Source: Citrus sinensis
Taxonomy: Eukaryota; Streptophyta; Magnoliopsida; Sapindales; Rutaceae
Direction of reading: 5' to 3'
DNA: 64,000 bases
Assembly (NCBI RefSeq): GCF_022201045.2
Contig: NC_068564.1
Coordinates: 27,743,001 to 27,807,000 of the forward strand
The translations under genes were made by a program, and so were the position numbers. Under the pieces are notes generated by a model. That model saw only the letters and a program-made list of their open reading frames with translations. It made no database searches and had not been told where the DNA came from. Positions 1 through 64,000 of this stretch are shown here, piece after piece (within the stretch, counting starts at the first letter, position 1; every line of letters starts with the position of its first letter).

Positions 1-296
1 AGCAAGATATCTTTAAGTGCAATATGTAAATCTGCAGGTTGAGATTTTGAATTCTTGAATGAAAAATAAGAGTCACCAATATGAGTTATTGACAAACCTT
101 CACCATTGCCAATAATGAGCTTCTCATTACCTCTAAACTCATCTATGATATTAAGATTTCCCATGCTGTTTGTCAGATGATGAGTGGCACCACTGTCCAG
201 GTACCAACCTTCATCTGCAGGTCCTTCACAATATGCAGCAGAAGCAGTTCCAACCCAGGGTATACCAAAATTATCAGATGCACAAGGATATCCAGA
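1..296 (-). pseudogene. Copia protease start, cut by window edge
   Basis: This stretch is in frame with gag but behind the TAG at 297-299. It carries the aspartic protease motif YLDSGATHHLT (catalytic Asp in D-S-G-A) at about 170-205. The frame stays open to the window edge, so integrase and reverse transcriptase are expected to the left. It is separated from its start codon by the stop and is called a pseudogene for that reason. Confidence 0.75.
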
Positions 297-1535
297 CTAT
301 GACATGTGTAATCCATTATTGTTGACAGGCCATGGATCATCATTTGTTGGATAGTAAGGTATGTATGCAGGTTCATAGTTAGTTATGTAGGCAGACTTTG
401 AACCTTTTCCTCTTTGAAATTGTCTTGGTGACTGAGGTATATAATTCGCTTCAAATTTATGCCAGCATTCAACAGCTGTATGTCCTACTTTGAAGCAAAT
501 CTGACATGTATTCATAAAATCATTACTGTTGGATACTTCTGACTCAAAAGGGGGTAAATTTCCAGTACCATTGAAACCAGTATTGCCAAAAGAGTCTCTT
601 CCAGAAGAACCAAATCTATTGCTTCCCATCATCATTTGATTTCTTCCTTGATTACCAAAATGACCAGTTCCAGCAGGAAAACCCCTTGGATGAGAATTCA
701 AAAACATTCCTCTACCATTAAACATACCATTTCTACCACCTGAGTGACCATTATAATTACCCTGGACACCTCTTGTATATCCTCCTCTCCTAGTATGACC
801 TCTTATTTGAGCATAGTATGCATTCATCATACTATTATTATTCCAGTTAGACATATTAACATAGTTTGCATTAATCATGTGCTTTTCACTTTGATTTTGT
901 TCAAGCCTAGCCTCATGAGTAAGTAATAGAGCATAAGCATCATCATAATCCAATTTGCTTGCTGTGATAAAGGTAGCTAAATCTAAATAGCCAGCTCCTA
1001 GACCATTGAGGATTTGCTGCAACATATCTCTATCTGATACAGGACTACCAGCACATGCTAATTTGTCTGTAATTTGTTTCATTTTTAAGCAATATTCTTC
1101 AATACTTAGTGAATCTTTTCTTAAGACACTCATCTCATACTTAAGTTGAAGAACTCTAGCCTCAGATTGTACACCAAACCTTTTCTCTAGTGTTTTCCAT
1201 ATATCGAATGAAGTAGTGCATGAGTGAACTAAACTGAGAATACCTTCAGTTATTGAGCTAAGAAGCCAGCTGAGTAATGTTTGATCTTGAGATCTCCAGA
1301 TTGTATATTCAGGATTCTCGATCTGTTGAGAAGAGCTAGCAACTGAAGATGCTATGAATTGGTTTAGTGCAATCTTTTCTCCATTAATGTATCCTTCAAG
1401 TCGATTTCCTCTAATGGAGGCCAGGACTTGATTTTTCCAGAGCATGTAATTAGATCTATCCAATTTGATTGGTGTGATGAAAGAAAAAGTTGTCTGATTC
1501 GTAGCTACTGTATTTTGATTGTTTGTAATGGCCAT
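297..1535 (-). CDS. Copia gag-like polyprotein segment
   Basis: This is the nucleocapsid-type region of the copia polyprotein, which packages element RNA into cytoplasmic virus-like particles. The ATG at 1535 is the first one after the PBS and gives about 412 residues. The N-terminal part has the copia gag signature (LDRSNYMLWKNQV near residue 25, then the UBN2/retrotran_gag_2 region). The middle is rich in Gly, Asn and Arg, followed by one CCHC zinc knuckle of the form CX2CX4HX4C (CQICFKVGHTAVEC). It ends at a TAG (297-299). The same frame continues on the far side of the stop into the protease, which shows the stop is secondary. Confidence 0.85.
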   Translation of the reverse strand: MAITNNQNTVATNQTTFSFITPIKLDRSNYMLWKNQVLASIRGNRLEGYINGEKIALNQFIASSVASSSQQIENPEYTIWRSQDQTLLSWLLSSITEGILSLVHSCTTSFDIWKTLEKRFGVQSEARVLQLKYEMSVLRKDSLSIEEYCLKMKQITDKLACAGSPVSDRDMLQQILNGLGAGYLDLATFITASKLDYDDAYALLLTHEARLEQNQSEKHMINANYVNMSNWNNNSMMNAYYAQIRGHTRRGGYTRGVQGNYNGHSGGRNGMFNGRGMFLNSHPRGFPAGTGHFGNQGRNQMMMGSNRFGSSGRDSFGNTGFNGTGNLPPFESEVSNSNDFMNTCQICFKVGHTAVECWHKFEANYIPQSPRQFQRGKGSKSAYITNYEPAYIPYYPTNDDPWPVNNNGLHMS

Positions 1536-1540
1536 GATTG

Positions 1541-1552
1541 GCTCTAATACCA
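1541..1552 (-). other. Primer-binding site (initiator tRNA-Met)
   Basis: The minus strand reads TGGTATTAGAGC immediately after the LTR. This is the usual copia PBS, complementary to the 3' end of initiator tRNA-Met (TGGTATCAGAGC), with one mismatch. Confidence 0.85.
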
Positions 1553-1893
1553 TGAAGAAATTGTAAAACTGAATAAATGCTGCTGTTTGGCAGCTGAGAA
1601 AATGCAGAGGAAAATTCTTTATTTCAGTAATGAATTGATATTTTGTACATCCAAACAATCACGAAACGTGCAGCTATTTATACATGCTATACTAACTAAC
1701 TAATTGCTTACTAACTAATTATTAATCACAAGCTCACTCAGCTAATCAAATAACAGAATACAGAGTATGCATTGTGATGTTAGTTAGGCTGGTAACTGCT
1801 GCTGACGTGGACCTTCTGACATGGCACAAATGACAACTGGTAACTTGACACGCTGACTCTTCTTCCTCACTTCTGCACAATGAGCTATCTTCA
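1553..1893 (-). repeat. 5' LTR of the copia element
   Basis: On the minus strand the LTR is bounded by short inverted termini, TGAAGA at its start and TCTTCA at its end, and it directly abuts the primer-binding site. A TATA-like TATAAATA lies near 1675-1685 and an AATAAA polyadenylation-like motif lies near 1629. The inner boundary is firm because of the PBS. The outer boundary at 1893 rests only on the inverted termini, because the second LTR and the target duplication are outside the window. Confidence 0.6.
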
Positions 1894-3049
1894 CAGCTCA
1901 CAGCTAGTCTTCCCTTGAGCTTTTTTTTTAACTTTTCTTTTTCCCCACCAATACAGAAAAAAAAGAATAATAATTTTGTCGATTTGCCACAATCTCTCTG
2001 GTTATTACGAACAAAATCTTAATGCTCTTTATTTATTTAATTATTATTTGGTTACATAATTGAATGTTCTCTATTTGATAAAAGAACAACAAGATGTTTG
2101 TGGGATTAAAAACGTGTCACATCACGATCTCCTCTCTTTCTATTTTGTCTCCCTCGGTCTCTCTCCACCCAGTCAATTAAATAAATTACAAACACAAGTC
2201 AAAATGTTTTCCACATTTATAAAATGTGAGGATTTGAACGCTTCTCTCTCTCTCTCTCTTTCGTTTTTTCCTTCTCAAGTTCTGGATACAGGGATTAGTG
2301 CTGCCTATTTTTAATTATTTGGTTCAAGCAAAGTGATTAAAGTGCACAACATTCATAGCCAAATTATATCCGTGGAATTAGTTTTTATTATCGTTTAAAA
2401 ACAGAGCTGTACGGTTAGCTAATGCATGTATAAATGATAATTGAGGTTCATGAATTGCCTGTGGCTTTACTACTGAAGAATATATCTGTATATAATTTAC
2501 TTAAAACTTATTACTATAAGATAAGGGTATTTTAAAAATACAAACGCAGTAGAACATTATTTGGGAATAGCCAAACATGACTTAATCACTAGATAATTCC
2601 CTAAATAATGATAATCAAATGGCCATTCAACAAGTAATCCGTATTTACAAAACCATCTAATATAGCCAAATGATAAATCACTTCTTTTCCGTACGGGTGG
2701 ATAAGAGTTCAAGTCGCTTGTGTATTAGTAAGTGTTATTATTATTATTTTTAATACTAAGTACTCTCTAATAGATGCTTGTTTTGAGTTCAAATATTCAA
2801 ATTAATCTCTTTTGACCAATTTTTTTAATTGCAATTTGCAATTATCATCAGTATATATATATAAGAATGGTGGTCTCATGTAAAGTTTATGTGTGGATAC
2901 ACTGCCTACAGCGTCAGGCTTGAGTTCATTATGAAGAGACAACAGTCTTTCAATTAAATGAGTAACATTCGTTGTTTTCTAAAACAAATCAATCAATCGC
3001 AAATAAAAAGATTTAAAAAAAAAAAATCATTGGAAACAACAATCCTCTT
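1894..3049. other. Intergenic, no gene seen
   Basis: AT-rich DNA between the copia LTR and the STIG1-like gene. It holds a short CT run near 2243-2259 and simple AT repeats near 2850-2865. Short open frames here have no recognisable protein features. The STIG1-like gene's 3' untranslated region should fall just left of 3050. Confidence 0.6.
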
Positions 3050-3529
3050 CTACGCATAATTGCACAGACCAAGGACACAAAATTCTCCATTACTGCAACT
3101 ATTGTTGCATCCACCACAATGCCTTCTGTTGAATGATGGGTTCACACATTTCCCATTGCAGCATATCTCATTGTACTTGCACTTCTTCCCACACTTTCCA
3201 CAATTCATCCTATCCTTTAACAATTCTACACATTTTTTCTTGCAGCATGAAGATCCAGGGCTTCCCTTAAAATAACAAATCCTAGGAAACTTGTCACAGG
3301 TTAGCCTGAGAGTTTTGGAGCTTGTACGTTTCTTCTGCAACGACAATCGGCCGCTGCCGATTGACTGATCTTCAAAAGGATCATGATCCTGATCTTCTTC
3401 ATAATGATCAGCGTCATGGTTTTGATTTTCTTCCTCTACATGCACTACGGTCGTTGTTGCACTCACAACGTTGTGCAAAACTAGAATTATAGCGAGAAGG
3501 AGAATCAGTAATGTCTTCGTGAAAATCAT
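3050..3529 (-). CDS. STIG1-like cysteine-rich secreted protein
   Basis: A single-exon gene of 159 residues. Residues 1 to about 24 form a hydrophobic signal peptide. An acidic, His/Asp/Glu-rich linker follows (about residues 30-60). The C-terminal half is the Stig1 domain, with closely spaced cysteines including SSCCKKKCVELLKDRMNCG, CCNGKCV and CGGCNNSC. The family was named from tobacco stigma-specific protein 1. Members are secreted to the apoplast, and STIG1/LeSTIG1 acts in stigma exudate and pollen-tube growth while others (GRI) act in reactive-oxygen-linked cell death. Which role applies here cannot be told from sequence. A minus-strand TATA box lies about 210 bp upstream of the ATG. Confidence 0.9.
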   Translation of the reverse strand: MIFTKTLLILLLAIILVLHNVVSATTTVVHVEEENQNHDADHYEEDQDHDPFEDQSIGSGRLSLQKKRTSSKTLRLTCDKFPRICYFKGSPGSSCCKKKCVELLKDRMNCGKCGKKCKYNEICCNGKCVNPSFNRRHCGGCNNSCSNGEFCVLGLCNYA

Positions 3530-3739
3530 GGCAATATATATAAAAGTTTTGGGCAGCTAGATGGGAGGGATGTAACGAGCCTTACGCCGCACAAAGACGA
3601 TAAAAATAAATATATATGATAATTAACGGTCTCAACGTGACTAGCTAGTATAATGCTTGAGGATTTTTGTGGAGGAACCAAGAAAAAGAAAGAAAGAAAG
3701 AGCTGAAATGGGATGAAGAATAGGGAGAGTGAAGAAGGG

Positions 3740-3748
3740 TTTATATAG
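3740..3748 (-). promoter_or_regulatory. TATA box of the STIG1-like gene
   Basis: The minus strand reads CTATATAAACC here, about 210 bp upstream of the STIG1-like ATG at 3529. No other good TATA motif lies closer to that start, apart from AT-rich repeat near 3537-3544 and 3612-3618. Confidence 0.5.
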
Positions 3749-3759
3749 TACTAAATTTT

Positions 3760-5049
3760 GACATGTGAATACTGTTGGAAATATGAATTAAATTGGTAGA
3801 TCTATGTACACAGTTAGTGGGGTGGTCAATGCTCATAAATAATTATGAATTGAATTTGTAAAACATATAGAGGAATAAAAAACTAGAGACGTGTTATATT
3901 GAATTCGAATACAAAACTAATAGTGGAAGGTACAAGGAAGGAAAAAGTTTTACTAAATGAAGTGAAAAAGTGGATTAAAGAATTGGAATAATGGAATGTG
4001 TCCTGACAGACCACCTGTATATAGAATACAAGTCATCTGCACATGCATGCATTCCACAATTAGCTAGTCATGTGATCTCTTACAACTCTTATATTATTTA
4101 TGGAAGTGAGATCAAATGTTTGGTATAAAGGTTCTTTTGGTTAGTCTCTCCCTTCTTTCTCAAAAAATAAAAATTTAAGATCTCTCCTCTTTCTCCCCGA
4201 ATGAGAGGAAGATACAACTTTTAAATTCTATTAATTCTATTTTGCTTTATAATGATCATTTATGCATGCAATTCATATTATCTTGTTTAATCTACTTTGA
4301 ACACATCCCTCCATTTTCTGTCGAACTTCTAAAACTTTATAAACCCAGAAAAATGTTGCCCTTCACTTTAAGGTTTATAGCTTGGCCTATTCCATTGAGA
4401 GCGGCCTTTTATGTACCTTGTGCGAGATTTATGTGCTTAAGGGTAAAAAAGTGTAAAAATATAATTAGAGGGCAAAAAACATAAAAAAGGAAAAAGGAAA
4501 AGAAAAGCTGTAAGAATCTGTGATTCTCATATCTTATATTAAAGCAAAAGTGAAGTAAAGAACTTCACAGTTTGTATGGTAAAGCTGGACTGACACATAA
4601 AACTTGATTTCTCATTAATTTTTTAACCAACATTAATTGATCAGCTTAATAACCCCATCAGCCCAGCTGACAGTTCTATTTTAGACTTTGAGAAAGCAGC
4701 ATACTTTCTTAATATAGAAATTAATAACCTAATCTGGTTGATACTTGGCTTAATAGAGACTCCAATCCAAGATGGAGTTCTTTTTGACTGTTTATCAAGC
4801 TAAACAAATCTTGTATAGTCGCATTCGGAAGCTCCTTTTCCTACTTTTACAAAGTGCCTGGACAAATAATATAAAAAGAGTAGTGATCAAGAATTTGTAC
4901 GTTACTTGTTCATAGCTCACAGTTAATCACGGAGAATAAAGTTCAATTCTAAATTTTCTAACTTATATTATTGTAACAGAAGTTGATAAGCTACTTAAAC
5001 AATTAATAACACCACCAGCCTGGTGAACAAACAAAGGAAGAAAGAAGAA
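3760..5049. other. Intergenic between divergent genes
   Basis: Shared upstream region of the STIG1-like gene (minus) and the DOMON/b561 gene (plus). No coding features were recognised. A TATA-like AATATAAAAAG at about 4867-4877 could serve the plus-strand gene, whose ATG is at 5050. Confidence 0.5.
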
Positions 5050-6603
5050 ATGCGCTCTTCTACAGGCAGAGGGCCTGTAATTTTAATTTTGGCATTGTTC
5101 TCTGTTCTTTCCACTTCCATTTCTCAATTCTCCACTTGTAGTGATGAATTTTTGCAGTTGAAAAGGGAAAAGAATATTACATTTTGCAAGAAATTACCCA
5201 CCCTGGGAGCCGAATTTGCCTGGAACTACTATGATAACCAAACTGAGACGCATATTGACATTTTGTTTGGCGCGCGGCTGCCCTCAGACACAGGATCATG
5301 GCTGGCCTGGGGAGTGAATCCCAATCAAAGCCCACAAATGGTTGGCACCAGGGCCCTCATCGGCATTAGGCAACCAAATGGCACTCTGGCTTTGGGTACT
5401 TACAATATCACAGCTGATACAAAGCTAGGCTGCAAGCTTCAGCCTTCACGTATCGACGTCACAGTTGTAAGCAAGCACACTGAGTACGTGAGTTCGCTCG
5501 ACTACTTCGCTATAACAGCGACGCTGATTCTTCCCCCGGAGTACAATATTTCAAGATTGAACCATGTCTGGCAAGTCGGGTATGATTCGGATGAAATGCA
5601 GCCCAAGAAGCATCGTGCTAATCTCCCCAATGTCGATAGCACGGAGACGATAAACTTAAAGAATCAAGAAACTACTTGCTGCATTGGCAAGCATCGACGC
5701 CATCTAAGAACTGTAAGTCATAAGAAGCTTTATTTGTTTTTCAATTATGACTGTTGTGCCTTTGCATAATTTACAATTTTTTTTTTTTAAATAAAAAAAA
5801 CAGGTTCATGGGATTTTGAACATTTTGGGGTGGGGAACATTTTTGCCAATTGGTGTGATAATTGCAAGATACTACAGAGTCTATCCGAACAAATTTGCTT
5901 GGTGGTTCCATTTTCATGTATCATGCCAAATTATTGGCTACACTCTTGGTTCCATTGGATGGATCATTGGCCTTGGGCTTGGACGTGCTTCTAAACACTA
6001 CAGTTTTCAAACACATCGGCTTCTCGCAATATTCATCTTCACGTTTACAACATTACAGGTACCTACTATTCTTCGGAAAAATCTCAGAATTAGCTCAAAA
6101 TTAAGATCAAATTACATTCTTACCTACCTTATATCGTAACAATAACTATTTAGTACATAAGTACCTTTGGTTGCACTAGACAGACACCCGACATGTCGAT
6201 TGCATATCGATCTCTTTTAAACAGTTATCTAATGTGATAGATTACTTAAGGACGTTTATATTCGAGATTTTAATACCGAACATGATCATTCATTTAATGG
6301 TCTTGTTTTTATGATTTACAGATGCTGGCCTTACGTTTGAAGCCCAAGAGGAAAGATGAGTACAGGAAATTCTGGGACATGTATCATCATTTTCTGGGCT
6401 ACGCATTGCTTGCTCTGATATCAGTGAACATATTTGAAGGGATCGCCATACTTAAGCCGCATCAACTAGTTTGGAAATGGGCTTATATTGGACTTTTGGG
6501 AATTCTCGCTATCGTTACTTTGGGTTTTGAAACTTACAGTTGGTGTAAATTCATATCAGAGAAGAAAAAAAAGGCCAGCCCACCTCCACCAAGCGCTAAC
6601 TAA
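5050..6603 (+). CDS. DOMON and cytochrome b561 domain protein
   Basis: Exons 5050-5712, 5804-6058 and 6322-6603 join in phase 0 to give 399 residues. A signal peptide spans about residues 1-24. Then comes a DOMON domain (heme or sugar binding, extracellular face; about 55-185 with WLAWGVNP and WQVGYD), and then a cytochrome b561 core with transmembrane helices and the four heme-ligand His positions expected for the fold: HGILNILGWG, WWFHFHVSCQ, FQTHRLLAIF and YHHFLGYALL. Plant CYBDOM proteins are ascorbate-reducible trans-membrane electron carriers of the plasma membrane. The length matches the family's usual 390-400. The ATG at 5050 is chosen because it begins the signal peptide; an upstream GTG at 5023 is not needed. 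The short C-terminal tail is Lys/Pro rich and probably cytosolic. Confidence 0.93.
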
Positions 6604-7325
6604 TAAATTTTTGTTCATGTTTGCTTTTCTTTGTGCCTCTTATTGTTATTTTAATAATTTTGAGGTTATAGGTATGTGTACGGCGGAATAAGTTCCAGTT
6701 TTTGCTGTTTGGATTAATTTTTTAAAAAAAAAAAAACAAAAATTGATGAAATTTGGATTTTGGAAAAGCATTTATCTCTTTTTTAAAAAAATATAAAAGA
6801 ATTCCTTCCGTTCACATCAAAATGGAAGAAAGAATGATTGGGTATATTCATCTAATATTAAATAAATATTAATTACTTTAATTAATAAAATCTCTTATAA
6901 TGAAATAAGATATATAGTAAAAATCTCTTGAGAACAAATGAAGTTGGTGACAGATTATATTTAAAAGAAAAAATAATAACATAAATCAAAGTTATGCCTG
7001 TTATTTATAGAAACTGTAACTTAACCGACTCTCATAATTTTAAAATTATATGTAAAAACATGACAACATGCAAAAATTGCCCCTTGTTTTACTTGTTACA
7101 GAACAATAGTGAAAAGCGTAAAATTATGTTTAATTTTTTACTTGCTGTAACCAAGACCAAGAGAGTGTAAATAAGTAAATAAATAAATAAAGAATAATAA
7201 TAATAATGATGATGATGATGATAAATTGAATAAAAATTGTTCTTATCCACGAAAATCGAAAACAAGAAGAAAAAGGAAAAGAACAAGTGAAAAGGCTCAA
7301 AACACGTACACAAAAAGAAAGCAGA
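6604..7325. other. Intergenic, AT-rich
   Basis: 3' flank of the DOMON/b561 gene and 5' flank of the PLP-binding protein gene. It contains a short ATG/GAT trinucleotide run (about 7207-7222). Nothing coding was recognised. Confidence 0.5.
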
Positions 7326-9958
7326 ATGGCAGCTCCAACAGTCGAGGGAGCAGCTGTGACAGCGCTTCGCTCGGTGCTGCACCGGGTCCGACAGGCGGCG
7401 GAGCGGTCGGGTCGGACTCAGGAACAGATACGGGTCGTGGCTGTATCGAAGACAAAACCGGTTTCCCTGATTCGGCAAGTGTATGATGCTGGTCACCGTA
7501 GCTTTGGTGAAAATTACGTACAAGAAATCGTTGATAAAGCTCCTCAGGTTCATTGATAAATACAATGTAAATGCTGCAAATTGTTTAAATTTTTTAAATA
7601 ATAAGTTAATTAAGTTTATGATGAAATTAAGTGGGATTGGTGCAGCTGCCAGAGGACATAAAGTGGCATTTTGTAGGGCATTTGCAGAGCAACAAAGCTA
7701 AAACTCTTCTGGGTATGTTTCATTTTATTTACTGCTTTATTATTATTATTTTTTTGCAACTATTTTAATTTTAGTTAAAGTTATTATGAGCTGACCCTCT
7801 TAAATCACCCGAAAGTTGAAGCTAGGAAAATATTAGGGTAGGTTTGTAGTTGTTGAGCTTCTGTTCAATTTTGAAAGCACAAATGCTAAAATGTTTCGTA
7901 AATACTTGCTTTTACCACCCAATAATACTTAATGGCTATCATATAACACTTCACTCCCAAACATACGATGATTGTATTGGTCATTTGACTGCTAATGGAT
8001 GAGTTATTGATTATCGAAGCTGCTTCTTTCACAGTAAATAGGAGAGTTATGGAAAAAGTTAAGGCATTGTTTTGTCTAAGCAGGTGGAGTGCCAAATCTG
8101 GACATGGTTGAGGGTGTTGGTAATGAGAAGGTAAAGACTTTAGTCTGATATTTGTGCTAGGTTGAGATTCTTTTGTATTTATAGCTGAGTGACGTTACTC
8201 GTTAGAAACCTGATGAGTTTCAAACTGCTATCGGATGATGTTTTCATGGTTTTTATGTCATGAAGTGATTAATGCTTATTTATCCATGCCATATTCGTCT
8301 TGGGTTTCTATAAGTTAAGAGTTCAAGTTTAGTAATATCAGTTATCTAGATGGGATATAGCAGCAGCTCACAATGACAGCTGTCTTATCTTGTATTTTCA
8401 TTATTTAACAGATTGCAAATCATCTTGACAAAGCTGTTTCAAACCTCGGAAGAAAGCCTTTGAAGGTTTTGGTCCAAGTGAATACCAGTGGAGAAGAATG
8501 TGAGCAACATATTCTGATTCTCATCATAGTTTATATTGTTTTCATATTAAAACATGGGAAACACAAGCTAACTAAATTCAATCTGTGCTTGTTGTTCTCA
8601 AGGATTCCAATTCCCAAAAAGACAATGATTTTTTTTTAATATACTTTTTCTTCTGAAAATGTACAATGTCTTTTTCAGTTATTATGATTTCTAGGCTTTA
8701 AAGCACCCTTACTGTGATAAGTCATTATATTGAATTTGTGCACTTTTCTTAGCTTGTGAATGTCATATAATCTCATGTAATATTGTAATTGTGCTGGCAA
8801 GTGAACTTTCTTTTCAATTTCTAAGTTATGTTTATCCTCTAACCCTTCTATGTATGAGTTCGGTGTAGCACATTTGTATTCATTTCCTTCAAGAGAATTA
8901 GGTTGCATTTGGATGCATTTTTCAAATCAGTTTTCTGTTTTTATAAAACAAAAAAAGGGGTAAAAAATGTGTTTGCTCATTGTTTTCCAAAATGCATACA
9001 CAAAAATATGATTGCATCATTTTCTTAATGCTTAGTCACCTCAAACTCTCAAAGAACTAATGGATTGATTGTGACTTTGCTGCAGCAAAATCAGGAATTG
9101 ATCCTTCAAGTTGTCTAGGAATTGTGGAACATGTTAGACTGCGATGCCCAAATTTGGAGTTTTCGGGCTTAATGACAATAGGGATGCCAGATTATACATC
9201 AACTCCAGAGAACTTCAGGGTAATGGATTTCTCATTTAGGAGAGCACATGTATTGTTGCATTAAAATTGAATTGATTTGTTATTTATGGTCCAGCATAGA
9301 TGTTTTATTATTATCATTATCATTTTTCTGGAACTTATTTCATTGTAATCATTACGGTTGATTCGAATAAATGGACTCATTTTCTGAAAAAGTTTTTCTT
9401 ATTCCTAAAGTTACTGATATTATATTTTTGTTATCTTTTGATGCTTTGTTGTTTCCTCCAGTCCTGGTGACAATCATTCATGCTCAAAATTGAAATTCAA
9501 TTGCTAATCCCCCCATTATGTGGTCTGTTTCTACTAGTTAATGATTTCTTCTGGAATATTTTACTTCTTTTTGTGGCGATGGAACAGACTTTGTTGAATT
9601 GTAGAGCTGAGGTTTGCAAGGCACTTGGAATGGCAGAGGATCAGTGTGAGCTATCGATGGGCATGTCTGGTGACTTTGAGCAAGCAGTATGTGACACTAC
9701 TGAATTTAAACCTTAAATTTAGTGAGCATCTTCATTTTCTTGATGTTTCGATGGCATTTACCATAATTTGATTTTGTTGTGCCTGCAAGTTTCAAAGCTC
9801 ACACTCAATACTGTCTGAGGTGCTACAGCTATCAATGAAGAGGTGTTGCAACTAATGGTTTCACTTTCTTAATGCAGATTGAAATGGGTAGTACCAGTGT
9901 GAGAATCGGATCAACGATATTTGGACCTAGGGAATATGCAAAGAAGCAGCAAAATTAA
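7326..9958 (+). CDS. PLP homeostasis protein (PROSC/YggS family)
   Basis: Seven exons: 7326-7547, 7646-7712, 8084-8130, 8412-8499, 9086-9219, 9588-9686 and 9878-9958. Their phases all match and give 245 residues, the normal family size. The protein is a single alanine-racemase-like TIM barrel that binds pyridoxal 5'-phosphate through the Lys in VVAVSKTKP (about residue 43). Family hallmarks are [33 protein letters not shown] and the C-terminal [19 protein letters not shown] segment, ending in FG. YggS/PLPBP proteins buffer free PLP and have no known catalytic activity. No transit peptide is evident, so a cytosolic location is inferred. The ATG at 7326 is the first in frame that leaves the family's short N-terminus. 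Confidence 0.95.
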
Positions 9959-10808
9959 TATCAGCTGTGCTGCTTGTGCTGCTTACGCTTGATGCACTCA
10001 CTGCACAATGTGAAAATTATCAGAGTCAAGTTTTTATTAGATTTCTCACGTTCCGATTCATTCAAGCTCTTATAATTGGAAGACACTGCACTGCACTGGC
10101 ACATCCTGCACTGGGAGCTTAATACCTAGAAGGAATCGTAAATATGTCACATGATTCTTATTTAATGATTTTTTTTTTGGCTTCGCAAACTATTCTTTAA
10201 CTGAATGAATTGTTACCCAAGTTGGTGTTACATTGGTTTCCAACATTCTCGTTATTTTTGCTTAATTGTATTTTTTCCCTTAAATCACTTGAAACATGCT
10301 TTTCCTTTTTCCCCCTTTGAAATGAGGGAGCTGAGGAGTCTCCGACAGTGGTGAAAAATCTGTTCTTTGAGTAGAATTTTTTTCTTCCCTTTCAATCTTA
10401 AAAGACAATCTTAAACGAGTAGTAAAATCAATGCAAATTTAATTGAGGAATCAAAAATTTAAATTGTTTTGAGGCAATCTGATCTTCCAATTTCCAATAC
10501 TAAATGGTGGCTTTACTTAATTAATTGAAGTTCAAAATCTTTTGCAAAATCTAATTATTTGACAAAACTAAAAAACCATCTCAATAAGTTGAATGTCCCA
10601 ACATTTTTGTTATGTTTTAAGAAAATTGATAAGCAATTTGTACTAGGGTCGTAAAATTTCTCCGTTTTTGTATTTCATTTTAAAACAGAGTTTCAAAAAC
10701 CGCCCGAGTTAAAACCCCCCCTAAAATCTCTGTATGCGCGCCGTTATATGATACGAGTCTTATCTTAAAAACAAAACCCAGCATACACTCTCTTCAAAAT
10801 CCAAAGAA
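9959..10808. other. Intergenic, 3' and 5' flanks
   Basis: Downstream region of the PLP-binding protein gene and promoter side of the branching-enzyme-like gene. No coding feature was recognised. A run of C/A-rich DNA near 10700-10800 precedes the ATG at 10809 and is probably 5' untranslated sequence. Confidence 0.45.
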
Positions 10809-13800
10809 ATGACTTCACTTTCTCTGAAAACCAAAATTTCTCTCAATCCAAACAACTCTGCTCTTCATTTTAATGTACCAAACAAGCTTCAACACACCAA
10901 CTTTCCGAAGAAAGGCAAAATAAAAATCAAAGTAACATGCTCAGCCACTGACCAACCACCGCAGCAACAACAACAGCAAACTTATTCAAAAAAGAAAAGA
11001 AATGCAAGTGAAGGAGATAAAGGGATTGACCCAGTTGGGTTCCTCAACAAAGTTGGCATTACACATAAACCCCTTGCGCAGTTTCTTCGAGAAAGGTAAA
11101 CTTTTGGCAAATATTTTGAAAAAAAAAAAAAAAGGCAAAGAACTGTAAATAGTATGTTAATATTGAGAAAGTGGGGGTAAAAAAAGAACTTGAAGTCTAT
11201 AACAAACTCATTTCGCTATTTGTCTGAGCAAGACTGACAAAATATTGATAATTGTTTTATTAATTGTTAAACTGGCAGGCACAAAGAGTTGAAGAACCGT
11301 AAAGATGAGATTTTTAAAAGATTTCTCAATTTGATGGAGTTCTCTACCGGGTTAGTTCTTATATTCTACTTGAATTGTTATGGAGTTTTGGTACTTTCGT
11401 TTGTGTTTTCTTAGGTCAGTAATGATTGATGTTAAAGTCTAAACTTTTACGATGGTTGGATGATTGTTTTTTTTTTATCTGTTTGTAAAGTTGGCAGTGT
11501 CTTGATTTTGATCTTTATGTTGGAAGTTTTTTGATATATTTTAATTTTTAACAGAGATTTATGTTGTTGAGGATTTGTTGAGTTGAGTTTTTGATTTCAT
11601 AGTCTTGATATTTTTGTCTAGATATGAGATAGTGGGTATGCATCGGAATGTGGAACATCGGGTGGATTTCATGGACTGGGCTCCAGGTTTGACACAAATT
11701 AAAATTTTGTTCATTTAGCAAAGTTCTTGATCAGTTGGAGGATCCCAATTTTCAAAATAATAACTTCAATTCTGAAATTTTTTTAATTTACCTGACTTAA
11801 CCAATCATTTTCCTGAATGCTGTCATGGCTGCAAGTCACCAAACTATTATTGTGTGAATTAACAACATCATCATCTTCAATTCTAAATTCTCTCATGATA
11901 AATCAGCTTTTAATTTGTCAAAACTTCTCTGCTTTTGGTAGATCACATCTTCAATTTAAGCCTTCTTGAATGTAGGTGCTCGTTATTGTGCATTAGTTGG
12001 TGACTTCAATGGATGGTCACCGACGGAAAATTGTGCACGTGAAGGTCACTTGGGCCATGATGATTACGGGTATTGGTTTATCATTCTTGAAGATAAATTA
12101 AGGGAAGGAGAGAAACCAGATGAACTCTATTTTCAGCAGTATAACTATGTGGATGACTATGATAAAGGTGACAGTGGAGTTAGCATTCAAGAGATTTTCA
12201 AGCGAGCAAATGATGAGTACTGGGAACCTGGAGAGGATCGATTTGTTAAAAATCGTTTTGAACTTCCAGCAAAGTTATATGAGCAACTTTTTGGGCCTAA
12301 TGGTCCTCAAACATTACAAGAACTGGAGGAAATGCCGGACGCACAAACGACTTATAAAGCGTGGAAAGAACAGCATAAAGATGATCTACCAAGTAACCTG
12401 CCTTCTTATGATGTTATTGATAATGGAAAGGATTATGACGTCTTCAATGTTGCTAGTGATCCTCGGTGGCAAGAAAAATTTCGTTCTAAGGAACCTCCCA
12501 TTCCATACTGGTTGGAGACACGTAAAGGAAGGAAGGCATGGTTGAAGAAGTACACTCCTGGAATTCCTCATGGGAGCAAATACAGGGTCTATTTCAACAC
12601 TCCTGATGGGCCGTTGGAGAGAATACCTGCTTGGGCTACTTATGTACAACCAGGTAAATATGCTCTGCATCTGCTAGAAGTCGTTCTTACTTTTTCATGG
12701 TAATCTGTGGAGGAACTGATCTCCTTGTTCTGCTTCTAGTTAATGTTTATCTGATTTTAACTGACATATCCAAGGTACTTTTGGTAGTGGTCTTTTTGTG
12801 GTTTGATTAAGTTGAATTGGCAAGCTATTTATCAATTGTTTTTCCATCATAATTCTCTGAGTGGTGGCATCATGAAAACATTTCTGATTGGCAGGAAACT
12901 TTTAGTCTATTTTTCTGAAATCATTAGCTTGATTGATTCTAAATGGAGAGTATACATCAGTTAGATAGGAATATTACCTATTGCTAGTGTTACCAACTTT
13001 CAAATTGTACTCTGCATGCCTGTGGCCATGGTTCTTCTATTCATTCTTATCTTGAACATTACTCTTGCGCTCATTATTGCCTTTCCTTTGCTTTGTGGTG
13101 TACCTTCTGCTTTGATTTCAATAGATACCTGCAAGTTGCATGTCATTCTCTTTATCTGAATCCTTTTCATCTGATTCAGATGCCGATGGAAAGGAAGCTT
13201 TTGCAATCCACTGGGAACCATCCCCCGAATTTGCATATAAATGGAGAAACACGCGCCCCAAAGTGCCAAAGTCCTTGCGTATATATGAATGTCATGTTGG
13301 AATAAGTGGATCAAAGCCAAAAATATCTTCATTCAATGAGTTTACAGAGAAGGTGACTTCATGAATGTTGCTTTTACCAATGGCTTATATTGTAGTATAA
13401 TAATCATTTTTCTCCTGGTTCGCACTAAAGCTTTCCTCTTTTAGGTCCTTCCTCATGTGAAGGAAGCCGGATACAATGTAATCCAGTTATTTGGAGTTGT
13501 TGAGCACAAAGATTACTTCACAGTTGGTTATAGAGTAAGTTAACTTTTTTTTTTACCCCTATTTGTTAATTGAAAACTTGGTAAAATTTACATTTGGTGT
13601 TCCCAAATTTGCAGACATCCTACTTTCTGGTTAATATTTGATCATGTCATGTATAATAATCGGAAATAAAATACTGAAATCAGTAATTAGTAATTGGAAA
13701 GTTGAAATTTGATTGCCAAATCATTTCTAGTTTGTTATAATGTAATCGTTTTTCATAGTTGGTGCAAACTTATGTCACATGCGTGGTATTTGTAGTTTAG

Positions 13801-16800
13801 CTACGCATAATACTGGAGGATGTAACACATTTAATAGCTGGGTTCATATTTTCAAATGTTTCCCATTTTGTTTTCTCAAAAAAAAAAAAATTATACTTTT
13901 GAAAGATGTTCATTCACCATCACTTTCTGTTGATCTATTACTTATTTGATATAGTACTATGGATGTTACAAAATATCTCCACTGTAACACAGGTCACCAA
14001 CTTGTATGCTGTTAGCAGCAGATATGGCACTCCTGATGACTTCAAGCGTTTGGTTGACGAAGCACACGGTTACCATTCCTCACCTGATTCCATTCAATTT
14101 TTTATTTCAATGGTTAACCATAGCAACCGCCTTTATGCTCTTCACAGCTGAGCAACTGCTATAATCTTTTATAGCTTCCTGAGATTGCTGTGTACTTGCA
14201 CTTTCATATTGAAATTCTATTACAGATTCAAGAACAGATTGTAACACATAGATAGTGTTGTAAGATGTTGGCAGTTAGTATAGCTTCTGTAATGTTAAAT
14301 ACCATTTTCATTTTACAGGACTAGGACTGCTGGTCTTCTTAGACATTGTCCATTCCTACTCAGCGGCAGACCAGATGGTTGGACTATCACAGTTTGATGG
14401 ATCAAATGACTGCTACTTCCACACTGGTAAAAATGTTGCTAATACTGACAGACTAAAACTATCTTCTCCAATTAAATTAGGTTCTTACTTTTGCTTGCCC
14501 CTCTACTCAATCAACTTTTATGCAGCACAGATCATATTCTTTTGCGTGGTGTTGTATTATGCACATATGATACCTGGTATCATGTTCGTAGATGTAGCAT
14601 CATTCTATTTTCTGTTTCACTAACATATTTGCTTTGCCCAAATTTTCTTACTTGAATAGGTAAACGAGGTTTTCACAAATATTGGGGAACCAGGATGTTC
14701 AAATATGATGACCTTGATGTGCTACATTTTCTCCTTTCAAATCTGAATTGGTAAACGTTACGAACTTCTATACTTTTAAATTCCAAGATGTAGCATTAGC
14801 AGAATGTATCATTTTCTATTCTGTAAGTTTGTACCTAACTCTGGATGCTCTACATTATTAGATGTCGGTTGATCTTTTTAACTATAAAATGTTGTACATT
14901 TACTTTGGGTAGGAGACATTACCGTTGCTTATGTGATGGTCTTTGATCAGGTGGGTTGTGGAATATCAGATTGACGGTTTTCAGTTCCATTCCCTCTCAT
15001 CAATGATATATACGCACAATGGTTTTGCTTCTTTAACGGGTGACTTGGAGGAGTAAGGCCTTCTATTCAAACATTTGTCAAATCCTATTTTTGATAACAT
15101 TTTGCCCCTGTGTTCTTTCCTTATGTTTCCTTGTTTTGAGTTTTTTAGATTTACAATCAGAATGCCCTAGCTTATAAAAGTGTTGCTTCATTGTAGCCTC
15201 AAAATAATCTATTTCTTTGTTTGAGCTCTGTGATAACAGTTTTGTCTTTGGTTTTCGTATCTGCAATTTCACCATAGGAGGAAATATTATTGATTGTGTG
15301 ATGCAGTGTCAGTGGATTTGATCCAAGTTAATGTAGGGAGGAAACTGACTGATTTGCAATTAAACCCCCAATATTCAACTTCACAATTATTCTTGATATG
15401 TTTGCTCTGTAAACTTTATTGCAACCAGTTCAATGTTCATTTCAACATGAAGTGTTCTTGTTGCAGGTACTGCAATCAGTATGTTGACAAGGATGCATTA
15501 TTATATCTTATTTTGGCAAATGAGATACTGCATGCTCTTCATCCAAATATTATAACAATTGCTGAAGATGTAAGTATCGCAGTTTGTGTGCTTTTCAGCT
15601 CACAATCAAAACTCAGCATTTTGTCTTGGCCTTCTTATTATGGTTAAGATCAAACAAGCGTTACTCACTCTAAAATGGCATCTTCTTTTCCAGGCAACAT
15701 ATTATCCTGGACTATGTGAACCAACTACTCAAGGCGGATTGGGATTTGATTATTTTCTCAATCTTTCTGCATCAGAGATGTGGTTGTCGTTTCTTGAGAA
15801 TACTCCTGATCACGAATGGAGCATGAGCAAGGTTGTTATTTGATTATCAGATGTTATTTCAGCATCAAATGAGATTTGTTGTTGCTTTGTGAATTATCTC
15901 TCTAATCATTTTTTGTCGTCCAGTTTCAAAATTTATTGAACTTGATTCTATCATGTAGATTGTCAGCACATTAGTGGGCAATGGGCAATATTCCGATAAG
16001 ATGATTATGTATGCCGAAAACCATAATCAGGTAATCATCTGTTTTAATCTCTTGTTTCACATCAGAGTTAAATTTTCTACAGATTTTAACTTATATTCAT
16101 TTGGATAATGACTACAGCCTGCTTTAACAATTTTGTGTGTAGTCCATATCTGGAGGGCAGTCATTTGCAGAGATATTGTTTGGTGAAATCTCAGAGCATT
16201 CTCCTGACACAAATAATTTGTTGCTGAGAGGGTGTTCACTGCACAAAGTATGCCATACACTTGTATTTTATTCTTTCTTCTCTTTTTTTTATTTCCTCGC
16301 AAATTAGATTACAATTGTCATTTTCCTCTTTTTTAAATGCAGTGCTTTCTGAATGTTCCACATGCCAATGATTCAACAACTTAATTTGTTTCAACAGCTT
16401 TAGAAAGTAGATTTTTTTTTTTTTTTGGCATAGCATGGATGTCATATTGTCACTGTTATAAATTGTATAAACTTTTTATGTCCAGTTGATTCATTCTTTC
16501 GTTTGATACATATATTTTAATTAGTTTTATTTTGTCTCAATATAGATGATCAGATTGATTACATTTACTATTGGTGGTCATGCTTATCTCAACTTCATGG
16601 GCAATGAATTTGGCCACCCAAAGGTGAGGTTTTATTGTTCAGATTGTTGAATTCGTTGAATATAAATTATTTTTTCTGATTAATGATTTTTCATGAACCA
16701 GAGGGTCGAGTTCCCAATGCCAAGCAACAATTTCTCATTTTCTCTTGCCAATCGTCACTGGGATTTGCTAGCCAACAGACTACATTCCAACTTATATTCC

Positions 16801-18501
16801 TTTGATCAGGTGTTAGTTCACTTAATATTACAGCCTTTATTTTAGTTTATTTATATATGATAAGACCTTAAGGTTTCTTTTTCTGTTCGAACTGACTTCA
16901 ATATTGTACTAGATGCTGAAAAGTACTGTAAGCATTTAGTGCTTCTGTTAATTATATTCTCCTGCCACATGAATGGAGTATACTGCACATGATTTTATTT
17001 GGATGCCATCTACACTTGTTTCATGAACTTCTTATGTTGTCTTTTTTAGTCATCGAGCATGACATAGATTGATGGCACTGGTACCAATTTACAACATTTT
17101 TGCTCTTTCTAGGAACTGATGAAGTTGGATGAAAATGCAAAGGTGCTTCTGAGAGGTTCGCCTAGCGTTCACCATGTGAATGATGCCAAGATGGTATATA
17201 AAATCCTCTTCCTTTCTATTACTTGTCATTGTAATCCTTGATGCATCTTCTTATGTTGCCTTTTACCAGCTTATAGTGGATCTGTTTGCATTGGTGAACT
17301 CATGCCTACATGTTTGTTTGCAAGGGAATATGTTACGAATTTTTACCAGGGGTGGGATAACCCAACGGCATTGTATAGACACAGAGGTTGTAACAGTTTT
17401 ACAAGTTAATTTTGCATTAACCAAACTGCAATTTCAGTATTGTAGGTCTTCGCCATAAAGTATTTTGATAGTGGCACTGTGTTTTATGGACAATCTAGCT
17501 TTTCAAATTTTTAAACTGTGATTCTTTTAATTTATGTATCTTCTGCTGAACAATTAACGTGCATATGGTAGTATTGTTTGCAATGCATAACTTTCATGCT
17601 CGTCGCTTTCTGTTTTCCAGCTGATTTTTATTCTACATTATTAACATTTCTTTAATGTATCTTAGTGTTTTTCGGATGGTAAGCAACATAATTTTGTTAC
17701 TAACTGCCGCAACATGTGGCTGTCCACAGGTAATATGTTATATGAGAGGTCCTCTTGTCTTCATATTCAACTTTCATCCAACAGATTCTTATGAAGACTA
17801 CTCTGTGGGCGTGGAAGAAGCTGGAGAGTATCAAGTAAGTATTGTTCAATGCCAATTGTAGTAACTTCTATCAGTCACATATTGAAGTCTAATTCCTACT
17901 GTGAAAATGATCTCTGGGAATATGGGAATATTATGATTCCCAGGGGTGAAACATATTTATACCCAAAATATAAATACCGTTGCTTTAATGCAAGTGTATT
18001 GGGCAAGCTGAGCTGTTATAAGCTGTGGACTGTTAGGCTTCAAAAAGAACAACACTTACTTTTTTTTGGGTTTTTGTGATCATTTGTCGCATCTGGATTC
18101 ATGTAGTTTAACTAGAGCAACATTTTTAATGGTACAGATAATACTAAATACTGATGAAAGTAAGTTTGGAGGTCAAGGACTTATTAAGGAGCACCAATAT
18201 CTTCAAAGGACCATCAGCAAAAGGTGGTAAATAATAACTTTTTTTTATGCTTTCCGCATCTTCCTAATAATTCTGTTTTCTGCATTCTGTTTTGTTTAGC
18301 TCTTTTGCATGATTTTAACACCTGTCTTTGCAGAGTTGATGGTTTGCGAAACTGCATAGAGGTGCCTCTACCTAGTAGGACTGCCCAGGTTGGTAAATTT
18401 TGCCGCAATACTCTGTCATAACGTTTGCCTCATTTCTCACGAGGAACTAATCTTTTCCATATTCACAGGTTTATAAACTGAGCCGGATCTTAAGAATCTA
18501 A
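10809..18501 (+). CDS. Starch-branching-enzyme-like protein, plastid (type III)
   Basis: Twenty-one exons: 10809-11095, 11279-11350, 11622-11686, 11976-12653, 13180-13352, 13445-13534, 13993-14068, 14319-14426, 14660-14750, 14951-15052, 15467-15569, 15694-15831, 15959-16030, 16143-16247, 16546-16623, 16702-16809, 17113-17193, 17730-17834, 18138-18223, 18334-18388 and 18469-18501. Phases agree throughout and give 901 residues. A Ser/Asn/Lys-rich chloroplast transit peptide is followed by a CBM48-like segment ([11 protein letters not shown]), a GH13_8 barrel and the C-terminal beta domain. It matches the divergent plant clade of Arabidopsis BE1/EMB2729 (At3g20440, from memory). Catalytic motifs are altered: DIVHSY, GFQFHSL (nucleophile Asp replaced by His, Arg by Gln) and ENHNQ (HD changed to HN); only the Glu in TIAED remains. 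Branching activity is therefore doubtful, and a structural or regulatory role is inferred. Confidence 0.93.
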
Positions 18502-18689
18502 GTCATTTTGCATTCCGAACAGATACTTGCAGAAATTCGAGAACGAGAAGACTAATTACATCTTTGTTAAGTCACTCAAATGAGAAATTTTCTCATTGAT
18601 GGAGAGATGTTCTGTACTTCAGAACCCCAATCAGCTTGTGAAGAGAAAGAAATGCATTTGTCCACCGATATTTTGCTACACTAGCTGGT
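18502..18689 (+). other. Probable 3' UTR of branching-enzyme-like gene
   Basis: Non-coding DNA directly after the stop codon, before a MITE-like insertion. No clear polyadenylation signal was seen before the insertion. The unique sequence resumes after the insertion at about 19430, so the original 3' end may have been split. Confidence 0.35.
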
Positions 18690-19427
18690 ATGGGTGTTCA
18701 GAATCCAATCTGATCCGCTCAATCTGTAGAAATTTGATTCGTAAAAATTCGATCTGTAAATTGATGGATTGGATTTGATTGAAAATTTGAAAATCCGTAG
18801 TTGGTGGATTAGATATGGATTCACTTCTGTAAATTCTCAAAAATTCGTGAATTCGTAAAAAAATAAAAAATATTGATTTAGTAAAAAAATTAAACTTGTA
18901 AATATAGCATTATACTTACTAATAAATAAATAAGTTAAAATATAGTTACATTAACACCATATTATATCTTATCCGATAATAACATAAAATAAAAATAATT
19001 AAATAAAAAATACAGCTTTCTATTCAATTAATTTTCATGTATTGAATTAAATAAATGATATTTTTTTTTGGTGTGTTATATTTTAAAACTTTAAAAGTAT
19101 TTTCTAATTTTATTTAAACAATTAATTTATTTAAATTTTTTTTAATTTTGAATTTGTTCGGTAGTAAAATTATTTTTATATTATTTTTTTATTTAGTCCG
19201 TTCATGAATAGAACTTGATTCAAAATTTTTAGCTCGCAAATCAATTCGTAAAATGGTAGATTGGATATAAATTATGTTAAATTTGCATTCGGTCCACATG
19301 CATATAGATTGGATTTAAATTAAATTTTACTAATTCGTGAATTTGATTGGACTAAAAATTTATAATTCATAAAATTATGAATTAGATATGAATTGATGTC
19401 CAATCCGCGAATACCCCGATCAACTGA
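18690..19427. mobile_element. MITE-like AT-rich TIR element
   Basis: About 740 bp of very AT-rich DNA bounded by degenerate inverted termini. The left end reads GGGTGTTCAGAATCCAATCT and the right end, on the opposite strand, reads GGGGTATTCGCGGATTGGAC. Many imperfect copies of AATTCGTAAA/GATTGGAT lie inside. This resembles the hAT-type MITEs with GGGTGTTCGGATCC ends found near many plant genes. The target duplication was not resolved. Confidence 0.55.
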
Positions 19428-20182
19428 TAATGGGCGGCTAATTTTTCTCACAGAAGCTCCTTCGAGCTAAACTTCATGCGTACATAAGGCAATGATGCTT
19501 GAAGGAGGGGCCTCCTCGGAACAAATTGATGGAAGAAATCTTATCCTGCTTTCATATAAGGAGAGAATGCTGACAAATGCAATACGGCATTCCTGCTCAT
19601 TGCTCAATGCTAAACAAGTTAGATTGGAGGACGAAAATTATACTGATTTATATGTTCCAATCCTTTATTGCAGTGTAATTTTGTCGATCTGAAATAATGT
19701 TTCAGTACACTATTTAACCAAACTCATAATTTTCCTATACATAAAGTTGCCATCTTTATTCCAACATGGTCCGAAAGTGTAAAATAAACAAATATAAGAT
19801 GGAAATTGAAAAAGTGATTATCATTTTCCTTTATTAACAAACAAAGGGCAAAAAAAAATTAAAATAATTTTTATATGATTGCCTTCAATTTGGCCATAAT
19901 TCTTAGAAGGAACTAGATTTAACATTACTTTGCAAAAAGGTCGTCAAACGGCAAACAGAAAATGAAAGGAGCAAAAGTTGAACACAGTAACGTTCAAAAT
20001 CTATTACACAAGTGTCTCACCACACGACGCGCATGTAAAGCACGTGGCACCGATTCTCCAGACGTCAGAAGTAAGACGCAGCAAGAAGGAAACGGTCTGT
20101 CTCGGTCTCTGCCCTTTGCTTTGTTAATACCGTGAAGGAGACTTGCAGAAAAAGCGCAAGGAAGTTGAGTGAGAGAGAGAGA
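19428..20182. other. Intergenic between MITE and CNOT9
   Basis: Holds about 260 bp of more GC-balanced sequence (19430-19700) that may be the displaced 3' flank of the branching-enzyme-like gene, then AT-rich DNA and the 5' untranslated region of CNOT9. A GA run directly precedes the CNOT9 ATG (20170-20182). No convincing protein was seen. Confidence 0.4.
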
Positions 20183-23100
20183 ATGGCGAATCTGCCACAG
20201 TCGCTGTCGATGAACGTGCCGTTCGGCGGTGGGCCCAGCGCTTCGAGCCCTAGCGCCCCTGCAGGAGCTGGAGCGAACAAGGACCGGAAAATGGCGTCAG
20301 CTGAACATTTGGTACTCGACCTAAGCAATCCTGATTTAAGAGAAAACGCTCTTCTTGAATTATCAAAGGTAAATTTATCTTCGCCTCTTATTTTATAAAA
20401 ATTAAACCCTAGAGCCTCAGTTTTGGCTTTTATTATTACTTTCTTATTTATATACATTTTCTTGGCTATGAATTAGAAGCTAGGGTTTTGAGATGCCAAT
20501 GCAATTTTGTTATAATTTTGATTGATGATTTGAACATGTAAATATGGCTAAGGAGTATATACATTTGGTTCCTTTTCTCATGATCCTAAGATTAAGAGCA
20601 GTGAGGATTATATTTGGTTTCAAGGGGGTCTTTGTCCAACATTGGTGTTTTCTTGGCCTTCTTCAAATCAGGATGGATTCCCTCTTGATTTGAGCTCTCA
20701 GAAAATACATGCATGTGATTGGTATGTAAAAATCGTGAACATAATAAAAGAGTAGAGAACGTGGATAGAAATGCACACATGTCAAAACCTTCAAAGGTTA
20801 GATCAAGAGGGAATTCCAATTCTTTTTCTGTCAAATGAGTTTTTTTAACGTTGTTAACCAAAGTGAAATTGAAACATAATTCATCTTGTTCAAATTTTGC
20901 TTCAAAGAATTAGATAGCCTGTGGAGACAGGTTTTCATTTATCCAATGACTAGAGTTGACGTATTTGAATGCATGCTGCCGATGCTCGTTCTATCATGTG
21001 GTTTATGCAGTTTAAGTGTTTGAGATTTGTGTGCTGTATATAAACTAGTGTCCACCTTTGGTTTCATTTTTTAGAACAAGGAATTATTTCAAGATTTGGC
21101 TCCTTTCGTGTGGAATTCTTTTGGTACTATAGCTGCACTCATACAGGTATGCCTAATAAACTTATGTTTTGTTTTTGTTTTTATTTTTTAGAAGAGAGAA
21201 TTATTTCAAGATTTGGCTCCCTTGTTGTGGAATTCTTTTGGTACTATTGCTGCATTATTACAGGTATGCTCTTTATTTGTTGGTCTTCTATTTTTGTGTT
21301 TCTTCCCTCAGCCCCATCATTTGTCATAATTTTATATAGCTCATTCAGCAATATACTGCTTACACAACGAAGCTCTTTGTCTCTTTCATTACTTTTTCCC
21401 CCCTTACTGAAGCTTCTGCCTTTCTGTATAAAAGTTATGGTATGCTACATGGTGTTTAGTTAGGGATAATTTATGTTGATCTGATGTCGTAATTTGAGAA
21501 AGGATTAATTATAAAGCAGCAGGATGAACGGTTATGAGGAAAATGGAAAGTGGACGATTTTTTAATGGAAAGCCATGCATTTGCTTATTGTCTTTACAAT
21601 CAACTTCCGGAAAGGTCATCTGTTGTTTTTTGTGCTACATCTGTCTCTGTGCAGGAATGCAGTAATAATTGAGTTTTAATGTAGTCAGTTATTATTTTCT
21701 CTGTTCGTCATATTGGATTCACATGTTTTACCACCTTTTATCAGGAGATAGTGTCAATATACCCTGTTCTATCACCACCAAACCTTACTCCTGCACAATC
21801 AAACCGAGTTTGCAATGCACTTGCTCTTCTTCAGGTCAGTTTCATTTCTTGACGTTTTGCTATTAACTTATTGATTCGTCTTGGACTTAATTGTTACATC
21901 TGAAAAATTGGATTGTTTTTGGTTTTCACCTCATATGTATTTAAGTAGCATCCAAGAGAGAGTTAAATGTCTAATCTTTGTTGTCAAGTATCTTCACTAT
22001 CCTTGGTGGTAGTTTGCCTCATGTTATATTTTTGGGATATGAACTAGGATGTTGCGTGTTTTATTTTCCTGAATAATGTCTCTTTACTGACAAAAGAGCA
22101 AAAAGATGTGAGTTTTCATTCTGCACGATGTTAAAAGAATTAATAGCTGCACACTACAGTAAAGGAATGGTAGTTTTCGAAGATCCACGTGCTTGCATTG
22201 AAAGTCAGTCAAACTGGTTTAAAAATATAAGTTTTATGTCTCGTGTTCTCACTTATTGTACTTATGTGTTAATGACTTTGCGCAAATAATTCTGTTGAAT
22301 TTAGTTATCTCAATTGCTGTAAATTCCTGTATTTAGAGGCAAAAGTTATTAATGCTTCACAATGTTATTTTACAGTGTGTAGCCTCCCATCCAGACACAA
22401 GGATGTTGTTTCTCAATGGTAATCTTTGTAATCTTGCTGTATTCATTAGATGATTTTTCTTTTTCAATTCAAGAATCACCACAATTTTCTATAGGAGATG
22501 GTTGTTTAGGAAGATGCATATTTTAACATTTATTTGTCATGGGATGGTTCTTGCAGCTGATTGTTTCTCTTTGCAGCTCATATACCATTGTATTTGTACC
22601 CTTTCCTGAATACAACAAGCAAGTCAAGGCCCTTTGAGTACTTGAGACTTACAAGCTTAGGTGTTATTGGTGCCCTGGTGAAGGTACTTAATCAGCACTG
22701 ACTTCGAATTGCTCCAATTCATATATTATCTTGTCCATTTTCATTTGATAGGTATTTTCTTTCTAATAAAGATGATTGTTGTATCCTCCTTCCATTTCAG
22801 GTTGATGACACAGAAGTTATTAGCTTCCTTCTTTCAACAGAAATAATCCCACTCTGCCTGCGGACCATGGAGATGGGCAGCGAGTTGTCAAAAACAGTTG
22901 AGTGTGCTGATTTGTAGCCTTTTCTTTTCTGAGTGCTTTATATATTAAAATTTTCCATTTTCTCTGTTTCATCTGTAATACCATCTGAAAAGGCATTGTT
23001 TCTTTTGACATGGAATTTCTGCTTGGAATGTATGTTGAAAACAATGTCATTCAACAACGTCAGTCAATCCGCTAAAAGTATTTAATTTCAGTTGATTCTG

Positions 23101-24206
23101 GATTCACTCAGAAAGTATTTTGGGGCTGTTTTTAGAAGACAGATTGCCATTGAGATCTCAAAAGTGCTACTGCTTTATATTTTAATTATCTATTGACAAA
23201 TATTGGTGGAGATGATAAAATTGGAATTTGAACATGTAGATATGGACTCAGTTTTTGTACTTTGACATTTATGACGAAAGCCAACCCATTTTTTAAGTTC
23301 CCCCTTGATGAGAAAGGAGTTGCATTCAAACACATGGTCCCAATTTACGGTCCATCAATGCTTGACTAAAGCTTTGTGATGGCAGGTTGCGACATTTATA
23401 GTGCAGAAAATATTGTTAGATGATGTGGGCTTGGATTATATTTGTACTACAGCAGAGAGGTTTTTTGCAGTAGGGCGAGTTTTGGGGAACATGGTTGCGG
23501 CACTTGCTGAGCAACCTTCTTCGCGGCTGCTCAAGCATATTATTCGATGTTATCTGCGATTGTCAGACAATCCGAGGTGGTTTAGCTAAACAGATTTCCT
23601 TACTGCTCCCATTTCGTTTCCTTCATTCTCTTGCACAAGTTTCTAGTTCAGGTTCTTAATAGACATTTTGTTTGACTGTTCTACCACAGGGCTTGTGATG
23701 CTCTAAGAAGTTGCCTTCCAGACATGTTAAGAGATGCCACCTTCAGTAGTTGCCTTCGTGTGAGTGCCATTAGTAAATGTTTATATTATTCTCTTTATAT
23801 TTCATTACCTGTGAATGAGCTTCAGTCACATGCATTTGAGGGGTTTGGATTCCATATGGTGTAGCTTTAGTTTTTGAATATCAAATGAATGAAATTTTGA
23901 AGGTGACTGAAAATTTGATCCGTATGTCCAATGGGTCAGTTACTCAACTTATAATCTCTTCAAAAGAGAATTATCTCATCAAACTTAGCGCTGGACTTGA
24001 ATCTTTTTATGTTGCTTTCCATTTTTTTGGTTCCATGTGCTCTCGCATTCGCTTTTGGCCCACCCCAACATTATGCTTTTTATCAATGTTGGCAGGAAGA
24101 TCCAACAACAAGGAGATGGCTGCAACAGCTGCTTCATAATGTTGGAGTCAATCGAGTTCCAACACTTCAGGCTGGAACAGCATTTGATCATATGCTGGTG
24201 AGCTGA
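20183..24206 (+). CDS. CNOT9: CCR4-NOT complex subunit 9 (CNOT9/RCD1/CAF40)
   Basis: Exons: 20183-20368, then 21075-21146 or 21192-21263 (alternative copies), 21745-21834, 22376-22418, 22577-22683, 22801-22896, 23386-23576, 23690-23759 and 24096-24206. With one copy of the 72-nt exon the protein has 321 residues and every phase matches. A short Pro/Ser/Gly-rich N-terminus is followed by the armadillo-repeat Rcd1 domain (from about residue 42), with signatures [100 protein letters not shown] and [24 protein letters not shown]9 is a core, conserved subunit of the cytoplasmic deadenylase complex, bridging NOT1 and recruiting RNA-silencing and decay factors. The odd feature is the tandem duplication of exon 2, described separately. 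Confidence 0.95.
21075..21146 (+). other. CNOT9 exon 2, copy A (variant)
   Basis: A 72-nt exon (24 codons, phase 0 at both ends) with its own acceptor (polypyrimidine then TTTTTTAG) and donor (CAG/GTATGC). It encodes [20 protein letters not shown] and then ALIQ. It differs from copy B at 10 of 72 bases and 5 of 24 residues, with the substitutions conservative. The intact frame and splice sites argue that it is used, or was until recently. Confidence 0.8.
21192..21263 (+). other. CNOT9 exon 2, copy B (canonical)
   Basis: A 72-nt exon with acceptor TTTTTTAG and donor CAG/GTATGC, phase 0 at both ends. It encodes [20 protein letters not shown] and then ALLQ, which is the sequence I recall as standard for plant CNOT9. 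It begins only 45 nt after copy A ends, too short an interval for normal plant intron removal. Confidence 0.85.
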
Positions 24207-24659
24207 ATTGGAAGCAAAGCAATTTTTCAATCTATTTGATGCCCATAGTTGCAAGTCCAAACTGCGCAGCGTAGGCTGATTCATAACATTTTCACCTTTT
24301 TGTTTATGTCAATTTCTGTGGTTTAGTGTCTGTAATTAATGGGTGTTTAAGAGAGAGTCAGGTCAGGGGTGAAAACAACAAAGTTGGTTTAATCACCTGA
24401 GTTAGCTATAACTTGTCATCTGCCTCTCATTTGTAGCGTAGTAGTTTGTGATCAAGCTATTTTGTTTTGCATTGAGTGGCATCATGCTCAAAACTTTCAA
24501 ATAATTGTCGTCTTTATTTTCTGTGTTGGGGTGCGTGATGACCCACCATTTACCTATTGCAGAGTTAAAAACTTTGCTGATAAAATAATTCTTTTTTTTT
24601 TCTTTAAACTGAAATTTCTCTCTCGGTGATTTTGAAATGTATGGTGAATTGAACCTAAT
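24207..24659. other. CNOT9 3' flank
   Basis: Non-coding DNA after the CNOT9 stop, up to the start of the AT-rich TIR element. Presumed 3' untranslated region plus spacer. No coding features were recognised. Confidence 0.4.
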
Positions 24660-24932
24660 GGCGGGTGTGTTTGGCACATAGCATTAAACCGCATTATAAT
24701 CTTGTATTAATAAAATACTATACTATATTTGGTTAAAAATTAACTTTCTATTAGACCATATAAAATTCCTAATGCAATACATTCAAATGTCGCAAAAATA
24801 AACGTGTGGGGTAATTACGGTCCATTGCATGGTTGCATGGGGTGTCGTAATTATGCTTCATTGCGTGGAAAAGGGGAAAAGGGGAGAGGAAAAAAAAGAA
24901 GAAAATTGAAGAAGACGAAGAATGAAGGAGAA

Positions 24933-25190
24933 ATGTCCACAATAAGAACGAGACCCCCAAATCCCAGAAGGCCGGAAATGTCCACAACTACCATCTCCAA
25001 TGACGAACGCGACTTCTCTTCCGCTGCCGCAAGCGCTGATTACGTCACCAAAAAACTGCTATACAAGCACCGAAAAGTAGCCATATTCTTTGCATATTGT
25101 GGCGTCCATTACGACGGCATGCAAAAGTATCTAGGCGTCAAAACCATTGAAGGATCTCGAAGACTCAACAATTTAAGAGTAATCAAATGA
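24933..25190 (+). pseudogene. tRNA pseudouridine synthase (TruA/PUS1-like) fragment
   Basis: The open frame ending at 25190 encodes a C-terminal stretch KVAIFFAYCGVHYDGMQKYL followed by GVKTIEG. This matches the start of the catalytic domain of the eukaryotic TruA/PUS1 family (FAYCGxxYxGMQ, then KTIEG). Immediately after KTIEG the frame departs from the family, which looks like a small deletion, and then stops. The catalytic Asp region and the rest of the domain are absent. This is a 5' gene fragment, probably captured by or landed in the surrounding transposon-like DNA, and unlikely to be functional. Confidence 0.6.
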
Positions 25191-25367
25191 TGTGGTATTT
25201 ATCAATTATTTAGTGAGATGATATAATTAGTTCACTCAAAATTTTATAAAGAGTTATCAATTAACTAACAAACGTGACATCTTTTGAGATAATTATTTGA
25301 GATAAAAATTTAGAATGTTTATCATTACTCATAATCAAAGTCACATAACTCTATGAGAAATCACAGA

Positions 25368-25520
25368 ATTTGTAAGAAAGAGAAAGAAAAAAAAACAAAG
25401 GAAAAGAAAAAGAAAGAAAAAGAAAACGGAGGCAAAGAAAAAGAAAGAAAAGAAGGAAACAACAAAGAACCTGAAAGTTCTGAAAATAAAAGAAAAGAAG
25501 CCTTTAAAGAAAGAGAAAAG
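25368..25520. repeat. Polypurine (GAAA-rich) tract
   Basis: About 150 bp of almost pure A and G on the plus strand, dominated by AAGAAAGAAAAAG units, with few interruptions. It is low-complexity sequence and the open frames on either strand are artefacts of it. Confidence 0.75.
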
Positions 25521-26162
25521 TAACAAAAGGGGTGCTTGTAAGTGTTGTTGAATCACATGTATGAGTATTACTTGAATTATTTAGTACATCCCACTTTCTT
25601 AGTGATTATATTATAATTATCGTATTATTTATTATTTTATAGTTATCTTGTGCTATATATAAATTTTTTATTCCATCGTCATAACTCATAAGATGATTTT
25701 TAAACTAATTTTGGATGTTTTAATTATTTATTAATGTTGTAATATTATTTCGAGGTTATTTCATTGAAAATTTTACTTCAATCATTATTTCACATTTTAT
25801 ATATTTAGAAAATATTCAAAAAATAAATGTTATACTGTCGAAAATTTAAGGATATAAGCTTTGATCTTTATAAAGAATTATAATTTTTCAATATTTATAC
25901 TATAAAAATAATATTAAATTTTTAAAATTTAAGACTTCTATATTTAGTATTTTTCTAAGTACTAATAAATATATTTTTAAATATAGAATTTAAATTAATC
26001 ACCAAAAAGATAATACAATACAATGCGATACTAACATAATATAACTAAAAATTAATACAGTATAGTATAGCATCAAACATTATACAATATTATTATAATA
26101 TATTATTAATGCAATACAATATAATATAATATAATATACTTATATTAATATAATATAATATT

Positions 26163-26905
26163 AAGGATGGCAGGAGAGGAGGGGACTGATATCTCCATAC
26201 CTATCCTTGATATTTTGCATATGTGCCCATCTTCTCCCCATCCCCGTCAGAATTGCTTGATGAAATTCATGTCCTCTCCCCGAATAATAATAAGGGATCC
26301 CCAAGAATTCTCAATCCTCAAATAATTAATACATTTTTAGTTTTTTATTTTATTTTAATTATATTAAAATAAAATTTTAATAAAAGTAGACATAAGGTGG
26401 CTGCTGGCTGCTATTGAAAATTAAAAATTAAAAATTAAATTTTATGATTTTGCTTTCACTTTTTTTTTATTAGATAAAAAGTTAAAATATTTGATGAATA
26501 TCATAATAAACAAAAATTTTGTGGCTAAAAGGATCTTATCCGGCCTTTTGAATGTCCTGAACATAAATTTAAGACTATAACTAGTCAATTATACCTAAAA
26601 GTTTAATAATATAAATATTTTGATATTTGTTATTTATACTAATATTTAATATTTTATAATTTAAATTTTATTATTTATTCATTAATAATTTTAAAAAAAT
26701 AAAATTAAAAATTAAAATAGAAAAATGGGGATGGAATGAGGATTCCACCTCCTCCATATCTCTTTTCTAAATAAAAAGCTTGGTGAGAAATCATCCCATC
26801 TCTTCTAGAAATAAAAAATTAAGTATAAAATTATCTCCATATATTTTTTGAATGGAAATTTTTTTTTAAAATCCCCGTCTCATGGGAATTTTTACCATCT
26901 CCATA
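26163..26905. mobile_element. MITE-like element with GGATGGCA ends
   Basis: The left end reads AAGGATGGCAGGAGAGGAGG and the right end, on the opposite strand, GGAGATGGTAAAAATTCCC. The interior carries the CCCCATCCCCGTC and GGGGATGGAATGAGGATTCC motifs seen in the common plant MITE family with GGGATGGCAA ends. It sits inside the larger AT-rich element, whose ATAATATAAT sequence flanks it on both sides. The ends are degenerate and no clean target duplication was found. Confidence 0.4.
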
Positions 26906-26940
26906 TAATATAATACAAGATAATGTGTGAAACACATTCA

Positions 26941-28204
26941 ATAATTATTAAAGGATAAATAACAATAATCATAATAAATGAAGACACCGCAAGGCCACGG
27001 GCTTTGATGTTCTGAATTGGGTGATGCCGCTGTCCAAAGGCCATGCGATGACCTGAGATTTTGCTTTTAAAAGATACCGGACGTGGACTGCAACTGCCAC
27101 TGCAAAACATAAGAAGAGAAGTTGGCAAGTTGGCAGCATTCATTATAAGGATTGGATTTGGAAATAAATAATGTTATGATTGACTTTTAAAACTTAATTT
27201 TAATCATCATTTAATTAATAATAAATGGCATGTGAAATAGTCCGATAATTGGTATTAGAAATCCTAAAAAGATTATCATGTAATTAGTGTGGCAAGAAAT
27301 ACCATAATCAATTCTTTTTTCTTTTCGAAAGGGTATAATAAATTCTTCCAAAACTACCCAAAAAATACATAATTTAATTAATAAATAAATAGAAATTCCA
27401 AGGTTCCTGCACTTTGATAAAACACTAAAAACCTTTAAAAAAAAACTATTATACTATATCGTGGAATACACCAAATAAGCACTCATAAATAAATATCACT
27501 TCTATGACATTTTTTTTTAATAACCGTTAGAATGTCAGGTACCAGAGTACCATGTGATTGTTGGCATATATCAACATTTGGAAAATTTTTATAAAGTTCT
27601 AATTTTTTACTATCTTCAATCTTGATATTTATAGGTATACTTCTAATGGTGAAAAGTAATTTTCCTGAGATTTTGGTAGGTGAGTACATCTCTATTTTAA
27701 CAAAATGAAGAAATCATTGAAATACAAAAATAATTTTATGAAATTTCGTACTTTATTAAAATAAAAGATAACTGAAAAAATGAAAAACAAAATATACGCT
27801 AGTTATATTTGCGTCGTCATTATTTACCCTAAATTCTAAAATAAATAACAAGAATAATAATAATAATAATTACGTCATTATTTGTGTGGTTGTTATTGAG
27901 TGTATATGTTACATTAATTGTAATATAGGGGCTCCCTAATAATAATAATTGCGTCTTTCACAACATGCTTAAAATTTTACTGATGTCACCGACTTCGCAG
28001 TTCGCAGTTCACATTCACTTGTTAAAGAGTTAAAAAAATCTACTTCAAATTTGACTTGTGAATTCCAAGTCTTCCCCTCTCCCTCGTCACGCGCCAACAT
28101 TCCTTCTCAAACTCACAAGCAATTGGAACTTTCTCTTTTTCTAAAACCCCGAGTCTTCAGTCCACTCAACCCGGTGACTGACTCATTGTTTCTCTCAAAA
28201 AATA
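26941..28204. other. Intergenic, AT-rich
   Basis: No gene recognised. The segment nearest 28204 (about 28000-28204), rich in TC and CT, is probably the promoter-proximal and 5' untranslated region of the RNase III-like gene. Confidence 0.45.
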
Positions 28205-30071
28205 ATGAACCCCGAGTCCTTCACGCTCCCACGCGCCACCGTCACCGATTACCGGCTGCTGAAGGAGGCGATGCTAACCTCCCTCCCGTCTCCCGAGATG
28301 GAAGACGCAGTTTTCTACGTGGAGAACATCATCAACTACAACTTCAAAAACAAACGCCTCCTCGAAGAAGCCTTGACGCACTCCTCGTACACCGATTCGA
28401 CGTCGTATCAGCGGCTCGAGTTCATTGGCGATGCCGCCTTGGGCTTGGCCTTGAGTAATTATGTGTTCTTGGCTTACCCTCAGTTGGATCCTGGACAGCT
28501 GTCGCTTCTACGCGCCGCCAATATTAGTACCGAGAAATTAGCGCGCGTGGCCGTCAAGCACGGATTTTATAAGTTCGTCAGACACAGTGCTGCTGCTCTT
28601 GATGATAAGGTATAGTCTTAAGTTTGATTTATTGAATTACTTATCTCTTTTTTTTAATTTGGAAATATTAGTGCAGAGCTTTAAAGTTTCTTATGATCCA
28701 ATGTCTACAGGTTAGGGAGTTTGCCGAAGCAGTGAGCCAAGAAGATAATACGGCTGTGTATGGTGGATCAATAAAAGCACCAAAGGTTCTTGCCGATATT
28801 GTTGAATCCATAGCGGCTGCAATTTACGTAGACATTGATTTTGATCTCCAAAAGCTCTGGATGGTCCGTTAGCTAATTTAAATCATCTCTCAACAGCACA
28901 CTAATACATAATCTTTCTGACTTTTTTTTTTTAGAATTCTATAGTTTTGACTAAAGATAATTGCTTTTGAATGTTTTCTAGATCTTTAGGGGTCTTTTAG
29001 AGCCAATTGTAACCCTTGAAGAATTACAGCAACAGCCCCAACCAGTTACACTATTGTTTAAGTTATGTCAGAAAAATGGAAAGCAAGTTGATATCAAGCA
29101 CTGGAGAAAGAACAGAAAAAATATTGCCAGTGTATACGTGGACGGCAGTTTTGTAGCCTCGGCTTCTTCCGAGCAGAAGGAAATTGCTAAGCTTAATGCT
29201 GCAAGGGAAGCTTTGGAAAAGTTAGCACAATCAATGCCAGTTAATTGTGATGTCTGTGAAATTTTTGATGATATTGATGAGAAGTTTGAGATTGAAGCAG
29301 CCAAACAGAAATTGCATGAACTCTGCGGAAAGAAGAAGTGGCCCAAACCAAGTTACAAGTATGAACCCATGACCTATTAGTAATTAAATTATAATTTTAG
29401 TTAGACTTCATGGAAAATCTTGCGTTTTAACTTTAATCCTTCTTTTACAGATAAATTTGCATCTTCAATTCTGCTGTGAACATATGCATATGATGATGCC
29501 TGCATACAGTAGTTTTATCTCATGACATTTTATACCAACATAAATTTGTGAGTGGGTCTTATGGATACTGTATGTTTGAATTCACAAATATTGTGTTATA
29601 TGCTGATATCAGTATCTTTTAGCTTGTATCAGAATCATTTACATTTGATGTGTTCTTTTAGTTACTTAAACAATGCAGTCCAGCAGTTTAATTCTTCAGT
29701 CCATCAGTGACATTATGTCATGCTGTATTCATTTATTTGAATTGACTAAGTTTGTCTGAATTCTGAATTAATAAGTCACATATACTTGCTCGTCTTCTTT
29801 CATATAACAGTTTCATGCCCTGCATCTTTCTTAGCCTTCCCACCCTTCCATCTAAGATGTATAACCCCTTTTCATCCTTCCTTGAATTTGTAGGATTGAG
29901 AAAGATGAGGGTCCTTCACATGATAAGAAATTTATGTCTGCAGTTCAGATTGCAACTACAGATGGTGTGCTTTTTATCACGGGAGATGAAAAATCAAGAG
30001 TAAAGGATGCAGAGAATTCTGCCGCTTCCATGATGCTTCGTGCCTTGCGTGAATCCACTTATCTCTGCTAA
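28205..30071 (+). CDS. RTL2: RNase III-like protein with two dsRBDs (RTL2 type)
   Basis: Exons 28205-28609, 28711-28863, 28982-29358 and 29894-30071 join in frame to give 370 residues. Residues about 35-175 form an RNase III domain. The signature reads QRLEFIGDAALGLALSNYVF, where the usual first Glu of ERLEFLGD is Gln, but the second Glu and the Asp remain. The distal acidic motif is ADIVESIAAAIYVD. Two dsRNA-binding domains follow (about 195-255, and 285-368 with KDAENSAASMMLRALRES). RTL2 proteins cleave dsRNA and trim rRNA 3' external transcribed spacer and small-RNA precursors in plants. The second intron has an unusual donor (ATG/GTCCGT). The neighbouring branching-enzyme and RTL2 genes are also close together in Arabidopsis chromosome 3, from memory. 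Confidence 0.92.
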
Positions 30072-30534
30072 ATGCATGAATGGAATTAGAAACCACTATC
30101 ATCTGACTGAACTGTCGTTTGACTACATAATACCACCGGCAAGTCCAGTTCTGAAATATATTAATACTTGTATTCACCATTGAGCTTGATGTACCTGTAA
30201 CAGCATTGAATCGCCTGTAATTTTAGTTGGCTTCAATCCATTAACAACTTGAGATTGCTGGGAAAACATGGTGTTTTTCCTCCATGATAATTATTGTTCT
30301 GTACAGATTTTTCCTATTATTGACCTACATAACTGAAAAAACAAAAGGAAGTTGTGTCTTATTGCCAGTAACATCGCTTGCGATTTCCAAGACCAAATGT
30401 GGACGCATAAATGTTTTGTGAACTGTAGCTAAATCTGTGAGATGGTTTCATTGCCTTTTAAGTCTACACATATTATTCATTTCTTTCTATTTACTGAATC
30501 TGATTACAAATATCATTTCTGATCTTGCAATTCC
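30072..30534. other. Spacer between convergent genes
   Basis: Contains the 3' untranslated regions of RTL2 (plus) and the first GT61 gene (minus), which converge here. No independent feature was seen. A diverged duplicate of the stretch nearest 30534 exists left of 33075. Confidence 0.5.
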
Positions 30535-32184
30535 TCAATTTAGAGGACTAGACCGTCCAATAAGTTCCTTTGCTTGAACAACGGTTTCCTTGAACCTCTT
30601 TACATTGATCTTCAAATTCTGGGCATCAATATACACAGCTCTAGCAGCGTAATAGCCCTTAGCGAATACACTTGCTGGATCAGTAATAACTGGATGATCC
30701 CTTCCATAAGTCTGCATGAGAGAGCTCTCCTCTGGTTCGATCTTGTACTCCAAGTATTGCACGCCCATTTCTTTTGTCGGTGCACCGTAGTAATTAGTCG
30801 AAGCCCACTCCAGCCCCAATGGCACCACCTGCACCATCACTGCTCCATCAGGCAAGAACACTTGGTTTGTCAGGCCAGCACCGTGAGCTCCGACCAGAAC
30901 GCTGCACGAGTTCACCAGTGCAGCAAACTTGTTCAAATTTGACATCCTGTTAGGCCTCGTCACAACAACTTCAAATCCTAACTCCTCCATCATGACCACT
31001 ATTTCATTTTCATTCGAAACCACTCGCGATTTCTTACGAGATATTAGGATTAGTATTGGCTTTTCTCTCTTTATCTCGGAGACATTCTTGATTTTCAGAT
31101 TGTAGGATTCTCTAAGGAAGTGCTTGAAGTCAAACGCAGAGTACCCTCCGGGAATATCGGTGGCGTTGAGGGCTAACTTGCCATGGTACACAAGTCCTAT
31201 GACTGCTCCTGGAAAACAGTGAACGGCGTTACCATTTGCAGCTGGATTTATGGCTTCATAATGGGACAAATGGGTTAGAACTTTGCTGTATTTACTCACC
31301 CACCAGGGCTTGTAATCAGTAATGAGAAATTTCAGACGGGATCGGAAGTGGCGGGTGGTGATGAATAAAGGAATGATAACTTCATTTATTTCATGGAATA
31401 CGTTTCCTGTGAAACCACCGGAGGAGAAAACAACTGCCGGGGCATCATGAGTGATACGACATGCAGGGGCGTTTACGTCTCCATTGACTATCTTCACTGG
31501 TGAAACTCTACTCATTGCAGTCCCATCATCCCTATTTGCATACGGTTTAAGTGTCCGATTTACGTAGGATTGAGAGGAGGGTACGTAAATTGTTAATCCA
31601 CTGTTGTCAATTCTAACCGGTTTGTTTACCAGACACAGTTCAGAGTGAAGGTCAGTGTGGCAAGAGAAGCCTGTTGTGTCAAGCTTTATACGATCTTCAC
31701 CTGTACGCAGATTGAAAGATTTTATTACATTGGTTATTAAATAAATAGCTTTACCATAATTGATTTCACCTACTATATTTTTTTTTTCCAAACATATTTG
31801 TACATGAAAGCAAGTTGAGACTGCCAGTGAATTTATATAAGAATACCAGAGCCCAGAGATGAAGAAAGAACCTCTCACAAGTCTTCTTAACAGAAGCTTC
31901 ACGGACTCATTGATTTCAATGGTTCTATCAGCCTTTTTGTTGTGGATACCTCTCCAATCTGATAACTTTTGCTTCCCTTCAAAATGAAACAGCTCTAGTT
32001 AGCCTAGGTAATGAACCAAAGACTCAAAATCTCCGTATCTAATTTTGCCAGGTTTTTTAAGGAAATTACATGACTCAAAAGGTGTCAAATTTGATGTGAA
32101 GAGAGCAGCATAAAGACATGTAAGAATAAAAAGAAAAACGAATGATGTTGCACCAAGCGCCATCTTCTTTTGCTCCTTTCCCAT
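30535..32184 (-). CDS. GT61 family glycosyltransferase, copy 1
   Basis: Three minus-strand exons (32184-32070, 31976-31872, 31700-30535) join in phase to give 461 residues. It is a type II Golgi protein: a short cytosolic Lys-rich start, a transmembrane anchor (about residues 10-30, FVFLFILTCLYAALF), a stem, and then a DUF563/GT61 catalytic domain. Family signatures include VVFSSGGFTGNVFHEINE, WWVSKYSKVL, ILISRKKSR, LVGAHGAGLTNQVFLPDGAV and VQVVPLGLEW. Plant GT61 enzymes of this shape add arabinose or xylose to xylan, or GlcNAc/xylose to N-glycans; the exact donor cannot be read from sequence. The third copy of the GT61 motif HGAGLTN is intact, so it is likely active. Confidence 0.9.
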
Positions 32185-32545
32185 TCCTTGTTCTCTATAA
32201 CTATTTTAGACTTGTATAATGGAGGAGAATTCCACCACACTTAAGCGAAAATAATCATCAGTTGGTGAGTCTATTTGTTTCGATAGCTTGCATCTGTTAA
32301 TGGTATTCTTTTAATGTATTTGACCATGGAAAGGGACAACTTAGCTATATGCAGAATCATTCTGTGGGTAAGTTCTTCTACAGCTTCAGTTTTTATGTAT
32401 TAATTTCTCAGGAGTTGTTAGTATTTGATTCTTAATTGCTTGTTTATTCAATCAAGTTATCATTAGCCATCGTTTACTTCTTCTGGCAAGCCTATGGGCT
32501 ATAAAGACATTTTCTAAGTTTCTCTGACTGCTCATGAGTTTATAT
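32185..32545. other. 5' flank of GT61 copy 1
   Basis: Upstream region of the minus-strand GT61 gene. No coding feature or clear TATA box was recognised. The sequence to the right merges into a duplicated piece of RTL2. Confidence 0.4.
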
Positions 32546-32745
32546 TGCTCATCTTCCTTCATTAAAAAAATCACACCTTTCTTGCTAGAAATTCATTATC
32601 TTAGTCTTCCCCTACTTTCATCTTTCTCTATGAGACATTTAATTATTGATTCTCTTCTCTTTCCTAGAAATTGCAGAAGTGAGAAAGATGAGGGTCCTAC
32701 ATACCTTCAGTACAAGGTGCAACTCCAAATCGTCTGCTTTGTATG
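32546..32745 (+). pseudogene. Relic of RTL2 intron 3 and exon 4
   Basis: The segment from about 32546 resembles the end of RTL2 intron 3 (29786 onward; shared TTGCTCATCTTCCTTCAT-like and TTAGTCTTCCC-like runs). From 32677 it resembles RTL2 exon 4: GAGAAAGATGAGGGTCCT is shared exactly, and a related GCAACTCCAAATCGTCTG run follows. The relic breaks off after about 70 bp of exon and has no open frame to the RTL2 stop. It lies on the same side of GT61 copy 2 as the real exon lies of copy 1, so it was duplicated with GT61. Confidence 0.75.
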
Positions 32746-33074
32746 ATGTAAGTAGTCGTGTTCCTTGTTTATGATTGTGCTGGATAATCCTCTCATGATA
32801 TCATAGTATACCCCTATTGTGTAGGATTTCATTGCAAAATTGTCATCAATAGGAGATATGGTAAGAATCATTAAGTTGGCCTACAAGTAATTGTGTCTGT
32901 AATGGTTGGTTTTTTTACTTGAGATAGGAATAAAGCCCTGTAATAATGCCTACTATATACTTGGGAAAAAATGATGATATGCATGCTGTAGATGATTGCA
33001 TGGGACATTTTTTGCTATATGTATTACTTAACTGCTCATCAAATTACAAGTATCATTTTCGAAACTGCAATTCC
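32746..33074. other. 3' flank of GT61 copy 2
   Basis: Non-coding. The last 50 bp or so resemble the sequence downstream of GT61 copy 1 (shared ACAAATATCATTT-like and GCAATTCCTCA runs). Confidence 0.5.
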
Positions 33075-34680
33075 TCAGTCCAGAGGACTTGACATTCTAA
33101 TATGTTCCATTGCTTGAACAATTGTCTGCCTGAACCTTGTTAAATTGATCTTCAAATTCTGAGCATCAATATACACAGCCCTTGCAGCAAAGTAGTCCTT
33201 TGCGAATAATGATGCTGGATCAGTAATGATAGGATCATCCCGACTGTAAGTCTCACTGAGAGTGCTCTCCTCTGGTTCAGTCTTGTACTCCAAGTATTGC
33301 ACACCCATTTCTCTTGCCGGTACACCAAAATAGTAAGTTGAACCCCACTCCAGCCCCAGTGGCACAACCTGCACCATCACTGCCCCTGCGGGCAAGAACA
33401 GCTCAGTTGTTAGACCAGCACCATGTGCTCCAACCAGTACACTACATGAGTTCACCACCTCAGTAAATTTGTTCAAATTTGACATCCTATTAGGCCTTGT
33501 CACAACAACTTGGAATCCCAATTCCTCGATCATAACCACCATTTCATCTTCATTTAGGAACTTTCTTGAATTACCACGAGATATGAAAATTAGAACTGGT
33601 TTTTCTCTCTGTATCTCGGAAACATTCTTGATTTTCAGACTATATGCTTCTCTTAGGAACCGCTTAAAGTCCACCATTGAGTACCCTCCCGGAATATCGG
33701 TGCTGTTGAGAGATAAAAAGCCATGGTACTTGAGCCCTATAACAGCTGCGGGAAAGCAGTGAACATTGCCATCTGCTGCTGGATTTATAACCTCGTAACG
33801 AGTCAGAAGCGAGAGAATGTTGCTGTATTTACTCACCCACCAGGGTTTATAGTCTATGATCACAAACTTGACTTGGGAGCGGAAATGGCGGCTGGTGATG
33901 AATAAAGGGATGATAAGTTCATTGAATTCATGAAATTGGTTTCCTGCAAAGCCACCAGTAGAAAAAACCACAGCGGGAACATCATGAATGAAATGACAAG
34001 CAGGTAAATGATCAGCATCTCCATTAACTATTTGTACTGGTGTAACATAGTCCAGTGCAAGTTTCGAAGGATATGGTCTAATCACTCGTTTAACTTGGGA
34101 TTGAGAGGATTCAATGTAAACTGTTAATGAATTGTTGGCAATCCTAACTGGTCCGTTTGCAACACACACTTCAGAGTTAATATCGGTGTCGCAAGTGAAG
34201 CCTGTTGTGTCAAGCTGGATCCTGTTTTCACCTGCACATGCATTGAAACATTTTCATAGACCATATCCATCTATCTGCATTTTTCATTAATACTGCTTAT
34301 TGTATTATTAGAATGCTAGAGATGAAAGAAGAAAGAACCTCTCACAAGTCTCCTTAACAGGAACTCTAAAGAATCACTTATTTCAATGGCTTTGGCATCC
34401 TTTTTGCTGCTGGAATTGCATCTGAAATTTAACAACTGCTGCTTCCCTTCATAATTTAATCACTTTATTCAGTCAACTTAATTAACAATAAGCTTAAACT
34501 AATCACCAAACTTAATTTGTTCACATTTTCTTTTTAATGCTAAATGTAATGAAAATGATACTTACATGACTCAAATGGTGTGACATCTGAGGCAAAAAAT
34601 ACAGCAAAAAGCCAGGCAAGAAGAAGTAGGAAAGCTACTGAAGTTGCAGTAAGCACTAGCCTGTTTTTCTCCTTCCCCAT
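33075..34680 (-). CDS. GT61 family glycosyltransferase, copy 2
   Basis: Three minus-strand exons (34680-34566, 34446-34339, 34231-33075) give 459 residues. Exon 1 is 115 bp in both copies and all phases are the same as in copy 1, which confirms the model and the tandem duplication. A transmembrane anchor lies near residues 9-30. The catalytic domain has VVFSTGGFAGNQFHEFNE, WWVSKYSNIL, LIFISRGNSR, LVGAHGAGLTTELFLPAGAV and VQVVPLGLEW. The start context and cytosolic tail MGKEKNRLV are similar to copy 1. Both copies keep the conserved HGAGL motif, so both may be active; substrate preference cannot be told. Confidence 0.9.
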
Positions 34681-35933
34681 TTCTGATTATTATGTAAAAT
34701 TATTCCAAATATTTTGTATTATAAATAATTGAAATTAAAGAAGACAATATCAATCATGCAATTAGTTCCTCTGTTGGCGTGTCTATTCTTTTAAACAGTC
34801 TGGATATCTTTCATCAATTTGTTAGCCACCTTTATATTCCTGTTATACTTTAATGATGCATCAGAAAGTTGATGGAGACACCTTAGCTGTATTGCTGAAT
34901 CGTTTCTTTGGGTGAGATCTGCTAGCATAATAATTTATAATTTTCTCTTGGGTCGTTTGTTAATGAGCAATTGATTTTTAATTGGTCCATGATTGGATCA
35001 ACTTATGAGCAGCCATTATTTACTTCAGCTGCCAAGCTTATGGGCTACATTACAAAATCAATTTCCAATTAATTATTATTATTTATTATTTTATTTTTTC
35101 AATAAGCTTGTTATATATATATAATATATAAACTTAATATGCTAATTTAATCAATTTAAGCACAATCCTGATGCTTGAGATTATCAAGGTTCATAGTTTT
35201 CAATAAAATAATCGGATTAGATTATTAATAAATCAGTATTGGTTGGTAAGGGGTCAAAGTACAACTTTTCGTGTTCATTTCTGTCCGTGATCTGGCAGTA
35301 GTTGAGTTTTATGTATATCTAATAACTACCAGAATGATAATGCAAATCTGGGAAATTAGTGAATGTATTAAGAAATATGATCCTATTTATCGGTATAATT
35401 TACATTATAACTCCATTACAAATAAGTTTCTCCAAGTCCCCATGTTTCAAGATTATTTAGAAACAGTATATAAATACTTGGTAATTGCACAAATACCCAT
35501 ATCTATATAAATCTAGGAGTGAAATTCTGTTCATTTGTACAAAGTATTTTGGTGGCTTTTTACGCCATTGTTTTAAACAGTCTAGTTCTGGGCATTGAAA
35601 GGATCTAAATTTATGATATGTACAAAAGATTTCACAAGTACAGGACATATTTTGTCATAGGATTAGGAGCCACAAATGTGGGAAAACAAAAGGGCTTGTG
35701 AGGGCTCAATCTAATCATGAATCATTTCATGTAGTCTGGTCGAAGGCCTAAAGAAAAGTTCACCAAAGGATTAGAGGCCCCAAACACACTTACTCTGGGC
35801 CGAGATGATGCTTTGTTTTTAATTATGAGTGCTTTTATTGGCATCCCATCATTATCTTATGAAATCCCTTCTTGGCACCCCTACACTATCTTGTAAAATC
35901 CCTTATTCTAGCAATTATAGTAAAAAATCTGAA
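34681..35933. other. Intergenic, no gene seen
   Basis: Upstream DNA of GT61 copy 2 and beyond, AT-rich. Short open frames occur in both directions without any protein-like features. Confidence 0.45.
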
Positions 35934-36059
35934 GGAAATTTTATAAAAATAACTCAAAAACTTTTATAATATTCACATTTAACCCTCCAAACTTTTTCCT
36001 ATCAACACTAGTCAAAAACCTCTGAAGTATTGAAAATACCTCTCTCATTCTCACCAAAC

Positions 36060-36062
<3 letters not shown>

Positions 36063-36096
<34 letters not shown>
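36063..36096. repeat. (CT)n microsatellite
   Basis: An uninterrupted CT dinucleotide run of about 17 units, inside the 1.15-kb TIR element. Confidence 0.95.
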
Positions 36097-36097
<1 letters not shown>

Positions 36098-36425
36098 ACC
36101 AATGATTTCTCTCACAAGGTGATCACTCATCGCCTACGGCTTCCCGAAGTCCATCCTTGGTAGCCAACATCACCAAAATTTCAGTCAAGATCTGAAATCA
36201 AAAGTTGGTTCAAAAACCCTTGATTTTGAAGCATGTTCTATTTTCTATTTTTCTTTTATGTTATGGTTTTCTTGTTGGTGAGTGAAGATTGAAGTGTTTG
36301 TGATGTTGATGGCATGGGTGAAGTTGTTGGTGTGGTGCATGGGTGAAGATTGAAGTTGGTGTGGGCTTGGTGCTGGGAGGCTTCGCACCTGATCGCCTGT
36401 CGCACCTTATTTGCGCGACAAGTGT

Positions 36426-36480
36426 GCTCCTGTCACACCAAGTTACATTTTTTTTTAACGTGAAGTTGGTGTGACAGGCA
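36426..36480. repeat. Inverted repeat (hairpin) CCTGTCACACCAA
   Basis: The 13-bp arm CCTGTCACACCAA (starting near 36435) is followed after about 22 nt by its exact reverse complement TTGGTGTGACAGG. Transcribed, it would fold into a stable hairpin with an A/T-rich loop. It lies inside the TIR element. Confidence 0.75.
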
Positions 36481-37086
36481 ACTCGTCGCACTAAATTTTT
36501 GCGACTACTGCCTGTCGCAGTAAAAGACAGTTTCGATACAACTTACTCTTGGTGCGACAGGTTGCCTGTAGCACAAATTTAGCGGGACAGGCGCGTACAA
36601 TTGCACTGAAACTCTCTTGTCACACAAAATCAAGTTGACAAAACACCTCTTAACACTCAGTGATGTAAAAACAAAGTATAAACAATCTACGAAACATTTC
36701 ATCAAACACTTAATACGCAATATTTTTACAAAACTAATTTCCTTTTAATTAGTTTTCAATTAACTTACCTGGGTTTTGGGCTATATTTCACTTTCTTATA
36801 ATCGTATCAGATTAGTGTTGGATCCGGATGGATTCGGTTGTATTTGATCGGAATTTACTTTTATCGTTCACCGTCGTCGTTTGGCGTTGCTATTTGCTGG
36901 TGATGATTCAAGAATGAAAGGCTGTGTTTGGTTTGATAAAGAGGAAGAAGAAAAGTTACGTTTGGTTTGATAGAAAATGGTAATTTGGGGAAGAAACCTT
37001 GTGTTTGACTAATTATGATAGGAAAAACTTTAAAAGACCAATTGTAAAAATTACAAAAGATTTTGAGTTATTTTTATAAATTTTCC

Positions 37087-38879
37087 AAATATAAATCTAA
37101 ATAGACCTCTATGTTTTTCTTTAAAAAGAAAAAGAAAAAGAAAAAAAAAGAATCAAGTTTTCTCTATCGCAAAATTCTTTACCCACACATAAGCATTATA
37201 TACTTTTTAACCATAGGAACTCTTATTTGGAAGAAGGGCATTTTTTAAATTAAATGTGAGTGTCAATAGTAATAGTGAATTTTTCAGTATTATTTTATGG
37301 TTAGTCATCATTAACTCTTAATTATTCATAATCTTAAGCCAGATTGTGTCCAATAATTAATAATGATTAACCATATCTGTTAAACTTTAAAGAGAAAATA
37401 GGAAATAGGAAAAGTCATAACGAGTCAATGATATAATATGCCTCGCATGTGTTCCAAAAATTTTAGAGCAAAGTAGACCATGAATCAATTCTTGAGCTTT
37501 AAAATGGCTGTCTCTATATGAAAATGCCAGAAGAATATCAATGGGGAACCATGAAAAAGCAAGATAAGGATCTACGCAAGGAGCAGCCTCCAATGGACCC
37601 CCCAACAGGCCAACACCACAAGACCCAACATGGAATTCTGATTTGAAATAAATAAGAAAATATTTCGATTATTTCTCTGTCAATCACTTCCAACCACACA
37701 CAGTTATTACAAACGAAACAGGGGATCGACTTTATAACAAGAAGGAAAGACCCAAAAAAAAAAAAAAATCAAATCTAAGAAAACAAAATATGCTATTTGA
37801 ACAAAAAAGACATTCCAGGCAAGAGCTAATGGGATATTCCTTTAGTTAACGAAATGACCCCGATGCATATTGTTAAGGATATATAATATCTCACTTTAGT
37901 TGATAATGACTTGTGCTAAGTATTTAAAATTTAGACGCCTTTTATTTATGAACTAATTTTTTAGTATGAGTTCTACTCTTTTTTTTTTTTCATTATTAAA
38001 CTCATGCATGAGTACCGCCCACATTACAATTCAGAATATGTGATTAGGAATATTACCCTACGTCAATAGAGAGTGAATTTTGAGCAATCCATAACTCATA
38101 AGTTTGCTTTTATGTATGCGTTGCATCTATGAGTTTCTATAATCTATACACATATGGAAAGTGTCAAGGAGATAAACCTCAACTCAAGCCTTTTTTTTTT
38201 TTTTTTTTAACTTTGAATTTGTGTCGTAGTTAGGGTTCTATGTACACTTTGAGATCCAATAATATAAATATTGACTCCAATATATGATTCCTCCAAGAAA
38301 TGAACAAACCTTCCATTTTGTTGATATGTATCCAAGTTACCATATGGATCGACCGTGAATAAATCAATAAAAAGAAAGTAAGTGAAACCGTATACTATAA
38401 ATTACTTAGATGGTGTTGCTTGTGAGATGGAAAAAATATTACGTGTTCGATGTATCTCTTGATCTGTTCTAATTTTGCGAAGTTAAAGCTCTTGAATATG
38501 GCTTTTAATTTGTTGGCAAAGGGGAATGTATGATACCCAATTTGGTGTCTTTGAAAGTGAAAAGTTTCACTTGTTGGTGATGAAATATGAGTTAAGCATT
38601 TTTTTTTCTTTTATCGAATAATTCTGACTCCTCTAACAAAAGCAAAACACGACTAAAATCTGATTCTTTTTTTTTTTTTCTCCTGTTTCTTTAGATAAGG
38701 TATTTGGTATACAGAATTGAACATGATGTTCTATATTAAAAAAAAAAAAAGAAAAAAAAGATGTTGTCGGTTTCTGTCTACTTGCATCAAATTGTTTTCG
38801 AATTGTCAATTATATCACTTCATTCATATTCAAAAATAAAAAATTCAGTGGTTTTTAGGAATTCTTTACACCATGTGTA
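37087..38879. other. Intergenic, no gene seen
   Basis: AT-rich with several poly-A/T runs (about 37758, 38190, 38667, 38740). No recognisable gene or RNA. Confidence 0.45.
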
Positions 38880-38887
38880 TAAAGCTT

Positions 38888-39301
38888 GGAGTAATGATAC
38901 AGTCACAAACTCTTGTACAAACTTATTTTGTACAAACTGACATGGCATTAATTCATTGGTTGAATGAAAATATAAATTAATAAAAATAAATCATGTGGGC
39001 CAAGTGATATTTAATTGAGTAATGATATAGCCACAAACTCTTGTACAAACTTATTTTGTACAAACTGATGTGGCATGATAAGATTAGTTGAATTAAATAT
39101 CACTTGGCCCATATGATTTGTTTTTATTAATTTATATTTTCATTCAACCAATGAATTAATGCCACATCAGTTTGTACAAAATAAATTTGTACAAGAGTTT
39201 GTGGCTGTATCATTACTCTATTTAATTTAACCAATCTTATCATGCCACATCAGTTTGTACAAAATAAGTTTGTACAAGAGTTTGTGGCTGTATCATTACT
39301 C
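38888..39301. mobile_element. Self-nested hAT-type MITE pair
   Basis: The outer MITE is 203 bp, split as 38888-39016 and 39228-39301. It is bounded by inverted termini (GGAGTAATGATAC and GTATCATTACTC) and by a perfect 8-bp target duplication TAAAGCTT (38880-38887 and 39302-39309). A second 203-bp copy of the same family, in the opposite orientation, sits inside it at 39017-39219. It is flanked by its own perfect 8-bp duplication ATTTAATT (39009-39016 and 39220-39227). Eight-bp duplications indicate mobilisation by a hAT-type transposase supplied from elsewhere. No coding sequence is present. Confidence 0.9.
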
Positions 39302-39309
39302 TAAAGCTT

Positions 39310-39752
39310 ATTAAGTCCAAAATTAAAATTAAAGCTAAATGATATTTGCGAATTTCACCATGGCCAATTCTTTTACGCTTTTGTCTTCCTTTGTCATATT
39401 TGTTGCTTTCCATAATGTTGTGTGTATGTATACAAAATAAGAACGCAATGTTTGTATTCCAGCTAATAGGATTATGACGCTGCATCATCATAAATTGCCG
39501 TACGTGGTGTGGGTACAAGTGCATGGTTTTAATTGTTTTATTATTTCACTTTTACATGGTGATTTATATGAGAATTATGCAAATGTCACATAAGTTGGGA
39601 TTACAAATTATATATTCTAACCTTATAATAAATGTGGCGCTAATACTCTTGTGGGCACGCATACAATCCTAATCATATATTAATTTTCAAATTAAAAAAA
39701 CATAGTACTGACTTGATTTTTCTTCTATGACTATTTTCTCCGAGTAACAATA

Positions 39753-39804
<52 letters not shown>

Positions 39805-40263
39805 GGTGGAAAACTGCTAGGCCCATAATGTAAATTTCAGTACACTCATCTAACAATAATGAGTTTTTGTGATCATAAATGAACGTAGAACAAAAGCAAA
39901 TTAAGATATGAATATATATATATATAACATTTATCAATGTATATTACAGCGTTTCAGAACAGAGAGCTACAACTCATCTTGTTTGATGACACTTCCATGT
40001 CAAATATCACATGAAGTGTCTAAACTGCTAGCTTATATATACAACTATAGCTAGACTAACATATCATCCGCTATATAAAGAAGCAGCACTAGTTCTTGAC
40101 AGCTAAAAGACAATGTACCCAATAAACTAATTAAGGGATCAAGAAGCATTAAAGAAATGGCTTATGATTCCCCCCCCAATAATCTGATAATTAAATCATA
40201 ATAACCCCAGAACCAATGATCCTAAATACAAACTGATAGCTTTTATTTTTTTAATATATATGC
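39310..40263. other. Intergenic with TA microsatellites
   Basis: 3' flank of the DUF761 gene plus spacer. It contains a (TA)n run at 39755-39801 and a shorter one near 39912-39925. Nothing coding was recognised. Confidence 0.5.
39755..39801. repeat. (TA)n microsatellite
   Basis: An uninterrupted TA run of about 23 units. Confidence 0.95.
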
Positions 40264-40845
40264 TTAAAATGCTTTCTGATAGAAGCCATCAATCCTCTTC
40301 CAAGAGTCTTCCCTTTGCATCTTCAACTGCTTGTAAAAATTCCCGATAAACATCTCAGCTTTAGTAAACAGCTCTTGCCCACTTAGCCCTCCAACTTCTT
40401 CTTCTTCCTTCTCTTCATATAGCCCATCACCAAATACTTGATGATCATCTGCCGTTTCGGTCTCTCCACTTCCAATGAAGAAAAGGCTCGGCGTCGACGG
40501 ACACTTCTTCAGTTTGTTAACCTTGACAGCACCAGAGATCTTCTCAGAGACAGACTTTTCGACAGCTTTCACCTTCTTTATTTCACTGTTTGGAGGAGAA
40601 GCACCAGCTTTTGTAGCCTCATCATCAGTAGAGGCTCCTTGAGCATTCTTGTGATCTTCTGGAGGCTTGGAGGGACCTGACGAGAGAAGGCCAGCTTCGG
40701 CTCCAAGAGCTATAATGAGAATATTGAAGACAAAGTATAGATAGGTTGGCCTTAATGAGGAGGACAAGAGTGGTGTTATGATTAACAGTGAAGCTAATAG
40801 AGAAAGCATTAGGATTTGGGACTTCTTGAACACACCACTGTTCAT
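40264..40845 (-). CDS. DUF4408/DUF761 membrane-anchored plant protein
   Basis: A single-exon gene of 193 residues. The N-terminus carries two hydrophobic segments (about residues 10-30 and 35-52) typical of DUF4408. A long hydrophilic, low-complexity middle rich in Lys, Ser and Glu follows. The C-terminal 30 residues are the DUF761 motif (LSGQELFTKAEMFIGNFYKQ, then LKMQREDSW). Plant proteins with this arrangement (some called PAMP-induced A70-like) are small, often stress-responsive and of unknown biochemical function. A TATA-like CTATAAATA lies about 130 bp upstream on the minus strand. Confidence 0.88.
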   Translation of the reverse strand: MNSGVFKKSQILMLSLLASLLIITPLLSSSLRPTYLYFVFNILIIALGAEAGLLSSGPSKPPEDHKNAQGASTDDEATKAGASPPNSEIKKVKAVEKSVSEKISGAVKVNKLKKCPSTPSLFFIGSGETETADDHQVFGDGLYEEKEEEEVGGLSGQELFTKAEMFIGNFYKQLKMQREDSWKRIDGFYQKAF

Positions 40846-40974
40846 GGCTTCAATTCAGCTGAGTTGAGTGAGTGAAAATGATGATGGGATTTTGAACAAA
40901 TTTGAAGAATGATATTGAGATGTATAATTAGAAGTGTTTGGTGGTAGTAGAGATCAAGCGGAGGCTTCTGGGAA

Positions 40975-40983
40975 TATTTATAG
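40975..40983 (-). promoter_or_regulatory. TATA box of DUF761 gene
   Basis: The minus strand reads TCTATAAATATTC here, about 130 bp upstream of the ATG at 40845, a normal distance for a plant promoter. Confidence 0.5.
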
Positions 40984-40989
40984 AGGAAT

Positions 40990-42234
40990 TTGTATATTAC
41001 CTGCATGGATACTATTATTAAAAAAAAAAAAAAAAGAGTAAAGAAAAAGAAAAAAGTACAAAAGACATCTGTAATGTCAAAGTTTTTATATATCATGAGA
41101 GGCGCCCTGATTATGTTTGATAATTTTTAATCCTTAATTATAATCATATTATGTACGACACATTTCCATTTGGGATTATAAAGTAGAGGTTGATAGTTGA
41201 TAACGTAGTAGATATGAATTTAAATTCTATAAAGATTTAGTTGGGTTAATTTTTTTAAAATCTTATGTTATGTATATATTTATAAGAATAGTCGATGAAG
41301 ATTTAATCACATATATATTCTTATTCGCTAACTATCAATTACTATCTTATAAAAATATCAACACAAATCTCAGATTATCACTAAACCTAAATTCAGTATA
41401 AAGTTTAAGTACGTTGAGGAAATTTTAGTGATGAGATGTTCTATTGTATCACTTTTATTGTCTCAATTTGGATTAAGCTAACAAGTACTCTGATCCATAA
41501 TCTTCAATACGAATGAAATTCTTATACCCTTATCTTATTAAAAAAGAGACACTCTTGCATTATCAACCCTCCAAAATCAATATCATAAGAGATAATTATA
41601 GGTTAATAGATAAATTTTCAAACCAATTAACATTAACGTTAGCAACACAGAGAGATAGAAACAAAGCATTTGCATGAAAAGAGGAGAGACAAGAAATATA
41701 GAGACGAGAACGTGCAAGGGGGAGAAGATGTAAATATGATTGGACAAGGCTTGATAAGGTCGGTGAAAGCGAGCATATTCTCCAATCTCTATTCACTTTT
41801 TTCGATTTGTTTTCTTTTATTTAATTTGTTGAACGAAGAAATGCATATTCGCCAAACTTTAGTTTGATAAGCTCTTTGCCCGATTCTTACACAAACGTGC
41901 GGTTTGGATCGCCACTACAGAATTGCCTCAAACTTCAGTTACCCTCAGTAGTGGGTCCCACATGTGGAGTTATTGTAGAATCTTTGACTTTTGACCCCAC
42001 CACAGAATATGTCCGCCCAACTAGCATGTCTCACTTGTAATTATTGCGCTTGTGGTCCCCCGAGTGCGTTCTTATGGCCCGCTTTTTGACTCCTATCAGG
42101 CCTCGCTTGGGCCGGCCCATTCTGCCAGCCAGCTAACTACCCCTTACAGTAGTACTCGTGTGACTTAAAACTTCATAGTACTGGACTAAGAAAAACAAAA
42201 ATATTTTTAACGAGGTTATTTACTCATCAGTTAA

Positions 42235-42273
<39 letters not shown>

Positions 42274-44422
42274 CAGCAAATAAATATTTATTAATTTAAA
42301 AAATAATTTTATATTTTACTTACTCGTGACATCTTAGTACGTGTACTATTCCTTTTACTAATATTCATGTAAAAATTTTCAAAAGTCATAAATGTTATGT
42401 ACATGTATGTAGATGCCCCAAAATTAATGTAAATACATAAAATTGATGTATGTTAGCTGTATTTTTCAAACTTAAATACCATATAAAAATAAAATATTTC
42501 AGATACTTAAAGTACATTAGTCGCTTGTTTTATTTTTAGGTTCAAATCATTAAATGCATGCTTTGGAAAGAGTTGAATTAAGAAAATTGAAGTTGTCCCC
42601 CCCCCCCCCCTCCCCCCAAAAAAAAGAAACTCCTTAATATTATAAGTTTAATATGTTATGTACTATTATAATTTTTTTTTTTGCATTTGATTAATTATTA
42701 ATTTATATTTTTATGGGACCCTAAAATATTTGAGGGAAAAAAAGGAAATTGTTATCTTACGCGTTTAGAAAGATTATTAATTTAATATATTAACCTAAGT
42801 TAAGACCAATAAATTTTATTATTTAATTAAAAAAATTATTAATTTATCAAACAATAGCGAGGTTTATCTTTGAGAAAGTTCTTGCGGGCGCAAACAAAGA
42901 GGGCATTTCAAGGCAATAATCAACATCAATTTGCTTTTTCAATTCCTAGGAGAATTTTAATTTTATGATCCCCCAGGAAAAGTGGAATAACAAAAATGTG
43001 AAAAGTTATTTGGATTTTCGGCAAATATTTAATCCATATCAACCCTTTTTCAAATCTGTGTGTTCAAGTTTATCCATGCTTTGCCCCACCTTTTTTTTTT
43101 TTCTTTTTCCCCTCAGCAAATTGAACGATTACATAATCATCTTCATCTCCATTGGCGGGTATGCATTGGAGAATCTTTTCACCAAGTCTTTTCTGACTGC
43201 ATTTACTTTCCTACGTGGGTCAGATAACTCGATTAAATTCTCAAAGTAGCAAAAGAAATGTTCAACACGCACACTAATCTTTTGATTACAAACTTAATAT
43301 GGGAATTATTCCCTGTCCATGTGACAACTAATCACCATTGTATTTTTGGTTATAATTGGCCATTTTTCGGGCCTTTTCTTTCTTCTTTCTTTTTCCTTTC
43401 AAAATCTGTCAGCTTATGTGCAAATTGCCATGAAGTGATGCCAACTAGGCTCCGTAGATACACCAGCTGGAAAGCTCGACCTACGCTCCGCTTGCTATGA
43501 TGTATGACAAGAATCAAAGGTCGAGTTCCATTATTAGACAAGATTTTATTCTCCCTAGACGAATTGTGCCCGTAAGTTAGTATTATTTTGTCGCGGTTTG
43601 ATTTTATCAAACACCCGTATTATGATGCTAGGTGGAGACACCTTATCATATGCTTCAAGCTACCATGCCTTGAATCAATATGAAAGATGAATCTATCCCA
43701 CTAGGCTCATTCGAGGCAATCCAGTTGTCAGTGCAAAGAAAACCCACAAGTAGAATTTGATTTATCTGAAAGAAATGATCTTCTTTTCTGAGTTTGAACC
43801 ATTGATTTGGTTGGTCTTTTTGCAAGCTGAGATTGTTATTTGAGATCCCACCAAAACAAAAAGATGGCCATTAGCTGGCTTTACTCTTTCTAGTTTTGGA
43901 GCAAATAAGCCTACTCTCAATCCCTTCACCCCTGCAAGACAAACTGGAGATGTTGCTTGTGATTTTCACCAATCCTTGAACTGGTGATCTTCGCCCTGCC
44001 TCCTACACTTAACTCCATTCATCTAATTCCACTTGGCATCAACATGATCAAATGGGCTGCAAGATCAAAGTCATAGTGCAGACAATTTCAATGCAGTCGA
44101 TCGATCGTTAAAATTTGATAATCAACTTAGTTCCTTTGTAATAAGACAAAGTCCTTAGTTAAACACATATTGTTAAATGATCGCTTAAAAGGAGAGGTAT
44201 TACAAGACCAAGAAACATATTACTTTGGGAGCTATCAATCTAGTACATATTCACAAAATGCACATATGACCAATTTCATACTCTAATGACAACCATGATA
44301 TCTACATTTGGCTTACATCTTTGTTTAGTCTTTTTCTTGCATTGCTTTATAGGTCATCAAAAACTTGATAACAAAAGAAGCACGGAACCTCAAGACATTA
44401 AAAGAATAATGTGGCATTCTAG
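40990..44422. other. Gene-poor intergenic stretch
   Basis: About 3.4 kb without a recognisable gene. It includes a (TA)n run (42238-42269), a C-run (42598-42610), a GC-richer patch at 41880-42140 of unknown nature, and the 3' flank of the CAP-H gene at the right end. Several short open frames on both strands show no family signature. Confidence 0.45.
42238..42269. repeat. (TA)n microsatellite
   Basis: An uninterrupted TA run of about 16 units. Confidence 0.9.
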
Positions 44423-47400
44423 CTATGGTGGATCTTGGACCTGTCTATCAGTGTTTTGCTGAGTGGAGTGAAGATATATACTCAGATCATCTAAACTGGG
44501 GCAGTCACGGATCATTAAACCATGCTCATTGGCCAAATGCAGGAGGCAAATGAAGCACAAATGGGGTGAAATATCCTTTGAAACTGCAGCTGCACAGTCA
44601 GCAGGAAATGTTGCCAATACATGTCGGAAAGATACCTTGTCCTTGCATACCTTTTGATAAAGGGAAAAGCACCGCAATGAGAAAATTGAGTTCAAGTTAG
44701 TTCAAAACCTGAAATTGAAAACATCTGCCATAGATTTTACTAAGTATTAAAATTGTTGCATGTCAGTCAACTTAAAATTCAATGAAAGTTGACCCATTCA
44801 TCTTCCAAAAAAAAAAAAAAAGGAAGTTAGATAAATACAAGAAAAATATGTTTCAGAAAATGAATTTGCACCAAGTATAAAGGGAATAATGCTTACTGTT
44901 CCCGGAACTTCTGTAATTTCTTGTACATGATACCATAATGTTTCCTTTAGGACATGAATATTAACTTGCTTAGAAGACTTGTCATACTGAACCTCAATTT
45001 TTTCTACCTGAATGTGAAGACCAGAATAGTGTAAATTCCGTACACAATTTGTTCTCTGAATAACATTCAAAAACAATGTCCAGCTACAATTAGAGAAATC
45101 CACATGGATTGAGCAGCAGAAAAAGAGATATTCCTCATAATAAAACTATCTGCATTTCCAATAATTACATTTTGATTTTTAATGCTTTTAGCAGTCTGAG
45201 TGGTTAGCCGAACTGCCTCAATCCGATCTAGAAAACATCCATCACATTCATCACTTCTCAAGACAAAGATTCCTTCTCTTTTTATACTTTTCAAAACTTT
45301 CACCAACAAATTTCATTTCTCATTAAAACTTTTGTAGAACAATTTACCATTCTAGCTCCTATAATGCACATTGGAACACCTATTGACTTAACCCGGAAGG
45401 GCAGCAGCATTGACTTGATTTGAGAAAATGTTGAATAATTACAAACCTGACGTGGCTGAGATACAAGTCCATCCAAGTCTCCCAAATCATTAGGATCATA
45501 TCCATCATCATATTGACCATTAACCACGCTCTCGTTATCCCACGATGGCAAAGTTCCGGCATAATCACAGTTTTGTTGCATTGCATAATTATCTGGAAAA
45601 GAATAGGAAAATAAATACACTAAAACTGATATACTCTCTCACCACCGTCACTATCAGCTACTTCTTATGATGCCATCATCATTGTCATGAGCAAGAGACA
45701 CTTATACAATTCAAAAAAAGAAATCTAACCGTGTTTTCACCAAAAGAAAAAGTGATAGTCAGTAATATAGAACAAACGTCGTCAAGACCTTTGTTTCTCC
45801 TGCTACATATCAGCCCCTCAATTTTTATTTCTTTAGTCTACATCATTTGCCTATGGCATAAAAAAATGTGTTTGTTTCTTTCATTTCATCACTAAAACAT
45901 TTAACTATCCTATTCCTAACATGATTTGACTCATAGGCCGTGTCACTGTAATCTCACATTTTTACACCCTGTAAGTCATAACTTGAGAATTTATTTGTAT
46001 CCAATATAATCTGATGTCTGCAAAATAGCCGAATCAACTTTCCCAATATCATAAATCAGGCACTAAAAATAAAGAAATGTCAAAGAGAAAGAGCCCCGAC
46101 CTGAAAGTTTTCTCCTCCACTTCCCCATACACTACAATCAATATACGTATTAATCAGAAACCACTACAACCATTGAAAATACTAAAAAGAATTTTCCAAA
46201 AAAAAGGTAAAAACATAAAAGTTGCCCATTGTCTGCGCAAGGATGGCAGCAAGAAAAAGTTGTAGCAAGTCAATTCGGGTACAAATGCTAACACATACAC
46301 TCCAAGCACCAAAGTTTGGGTGTGCACAGGCCACTTGGTAATTTTTGCACAAAATTACAATTGAATTGATTCATTACACGAACAATAAAAAGCTTAAGTG
46401 AGCTTACTCTTTCTACGCTAACAAAATATCAAAACCAGTTTTTCCACATGCCACCCCACACTATTGTATTGCCAGCAATCATGCAATAAATAATTACTGC
46501 AAATAAACATGTATTACCAGTACATTAGGAAGAAGAAACAACTTGACAAGATTCTCTGGTTGATAATGACAATCTTCTGGAAGGACGTTGCTACATGAGG
46601 GTCTATTTGATGGTAGAAGAAGAGACTTGGGATTTCTCGGGGGAGCAAAAATATCAAGCATTTTTTCATCTAAAGATTTTGTGAAATCAATGTCAACTTC
46701 TGCCTGGAATTTCTTCTTCTGTTTCTTGGGATTGAATGCTGATCCACTTTCTGAAGGAGAAGTATTCTCTGAAACAACAGAAAAAGTACCAAATTAAACA
46801 GTAAACTAATAAATATCAAGGACAGATTGCATATACCAGTAATGTCAGTATTAGTCACTTCCTGCTACTACCTACCCTTAGACTTCTGATACTTCCAATG
46901 ATCTGGACCTGCCCAGGCATTCCGTTTTGAAGTGAACCCCAGCCCTTGGAACAGAAACATAGTAACATCCTCAAATCTATCATTTATACCAAGTTCATCT
47001 GCACCAGAGGGGCCATTCTCCTACACAAAACAAATCACAACTCTATTTAAGAGCATTACATATCTCCTCTTTGCATTTCACAAGAAATGAAAGAGAAAAT
47101 TTTAAAAGTAAAAGAAACATGTAATCTATTGGTGAAGAGTATGCAGGAATTCTAACTAAAAATGTAACAAATTCCTCATGATCGCCAGGAAAAGTAGGAT
47201 GAAAACTGGAGCTCTCATTAACAACAGATGTCCCCCCTTCTTGATCATATCCCCATGCTTTATGGTTCCCAAAAGAACTATCATCCAATCCATCTTCATT
47301 ACCAACAAATGTTTCTTCCTTGGTGTGACATGCATTTGCACAACCACCTAACCCATCTAACCTCAAATCAATATTCTCACCAAGACTGAATATTTGTGAC

Positions 47401-49299
47401 CTTTGATTATCTTCATCAAATTGGCAGATGATCTCCCTGAGAGTTGGAGAAATTTCAGTCTTTGCATGCATGTCATTCACCATCTTCCCAATTAATTCTG
47501 TACAACCCATATAAATGGATATAGTTAAAAAAAAAAAAGAGAAACAACAAACAAAAATTAAAGCATGCAAACTAAAGCTTTGTGGCTAGCAAAGTCACAT
47601 GCCTTTGGCAAATGAGATATCAATCATATCTGAACAATTGTTTTGGAGTGAGTATGACTCACACCTCCCTGGCACTTCTAAAGAATCAAAAAGCACCCTG
47701 CATCCTCCATATACTCCAAGATTATTCAGTAGGAGACCTCTGGCTCCACCTTCATCAAACTGTGCAGATGTCTGATGAGATAGAGGATCCACCGCAAATG
47801 CAACTGGAAACAGGATCATGAATTGAAAACTGGAAGGGGAAGGAAACCTTTTACTTGAAAGGATAATCTAAGGCTCACCTACCATCAAACTTCTTTACAT
47901 TAAAAGTTTCAAAAGAAGAGTCCAGTGTTGACAGTGGTGAAATCTTCAAAAAGCACTTAAATGAGTTAGAATTCTAATTTGTTAAATTATTTAATAGACA
48001 GAAAAAATAATAATAGTAAATAAATAAATGTGAACCTTTCTCTCAAAGTCTCTCTTTGGATGAATTGCATCTGTCCTGTTGTCAACATTTTCACCTGCTG
48101 TGATGGTCTCTGTCAACGAAGAACTATGTTAGCGATTCGACCAAAGCGTAAATCCCTCAGGGAAGCAAAATGCAGCAAAGTTGAAAAGAGCAAATCCGAC
48201 ATTAATACCTAAATATGACAACTCAAACATGCAGTTGATTGAAAAGTAGCATTTTAAGCATTAAAGTACACTGTATGCACAAGCTTCTTTGATGGTCTGT
48301 CATTTCGGGGAAATGTAAATTCATAGTATCCTCTTGCAAAGACCCCCAACTTATATCCAGTTTTATTACATTGTTACCTTGATCGTCCTCTTGACCAGCC
48401 CGAGTGATTCCACCAAGGACCTTATACGCTTGGGCATGCACTGCATCAACCCTCACAGAGTAAATTTTCACCCCTGCCTCCAACGTACAACTTGCCTATC
48501 CGTTTAAAGAGTCATTAATACCCAAAACAAACACAAAACACACATCTCCACGAATTAATTTTTCATGAAATTGATCCAAACCTTTTGGAAATTAGTCTCT
48601 GCATCTCCAACTGTTTCAACTTTAATGATCTCACTAAGGTGGTCTATCAGCTTCAGCTCCCAAGTGTTGTTCTGGTTTATTTTCTACATTATAAAAAATG
48701 TACGTATATCAATCCAAAATGGACTATAACCTGGTGACTATTTCACACAACTAAGTGAAAGACACAGTATATAAAACGAAAAGGAAACACTTCTGCTTTC
48801 AAATTTGAGAACCTGAACTCATTTGTCATCTGGGATTCTTAAAATGTTTAAATTTTTAGAATCCAATATTTCAATATCTTTTTAATTTCGTTTCAGAGCT
48901 TTCAATTAGCGAACAAATTAACAATTACGTGGAGTCTAAGTAACAAATTAGCAGGGTATTGACTCTTTTTTTTTATTAATAAAGGAAAATTTAAAAAATA
49001 TAAAAGTTTTGTTTAAGGAACATGACACGTGGCGCACTGACATTTTCACTAGCAAGCTTGATGCAGTTTTGTAACAACTCAACGATTTGCTCTTCGCTGA
49101 GGCAAGGGTCTTCAGGAAGTGGGGAGGACGAGGTGGAGGTGGCCTTGCGGCGGCGGATGGCGGCGGCGCGTGCAGCACGCGCCTGCTCACGCTCGAGTTG
49201 GTCGTTGTTGGAGCCTAAGAAGAATTGCCTTTGCCTTGTTGGAGAATGGAGTCGGTTCGACATCGTGCCCCTTTGTCTCGGGCTCAACGCCTCCGACAT
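44423..49299 (-). CDS. CAPH: Condensin complex subunit 2 (CAP-H/Barren)
   Basis: Minus-strand exons: 49299-49042, 48683-48582, 48495-48378, 48094-48036, 47943-47883, 47803-47603, 47497-47169, 47020-46876, 46768-46524, 45592-45447, 45007-44897 and 44650-44423. This is about 667 residues plus one exon not found. CAP-H is the kleisin that links the SMC2/SMC4 heads in condensin and compacts mitotic and meiotic chromosomes. Signatures: RQRQFFLGSNNDQLEREQAR, LEAGVKIYSVRVDAVHAQAY, KVLGGI, PLSTLDSSFETFNVKKFD, ISPTLREIICQFDEDNQ, GPDHWKYQKSK, VDIDFTKSLD, EDCHYQPENLVKLFLLPN and VQYDKSSKQVNIHVLKETLW. The intron after exon 6 uses a GC donor. Exon 9 ends in phase 0 but exon 10 needs one extra base, so a short exon should lie between 46523 and 45593. 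N-terminal basic/Ala-rich residues are typical. Confidence 0.88.
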
Positions 49300-49808
49300 T
49301 TTAAGGACAAAGAAAAATAAAAATTTGAAAATGGAAGGAGTTAAACAACCGTAGCGTACGTCGAAAGAAAAGTGCGCTAAGGCGTGTTTGGGAGTTGAAC
49401 AACAAGCGTAAGTTGTACTAAGGGCGTGTTTGGTTTTCTACTGTAACATCGGAACGCCATAAAATGATACCTTTCGAATGACACCTCGTAAAGTAATACA
49501 CGTCTACGAGGCCAATCATGTGTGTATTTAGCTTTACGCCTACACGTCATTAACTAATGCTCAAAAATTGGTCAAAGAGTAAGGATCTGAAGTCAATTTT
49601 TTTAATTTACTTATTTATTTTTTTTGAAACTTATGTTTGAATGGTAACGATTTAGGGATATATTTGAAATTAATAAAGAACTATATATTATGTAGTTTTT
49701 AAAATTATGATGGGTTTTATATTCATGTCAATATACGGAAACATGTAGAGATGTACAAAAATATAGAACTCTCATTATAAGTGGAAATGTTCATCAGAAT
49801 TCATCAGA
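49300..49808. other. 5' flank of CAP-H
   Basis: Promoter side of the CAP-H gene. It contains two GGCGTGTTTGG motifs (49381 and 49424) that resemble MITE ends, but no partner terminus was found. No coding features. Confidence 0.4.
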
Positions 49809-50030
49809 GCCGTGTTTGATATTAAGATTGGATAGTTGTAGTTTAAAGATTACAATATTGAAGTGTGGATTAGAAGATAAATTAATTTGTATTTTTATTA
49901 TTTTTGCTAAAATTATTATTTGACAATTATAGTTACTACGCATGATTAATTTTTATTTTATAGTTATAATTTTCTTTCAGAACGAATATAACTTAAAAAA
50001 ATACAATACCTTAATATTAAATACGACCTA
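49809..50030. mobile_element. Small MITE-like element
   Basis: About 220 bp with degenerate inverted termini: left CCGTGTTTGATATTAAG and, on the opposite strand at the right, GTCGTATTTAATATTAAGG. The interior is AT-rich with no coding sequence. A target duplication was not found. Confidence 0.4.
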
Positions 50031-51172
50031 TATCATACTTTTTATGGTTATCTTTGATTGAGCTTCATTGACGGTTGATCTCATATGTTTAACTAGGCCT
50101 TAAAACCATTACCAAAAGACTCTTATAATTTTTTTTTTCAAACACTTAATTTTTTATGTGACAAATAGAGGTGTAAAAAAATAAGTCCTAAAAGACTCTT
50201 CAAATAAACATAAGTTTATATTTTTTAATTAATATCAAAATAATAACAATTATAATATTTTTCTCCCTTCAAAAATGATAAGATAAAAAATAATAATATA
50301 ATACTAAATTAAATATTCTAAAAAATATTAGAGAGAAATAAAACATTATTTCATTTGAAACATCTCATTTGAATTTGTTTTGCTATTTGTTGTTCCCTTT
50401 GGTTATTAGGATTAAAGTAGTAAGTGGAGCAAAAAAACTCCACTGTGGTTACCGATTAATTAGGTCAACTGGGCTAGCAGTTGTAGCCTTAGGCAATTAC
50501 TCCTCGGTTTCTCACAACCACATCCACTACCATGCCTTAAAAACATATGACAATGAAGTAACCTAATCTTATTAGCCGGGGTTACTGCTTAACGGTGAAT
50601 TGGTTTTGTCCCAATCAAGCTCCCAATGATATTTGAGGAGCTTTAATTAGATGATGAAAGAATTTCTACTAGAGCAAGCTCTATTTAGGTCTTTATTTAT
50701 GAACTTAATTAATTAAGCGTTTAGTTTCAGACTTTCGGCAATAACTTCAATGTTGTGATCAGTAGAGGGCGCGCGCACACACACACACACACACTCATGC
50801 ATACATAGATCAAACATAAAATATTAAAAGTTTTATTTTTTGTTCAATTAATAATGTTTAGAACAAAGACAAATAAAACATTTGATGATGATAATACGAA
50901 GAAGCAAAAGGTGATAACAAATAATACAACTTAAACAATAATTAATTTATTTACTAAACATTAGAACACTTAATATATAGCTTAATTAATTATATATTAA
51001 TTATATAAGGTCTTCAAGGCAATCCATGGAACGACCTGCTCCGAATCCTCCCGAGCGAGTCAATCTAGTCTCATCAAAACGGACTTGATAATAATCTAAT
51101 TAGTAAATATTCTGCCTAAAATTTAGCAGAGTCTCCTTTATAAATATAATACTCCCAATCTGCAAATATGAA
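50031..51172. other. Intergenic
   Basis: AT-rich DNA with a CA microsatellite and no recognised gene. The block at 50400-50560 is more GC-balanced but shows no protein similarity I recognise. Confidence 0.4.
50776..50794. repeat. (CA)n microsatellite
   Basis: CA repeat of about 9 units directly after a short GCGCGC run. Confidence 0.9.
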
Positions 51173-53416
51173 TGTAACACTCCCCAAAATAATTCAATAT
51201 ACAACCAACTCCAATGTTCAATATCCTCAACCAAAATGTTGAGTTTTACTCAAAATATCTCCAGAGTCTCAAAAGATAATATTATAACTAATATTAATAT
51301 CTCAGTTTATTCTTAATCCCAAAAGAATAATATAACAAAATTATACAATCCCAAAAGAACGAGATAACTAAGATGTCCTAACAAAAACATTTATATCTTC
51401 TAACATCATCACGTGGCCAAGACTCAAAATATATTTACAGCTGCTGGGTCGATCTGGTGTACCTGTAACCTTCTGGTGGGGGAAAAAACATAATAAAAAC
51501 GGGGTGAGTTTAAAACTCAGTGAGTGGATAATAATTTTTGAAAATTAATTCTTACTTTAAAAGAAATAATCATATCATTTCCAAACACGATTTCATCAAA
51601 CCATATGCAAGAAACTAGTAGTAAATCATTTAATATTTAAATCAGATTACTAACCATGAAAAACATATATAATATTGTACTAAATAACCATGGAAATCAT
51701 ATCACAATATCATATAGAATACACAAATCTAAAAATTATCACCAAACAAGTACCAAGGGAAATAATCTCGTCATATCCCGACCTGAACGGACGGGCAATG
51801 AAGTATTATTTGGGCACCATCACGCCCCGGAGCTACACGAATAGATAGAAAAATATCATCTCATATCTCATCATATTTGTGCATGCATAATCTAGTCCCC
51901 AAGGGACAAAAGTGCCCAAGCACACGGCTCAAAGCCTCTGTGTGTGCTCAGACGGGCCGCAAAGATCTGTATCTCATCAGTATCATCAGTATCATCTGTA
52001 TCTCAATATTTGTCCATATCTCATATCGGTATATCTATAATCATCATACCGCATGCATATGCCCCCAAAAGGTATAAACGCCCAAACACACGGCCTAAAG
52101 CCTCTATGTATGTTCAGACGGGTCCCAAAGGTCTCTCATCTCATTTCATCTCATCTGTATCACTGTATCTGGAGGGAAAGGGTACTGTCTAATGATTTCA
52201 AAAACAATCATTATATTCATATTCACATACCTTTTAACCATATTTTAAATCATACCACATTTGAATCCACTTTTCTTATCTTTAAAATACTATCATGTTT
52301 ATTCAGAGTCGATATGCAAAATCATTAATCAAACATTTTAATAAAATACCAATGCGTGAATAAAATCCATTTCGAGGGAATCATTAAATCAGAACATTTA
52401 AAATACTTATTTCGCAAACATGTTTTACTATTATAATTAACTATGAAAATATGTTTTGTATATTCCACTCACAGTGATATTGTTCATGCTCTGTTATCGT
52501 CCACGTCCACAGACCGGTTCTCACTCGCGGATTCTCCTAAATCAAGGAAACGACATAATTATTTTTTCGTAAATCAAAATTACGACTAAATTTATGCAAT
52601 AAACTCAAAATGAAATTCTATCTATAATTTACAACCCTCGTGTCGATAAAATTACTAAAATACCCTCAAGTCCGTAAATTATTAACATACTTCGAAATCG
52701 TAAATCACCGAATTACCTTCAGAATCGTAATTACACCCAATCTTCAATTCTAGGAATTACTAAAATATTCACAAGATCAAAAATTACAAAATTGCCCTCA
52801 TAGTGTGAAATTACCGAAATGACCTTGCCGGTCAACGGTCACCGAAATTTGGTCAACGCTGGCTGGGGAGCACGAGTTAGGCACTTTTGGCCAAGTTGAG
52901 TTCAATGGTACCGACGGTGAGCTCCAACGTGCGGCAACGAAGCTGGAATCTAGCTTGGCAGTCGTGAAATTCCAACAATTGACCGACGACAAAACAGTGA
53001 CTCCCTGTGTTTATGGATGGTCGAAAATGGAAGAGGGAATCGTGGGGAACAAAACTGAGGTGGTGGCGTGGTCAAATTCTAGTAGAATTAACAGCGGTGG
53101 TGATGGGTTTTGGTCGCGATTTTTCAAGCCTTAAACGGCGGGGTTCCGGTCGGTTTTTCAATGACAATGACGGCTGGGGTATGGGTATGATGGCCGGTCT
53201 TAAAGCTTGATCGGTGGGGTGGCTGGAATTGGAAGATATGGTCGAGTCATGTTTGCGAGTCGAGTTGGGTTTTTGGGTTTATAGTTGGGTCGGTTTGGCA
53301 GTTTCCCTTCACTCTCTCATATGTGCATGTGTTTACCCTGTTTTCCAGCTCTTTTCTTTTGCTTATAAAATCCTTAACTGACTCATTTTCATTCATTTTT
53401 TTTCACATATGTTACA
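51173..53416. mobile_element. Candidate solo LTR of about 2.2 kb
   Basis: It begins TGTAACACTCCCC and ends ATATGTTACA, so the terminal 7 bp (TGTAACA/TGTTACA) are perfect inverted repeats with TG...CA ends, as in LTRs of Ty3 type. There is no long open frame and no PBS or polypurine tract next to either end, so a solo LTR or non-coding derivative fits best. The interior carries a diverged 170-bp tandem duplication and Ty3-LTR-like words (CGGTCAACGGTCACCGAAAT). The flanking 5-mers (ATGAA and ATCGA) do not match, so a target duplication is not confirmed. Orientation is not determined. Confidence 0.5.
51881..52220. repeat. Diverged tandem duplication, 170-bp period
   Basis: GCATGCATA recurs at 51881 and 52051. 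After each copy come CCC(C)AA(A)GG, GCCCAA(G/A)CACACGGC, AAAGCCTCT and CAGACGGG in the same order. The two units are clearly homologous but diverged. They lie inside the solo-LTR-like element and are followed by short ATCTCAT-type runs. Confidence 0.75.
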
Positions 53417-53754
53417 ATCGACCTCCAAACCCACCACTAGTTGCATCGGCACTAAATCCAACTCTATTATTGCCACTGAACCCAAAACCAGCCCCAGCAC
53501 GAGCTCCAAAACCAAATCTAAAATCAGCTCCAACACTAGCTCTATATTTGCTGCTGAATCCAGCTTCCAGCACCACTACTAATCTCTTGTAGCTCATGTC
53601 CAACTCCACCACCACCACGAAGGTCACCTCTAGCGAGGTCAAGATGGTGAATGAAGCACTTCTTGTGATCATCAAAAATCAAAACAAACATTTTCATAAA
53701 ATGAGAACACAAGAAGAGTACAATAAACGCATTATTAAAAGATACCATGTTCAA
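53417..53754 (-). pseudogene. Glycine-rich secreted protein gene relic
   Basis: A minus-strand start at 53748 or 53754 encodes a hydrophobic, signal-peptide-like N-terminus (VSFNNAFIVLFLCSHFM). After a loss of frame, another minus-strand frame encodes an Ala/Gly/Phe-rich stretch (GFGARAGAGFGFSG) typical of glycine-rich cell-wall proteins. That frame ends exactly at the edge of the solo-LTR-like element, whose TGTAACA supplies the stop. A TATA-like CTATATATAAT lies near 53832-53843. So this is probably a glycine-rich gene frameshifted and cut by the insertion. Confidence 0.45.
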
Positions 53755-53831
53755 TTATAATGCAGTAGCTAGCTTTAATAATTAACTTAAAAGATGACTT
53801 TGATGACAAGCGAGAGCACGAGGCAGGGATT

Positions 53832-53843
53832 ATATATAGAGAG
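53832..53843 (-). promoter_or_regulatory. TATA-like box upstream of the glycine-rich relic
   Basis: The minus strand reads TCTATATATAATCC about 85-90 bp upstream of the putative start at 53748, a typical promoter spacing. Confidence 0.4.
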
Positions 53844-55545
53844 ATTTGAGCTCTTAACTGATTGATGCTTGTGATCAGCAATGTGTGCATTTGTGTTGAA
53901 AAACCAACCCATTGTAGTTAAATTTAACTATATACATGTCATTTGACCATTAATTGAATGCATTACCTCCCATTTAGCAAAAGTTTTCTTCTAGTCATGC
54001 CATGCGAAAGTAAATTTTCACATTCGTTTATATACATGATTCTTTTTTTATTTGGAATTTTTTTCTTTATCTATTTATTTATTTATTTTTTACTTTCACG
54101 GAATAAACTCTATCTTGCTTTATTGAAACACCTTCTTACTGTAATCTAAAATTGAATGGATTTGGCTGCTTATTTACAGCATCAAAATCCACATGACCAC
54201 CGATGAACAAAGTCATGATTAAAAATTTTGTCTTTCAATTAATTTTGAGGATAAATTAAAGGTTTCGGCTACCTTGGAATGCCTCCAAGGTGGATCCCAA
54301 CAATATGAGTCATCCGATTGTAGTCATATTAATTAAGCGTCAAGATTAAATGCATTTATAACGCATTGAATGTATTAGATTATGAGTTACCGGTAGAGGG
54401 GGTGATCAAAACCGAATACCATAGTGATACATCAATTGAACAAATAGCCAACACATATGTATGTACAAGAGATATATAATCAATCACATGTGATACTTCA
54501 GGTGGAGTAATCCCATTTAAAAAGAAGAAGGAAAAAAAGCCTTAAATTTCATTATGTCATAGTTTGCAACTCTCAACATGTTGACATATTTGTTTTGAAA
54601 GTCAACGATGAGCGTTTATGGACTTGTGCCAAGTTAGACCGTCGATAAAGAGAGCTACTGACGGATTTTAAGAAAAATAGCGCGTGGATAGTTTCAAAAG
54701 AATGTATACATTTGCGATAACAAAATCGTGCAGAGTTTGAACAATAACTGACATTGTTGATTCATAGTTAACAACCTTAGGTTATGTTCGTAGTGTATTG
54801 CAAGTGTGATTTGGTTAATATGCAGGTGTTCCTTATTGTTGTTGATTTCATATTTATGGTTATTGTTATCATTCTGGTGCGCCGAATGTTAATAATTAAT
54901 ATTTTTCAAACAGGTGTCATGAATGATGTTGTTATAATTGTTCTTGTGGATTTGAAGATTGATTGAATAATTAAAACCTGCATATGTTTAGGCATAACAC
55001 CAACTTGTGACCACGAGGGGGTGTGATGTTATGAGTTGTGGGCATTGATTAATTTTGAAATGACAATATGAAATTACAGGTGAATTATTAATGAGTAAGT
55101 GGTTAAAGTTAAACTATAAGTACTCAATGCAAAAGTCCAAGATGATTCGAAAGTGGTATATGGATAAACTGACATAAGAAATTGTTTGTGTGTGTGTGTG
55201 TGTGTAAACACCTTGTAACCATGACTTCGAAACATGCAATTAGAATCCTAAGTGACAATTGAAGAATGAGAAGAGTCGTAGCTGGAAACATTTCGTAGTT
55301 TATTACAGTGTATACATAGTTGTATTAGATTCAAATAGTGAAATAATTGAAGGGAAAAAGTGAGAACTTATTATTTAAAATTTAATTTTTTTTCGTTTGT
55401 TTTTTAAAAAGGCATAATTTCGGCGTTTTGGTTTCGCAGGTACTTAGGCAAACTATCGACGTGTTAACACTTGGCAAGGTAGACTGGGCCTTTATTGATT
55501 AATGGAGTAGAGGTGATGTTTAACACATGTAGCTGTTATCCTGCA
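53844..55545. other. Intergenic, no gene seen
   Basis: AT-rich DNA with a GT microsatellite and no convincing coding sequence. Around 54270-54300 a short inverted repeat (ACCTTGG...CCAAGGT) occurs. Confidence 0.4.
55187..55205. repeat. (GT)n microsatellite
   Basis: GT repeat of about 9 units. Confidence 0.9.
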
Positions 55546-57170
55546 ATGGAAGATGATGGCTCAAAAGATAGGATAAGTGGTTTGCCAGATTCTGTTCTGT
55601 GCCACATGCTTAGTTTTCTCCCCACAAAATATGTCGTGACCACATATATTTTATCTCAAAGATAAAACTATGTTTGGAGAGGTATTTAAATTATATGCTT
55701 CGATGATGGGCCAGGCGGCATGGACGATGATGTTTCAAGCGTTAGAGTGGGTACTTTTGAGGATTTTGTTTACTGAACTCGGCCGGAAAATATTGTCAAG
55801 TTCTTTCTTTGGTGTGCGAAATTACCTGATTTGTCTAGGTTTGCATTTTGGGTGTCCCCTGAAGTAAGTCATAACATTCGGGAGATGAAACTTAATCTTA
55901 AGAACTAAGAACGCTTTGTATTACCTGTCAGTTTGTATAGTTTGTGGACGCTCGAAATTCTTCAAGTTCATTTAGATTGTGCCTTCTCAGTTCTTCCACG
56001 TGGTATATAATTTCCTAGTGTGAAGATTCTTCAGCTATTGCTGCGATAACCTTCGAACAAGCTGATTGCGAATTTATTTTCCTGATACCTTTCCTTTGAA
56101 CATATGTCCTTAATTATTTATCTCAGATCGGAAGATACATCCTCAAGTCTCATCATTTTGTCGGTAACTCTGAATAGGTTAGCGTTGGTGATAACCAAAT
56201 GCAGTCATACAGCTGAGCCTAATGAGCACAATGTCACAATTAAGGCTCCAAGCCTGAAATTCATTGATACCACTGATGAGATGCTTGTGTCGTATGCCGT
56301 CGATGAACTTCAATCTATACAGAAATCAATCATAAAACTGTCACATCTGCTATGGTCAATCATTGATCCAACACATGCTGTAGAGCTGGTCACGGACGTG
56401 AGTCACACCAGGTTTTTACAACTGTCTACTAGCATGATTGAAGTAAGTTGTACCAACTGTACTGTCTGGTTTAGATTACTATCATGTTGTCTTATTCCAT
56501 GCATGCAATCTGGCATTGACGCTATTGTTGTCCCTAGCTATGACCATGGTTTCCAGTAGTTGATGTTACTGCATTAATGCACATTTCCTTTTAGCCTTAT
56601 TATTATTTATTGTACTCAACTTATTTGCCTCTTTTTCCCCTTTTTCCCACTCATGCGTAGGCTCTAACGCTTGCCAATGCTGATTTAGTTTCTTCATTTT
56701 CGGCTCTGGCCTTTTTTCATGTGACGATTGGTGAATAGGGATAGATCATGCTTTCTATTATCCTGAGTAGATCGGTAAACATTAAGACCTTTGTGTTACA
56801 ACTGGTGAGGATTAATAATTATGTGCGTGCAATTGCTTATTGCTTATAGTTATTTATAAGTCAATTTATATTATTAATACAGACATGTTGGTGCGGGTTG
56901 TTCGATAAGGAAATCTGATAGATAGAATTAGCCATTGTTCCTCGCTGCCTGACTGACCATGTGAACACAGTGGTTATCAAGGAACTCGGTGATGAGAACT
57001 CTTACATCTGCCTAATGGAGTACCTGTTGAATAATTGCAAAGTCTTGTAAATGATAACCATACACTGCAGAGCCAGTGTTCACGGGAAAAAGTTATGAAT
57101 TCTCAATCGGAAGCTACTGGCGTTGCACATAAAGTGTGCTAGTGCTGAGATAAAACTTGATAAATGGGCT
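55546..57170 (+). pseudogene. F-box/LRR/FBD protein pseudogene
   Basis: From the ATG at 55546 the frame encodes an F-box (ISGLPDSVLCHMLSFLPTKY) but stops at TAA 55663-55665. Further pieces of the same family lie downstream in different frames: an F-box/LRR hinge (FWVSPEVSHNIREMKLNLKN, about 55848-55905), an LRR-like part (APSLKFIDTTDEMLVSYAVD, about 56245-56310), and an FBD-like C-terminus (VVIKELGDENSYICLMEYLL near 56970-57030). Intact members are Skp1-binding adaptors of SCF ubiquitin ligases. Frame changes and stops between the pieces cannot all be explained by introns, so it is called a pseudogene. Confidence 0.8.
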
Positions 57171-58778
57171 GAGGGATTTAAGCCTCATCGTTGTTTTAAT
57201 AAATAATATAAGACTTTGATGGAAAACATTTGACTATTAGCAACTTAGCATATCATTTATAGTTGGTGTTAGTAGCACATGAATTTAATGATTTTGGTAG
57301 ACAATTTCTCTCATTGACTGAAGGTATTAAACAAGATATAAATATTTGCGGTTGTATTTGTTAATGTTCACAGGGGATGCATTCATAGTATGTTACAAGA
57401 TTCACGTACCTAACGTCCACGACCGCGACTTTATTAATTGAACAACAAAAACATTTCACCATAAAAAATGTCAATTGACCATAAAAATATCATTAGTGAA
57501 TATGAAGGTAAAAGAGTAAGAGCCAATTAAAATATAAGACCATCAAGATTTTATTCATGAGATTTGTCATTACAATGTATAATAACATTGTAAGAATTTG
57601 TATGAAAACGTGACAAATTTGAGCTATATTTAATATTTTTGGGTTTTTAATAGTAGTGATGATGTTATATTTTATTACTTAATGTTCCCATATAATTTTT
57701 TCCAGAATGATAAGTTAAATTTATCATCAATTAGATGCTACATGTCAATTAGTAGCCACAAGAAAAATAAAGTTTTACATGTAACTGAGGAGATTAACCG
57801 AGTTACAAAAGCAAATAAGTTAGGCAAAACAACGCCAATAAAGCATGCGACATTAATGTAATGACAATATCCCATGACTAAAAAATGCAGCATATCTTAT
57901 TCCCAACTCAACACTCGTACACAAGAACAACAAATACACCTAGTGTGTAGGATTCATAATCCGAATGTGAAATCTAAGAGACCATATGTCAAACTTGAGT
58001 ATTTTATAGTATAGTATTTTTAATCTATCGTCTCAAATACTTCCATGACACCGGAAGCTGAAACTGTCCAACATTTGACTATGCCACATAAAATACTCCA
58101 CCAGTTATAGTTCACTTTTTTTCATTAATAAATGCTTTCATCTTTATTTTGGTAACGCGTTGAGTCAAGTAAAGGGGCACATTCTCTGTCTCCAGTCAGC
58201 CGCATCATCCAACCGCAACATCCAACCGCAATGAGATTGTCAAACAGAACGGACGAACGGTTTGCACATGCCTGCTCAAGTGCTTGCGGATGAAATAATT
58301 ATTACACAAACAACAACAATTACATTCGTGTTAGTGTTCACCACATGTTGCAAGAACTAACTATAATTAGTTGAGTAATAAATTTTTAAAAACACATTGT
58401 ATTTGTTAATTTCACAACATTGTCCTTCATGGTTGACGATATATAAAGTACAGTAGAAACAATAAAAGTGCTGCATATCAACAACAAAAAAAATCTCTGG
58501 TGGATAATATTTAGCATTCTAGTATAATATGAGAAAGCTTACTAGAACAACGCCAACGAAGAGGATTAGACGAGGTGGTTTTGCAACACCCTCGACAAGG
58601 TTGCTAGCATGCTGTGGATCAACTGTAACTAATTCCAGATATGAAACATCTAAATTTGCTTGTTGTATGATTGCATCTCATGTACCTCATATTCCATCAA
58701 CATATGATTAACAATACAAAGATGTTGGAGATTTAACGCCTTAATGACAACATAATGGTGATATGACTTATTGCACAA
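57171..58778. other. Spacer between the two F-box loci
   Basis: AT-rich, with no gene recognised. The short plus-strand frame at 58529-58711 has no family features. Confidence 0.45.
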
Positions 58779-59507
58779 TTAGGCAAAGGGAGTAACAAAC
58801 GTTAGTGTATTCAGAGTAGCAGACCGAATGATGAAGTTGGCTGGAGGATCGTAGGGTAGTATAAAAACCATTATATTGAGTTCTGTCAGGGAAAGGCAAC
58901 TGAAAAATAATTTTTCTGTCACTCGATTTTTAGGGTATTGCATGAATATATGAAGAATCTTTAGATTGGGAAAACACACGCCATCTGAATGATTTAATAA
59001 GGTAAAATCAGAGCATAGTCGAAGAACTTCAAGTGTCGTTAAACTGCATATATTGGCTGGCAAGTGCATGCGTTCGTACTCCAGAAGATCGATATCCATC
59101 TCCCGAACATTACGCATTATTGCCTTAGATACCCACAGATCAAGCTGAGCCATAGGTATAGGGCTCACACACCGAAGAGAAAATATTTGTATCGATATTG
59201 GGTCAGTTCTAGCAATCACTGAATTTACAAACACTTGGAATGCAGCTAGCCTAACTCCTGGAACGGTAACAATCCCCATGGCAACATCATCGTCGAAGCA
59301 GAGGTTACGAACTAAGATCCAAACAGGCTTCCATCTTCGCGAAAGACTGGAGGTGGCCACAACATCTTCTATGGGCAGAAAAATAAGGATGTTGGAGAAG
59401 ACAAAATTAGGCAAAGTATTGACCTTATCTTCGTCTTCATTATCGACCACTCTTGCATGTTTGTTCCCTTTGCACCGAACCGCACCTGTTGATGTCTTCA
59501 TCATCAA
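58779..59507 (-). CDS. Short F-box/LRR protein
   Basis: A single open frame of 242 residues. The F-box motif is at about residues 30-70 (LPNFVFSNILIFLPIEDVVA, then TSSLSRRWKPVW). An LRR-like region follows (WVSKAIMRNVREMDIDL, ICSLTTLEVLRLCSDFTL, FPNLKILHI). Family members usually reach 400-450 residues and end in an FBD domain, which is missing here; the frame stops within the LRR part. It could be a truncated paralogue, or its last exon may be lost. If expressed it could still bind Skp1 through the F-box. It faces the F-box pseudogene, and both belong to the same FBD-type family. Confidence 0.75.
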   Translation of the reverse strand: MMMKTSTGAVRCKGNKHARVVDNEDEDKVNTLPNFVFSNILIFLPIEDVVATSSLSRRWKPVWILVRNLCFDDDVAMGIVTVPGVRLAAFQVFVNSVIARTDPISIQIFSLRCVSPIPMAQLDLWVSKAIMRNVREMDIDLLEYERMHLPANICSLTTLEVLRLCSDFTLLNHSDGVCFPNLKILHIFMQYPKNRVTEKLFFSCLSLTELNIMVFILPYDPPANFIIRSATLNTLTFVTPFA

Positions 59508-59787
59508 CTACTCACCCTGCCAAGTGCGACCATGGACATATTGGAAATTCATAATTTCCAACCTGAAAATTCAAACTATTCACATACACATATAGAAGAG
59601 AATTGTAAACTGTTGTTAAATTAACTTCCACAGAAATGATCATAGTATACTTTACTAAAGTTAATGACAACACAGTAATCGTTCCTAATGTGTTAACAAA
59701 TAGGCTATGCATGAGAAACATACATGGATATCTACTTGGATATCGTACAATTACAGTGTATTGAAAACACTTCAGGTACATTAAATC

Positions 59788-59867
59788 AGGTGAACAAAAT
59801 TCTAGTGCCCCTCTATGTTCGACTCCTAGGTGAACAAAATTCTAGTGCCTCTCTATGTTTGACTCCT
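59788..59867. repeat. Tandem duplication, two 40-bp units
   Basis: AGGTGAACAAAATTCTAGTG and the 20 bp after it are present twice in a row, with two base differences. Confidence 0.9.
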
Positions 59868-60364
59868 CCAACTGACATAGTAAAACTTATAAAACTGTAG
59901 GCATGGCAATTACCAGAGACATATCAAGTGCGAGCCTCATAGGATATGATTGCATGTGACAACCGTATTCATACCACATTAAATATTATCCCCACCACCA
60001 CCCGTGAAGAAGACAACGTGGACATTGAATAAAATTGTTCCCATATTAGACAGCAAATCAAGGGTTTGGACCTCATGTGACGTCATCAACATATTTATCA
60101 ACACTAATAGCATGTATAGCATTGAAGTGAATCGATGTGATTCAACATACCAGGGTTTGCAGCAGCTGAGGTATCTAAATATCCATATCTATTTATTTTT
60201 ATTAATTTTAAAAGCTAAAATTATTAATTGATAGCTAAATCTAAATATTAATATAAATATTAGAACCTTAAAAAACTAAATTGTGTATAACTAAACATTA
60301 GTGGCTTTAAGTATTTAATTGTGAAATATTTTGAAACCCTAAAGGATACCAAAAGCCAATAATT

Positions 60365-60560
60365 TAATGATGCGTTTACTAAATTGGAATCGAAATCAGC
60401 TGTAATAGGAATAGGCTAGAATTGGAATGGAGAATGATAATCAGAATAAATTGTTTACTTGAACTGTAGGAATCAGAATCGGAATAAGTTGGATTGCCAT
60501 TAATGTGTTTACTTTATTTTGGAATCAGAATCGGAATAAATTAGATTGTTACAAATTACT
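60365..60560. repeat. AATCAGAAT-rich repeat block
   Basis: Contains several near-copies of GGAATCAGAATCGGAATAA with GTTTACTT phrases between them, as in plant hAT-type MITEs with TTTGGTTT/AATCAGAAT words. Ends and target duplication were not resolved. Confidence 0.4.
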
Positions 60561-61901
60561 AAAAAGTCCTTAATAATAATAACAATATATTCATTAAAAC
60601 AATAAAATTAATAAATTTTAATAATAATAAAAAATTTAATATTGATAATATTAATAAAAATAATAAGTTTTAGTGTTTAATATTCGTACCTTATCTATTT
60701 AATTTACAAGTATGAATAATTATACCCGCATCCAATCTTTTTTATAAAATAAATAAAATAAAATTCGATACTCAACCCCGAGAGAACTGCCCTTGCCAGC
60801 CCTGTATCCACCGGAATTTTTTGCCTTCCCTAGGAATTAAGTACCGGCTTTGGCTAAATAGCCATACACCTTTCCTAATTATCATGTTATGTCTTCCCAT
60901 TTTTGGATCTTTAAAACTTGTGTAGTAATATCATGTGCACGAAAGTTCCTCAATCATTGTCAATTTGGCTTCTATTGCATGTGATTGATTCCTTCATGTC
61001 ATGTGTAAATTCTACTAAAGGGCCAAATGTCACTTTGGTGATAAGATTGTGTAACTTTTCTATTAAATGAGTCGGTGCAATTTACCAGCTACATCCATCC
61101 TCCCATAAAATTTTTCCTCCCCCGCCTCAATTTTATTTTTTCGAGAATGGTCCACGAATAATTGAGTGAATGTTACCAATTCGGTTTTTCAACTTGATTT
61201 ATAACTAAGTGTATAATGGCACTATTATGTAGTGGGATTATTGAAAGGGAGAGTTTAATAATCTCAATGTCTTAGTTTAGAAAATACATCCTATCCAAAT
61301 ATTTTCATGGATTGTCTAGAAGTTTCAACTTTGTACTATACTCAAAGTAAAATGCCGTTAACGCCATAAAATTAAGTGGGCAAATATAAGTTAAGAGAAA
61401 ATTAAAAGATGAAACATCAATAATAAGTTCAAAACAATGCGTAACAATGAAAGAATATAATATGTGGCCAAGAAATTGGGATTCGAAACTCACTAGCGTA
61501 GATCAAAAGAAAATTTAGTTATTATTATATTAGTTATAACAAAATATATACTCAAACATTACATATTTAGTTTAGATATTTCTACAGTGTGCATGCTTGT
61601 ATGTATTTCTGCTTTGTTCAGGAAACTTACCGTTAGGGGATTGAATTGGTGGTTCTTCGATTACTTTCTTTAACTTCCCACACTTATGTCAAAATCTTAA
61701 AGAAGGTAGATATAGTGAGAATTTATTTTCATTTTAACAAATTGAAAATGCCATTAATAGACAAAAAAACATAACTTTCAATATACTAAAATTTATATAT
61801 ATATTTTTTAGTTTTAATATGCATCCTTATTTTGTTAAAGTGATAATGATCTTATTAGAAAATGACTATATATTTAGGAATATTATCATTTGTCCACCTA
61901 A

Positions 61902-61904
<3 letters not shown>

Positions 61905-61931
<27 letters not shown>
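61905..61931. repeat. (AT)n microsatellite
   Basis: An uninterrupted AT run of about 13 units. Confidence 0.9.
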
Positions 61932-61935
<4 letters not shown>

Positions 61936-62021
61936 GTTAGTATTAACGTTTAGTGAAAAATGCATTTTTCTGACATATCAATTTAGCAATGAGATATTAT
62001 GAAACCCACATTTTACCACTT

Positions 62022-62348
62022 TTTTTTTTTTTGAAGTCTGTTATACACAGATATTACTGACATTACATCAGACATTACAATTAATATTTACAATCATACT
62101 ATATAACTGGGACCACCATCATACATTGACACACTGAAGTATATGCCCAGATATTTTAAACCCTCTCTAATATTCGAGGGGTGCCTGCTCCACTCACATT
62201 TCGTAAGGGAGAGACTGTCTCCACTCAATTAATTAATAATTGAGGAAGAACTGAAACTAACCTCCATAATGCTCTTATGGAGGCTCGAACCCTTACACTC
62301 AACATTATAAGTGCAAGGCTTCTCCCATTGGACCAAAGGCCCATTGGT
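62022..62348 (-). mobile_element. tRNA-derived SINE with 15-bp target duplication
   Basis: Read on the minus strand, the element starts with a tRNA-like head holding a Pol III A-box-like GGTCCAATGGGAGA and a B-box GGTTCGAGCCTC. It continues with an unrelated body of about 250 bp and ends in a run of A (poly-T on the plus strand, 62021-62032). It is flanked by a perfect 15-bp direct repeat CACATTTTACCACTT (62007-62021 and 62349-62363). The last T of the left copy adjoins the poly-T tail. Such features are diagnostic of LINE-mobilised SINEs. Confidence 0.9.
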
Positions 62349-62363
62349 CACATTTTACCACTT

Positions 62364-62693
62364 AATATTTAAACTTTTATCATTTTACTACCTAATGTTT
62401 TAAGTTGTTATTACTTTATCACTTCCAGTGCACAAACAATTTGTTGGAAAAAGTTTAAATATTCACTTAAAAAAATTGTAAATTCTCGGGTGCACAAGTG
62501 GAAAAAAGAAATTCTTTCTAATATTCACAAATAGATTTGCTTTGTTAATAATTGTTATGAGCCCATCAATTGATCTATTATTCAAAAACAATTAATGTAA
62601 AATCAAGTTGCCCAAAAAGCAAACATATATTAAAAAATAAAAAAAATGAAAAATATAAGTTCACTTTTGAACGGTCCCATAATATCATACTAA
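62364..62693. other. Intergenic
   Basis: AT-rich DNA between the SINE and the next MITE. Nothing coding. Confidence 0.4.
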
Positions 62694-63707
62694 AGATGGC
62701 CAATGGGGTGTGTGACACGTGTCTGTATATTACGGTACGATATGAGCACGTTTTGGTAGGGCACGCGGCATGGCACGTGAGTCGTATCGGACTTAGAATT
62801 TTAGGCGCAAGGGTCTTAAAAGTATGGTACGATTAGAGATGAGTTAAAGCACGGCACGCGAAATGGCACGTAATAAGCACGCTTTATTGGTGGGCTAACA
62901 CGCGGCCCGTGGTCCATTAATAGCACGTGGGCCAAAGTATATCAAAGTAAAAAAAAATTAATGAAAAGTCTACATAAAATGTTATGATTTTACAAATATC
63001 TTAAAATTAAAATTTTTAATATATTTTTTTAACATAGGCTTTTAAAAATTAATTTAAGTCCTAGTTTAAATAAATATTATAATTTTTTATGTTTACAATT
63101 TATTAAATGAATAAATAAATATCATGATTTCAATAAATAAAATTATAAATATCATGATTTTATAAATGATAAATAAAAATTTTTACGACATTAATATTTT
63201 ATTTATAAAATCATAACTTAATTAATAGTTAATGGAGATATGTTTCATTTGTGAATGAAATGCTTTTCATATTTATGCACAAAAAAATAAAATTAGGAAC
63301 GAAATATTTTTATGATAAATTAAAAATTACATTTTCATTCAACGAAGTTCAAGTGCAATTATAATATTAGTAGTTCAAATAAAATTATGTGTAATTGTTA
63401 TTTTAAGATTGTAATTTTATTTTTCATGAATTATTACTATGATTTATGGAATTATTGTTGTTGTTATTATTATTAGGTTAATAGGCTTAAAAAAGTACGC
63501 CAAACTTATGAATTTTTTTAGACACGCTGGATATATGGATTTAAAAGAAAAAAAAATTGATAGGTCTTTTTTAGGCACGGCACGAGCGGGCTCGTGTTGT
63601 GGATCCTGTCGGGCCCTTATAAAAAAAACTAAGTGGTAGGCCATGTTGTGCTGGCCCACAGACCCTATTGAGCCGACACTTGACGGCACGGCACTATCTT
63701 GGCCATC
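62694..63707. mobile_element. MITE-like element with GATGGCCAA ends
   Basis: The left end reads AAAGATGGCCAATGGGG and the right end, on the opposite strand, TGATGGCCAAGATAG. Subterminal regions on both sides are GC-rich with repeated GCACG/CGGCACG/GGGC words, around an AT-rich core of about 600 bp. This is the architecture of a non-autonomous hAT-like element. Flanking TATCATACTA (left) and TATCAAACTA (right) may be an imperfect target duplication. Confidence 0.55.
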
Positions 63708-64000
63708 ACTATATCAAACTAACAACGGCATCAAATAAATATCAAAATTAATTTAAAAAAAAAAAGGAAAAAAGATCAAAACAAATATTAACCACTTGAA
63801 TAGAATCTGAACCACACATTATAAAAAGGACCAGTGAGATTGAGATTTAAGCAAATAATTCTCAAAAGATTAACAGAGAATGATCCAGCCTTAGATCCCG
63901 AATCTACATTTTCTCTTCCAATTTTGTATGCTTCCCTGCAGTTTTCAATTTTCCACCTAATTAGAAAAATAAAACACTTTCAGAAAAAAAAAAAAAGACG
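63708..64000. other. Intergenic to window end
   Basis: AT-rich DNA with poly-A runs. No gene was recognised. Confidence 0.4.

Follow-up and report, generated by a model that had tools for sequence, protein, structure and literature searches.

In Arabidopsis, FLM/MAF1 is described as a gene with two short alternative early exons (2 and 3), only one of which enters each mRNA, and for the region that these exons occupy, interaction motifs have been predicted (PMC3266260, PMC5853260). In these respects it can be likened to the layout proposed here for an exon pair in a CNOT9 gene of Citrus sinensis. However, FLM/MAF1 encodes a MADS-box factor and not a component of CCR4-NOT, and its two exons are given as 19 and 15 residues long, the 3' one being called cryptic, whereas the CNOT9 exons encode 24 residues each and are plainly copies of one another. 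Another parallel is found in exons 4a and 4b of vertebrate OGDH, which are also duplicated exons with branch points near the upstream donor and a U-rich tract before the second exon; there, exclusion is reported to be enforced by branch points at distances of 25-41 nt from the donor, and a threshold of about 50 nt was proposed (PMC7969005). OGDH differs in being an animal gene whose branch points were mapped experimentally, while those of CNOT9 are motif matches that lie 10 and 18 nt inside the intron.

Within the CNOT9 family itself, Arabidopsis has two versions of the subunit, NOT9A and NOT9B, and only NOT9B is reported to bind phytochrome A (phyA) (PMC8009681). Two versions of one subunit could be made in Citrus as well, but from one gene with two exons instead of from two genes. 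In grapevine, the CNOT9 gene Vitvi19g00539 has a regulated alternative coding exon whose inclusion falls when veraison sets in; one variety showed a drop from 0.46 to 0.15, and the second a drop from 0.28 to 0.09 (PMC8543832). This event was scored as exon skipping by rMATS, in a study whose four event types did not include mutually exclusive exons; the passages that describe it do not specify the exon, so that it cannot be equated with the present locus. Precedents for mutually exclusive exons therefore exist in plants and animals, and the CNOT9 pair would add another case. To our knowledge, exon swaps that alter a docking helix and keep the protein whole have been described for few plant genes. 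Among the papers listed in searches on plant CNOT9 and on plant mutually exclusive exons, judged by titles and the starts of abstracts, no report of this pair was found.

The window analyzed here is a stretch of 64,000 nt of the C. sinensis genome (NC_068564.1, positions 27,743,001 to 27,807,000), and all positions refer to it unless stated otherwise. Its gene content fits a flowering plant. Apart from the gene under study, it contains a minus-strand open frame (297-1658) that encodes a gag domain of the copia type, a plus-strand open frame (28205-28615) with a ribonuclease III-like domain, which probably begins an RNase III-type gene, and two adjacent open frames with glycosyltransferase family 61 (GT61) domains (30535-31902 and 33075-34169, minus strand), likely a tandem gene pair; STIG1 and DUF568 domains were also recognized.

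A complete CNOT9 (Rcd1/CAF40) gene occupies positions 20183-24206 of the plus strand and encodes a product of 321 residues. Its coding region consists of nine exons and one extra, exon 2 being present as two copies, A and B (table 1). Both isoforms belong to the CNOT9/CAF40 family: against the Rcd1 profile (Pfam PF04078, curated cut-off 37.7) the B isoform scored 429.2 bits and the A isoform 422.4 bits, and both aligned over domain positions 1-260 of 260. The gene product also matched CNOT9/RCD1 homologue and CAF40 chains (six distinct sequences) with E values from 1.6e-125 to 4.2e-100.

Table 1. Coding exons of the Citrus sinensis CNOT9 gene and elements flanking the two copies of exon 2.
Feature	Positions	Strand	Remarks
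CNOT9 coding exon 1	20183..20368	+	62 codons; donor AAG/GTAAAT (exon/intron border after AAG)
Exon A acceptor region	21036..21074	+	3' end ATTTTTTAG
Exon 2 copy A	21075..21146	+	72 nt, phase 0, 24 residues
Spacer between A and B	21147..21191	+	45 nt; A donor GTATGC, U-rich tract, B acceptor
Exon 2 copy B	21192..21263	+	72 nt, phase 0, 24 residues; donor GTATGC
CNOT9 coding exon 3	21745..21834	+	Spliced gene model
CNOT9 coding exon 4	22376..22418	+	Spliced gene model
CNOT9 coding exon 5	22577..22683	+	Spliced gene model
CNOT9 coding exon 6	22801..22896	+	Spliced gene model
CNOT9 coding exon 7	23386..23576	+	Spliced gene model
CNOT9 coding exon 8	23690..23759	+	Spliced gene model
CNOT9 last coding exon	24096..24206	+	Stop codon ends at 24206

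Exon 2 is a tandem duplicate in this gene. The two copies are identical at 62 of 72 bases and 19 of 24 residues, and the five residue differences (given as B/A) are K/N at 63, R/K at 64, L/F at 73, L/V at 74, and L/I at 85. The splice sites are shared, both donors reading GTATGC and both acceptors ATTTTTTAG. The best 72-nt self-match in a 5-kb segment reached 65 of 72, while the maximum in 200 order-1 Markov sequences was 43, which excludes a chance origin of the repeat; a BLAST comparison of the copies gave an E value of 2.5e-27 over 96 nt. This length equals the clear repeat unit, made up of 18 nt of acceptor, the exon, and 6 nt of donor, and the copies are spaced 117 nt apart. Without gaps, identity beside the exons was 16/18 before the acceptors and 6/6 after the donors, with 7/21 further upstream. 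A gapped alignment covered 21040-21151 against 21156-21268 and would imply a head-to-tail repeat unit of about 117 nt, so that similarity seems to extend about 35 nt upstream; a shuffle test gave no significance for the distal 21 nt on their own (P = 0.08). A sequence-only reading of this DNA had proposed a tandem duplication of exon 2. Our recheck reproduced its coordinates, identities, phase 0, 45-nt spacer, and in-frame TAG at the spacer's end, and the excess of the self-match over the Markov maximum bears out the duplication itself.

With the low-complexity filter on, three short-range repeat pairs of at least 50 nt were found in the window (3 of 13 BLAST rows), the exon pair being one. 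The other two lie within what looks like one palindromic element of about 415 nt at 38889-39303, which consists of two direct-repeat pairs (81 and 83 nt) in opposite orientation, carries AAAGCTT near both ends, and looks MITE-like by eye. A shorter tandem repeat, two copies of a 40-nt unit that are 95% alike, lies at 59788-59867.

The whole genome (299.7 Mb in 11 contigs) was then searched for relatives. A DNA search found the exon pair in one place only, the window. Of 15 candidates scored in a search for the Rcd1 family, 8 matched at E ≤ 0.01, and all of them belonged either to this gene or to a paralogue on contig C2 at about 19.375 Mb (C2:19374583-19377342); a 57-residue query agreed, its 5 matches being confined to the same two genes. 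The paralogue is 46-77% identical over five tblastn pieces (E < 1e-6) and, by analogy, may be called a divergent NOT9C-like gene. It has one copy of exon 2, and no direct repeat of at least 25 nt was present in the 2,501 bases examined. The 24 residues of its exon 2 match A at 16 positions and B at 17; the exon begins with NKE like A, and in residues 63 and 64 A has the state of the paralogue and B that of human CNOT9. The Rcd1 genes recovered from this genome were thus two, a conserved one and its divergent paralogue, with the duplication seen in the conserved gene only. Among bacterial and archaeal contigs, 41 pattern matches were obtained and none was confirmed, and the DNA pattern had 0 matches; 5 pattern matches in viral contigs were likewise not confirmed as relatives, as expected for a plant gene.

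The arrangement of the two exons fits mutually exclusive exons of the tandem-duplication type, as judged from equal length and phase, a reading frame that is kept, and a tight spacer. In a survey of plant splice sites, the shortest experimentally validated intron cited was 56 bp; the same source mentions reports of human introns around 30 bp long and of introns as short as 10 bp, and doubts whether the name intron fits (PMC6310983). The spacer contains two matches to the branch-point motif YTNAY, CTAAT and CTTAT, whose adenines fall at 21156 and 21164, respectively. Of the two, CTAAT is the best match for B, and its A is base 10 of the spacer. Upstream of A, the sole YTNAY match within 60 nt is 9 nt from the AG, and TCCAC at 21051-21055, read by eye, is a weaker candidate; by motif, therefore, B has the better putative branch point. 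Because the spacer of 45 nt is shorter than 56 bp and the branch-point match lies 10 nt from the donor, under the threshold of about 50 nt cited for OGDH, splicing from A to B should by analogy be blocked.

Based on these features, we put the probability that each mRNA carries either A or B, with A presumably in use, at about two in three. The proposed sequence of events is as follows. A short tandem duplication, comprising exon 2, its acceptor region, and the first donor bases, would have created two alternative second exons. U1 on the donor of A and U2 on the branch point of B, 10 or 18 nt into the intron, would be unable to coexist, and an intron of 45 nt would be too short to be spliced, leaving each mRNA with A or B. 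B, which is nearer to the human sequence and has a consensus branch point, would be the default copy, and A the weaker and probably regulated alternative. The sequence itself establishes the duplication, the open frames, the intact splice-site sequences, the length of the spacer, and the stop that follows from its retention; we infer that both copies are spliced in vivo, that the exclusion is steric, and that their use is regulated. Mutually exclusive use had also been the sequence-only reading, which is supported in part: the anatomy agrees with it wherever sequence can test it.

Folding of the 261 nt around the pair gave no support for exclusion through local RNA structure, since the z score was +2.33 and all 200 shuffles folded at least as well; no arm lay in the spacer among the best 25 of 28 inverted-repeat pairs. 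A 15-nt stretch at 24583-24597 shows partial complementarity to the first bases of both exons. It lies beyond the stop codon in AT-rich sequence and was treated as a chance match.

The most serious competing explanation, which we regard as unlikely, is that B is constitutive and A a dead or nearly silent leftover of the duplication, skipped for its poor branch point and with little time to decay. The lack of a consensus branch-point match at the usual distance from A speaks for this, and so does the match to human CNOT9, which is 19/24 residues for B and 15/24 for A. At matched divergence, a neutrally evolving A would keep an open frame with P = 0.638, and the shortfall of replacements in A alone was not significant in a Poisson test (P = 0.089; 9.5 expected if half of the silent changes are A's). 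On the other hand, the changes in A are unusually conservative: given an open frame and five changes, the probability of a BLOSUM62 sum of at least 5 was 0.012-0.019 across eight settings, which agrees with the earlier impression that the differences are mostly conservative. A two-lineage simulation gave the probability of an open frame with at most five differing residues and a mean BLOSUM of at least 1. With A neutral and 8 mutations per lineage (mean identity 62.4/72), it was 0.0115; with A constrained at an omega of 0.2 and 16 mutations (mean identity 62.0/72), it was 0.143. These are two of twelve settings, picked as nearest to the observed identity, and cases with fewer differences are counted too. 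All simulations rest on simple models of our own choosing, and the exon tested has only 72 nt.

For the pair as a whole, the A/B dN/dS was 0.34 (averaged paths), and a Fisher test on hand-counted sites, 5/57 nonsynonymous against 5/15 synonymous, gave P = 0.028. When the paralogue served as outgroup to polarize the base changes, 4 were assigned to A, 4 to B, and 2 to neither, although the paralogue is distant (54/72 to each copy) and repeated hits are likely. Replacements made up 3 of the four changes in A and 1 of the four in B. The absence of an excess of changes in A, and its donor and core acceptor being identical to those of B, also argue against a dead copy. On balance, copy A looks conserved as a protein-coding exon, though some of the tests were not significant.

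The consequences for the reading frame bear on a further alternative. Joined to the other eight coding exons, A and B each give 321 residues; skipping both gives 297, 24 residues fewer; and retention of the spacer between A and B gives 100, owing to an in-frame TAG in its last codon (21189-21191). These spliced translations confirm what had been read from the sequence, that either exon alone yields a full-length CNOT9 and that retention truncates it. The truncated product makes it conceivable, but in our view highly improbable, that the pair is an unproductive switch, in which mRNAs with A, the retained spacer, and B would lower the dose of CNOT9 via nonsense-mediated decay. A poison exon has no need to encode a complete, family-like protein, as A on its own does, and the conservative changes suggest selection on the protein. 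Least credible of all are joint inclusion of both exons, which are in phase and would together add 24 residues but are separated by a 45-nt intron with its branch-point match so close to the donor, and an assembly error, since copies that differ at 10 of 72 bases are unlike an assembly duplicate.

If A and B are indeed used one at a time, the swap falls in a region with known partners. Binding of NOT1 to Arabidopsis NOT9B is reported to be stopped, and that of phyA to be impaired, by the joint change H70A V72A A77Y V85Y; the two partners compete for this site, and the authors hypothesize that its residues help to set the differing partners of NOT9A and NOT9B (PMC8009681). By spacing, H70, V72, A77, and V85 would correspond to N76, F78, A83, and I91 of the Citrus protein. 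On this putative mapping, N76, F78, and A83 lie within exon 2 and are identical in A and B, and I91 lies in exon 3. From helix periodicity, the A/B differences at 73, 74, and 85 would lie within about one helical turn of the mapped residues. Around the helix that binds NOT1 and phyA, use of A would replace L, L, and L with F, V, and I, and KR with NK, and the swap could tune the docking helix without touching the mapped site residues. The sequence-only reading had expected the isoforms to differ in partner binding. Much of the NOT1/phyA site mapped in NOT9B does lie in the exon, but the expectation is weakened by the three site residues that A and B share, with the five changes surrounding them, and any effect on binding is hypothetical.

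A bolder and quite doubtful extension is that, where only one conserved CNOT9 gene is present, switching by splicing between two versions of the NOT1/phyA-binding helix does the work of the Arabidopsis NOT9A/NOT9B pair in tuning the partners of CCR4-NOT, and that this switch is old and shared with other eudicots, the ripening event of grape being one instance. For plants, the locus also offers a compact natural case in which to test exclusion by an intron that is too short. If both exons are used, the exon swap in CNOT9 could alter which mRNAs or light-signalling proteins are met by the main deadenylation complex.
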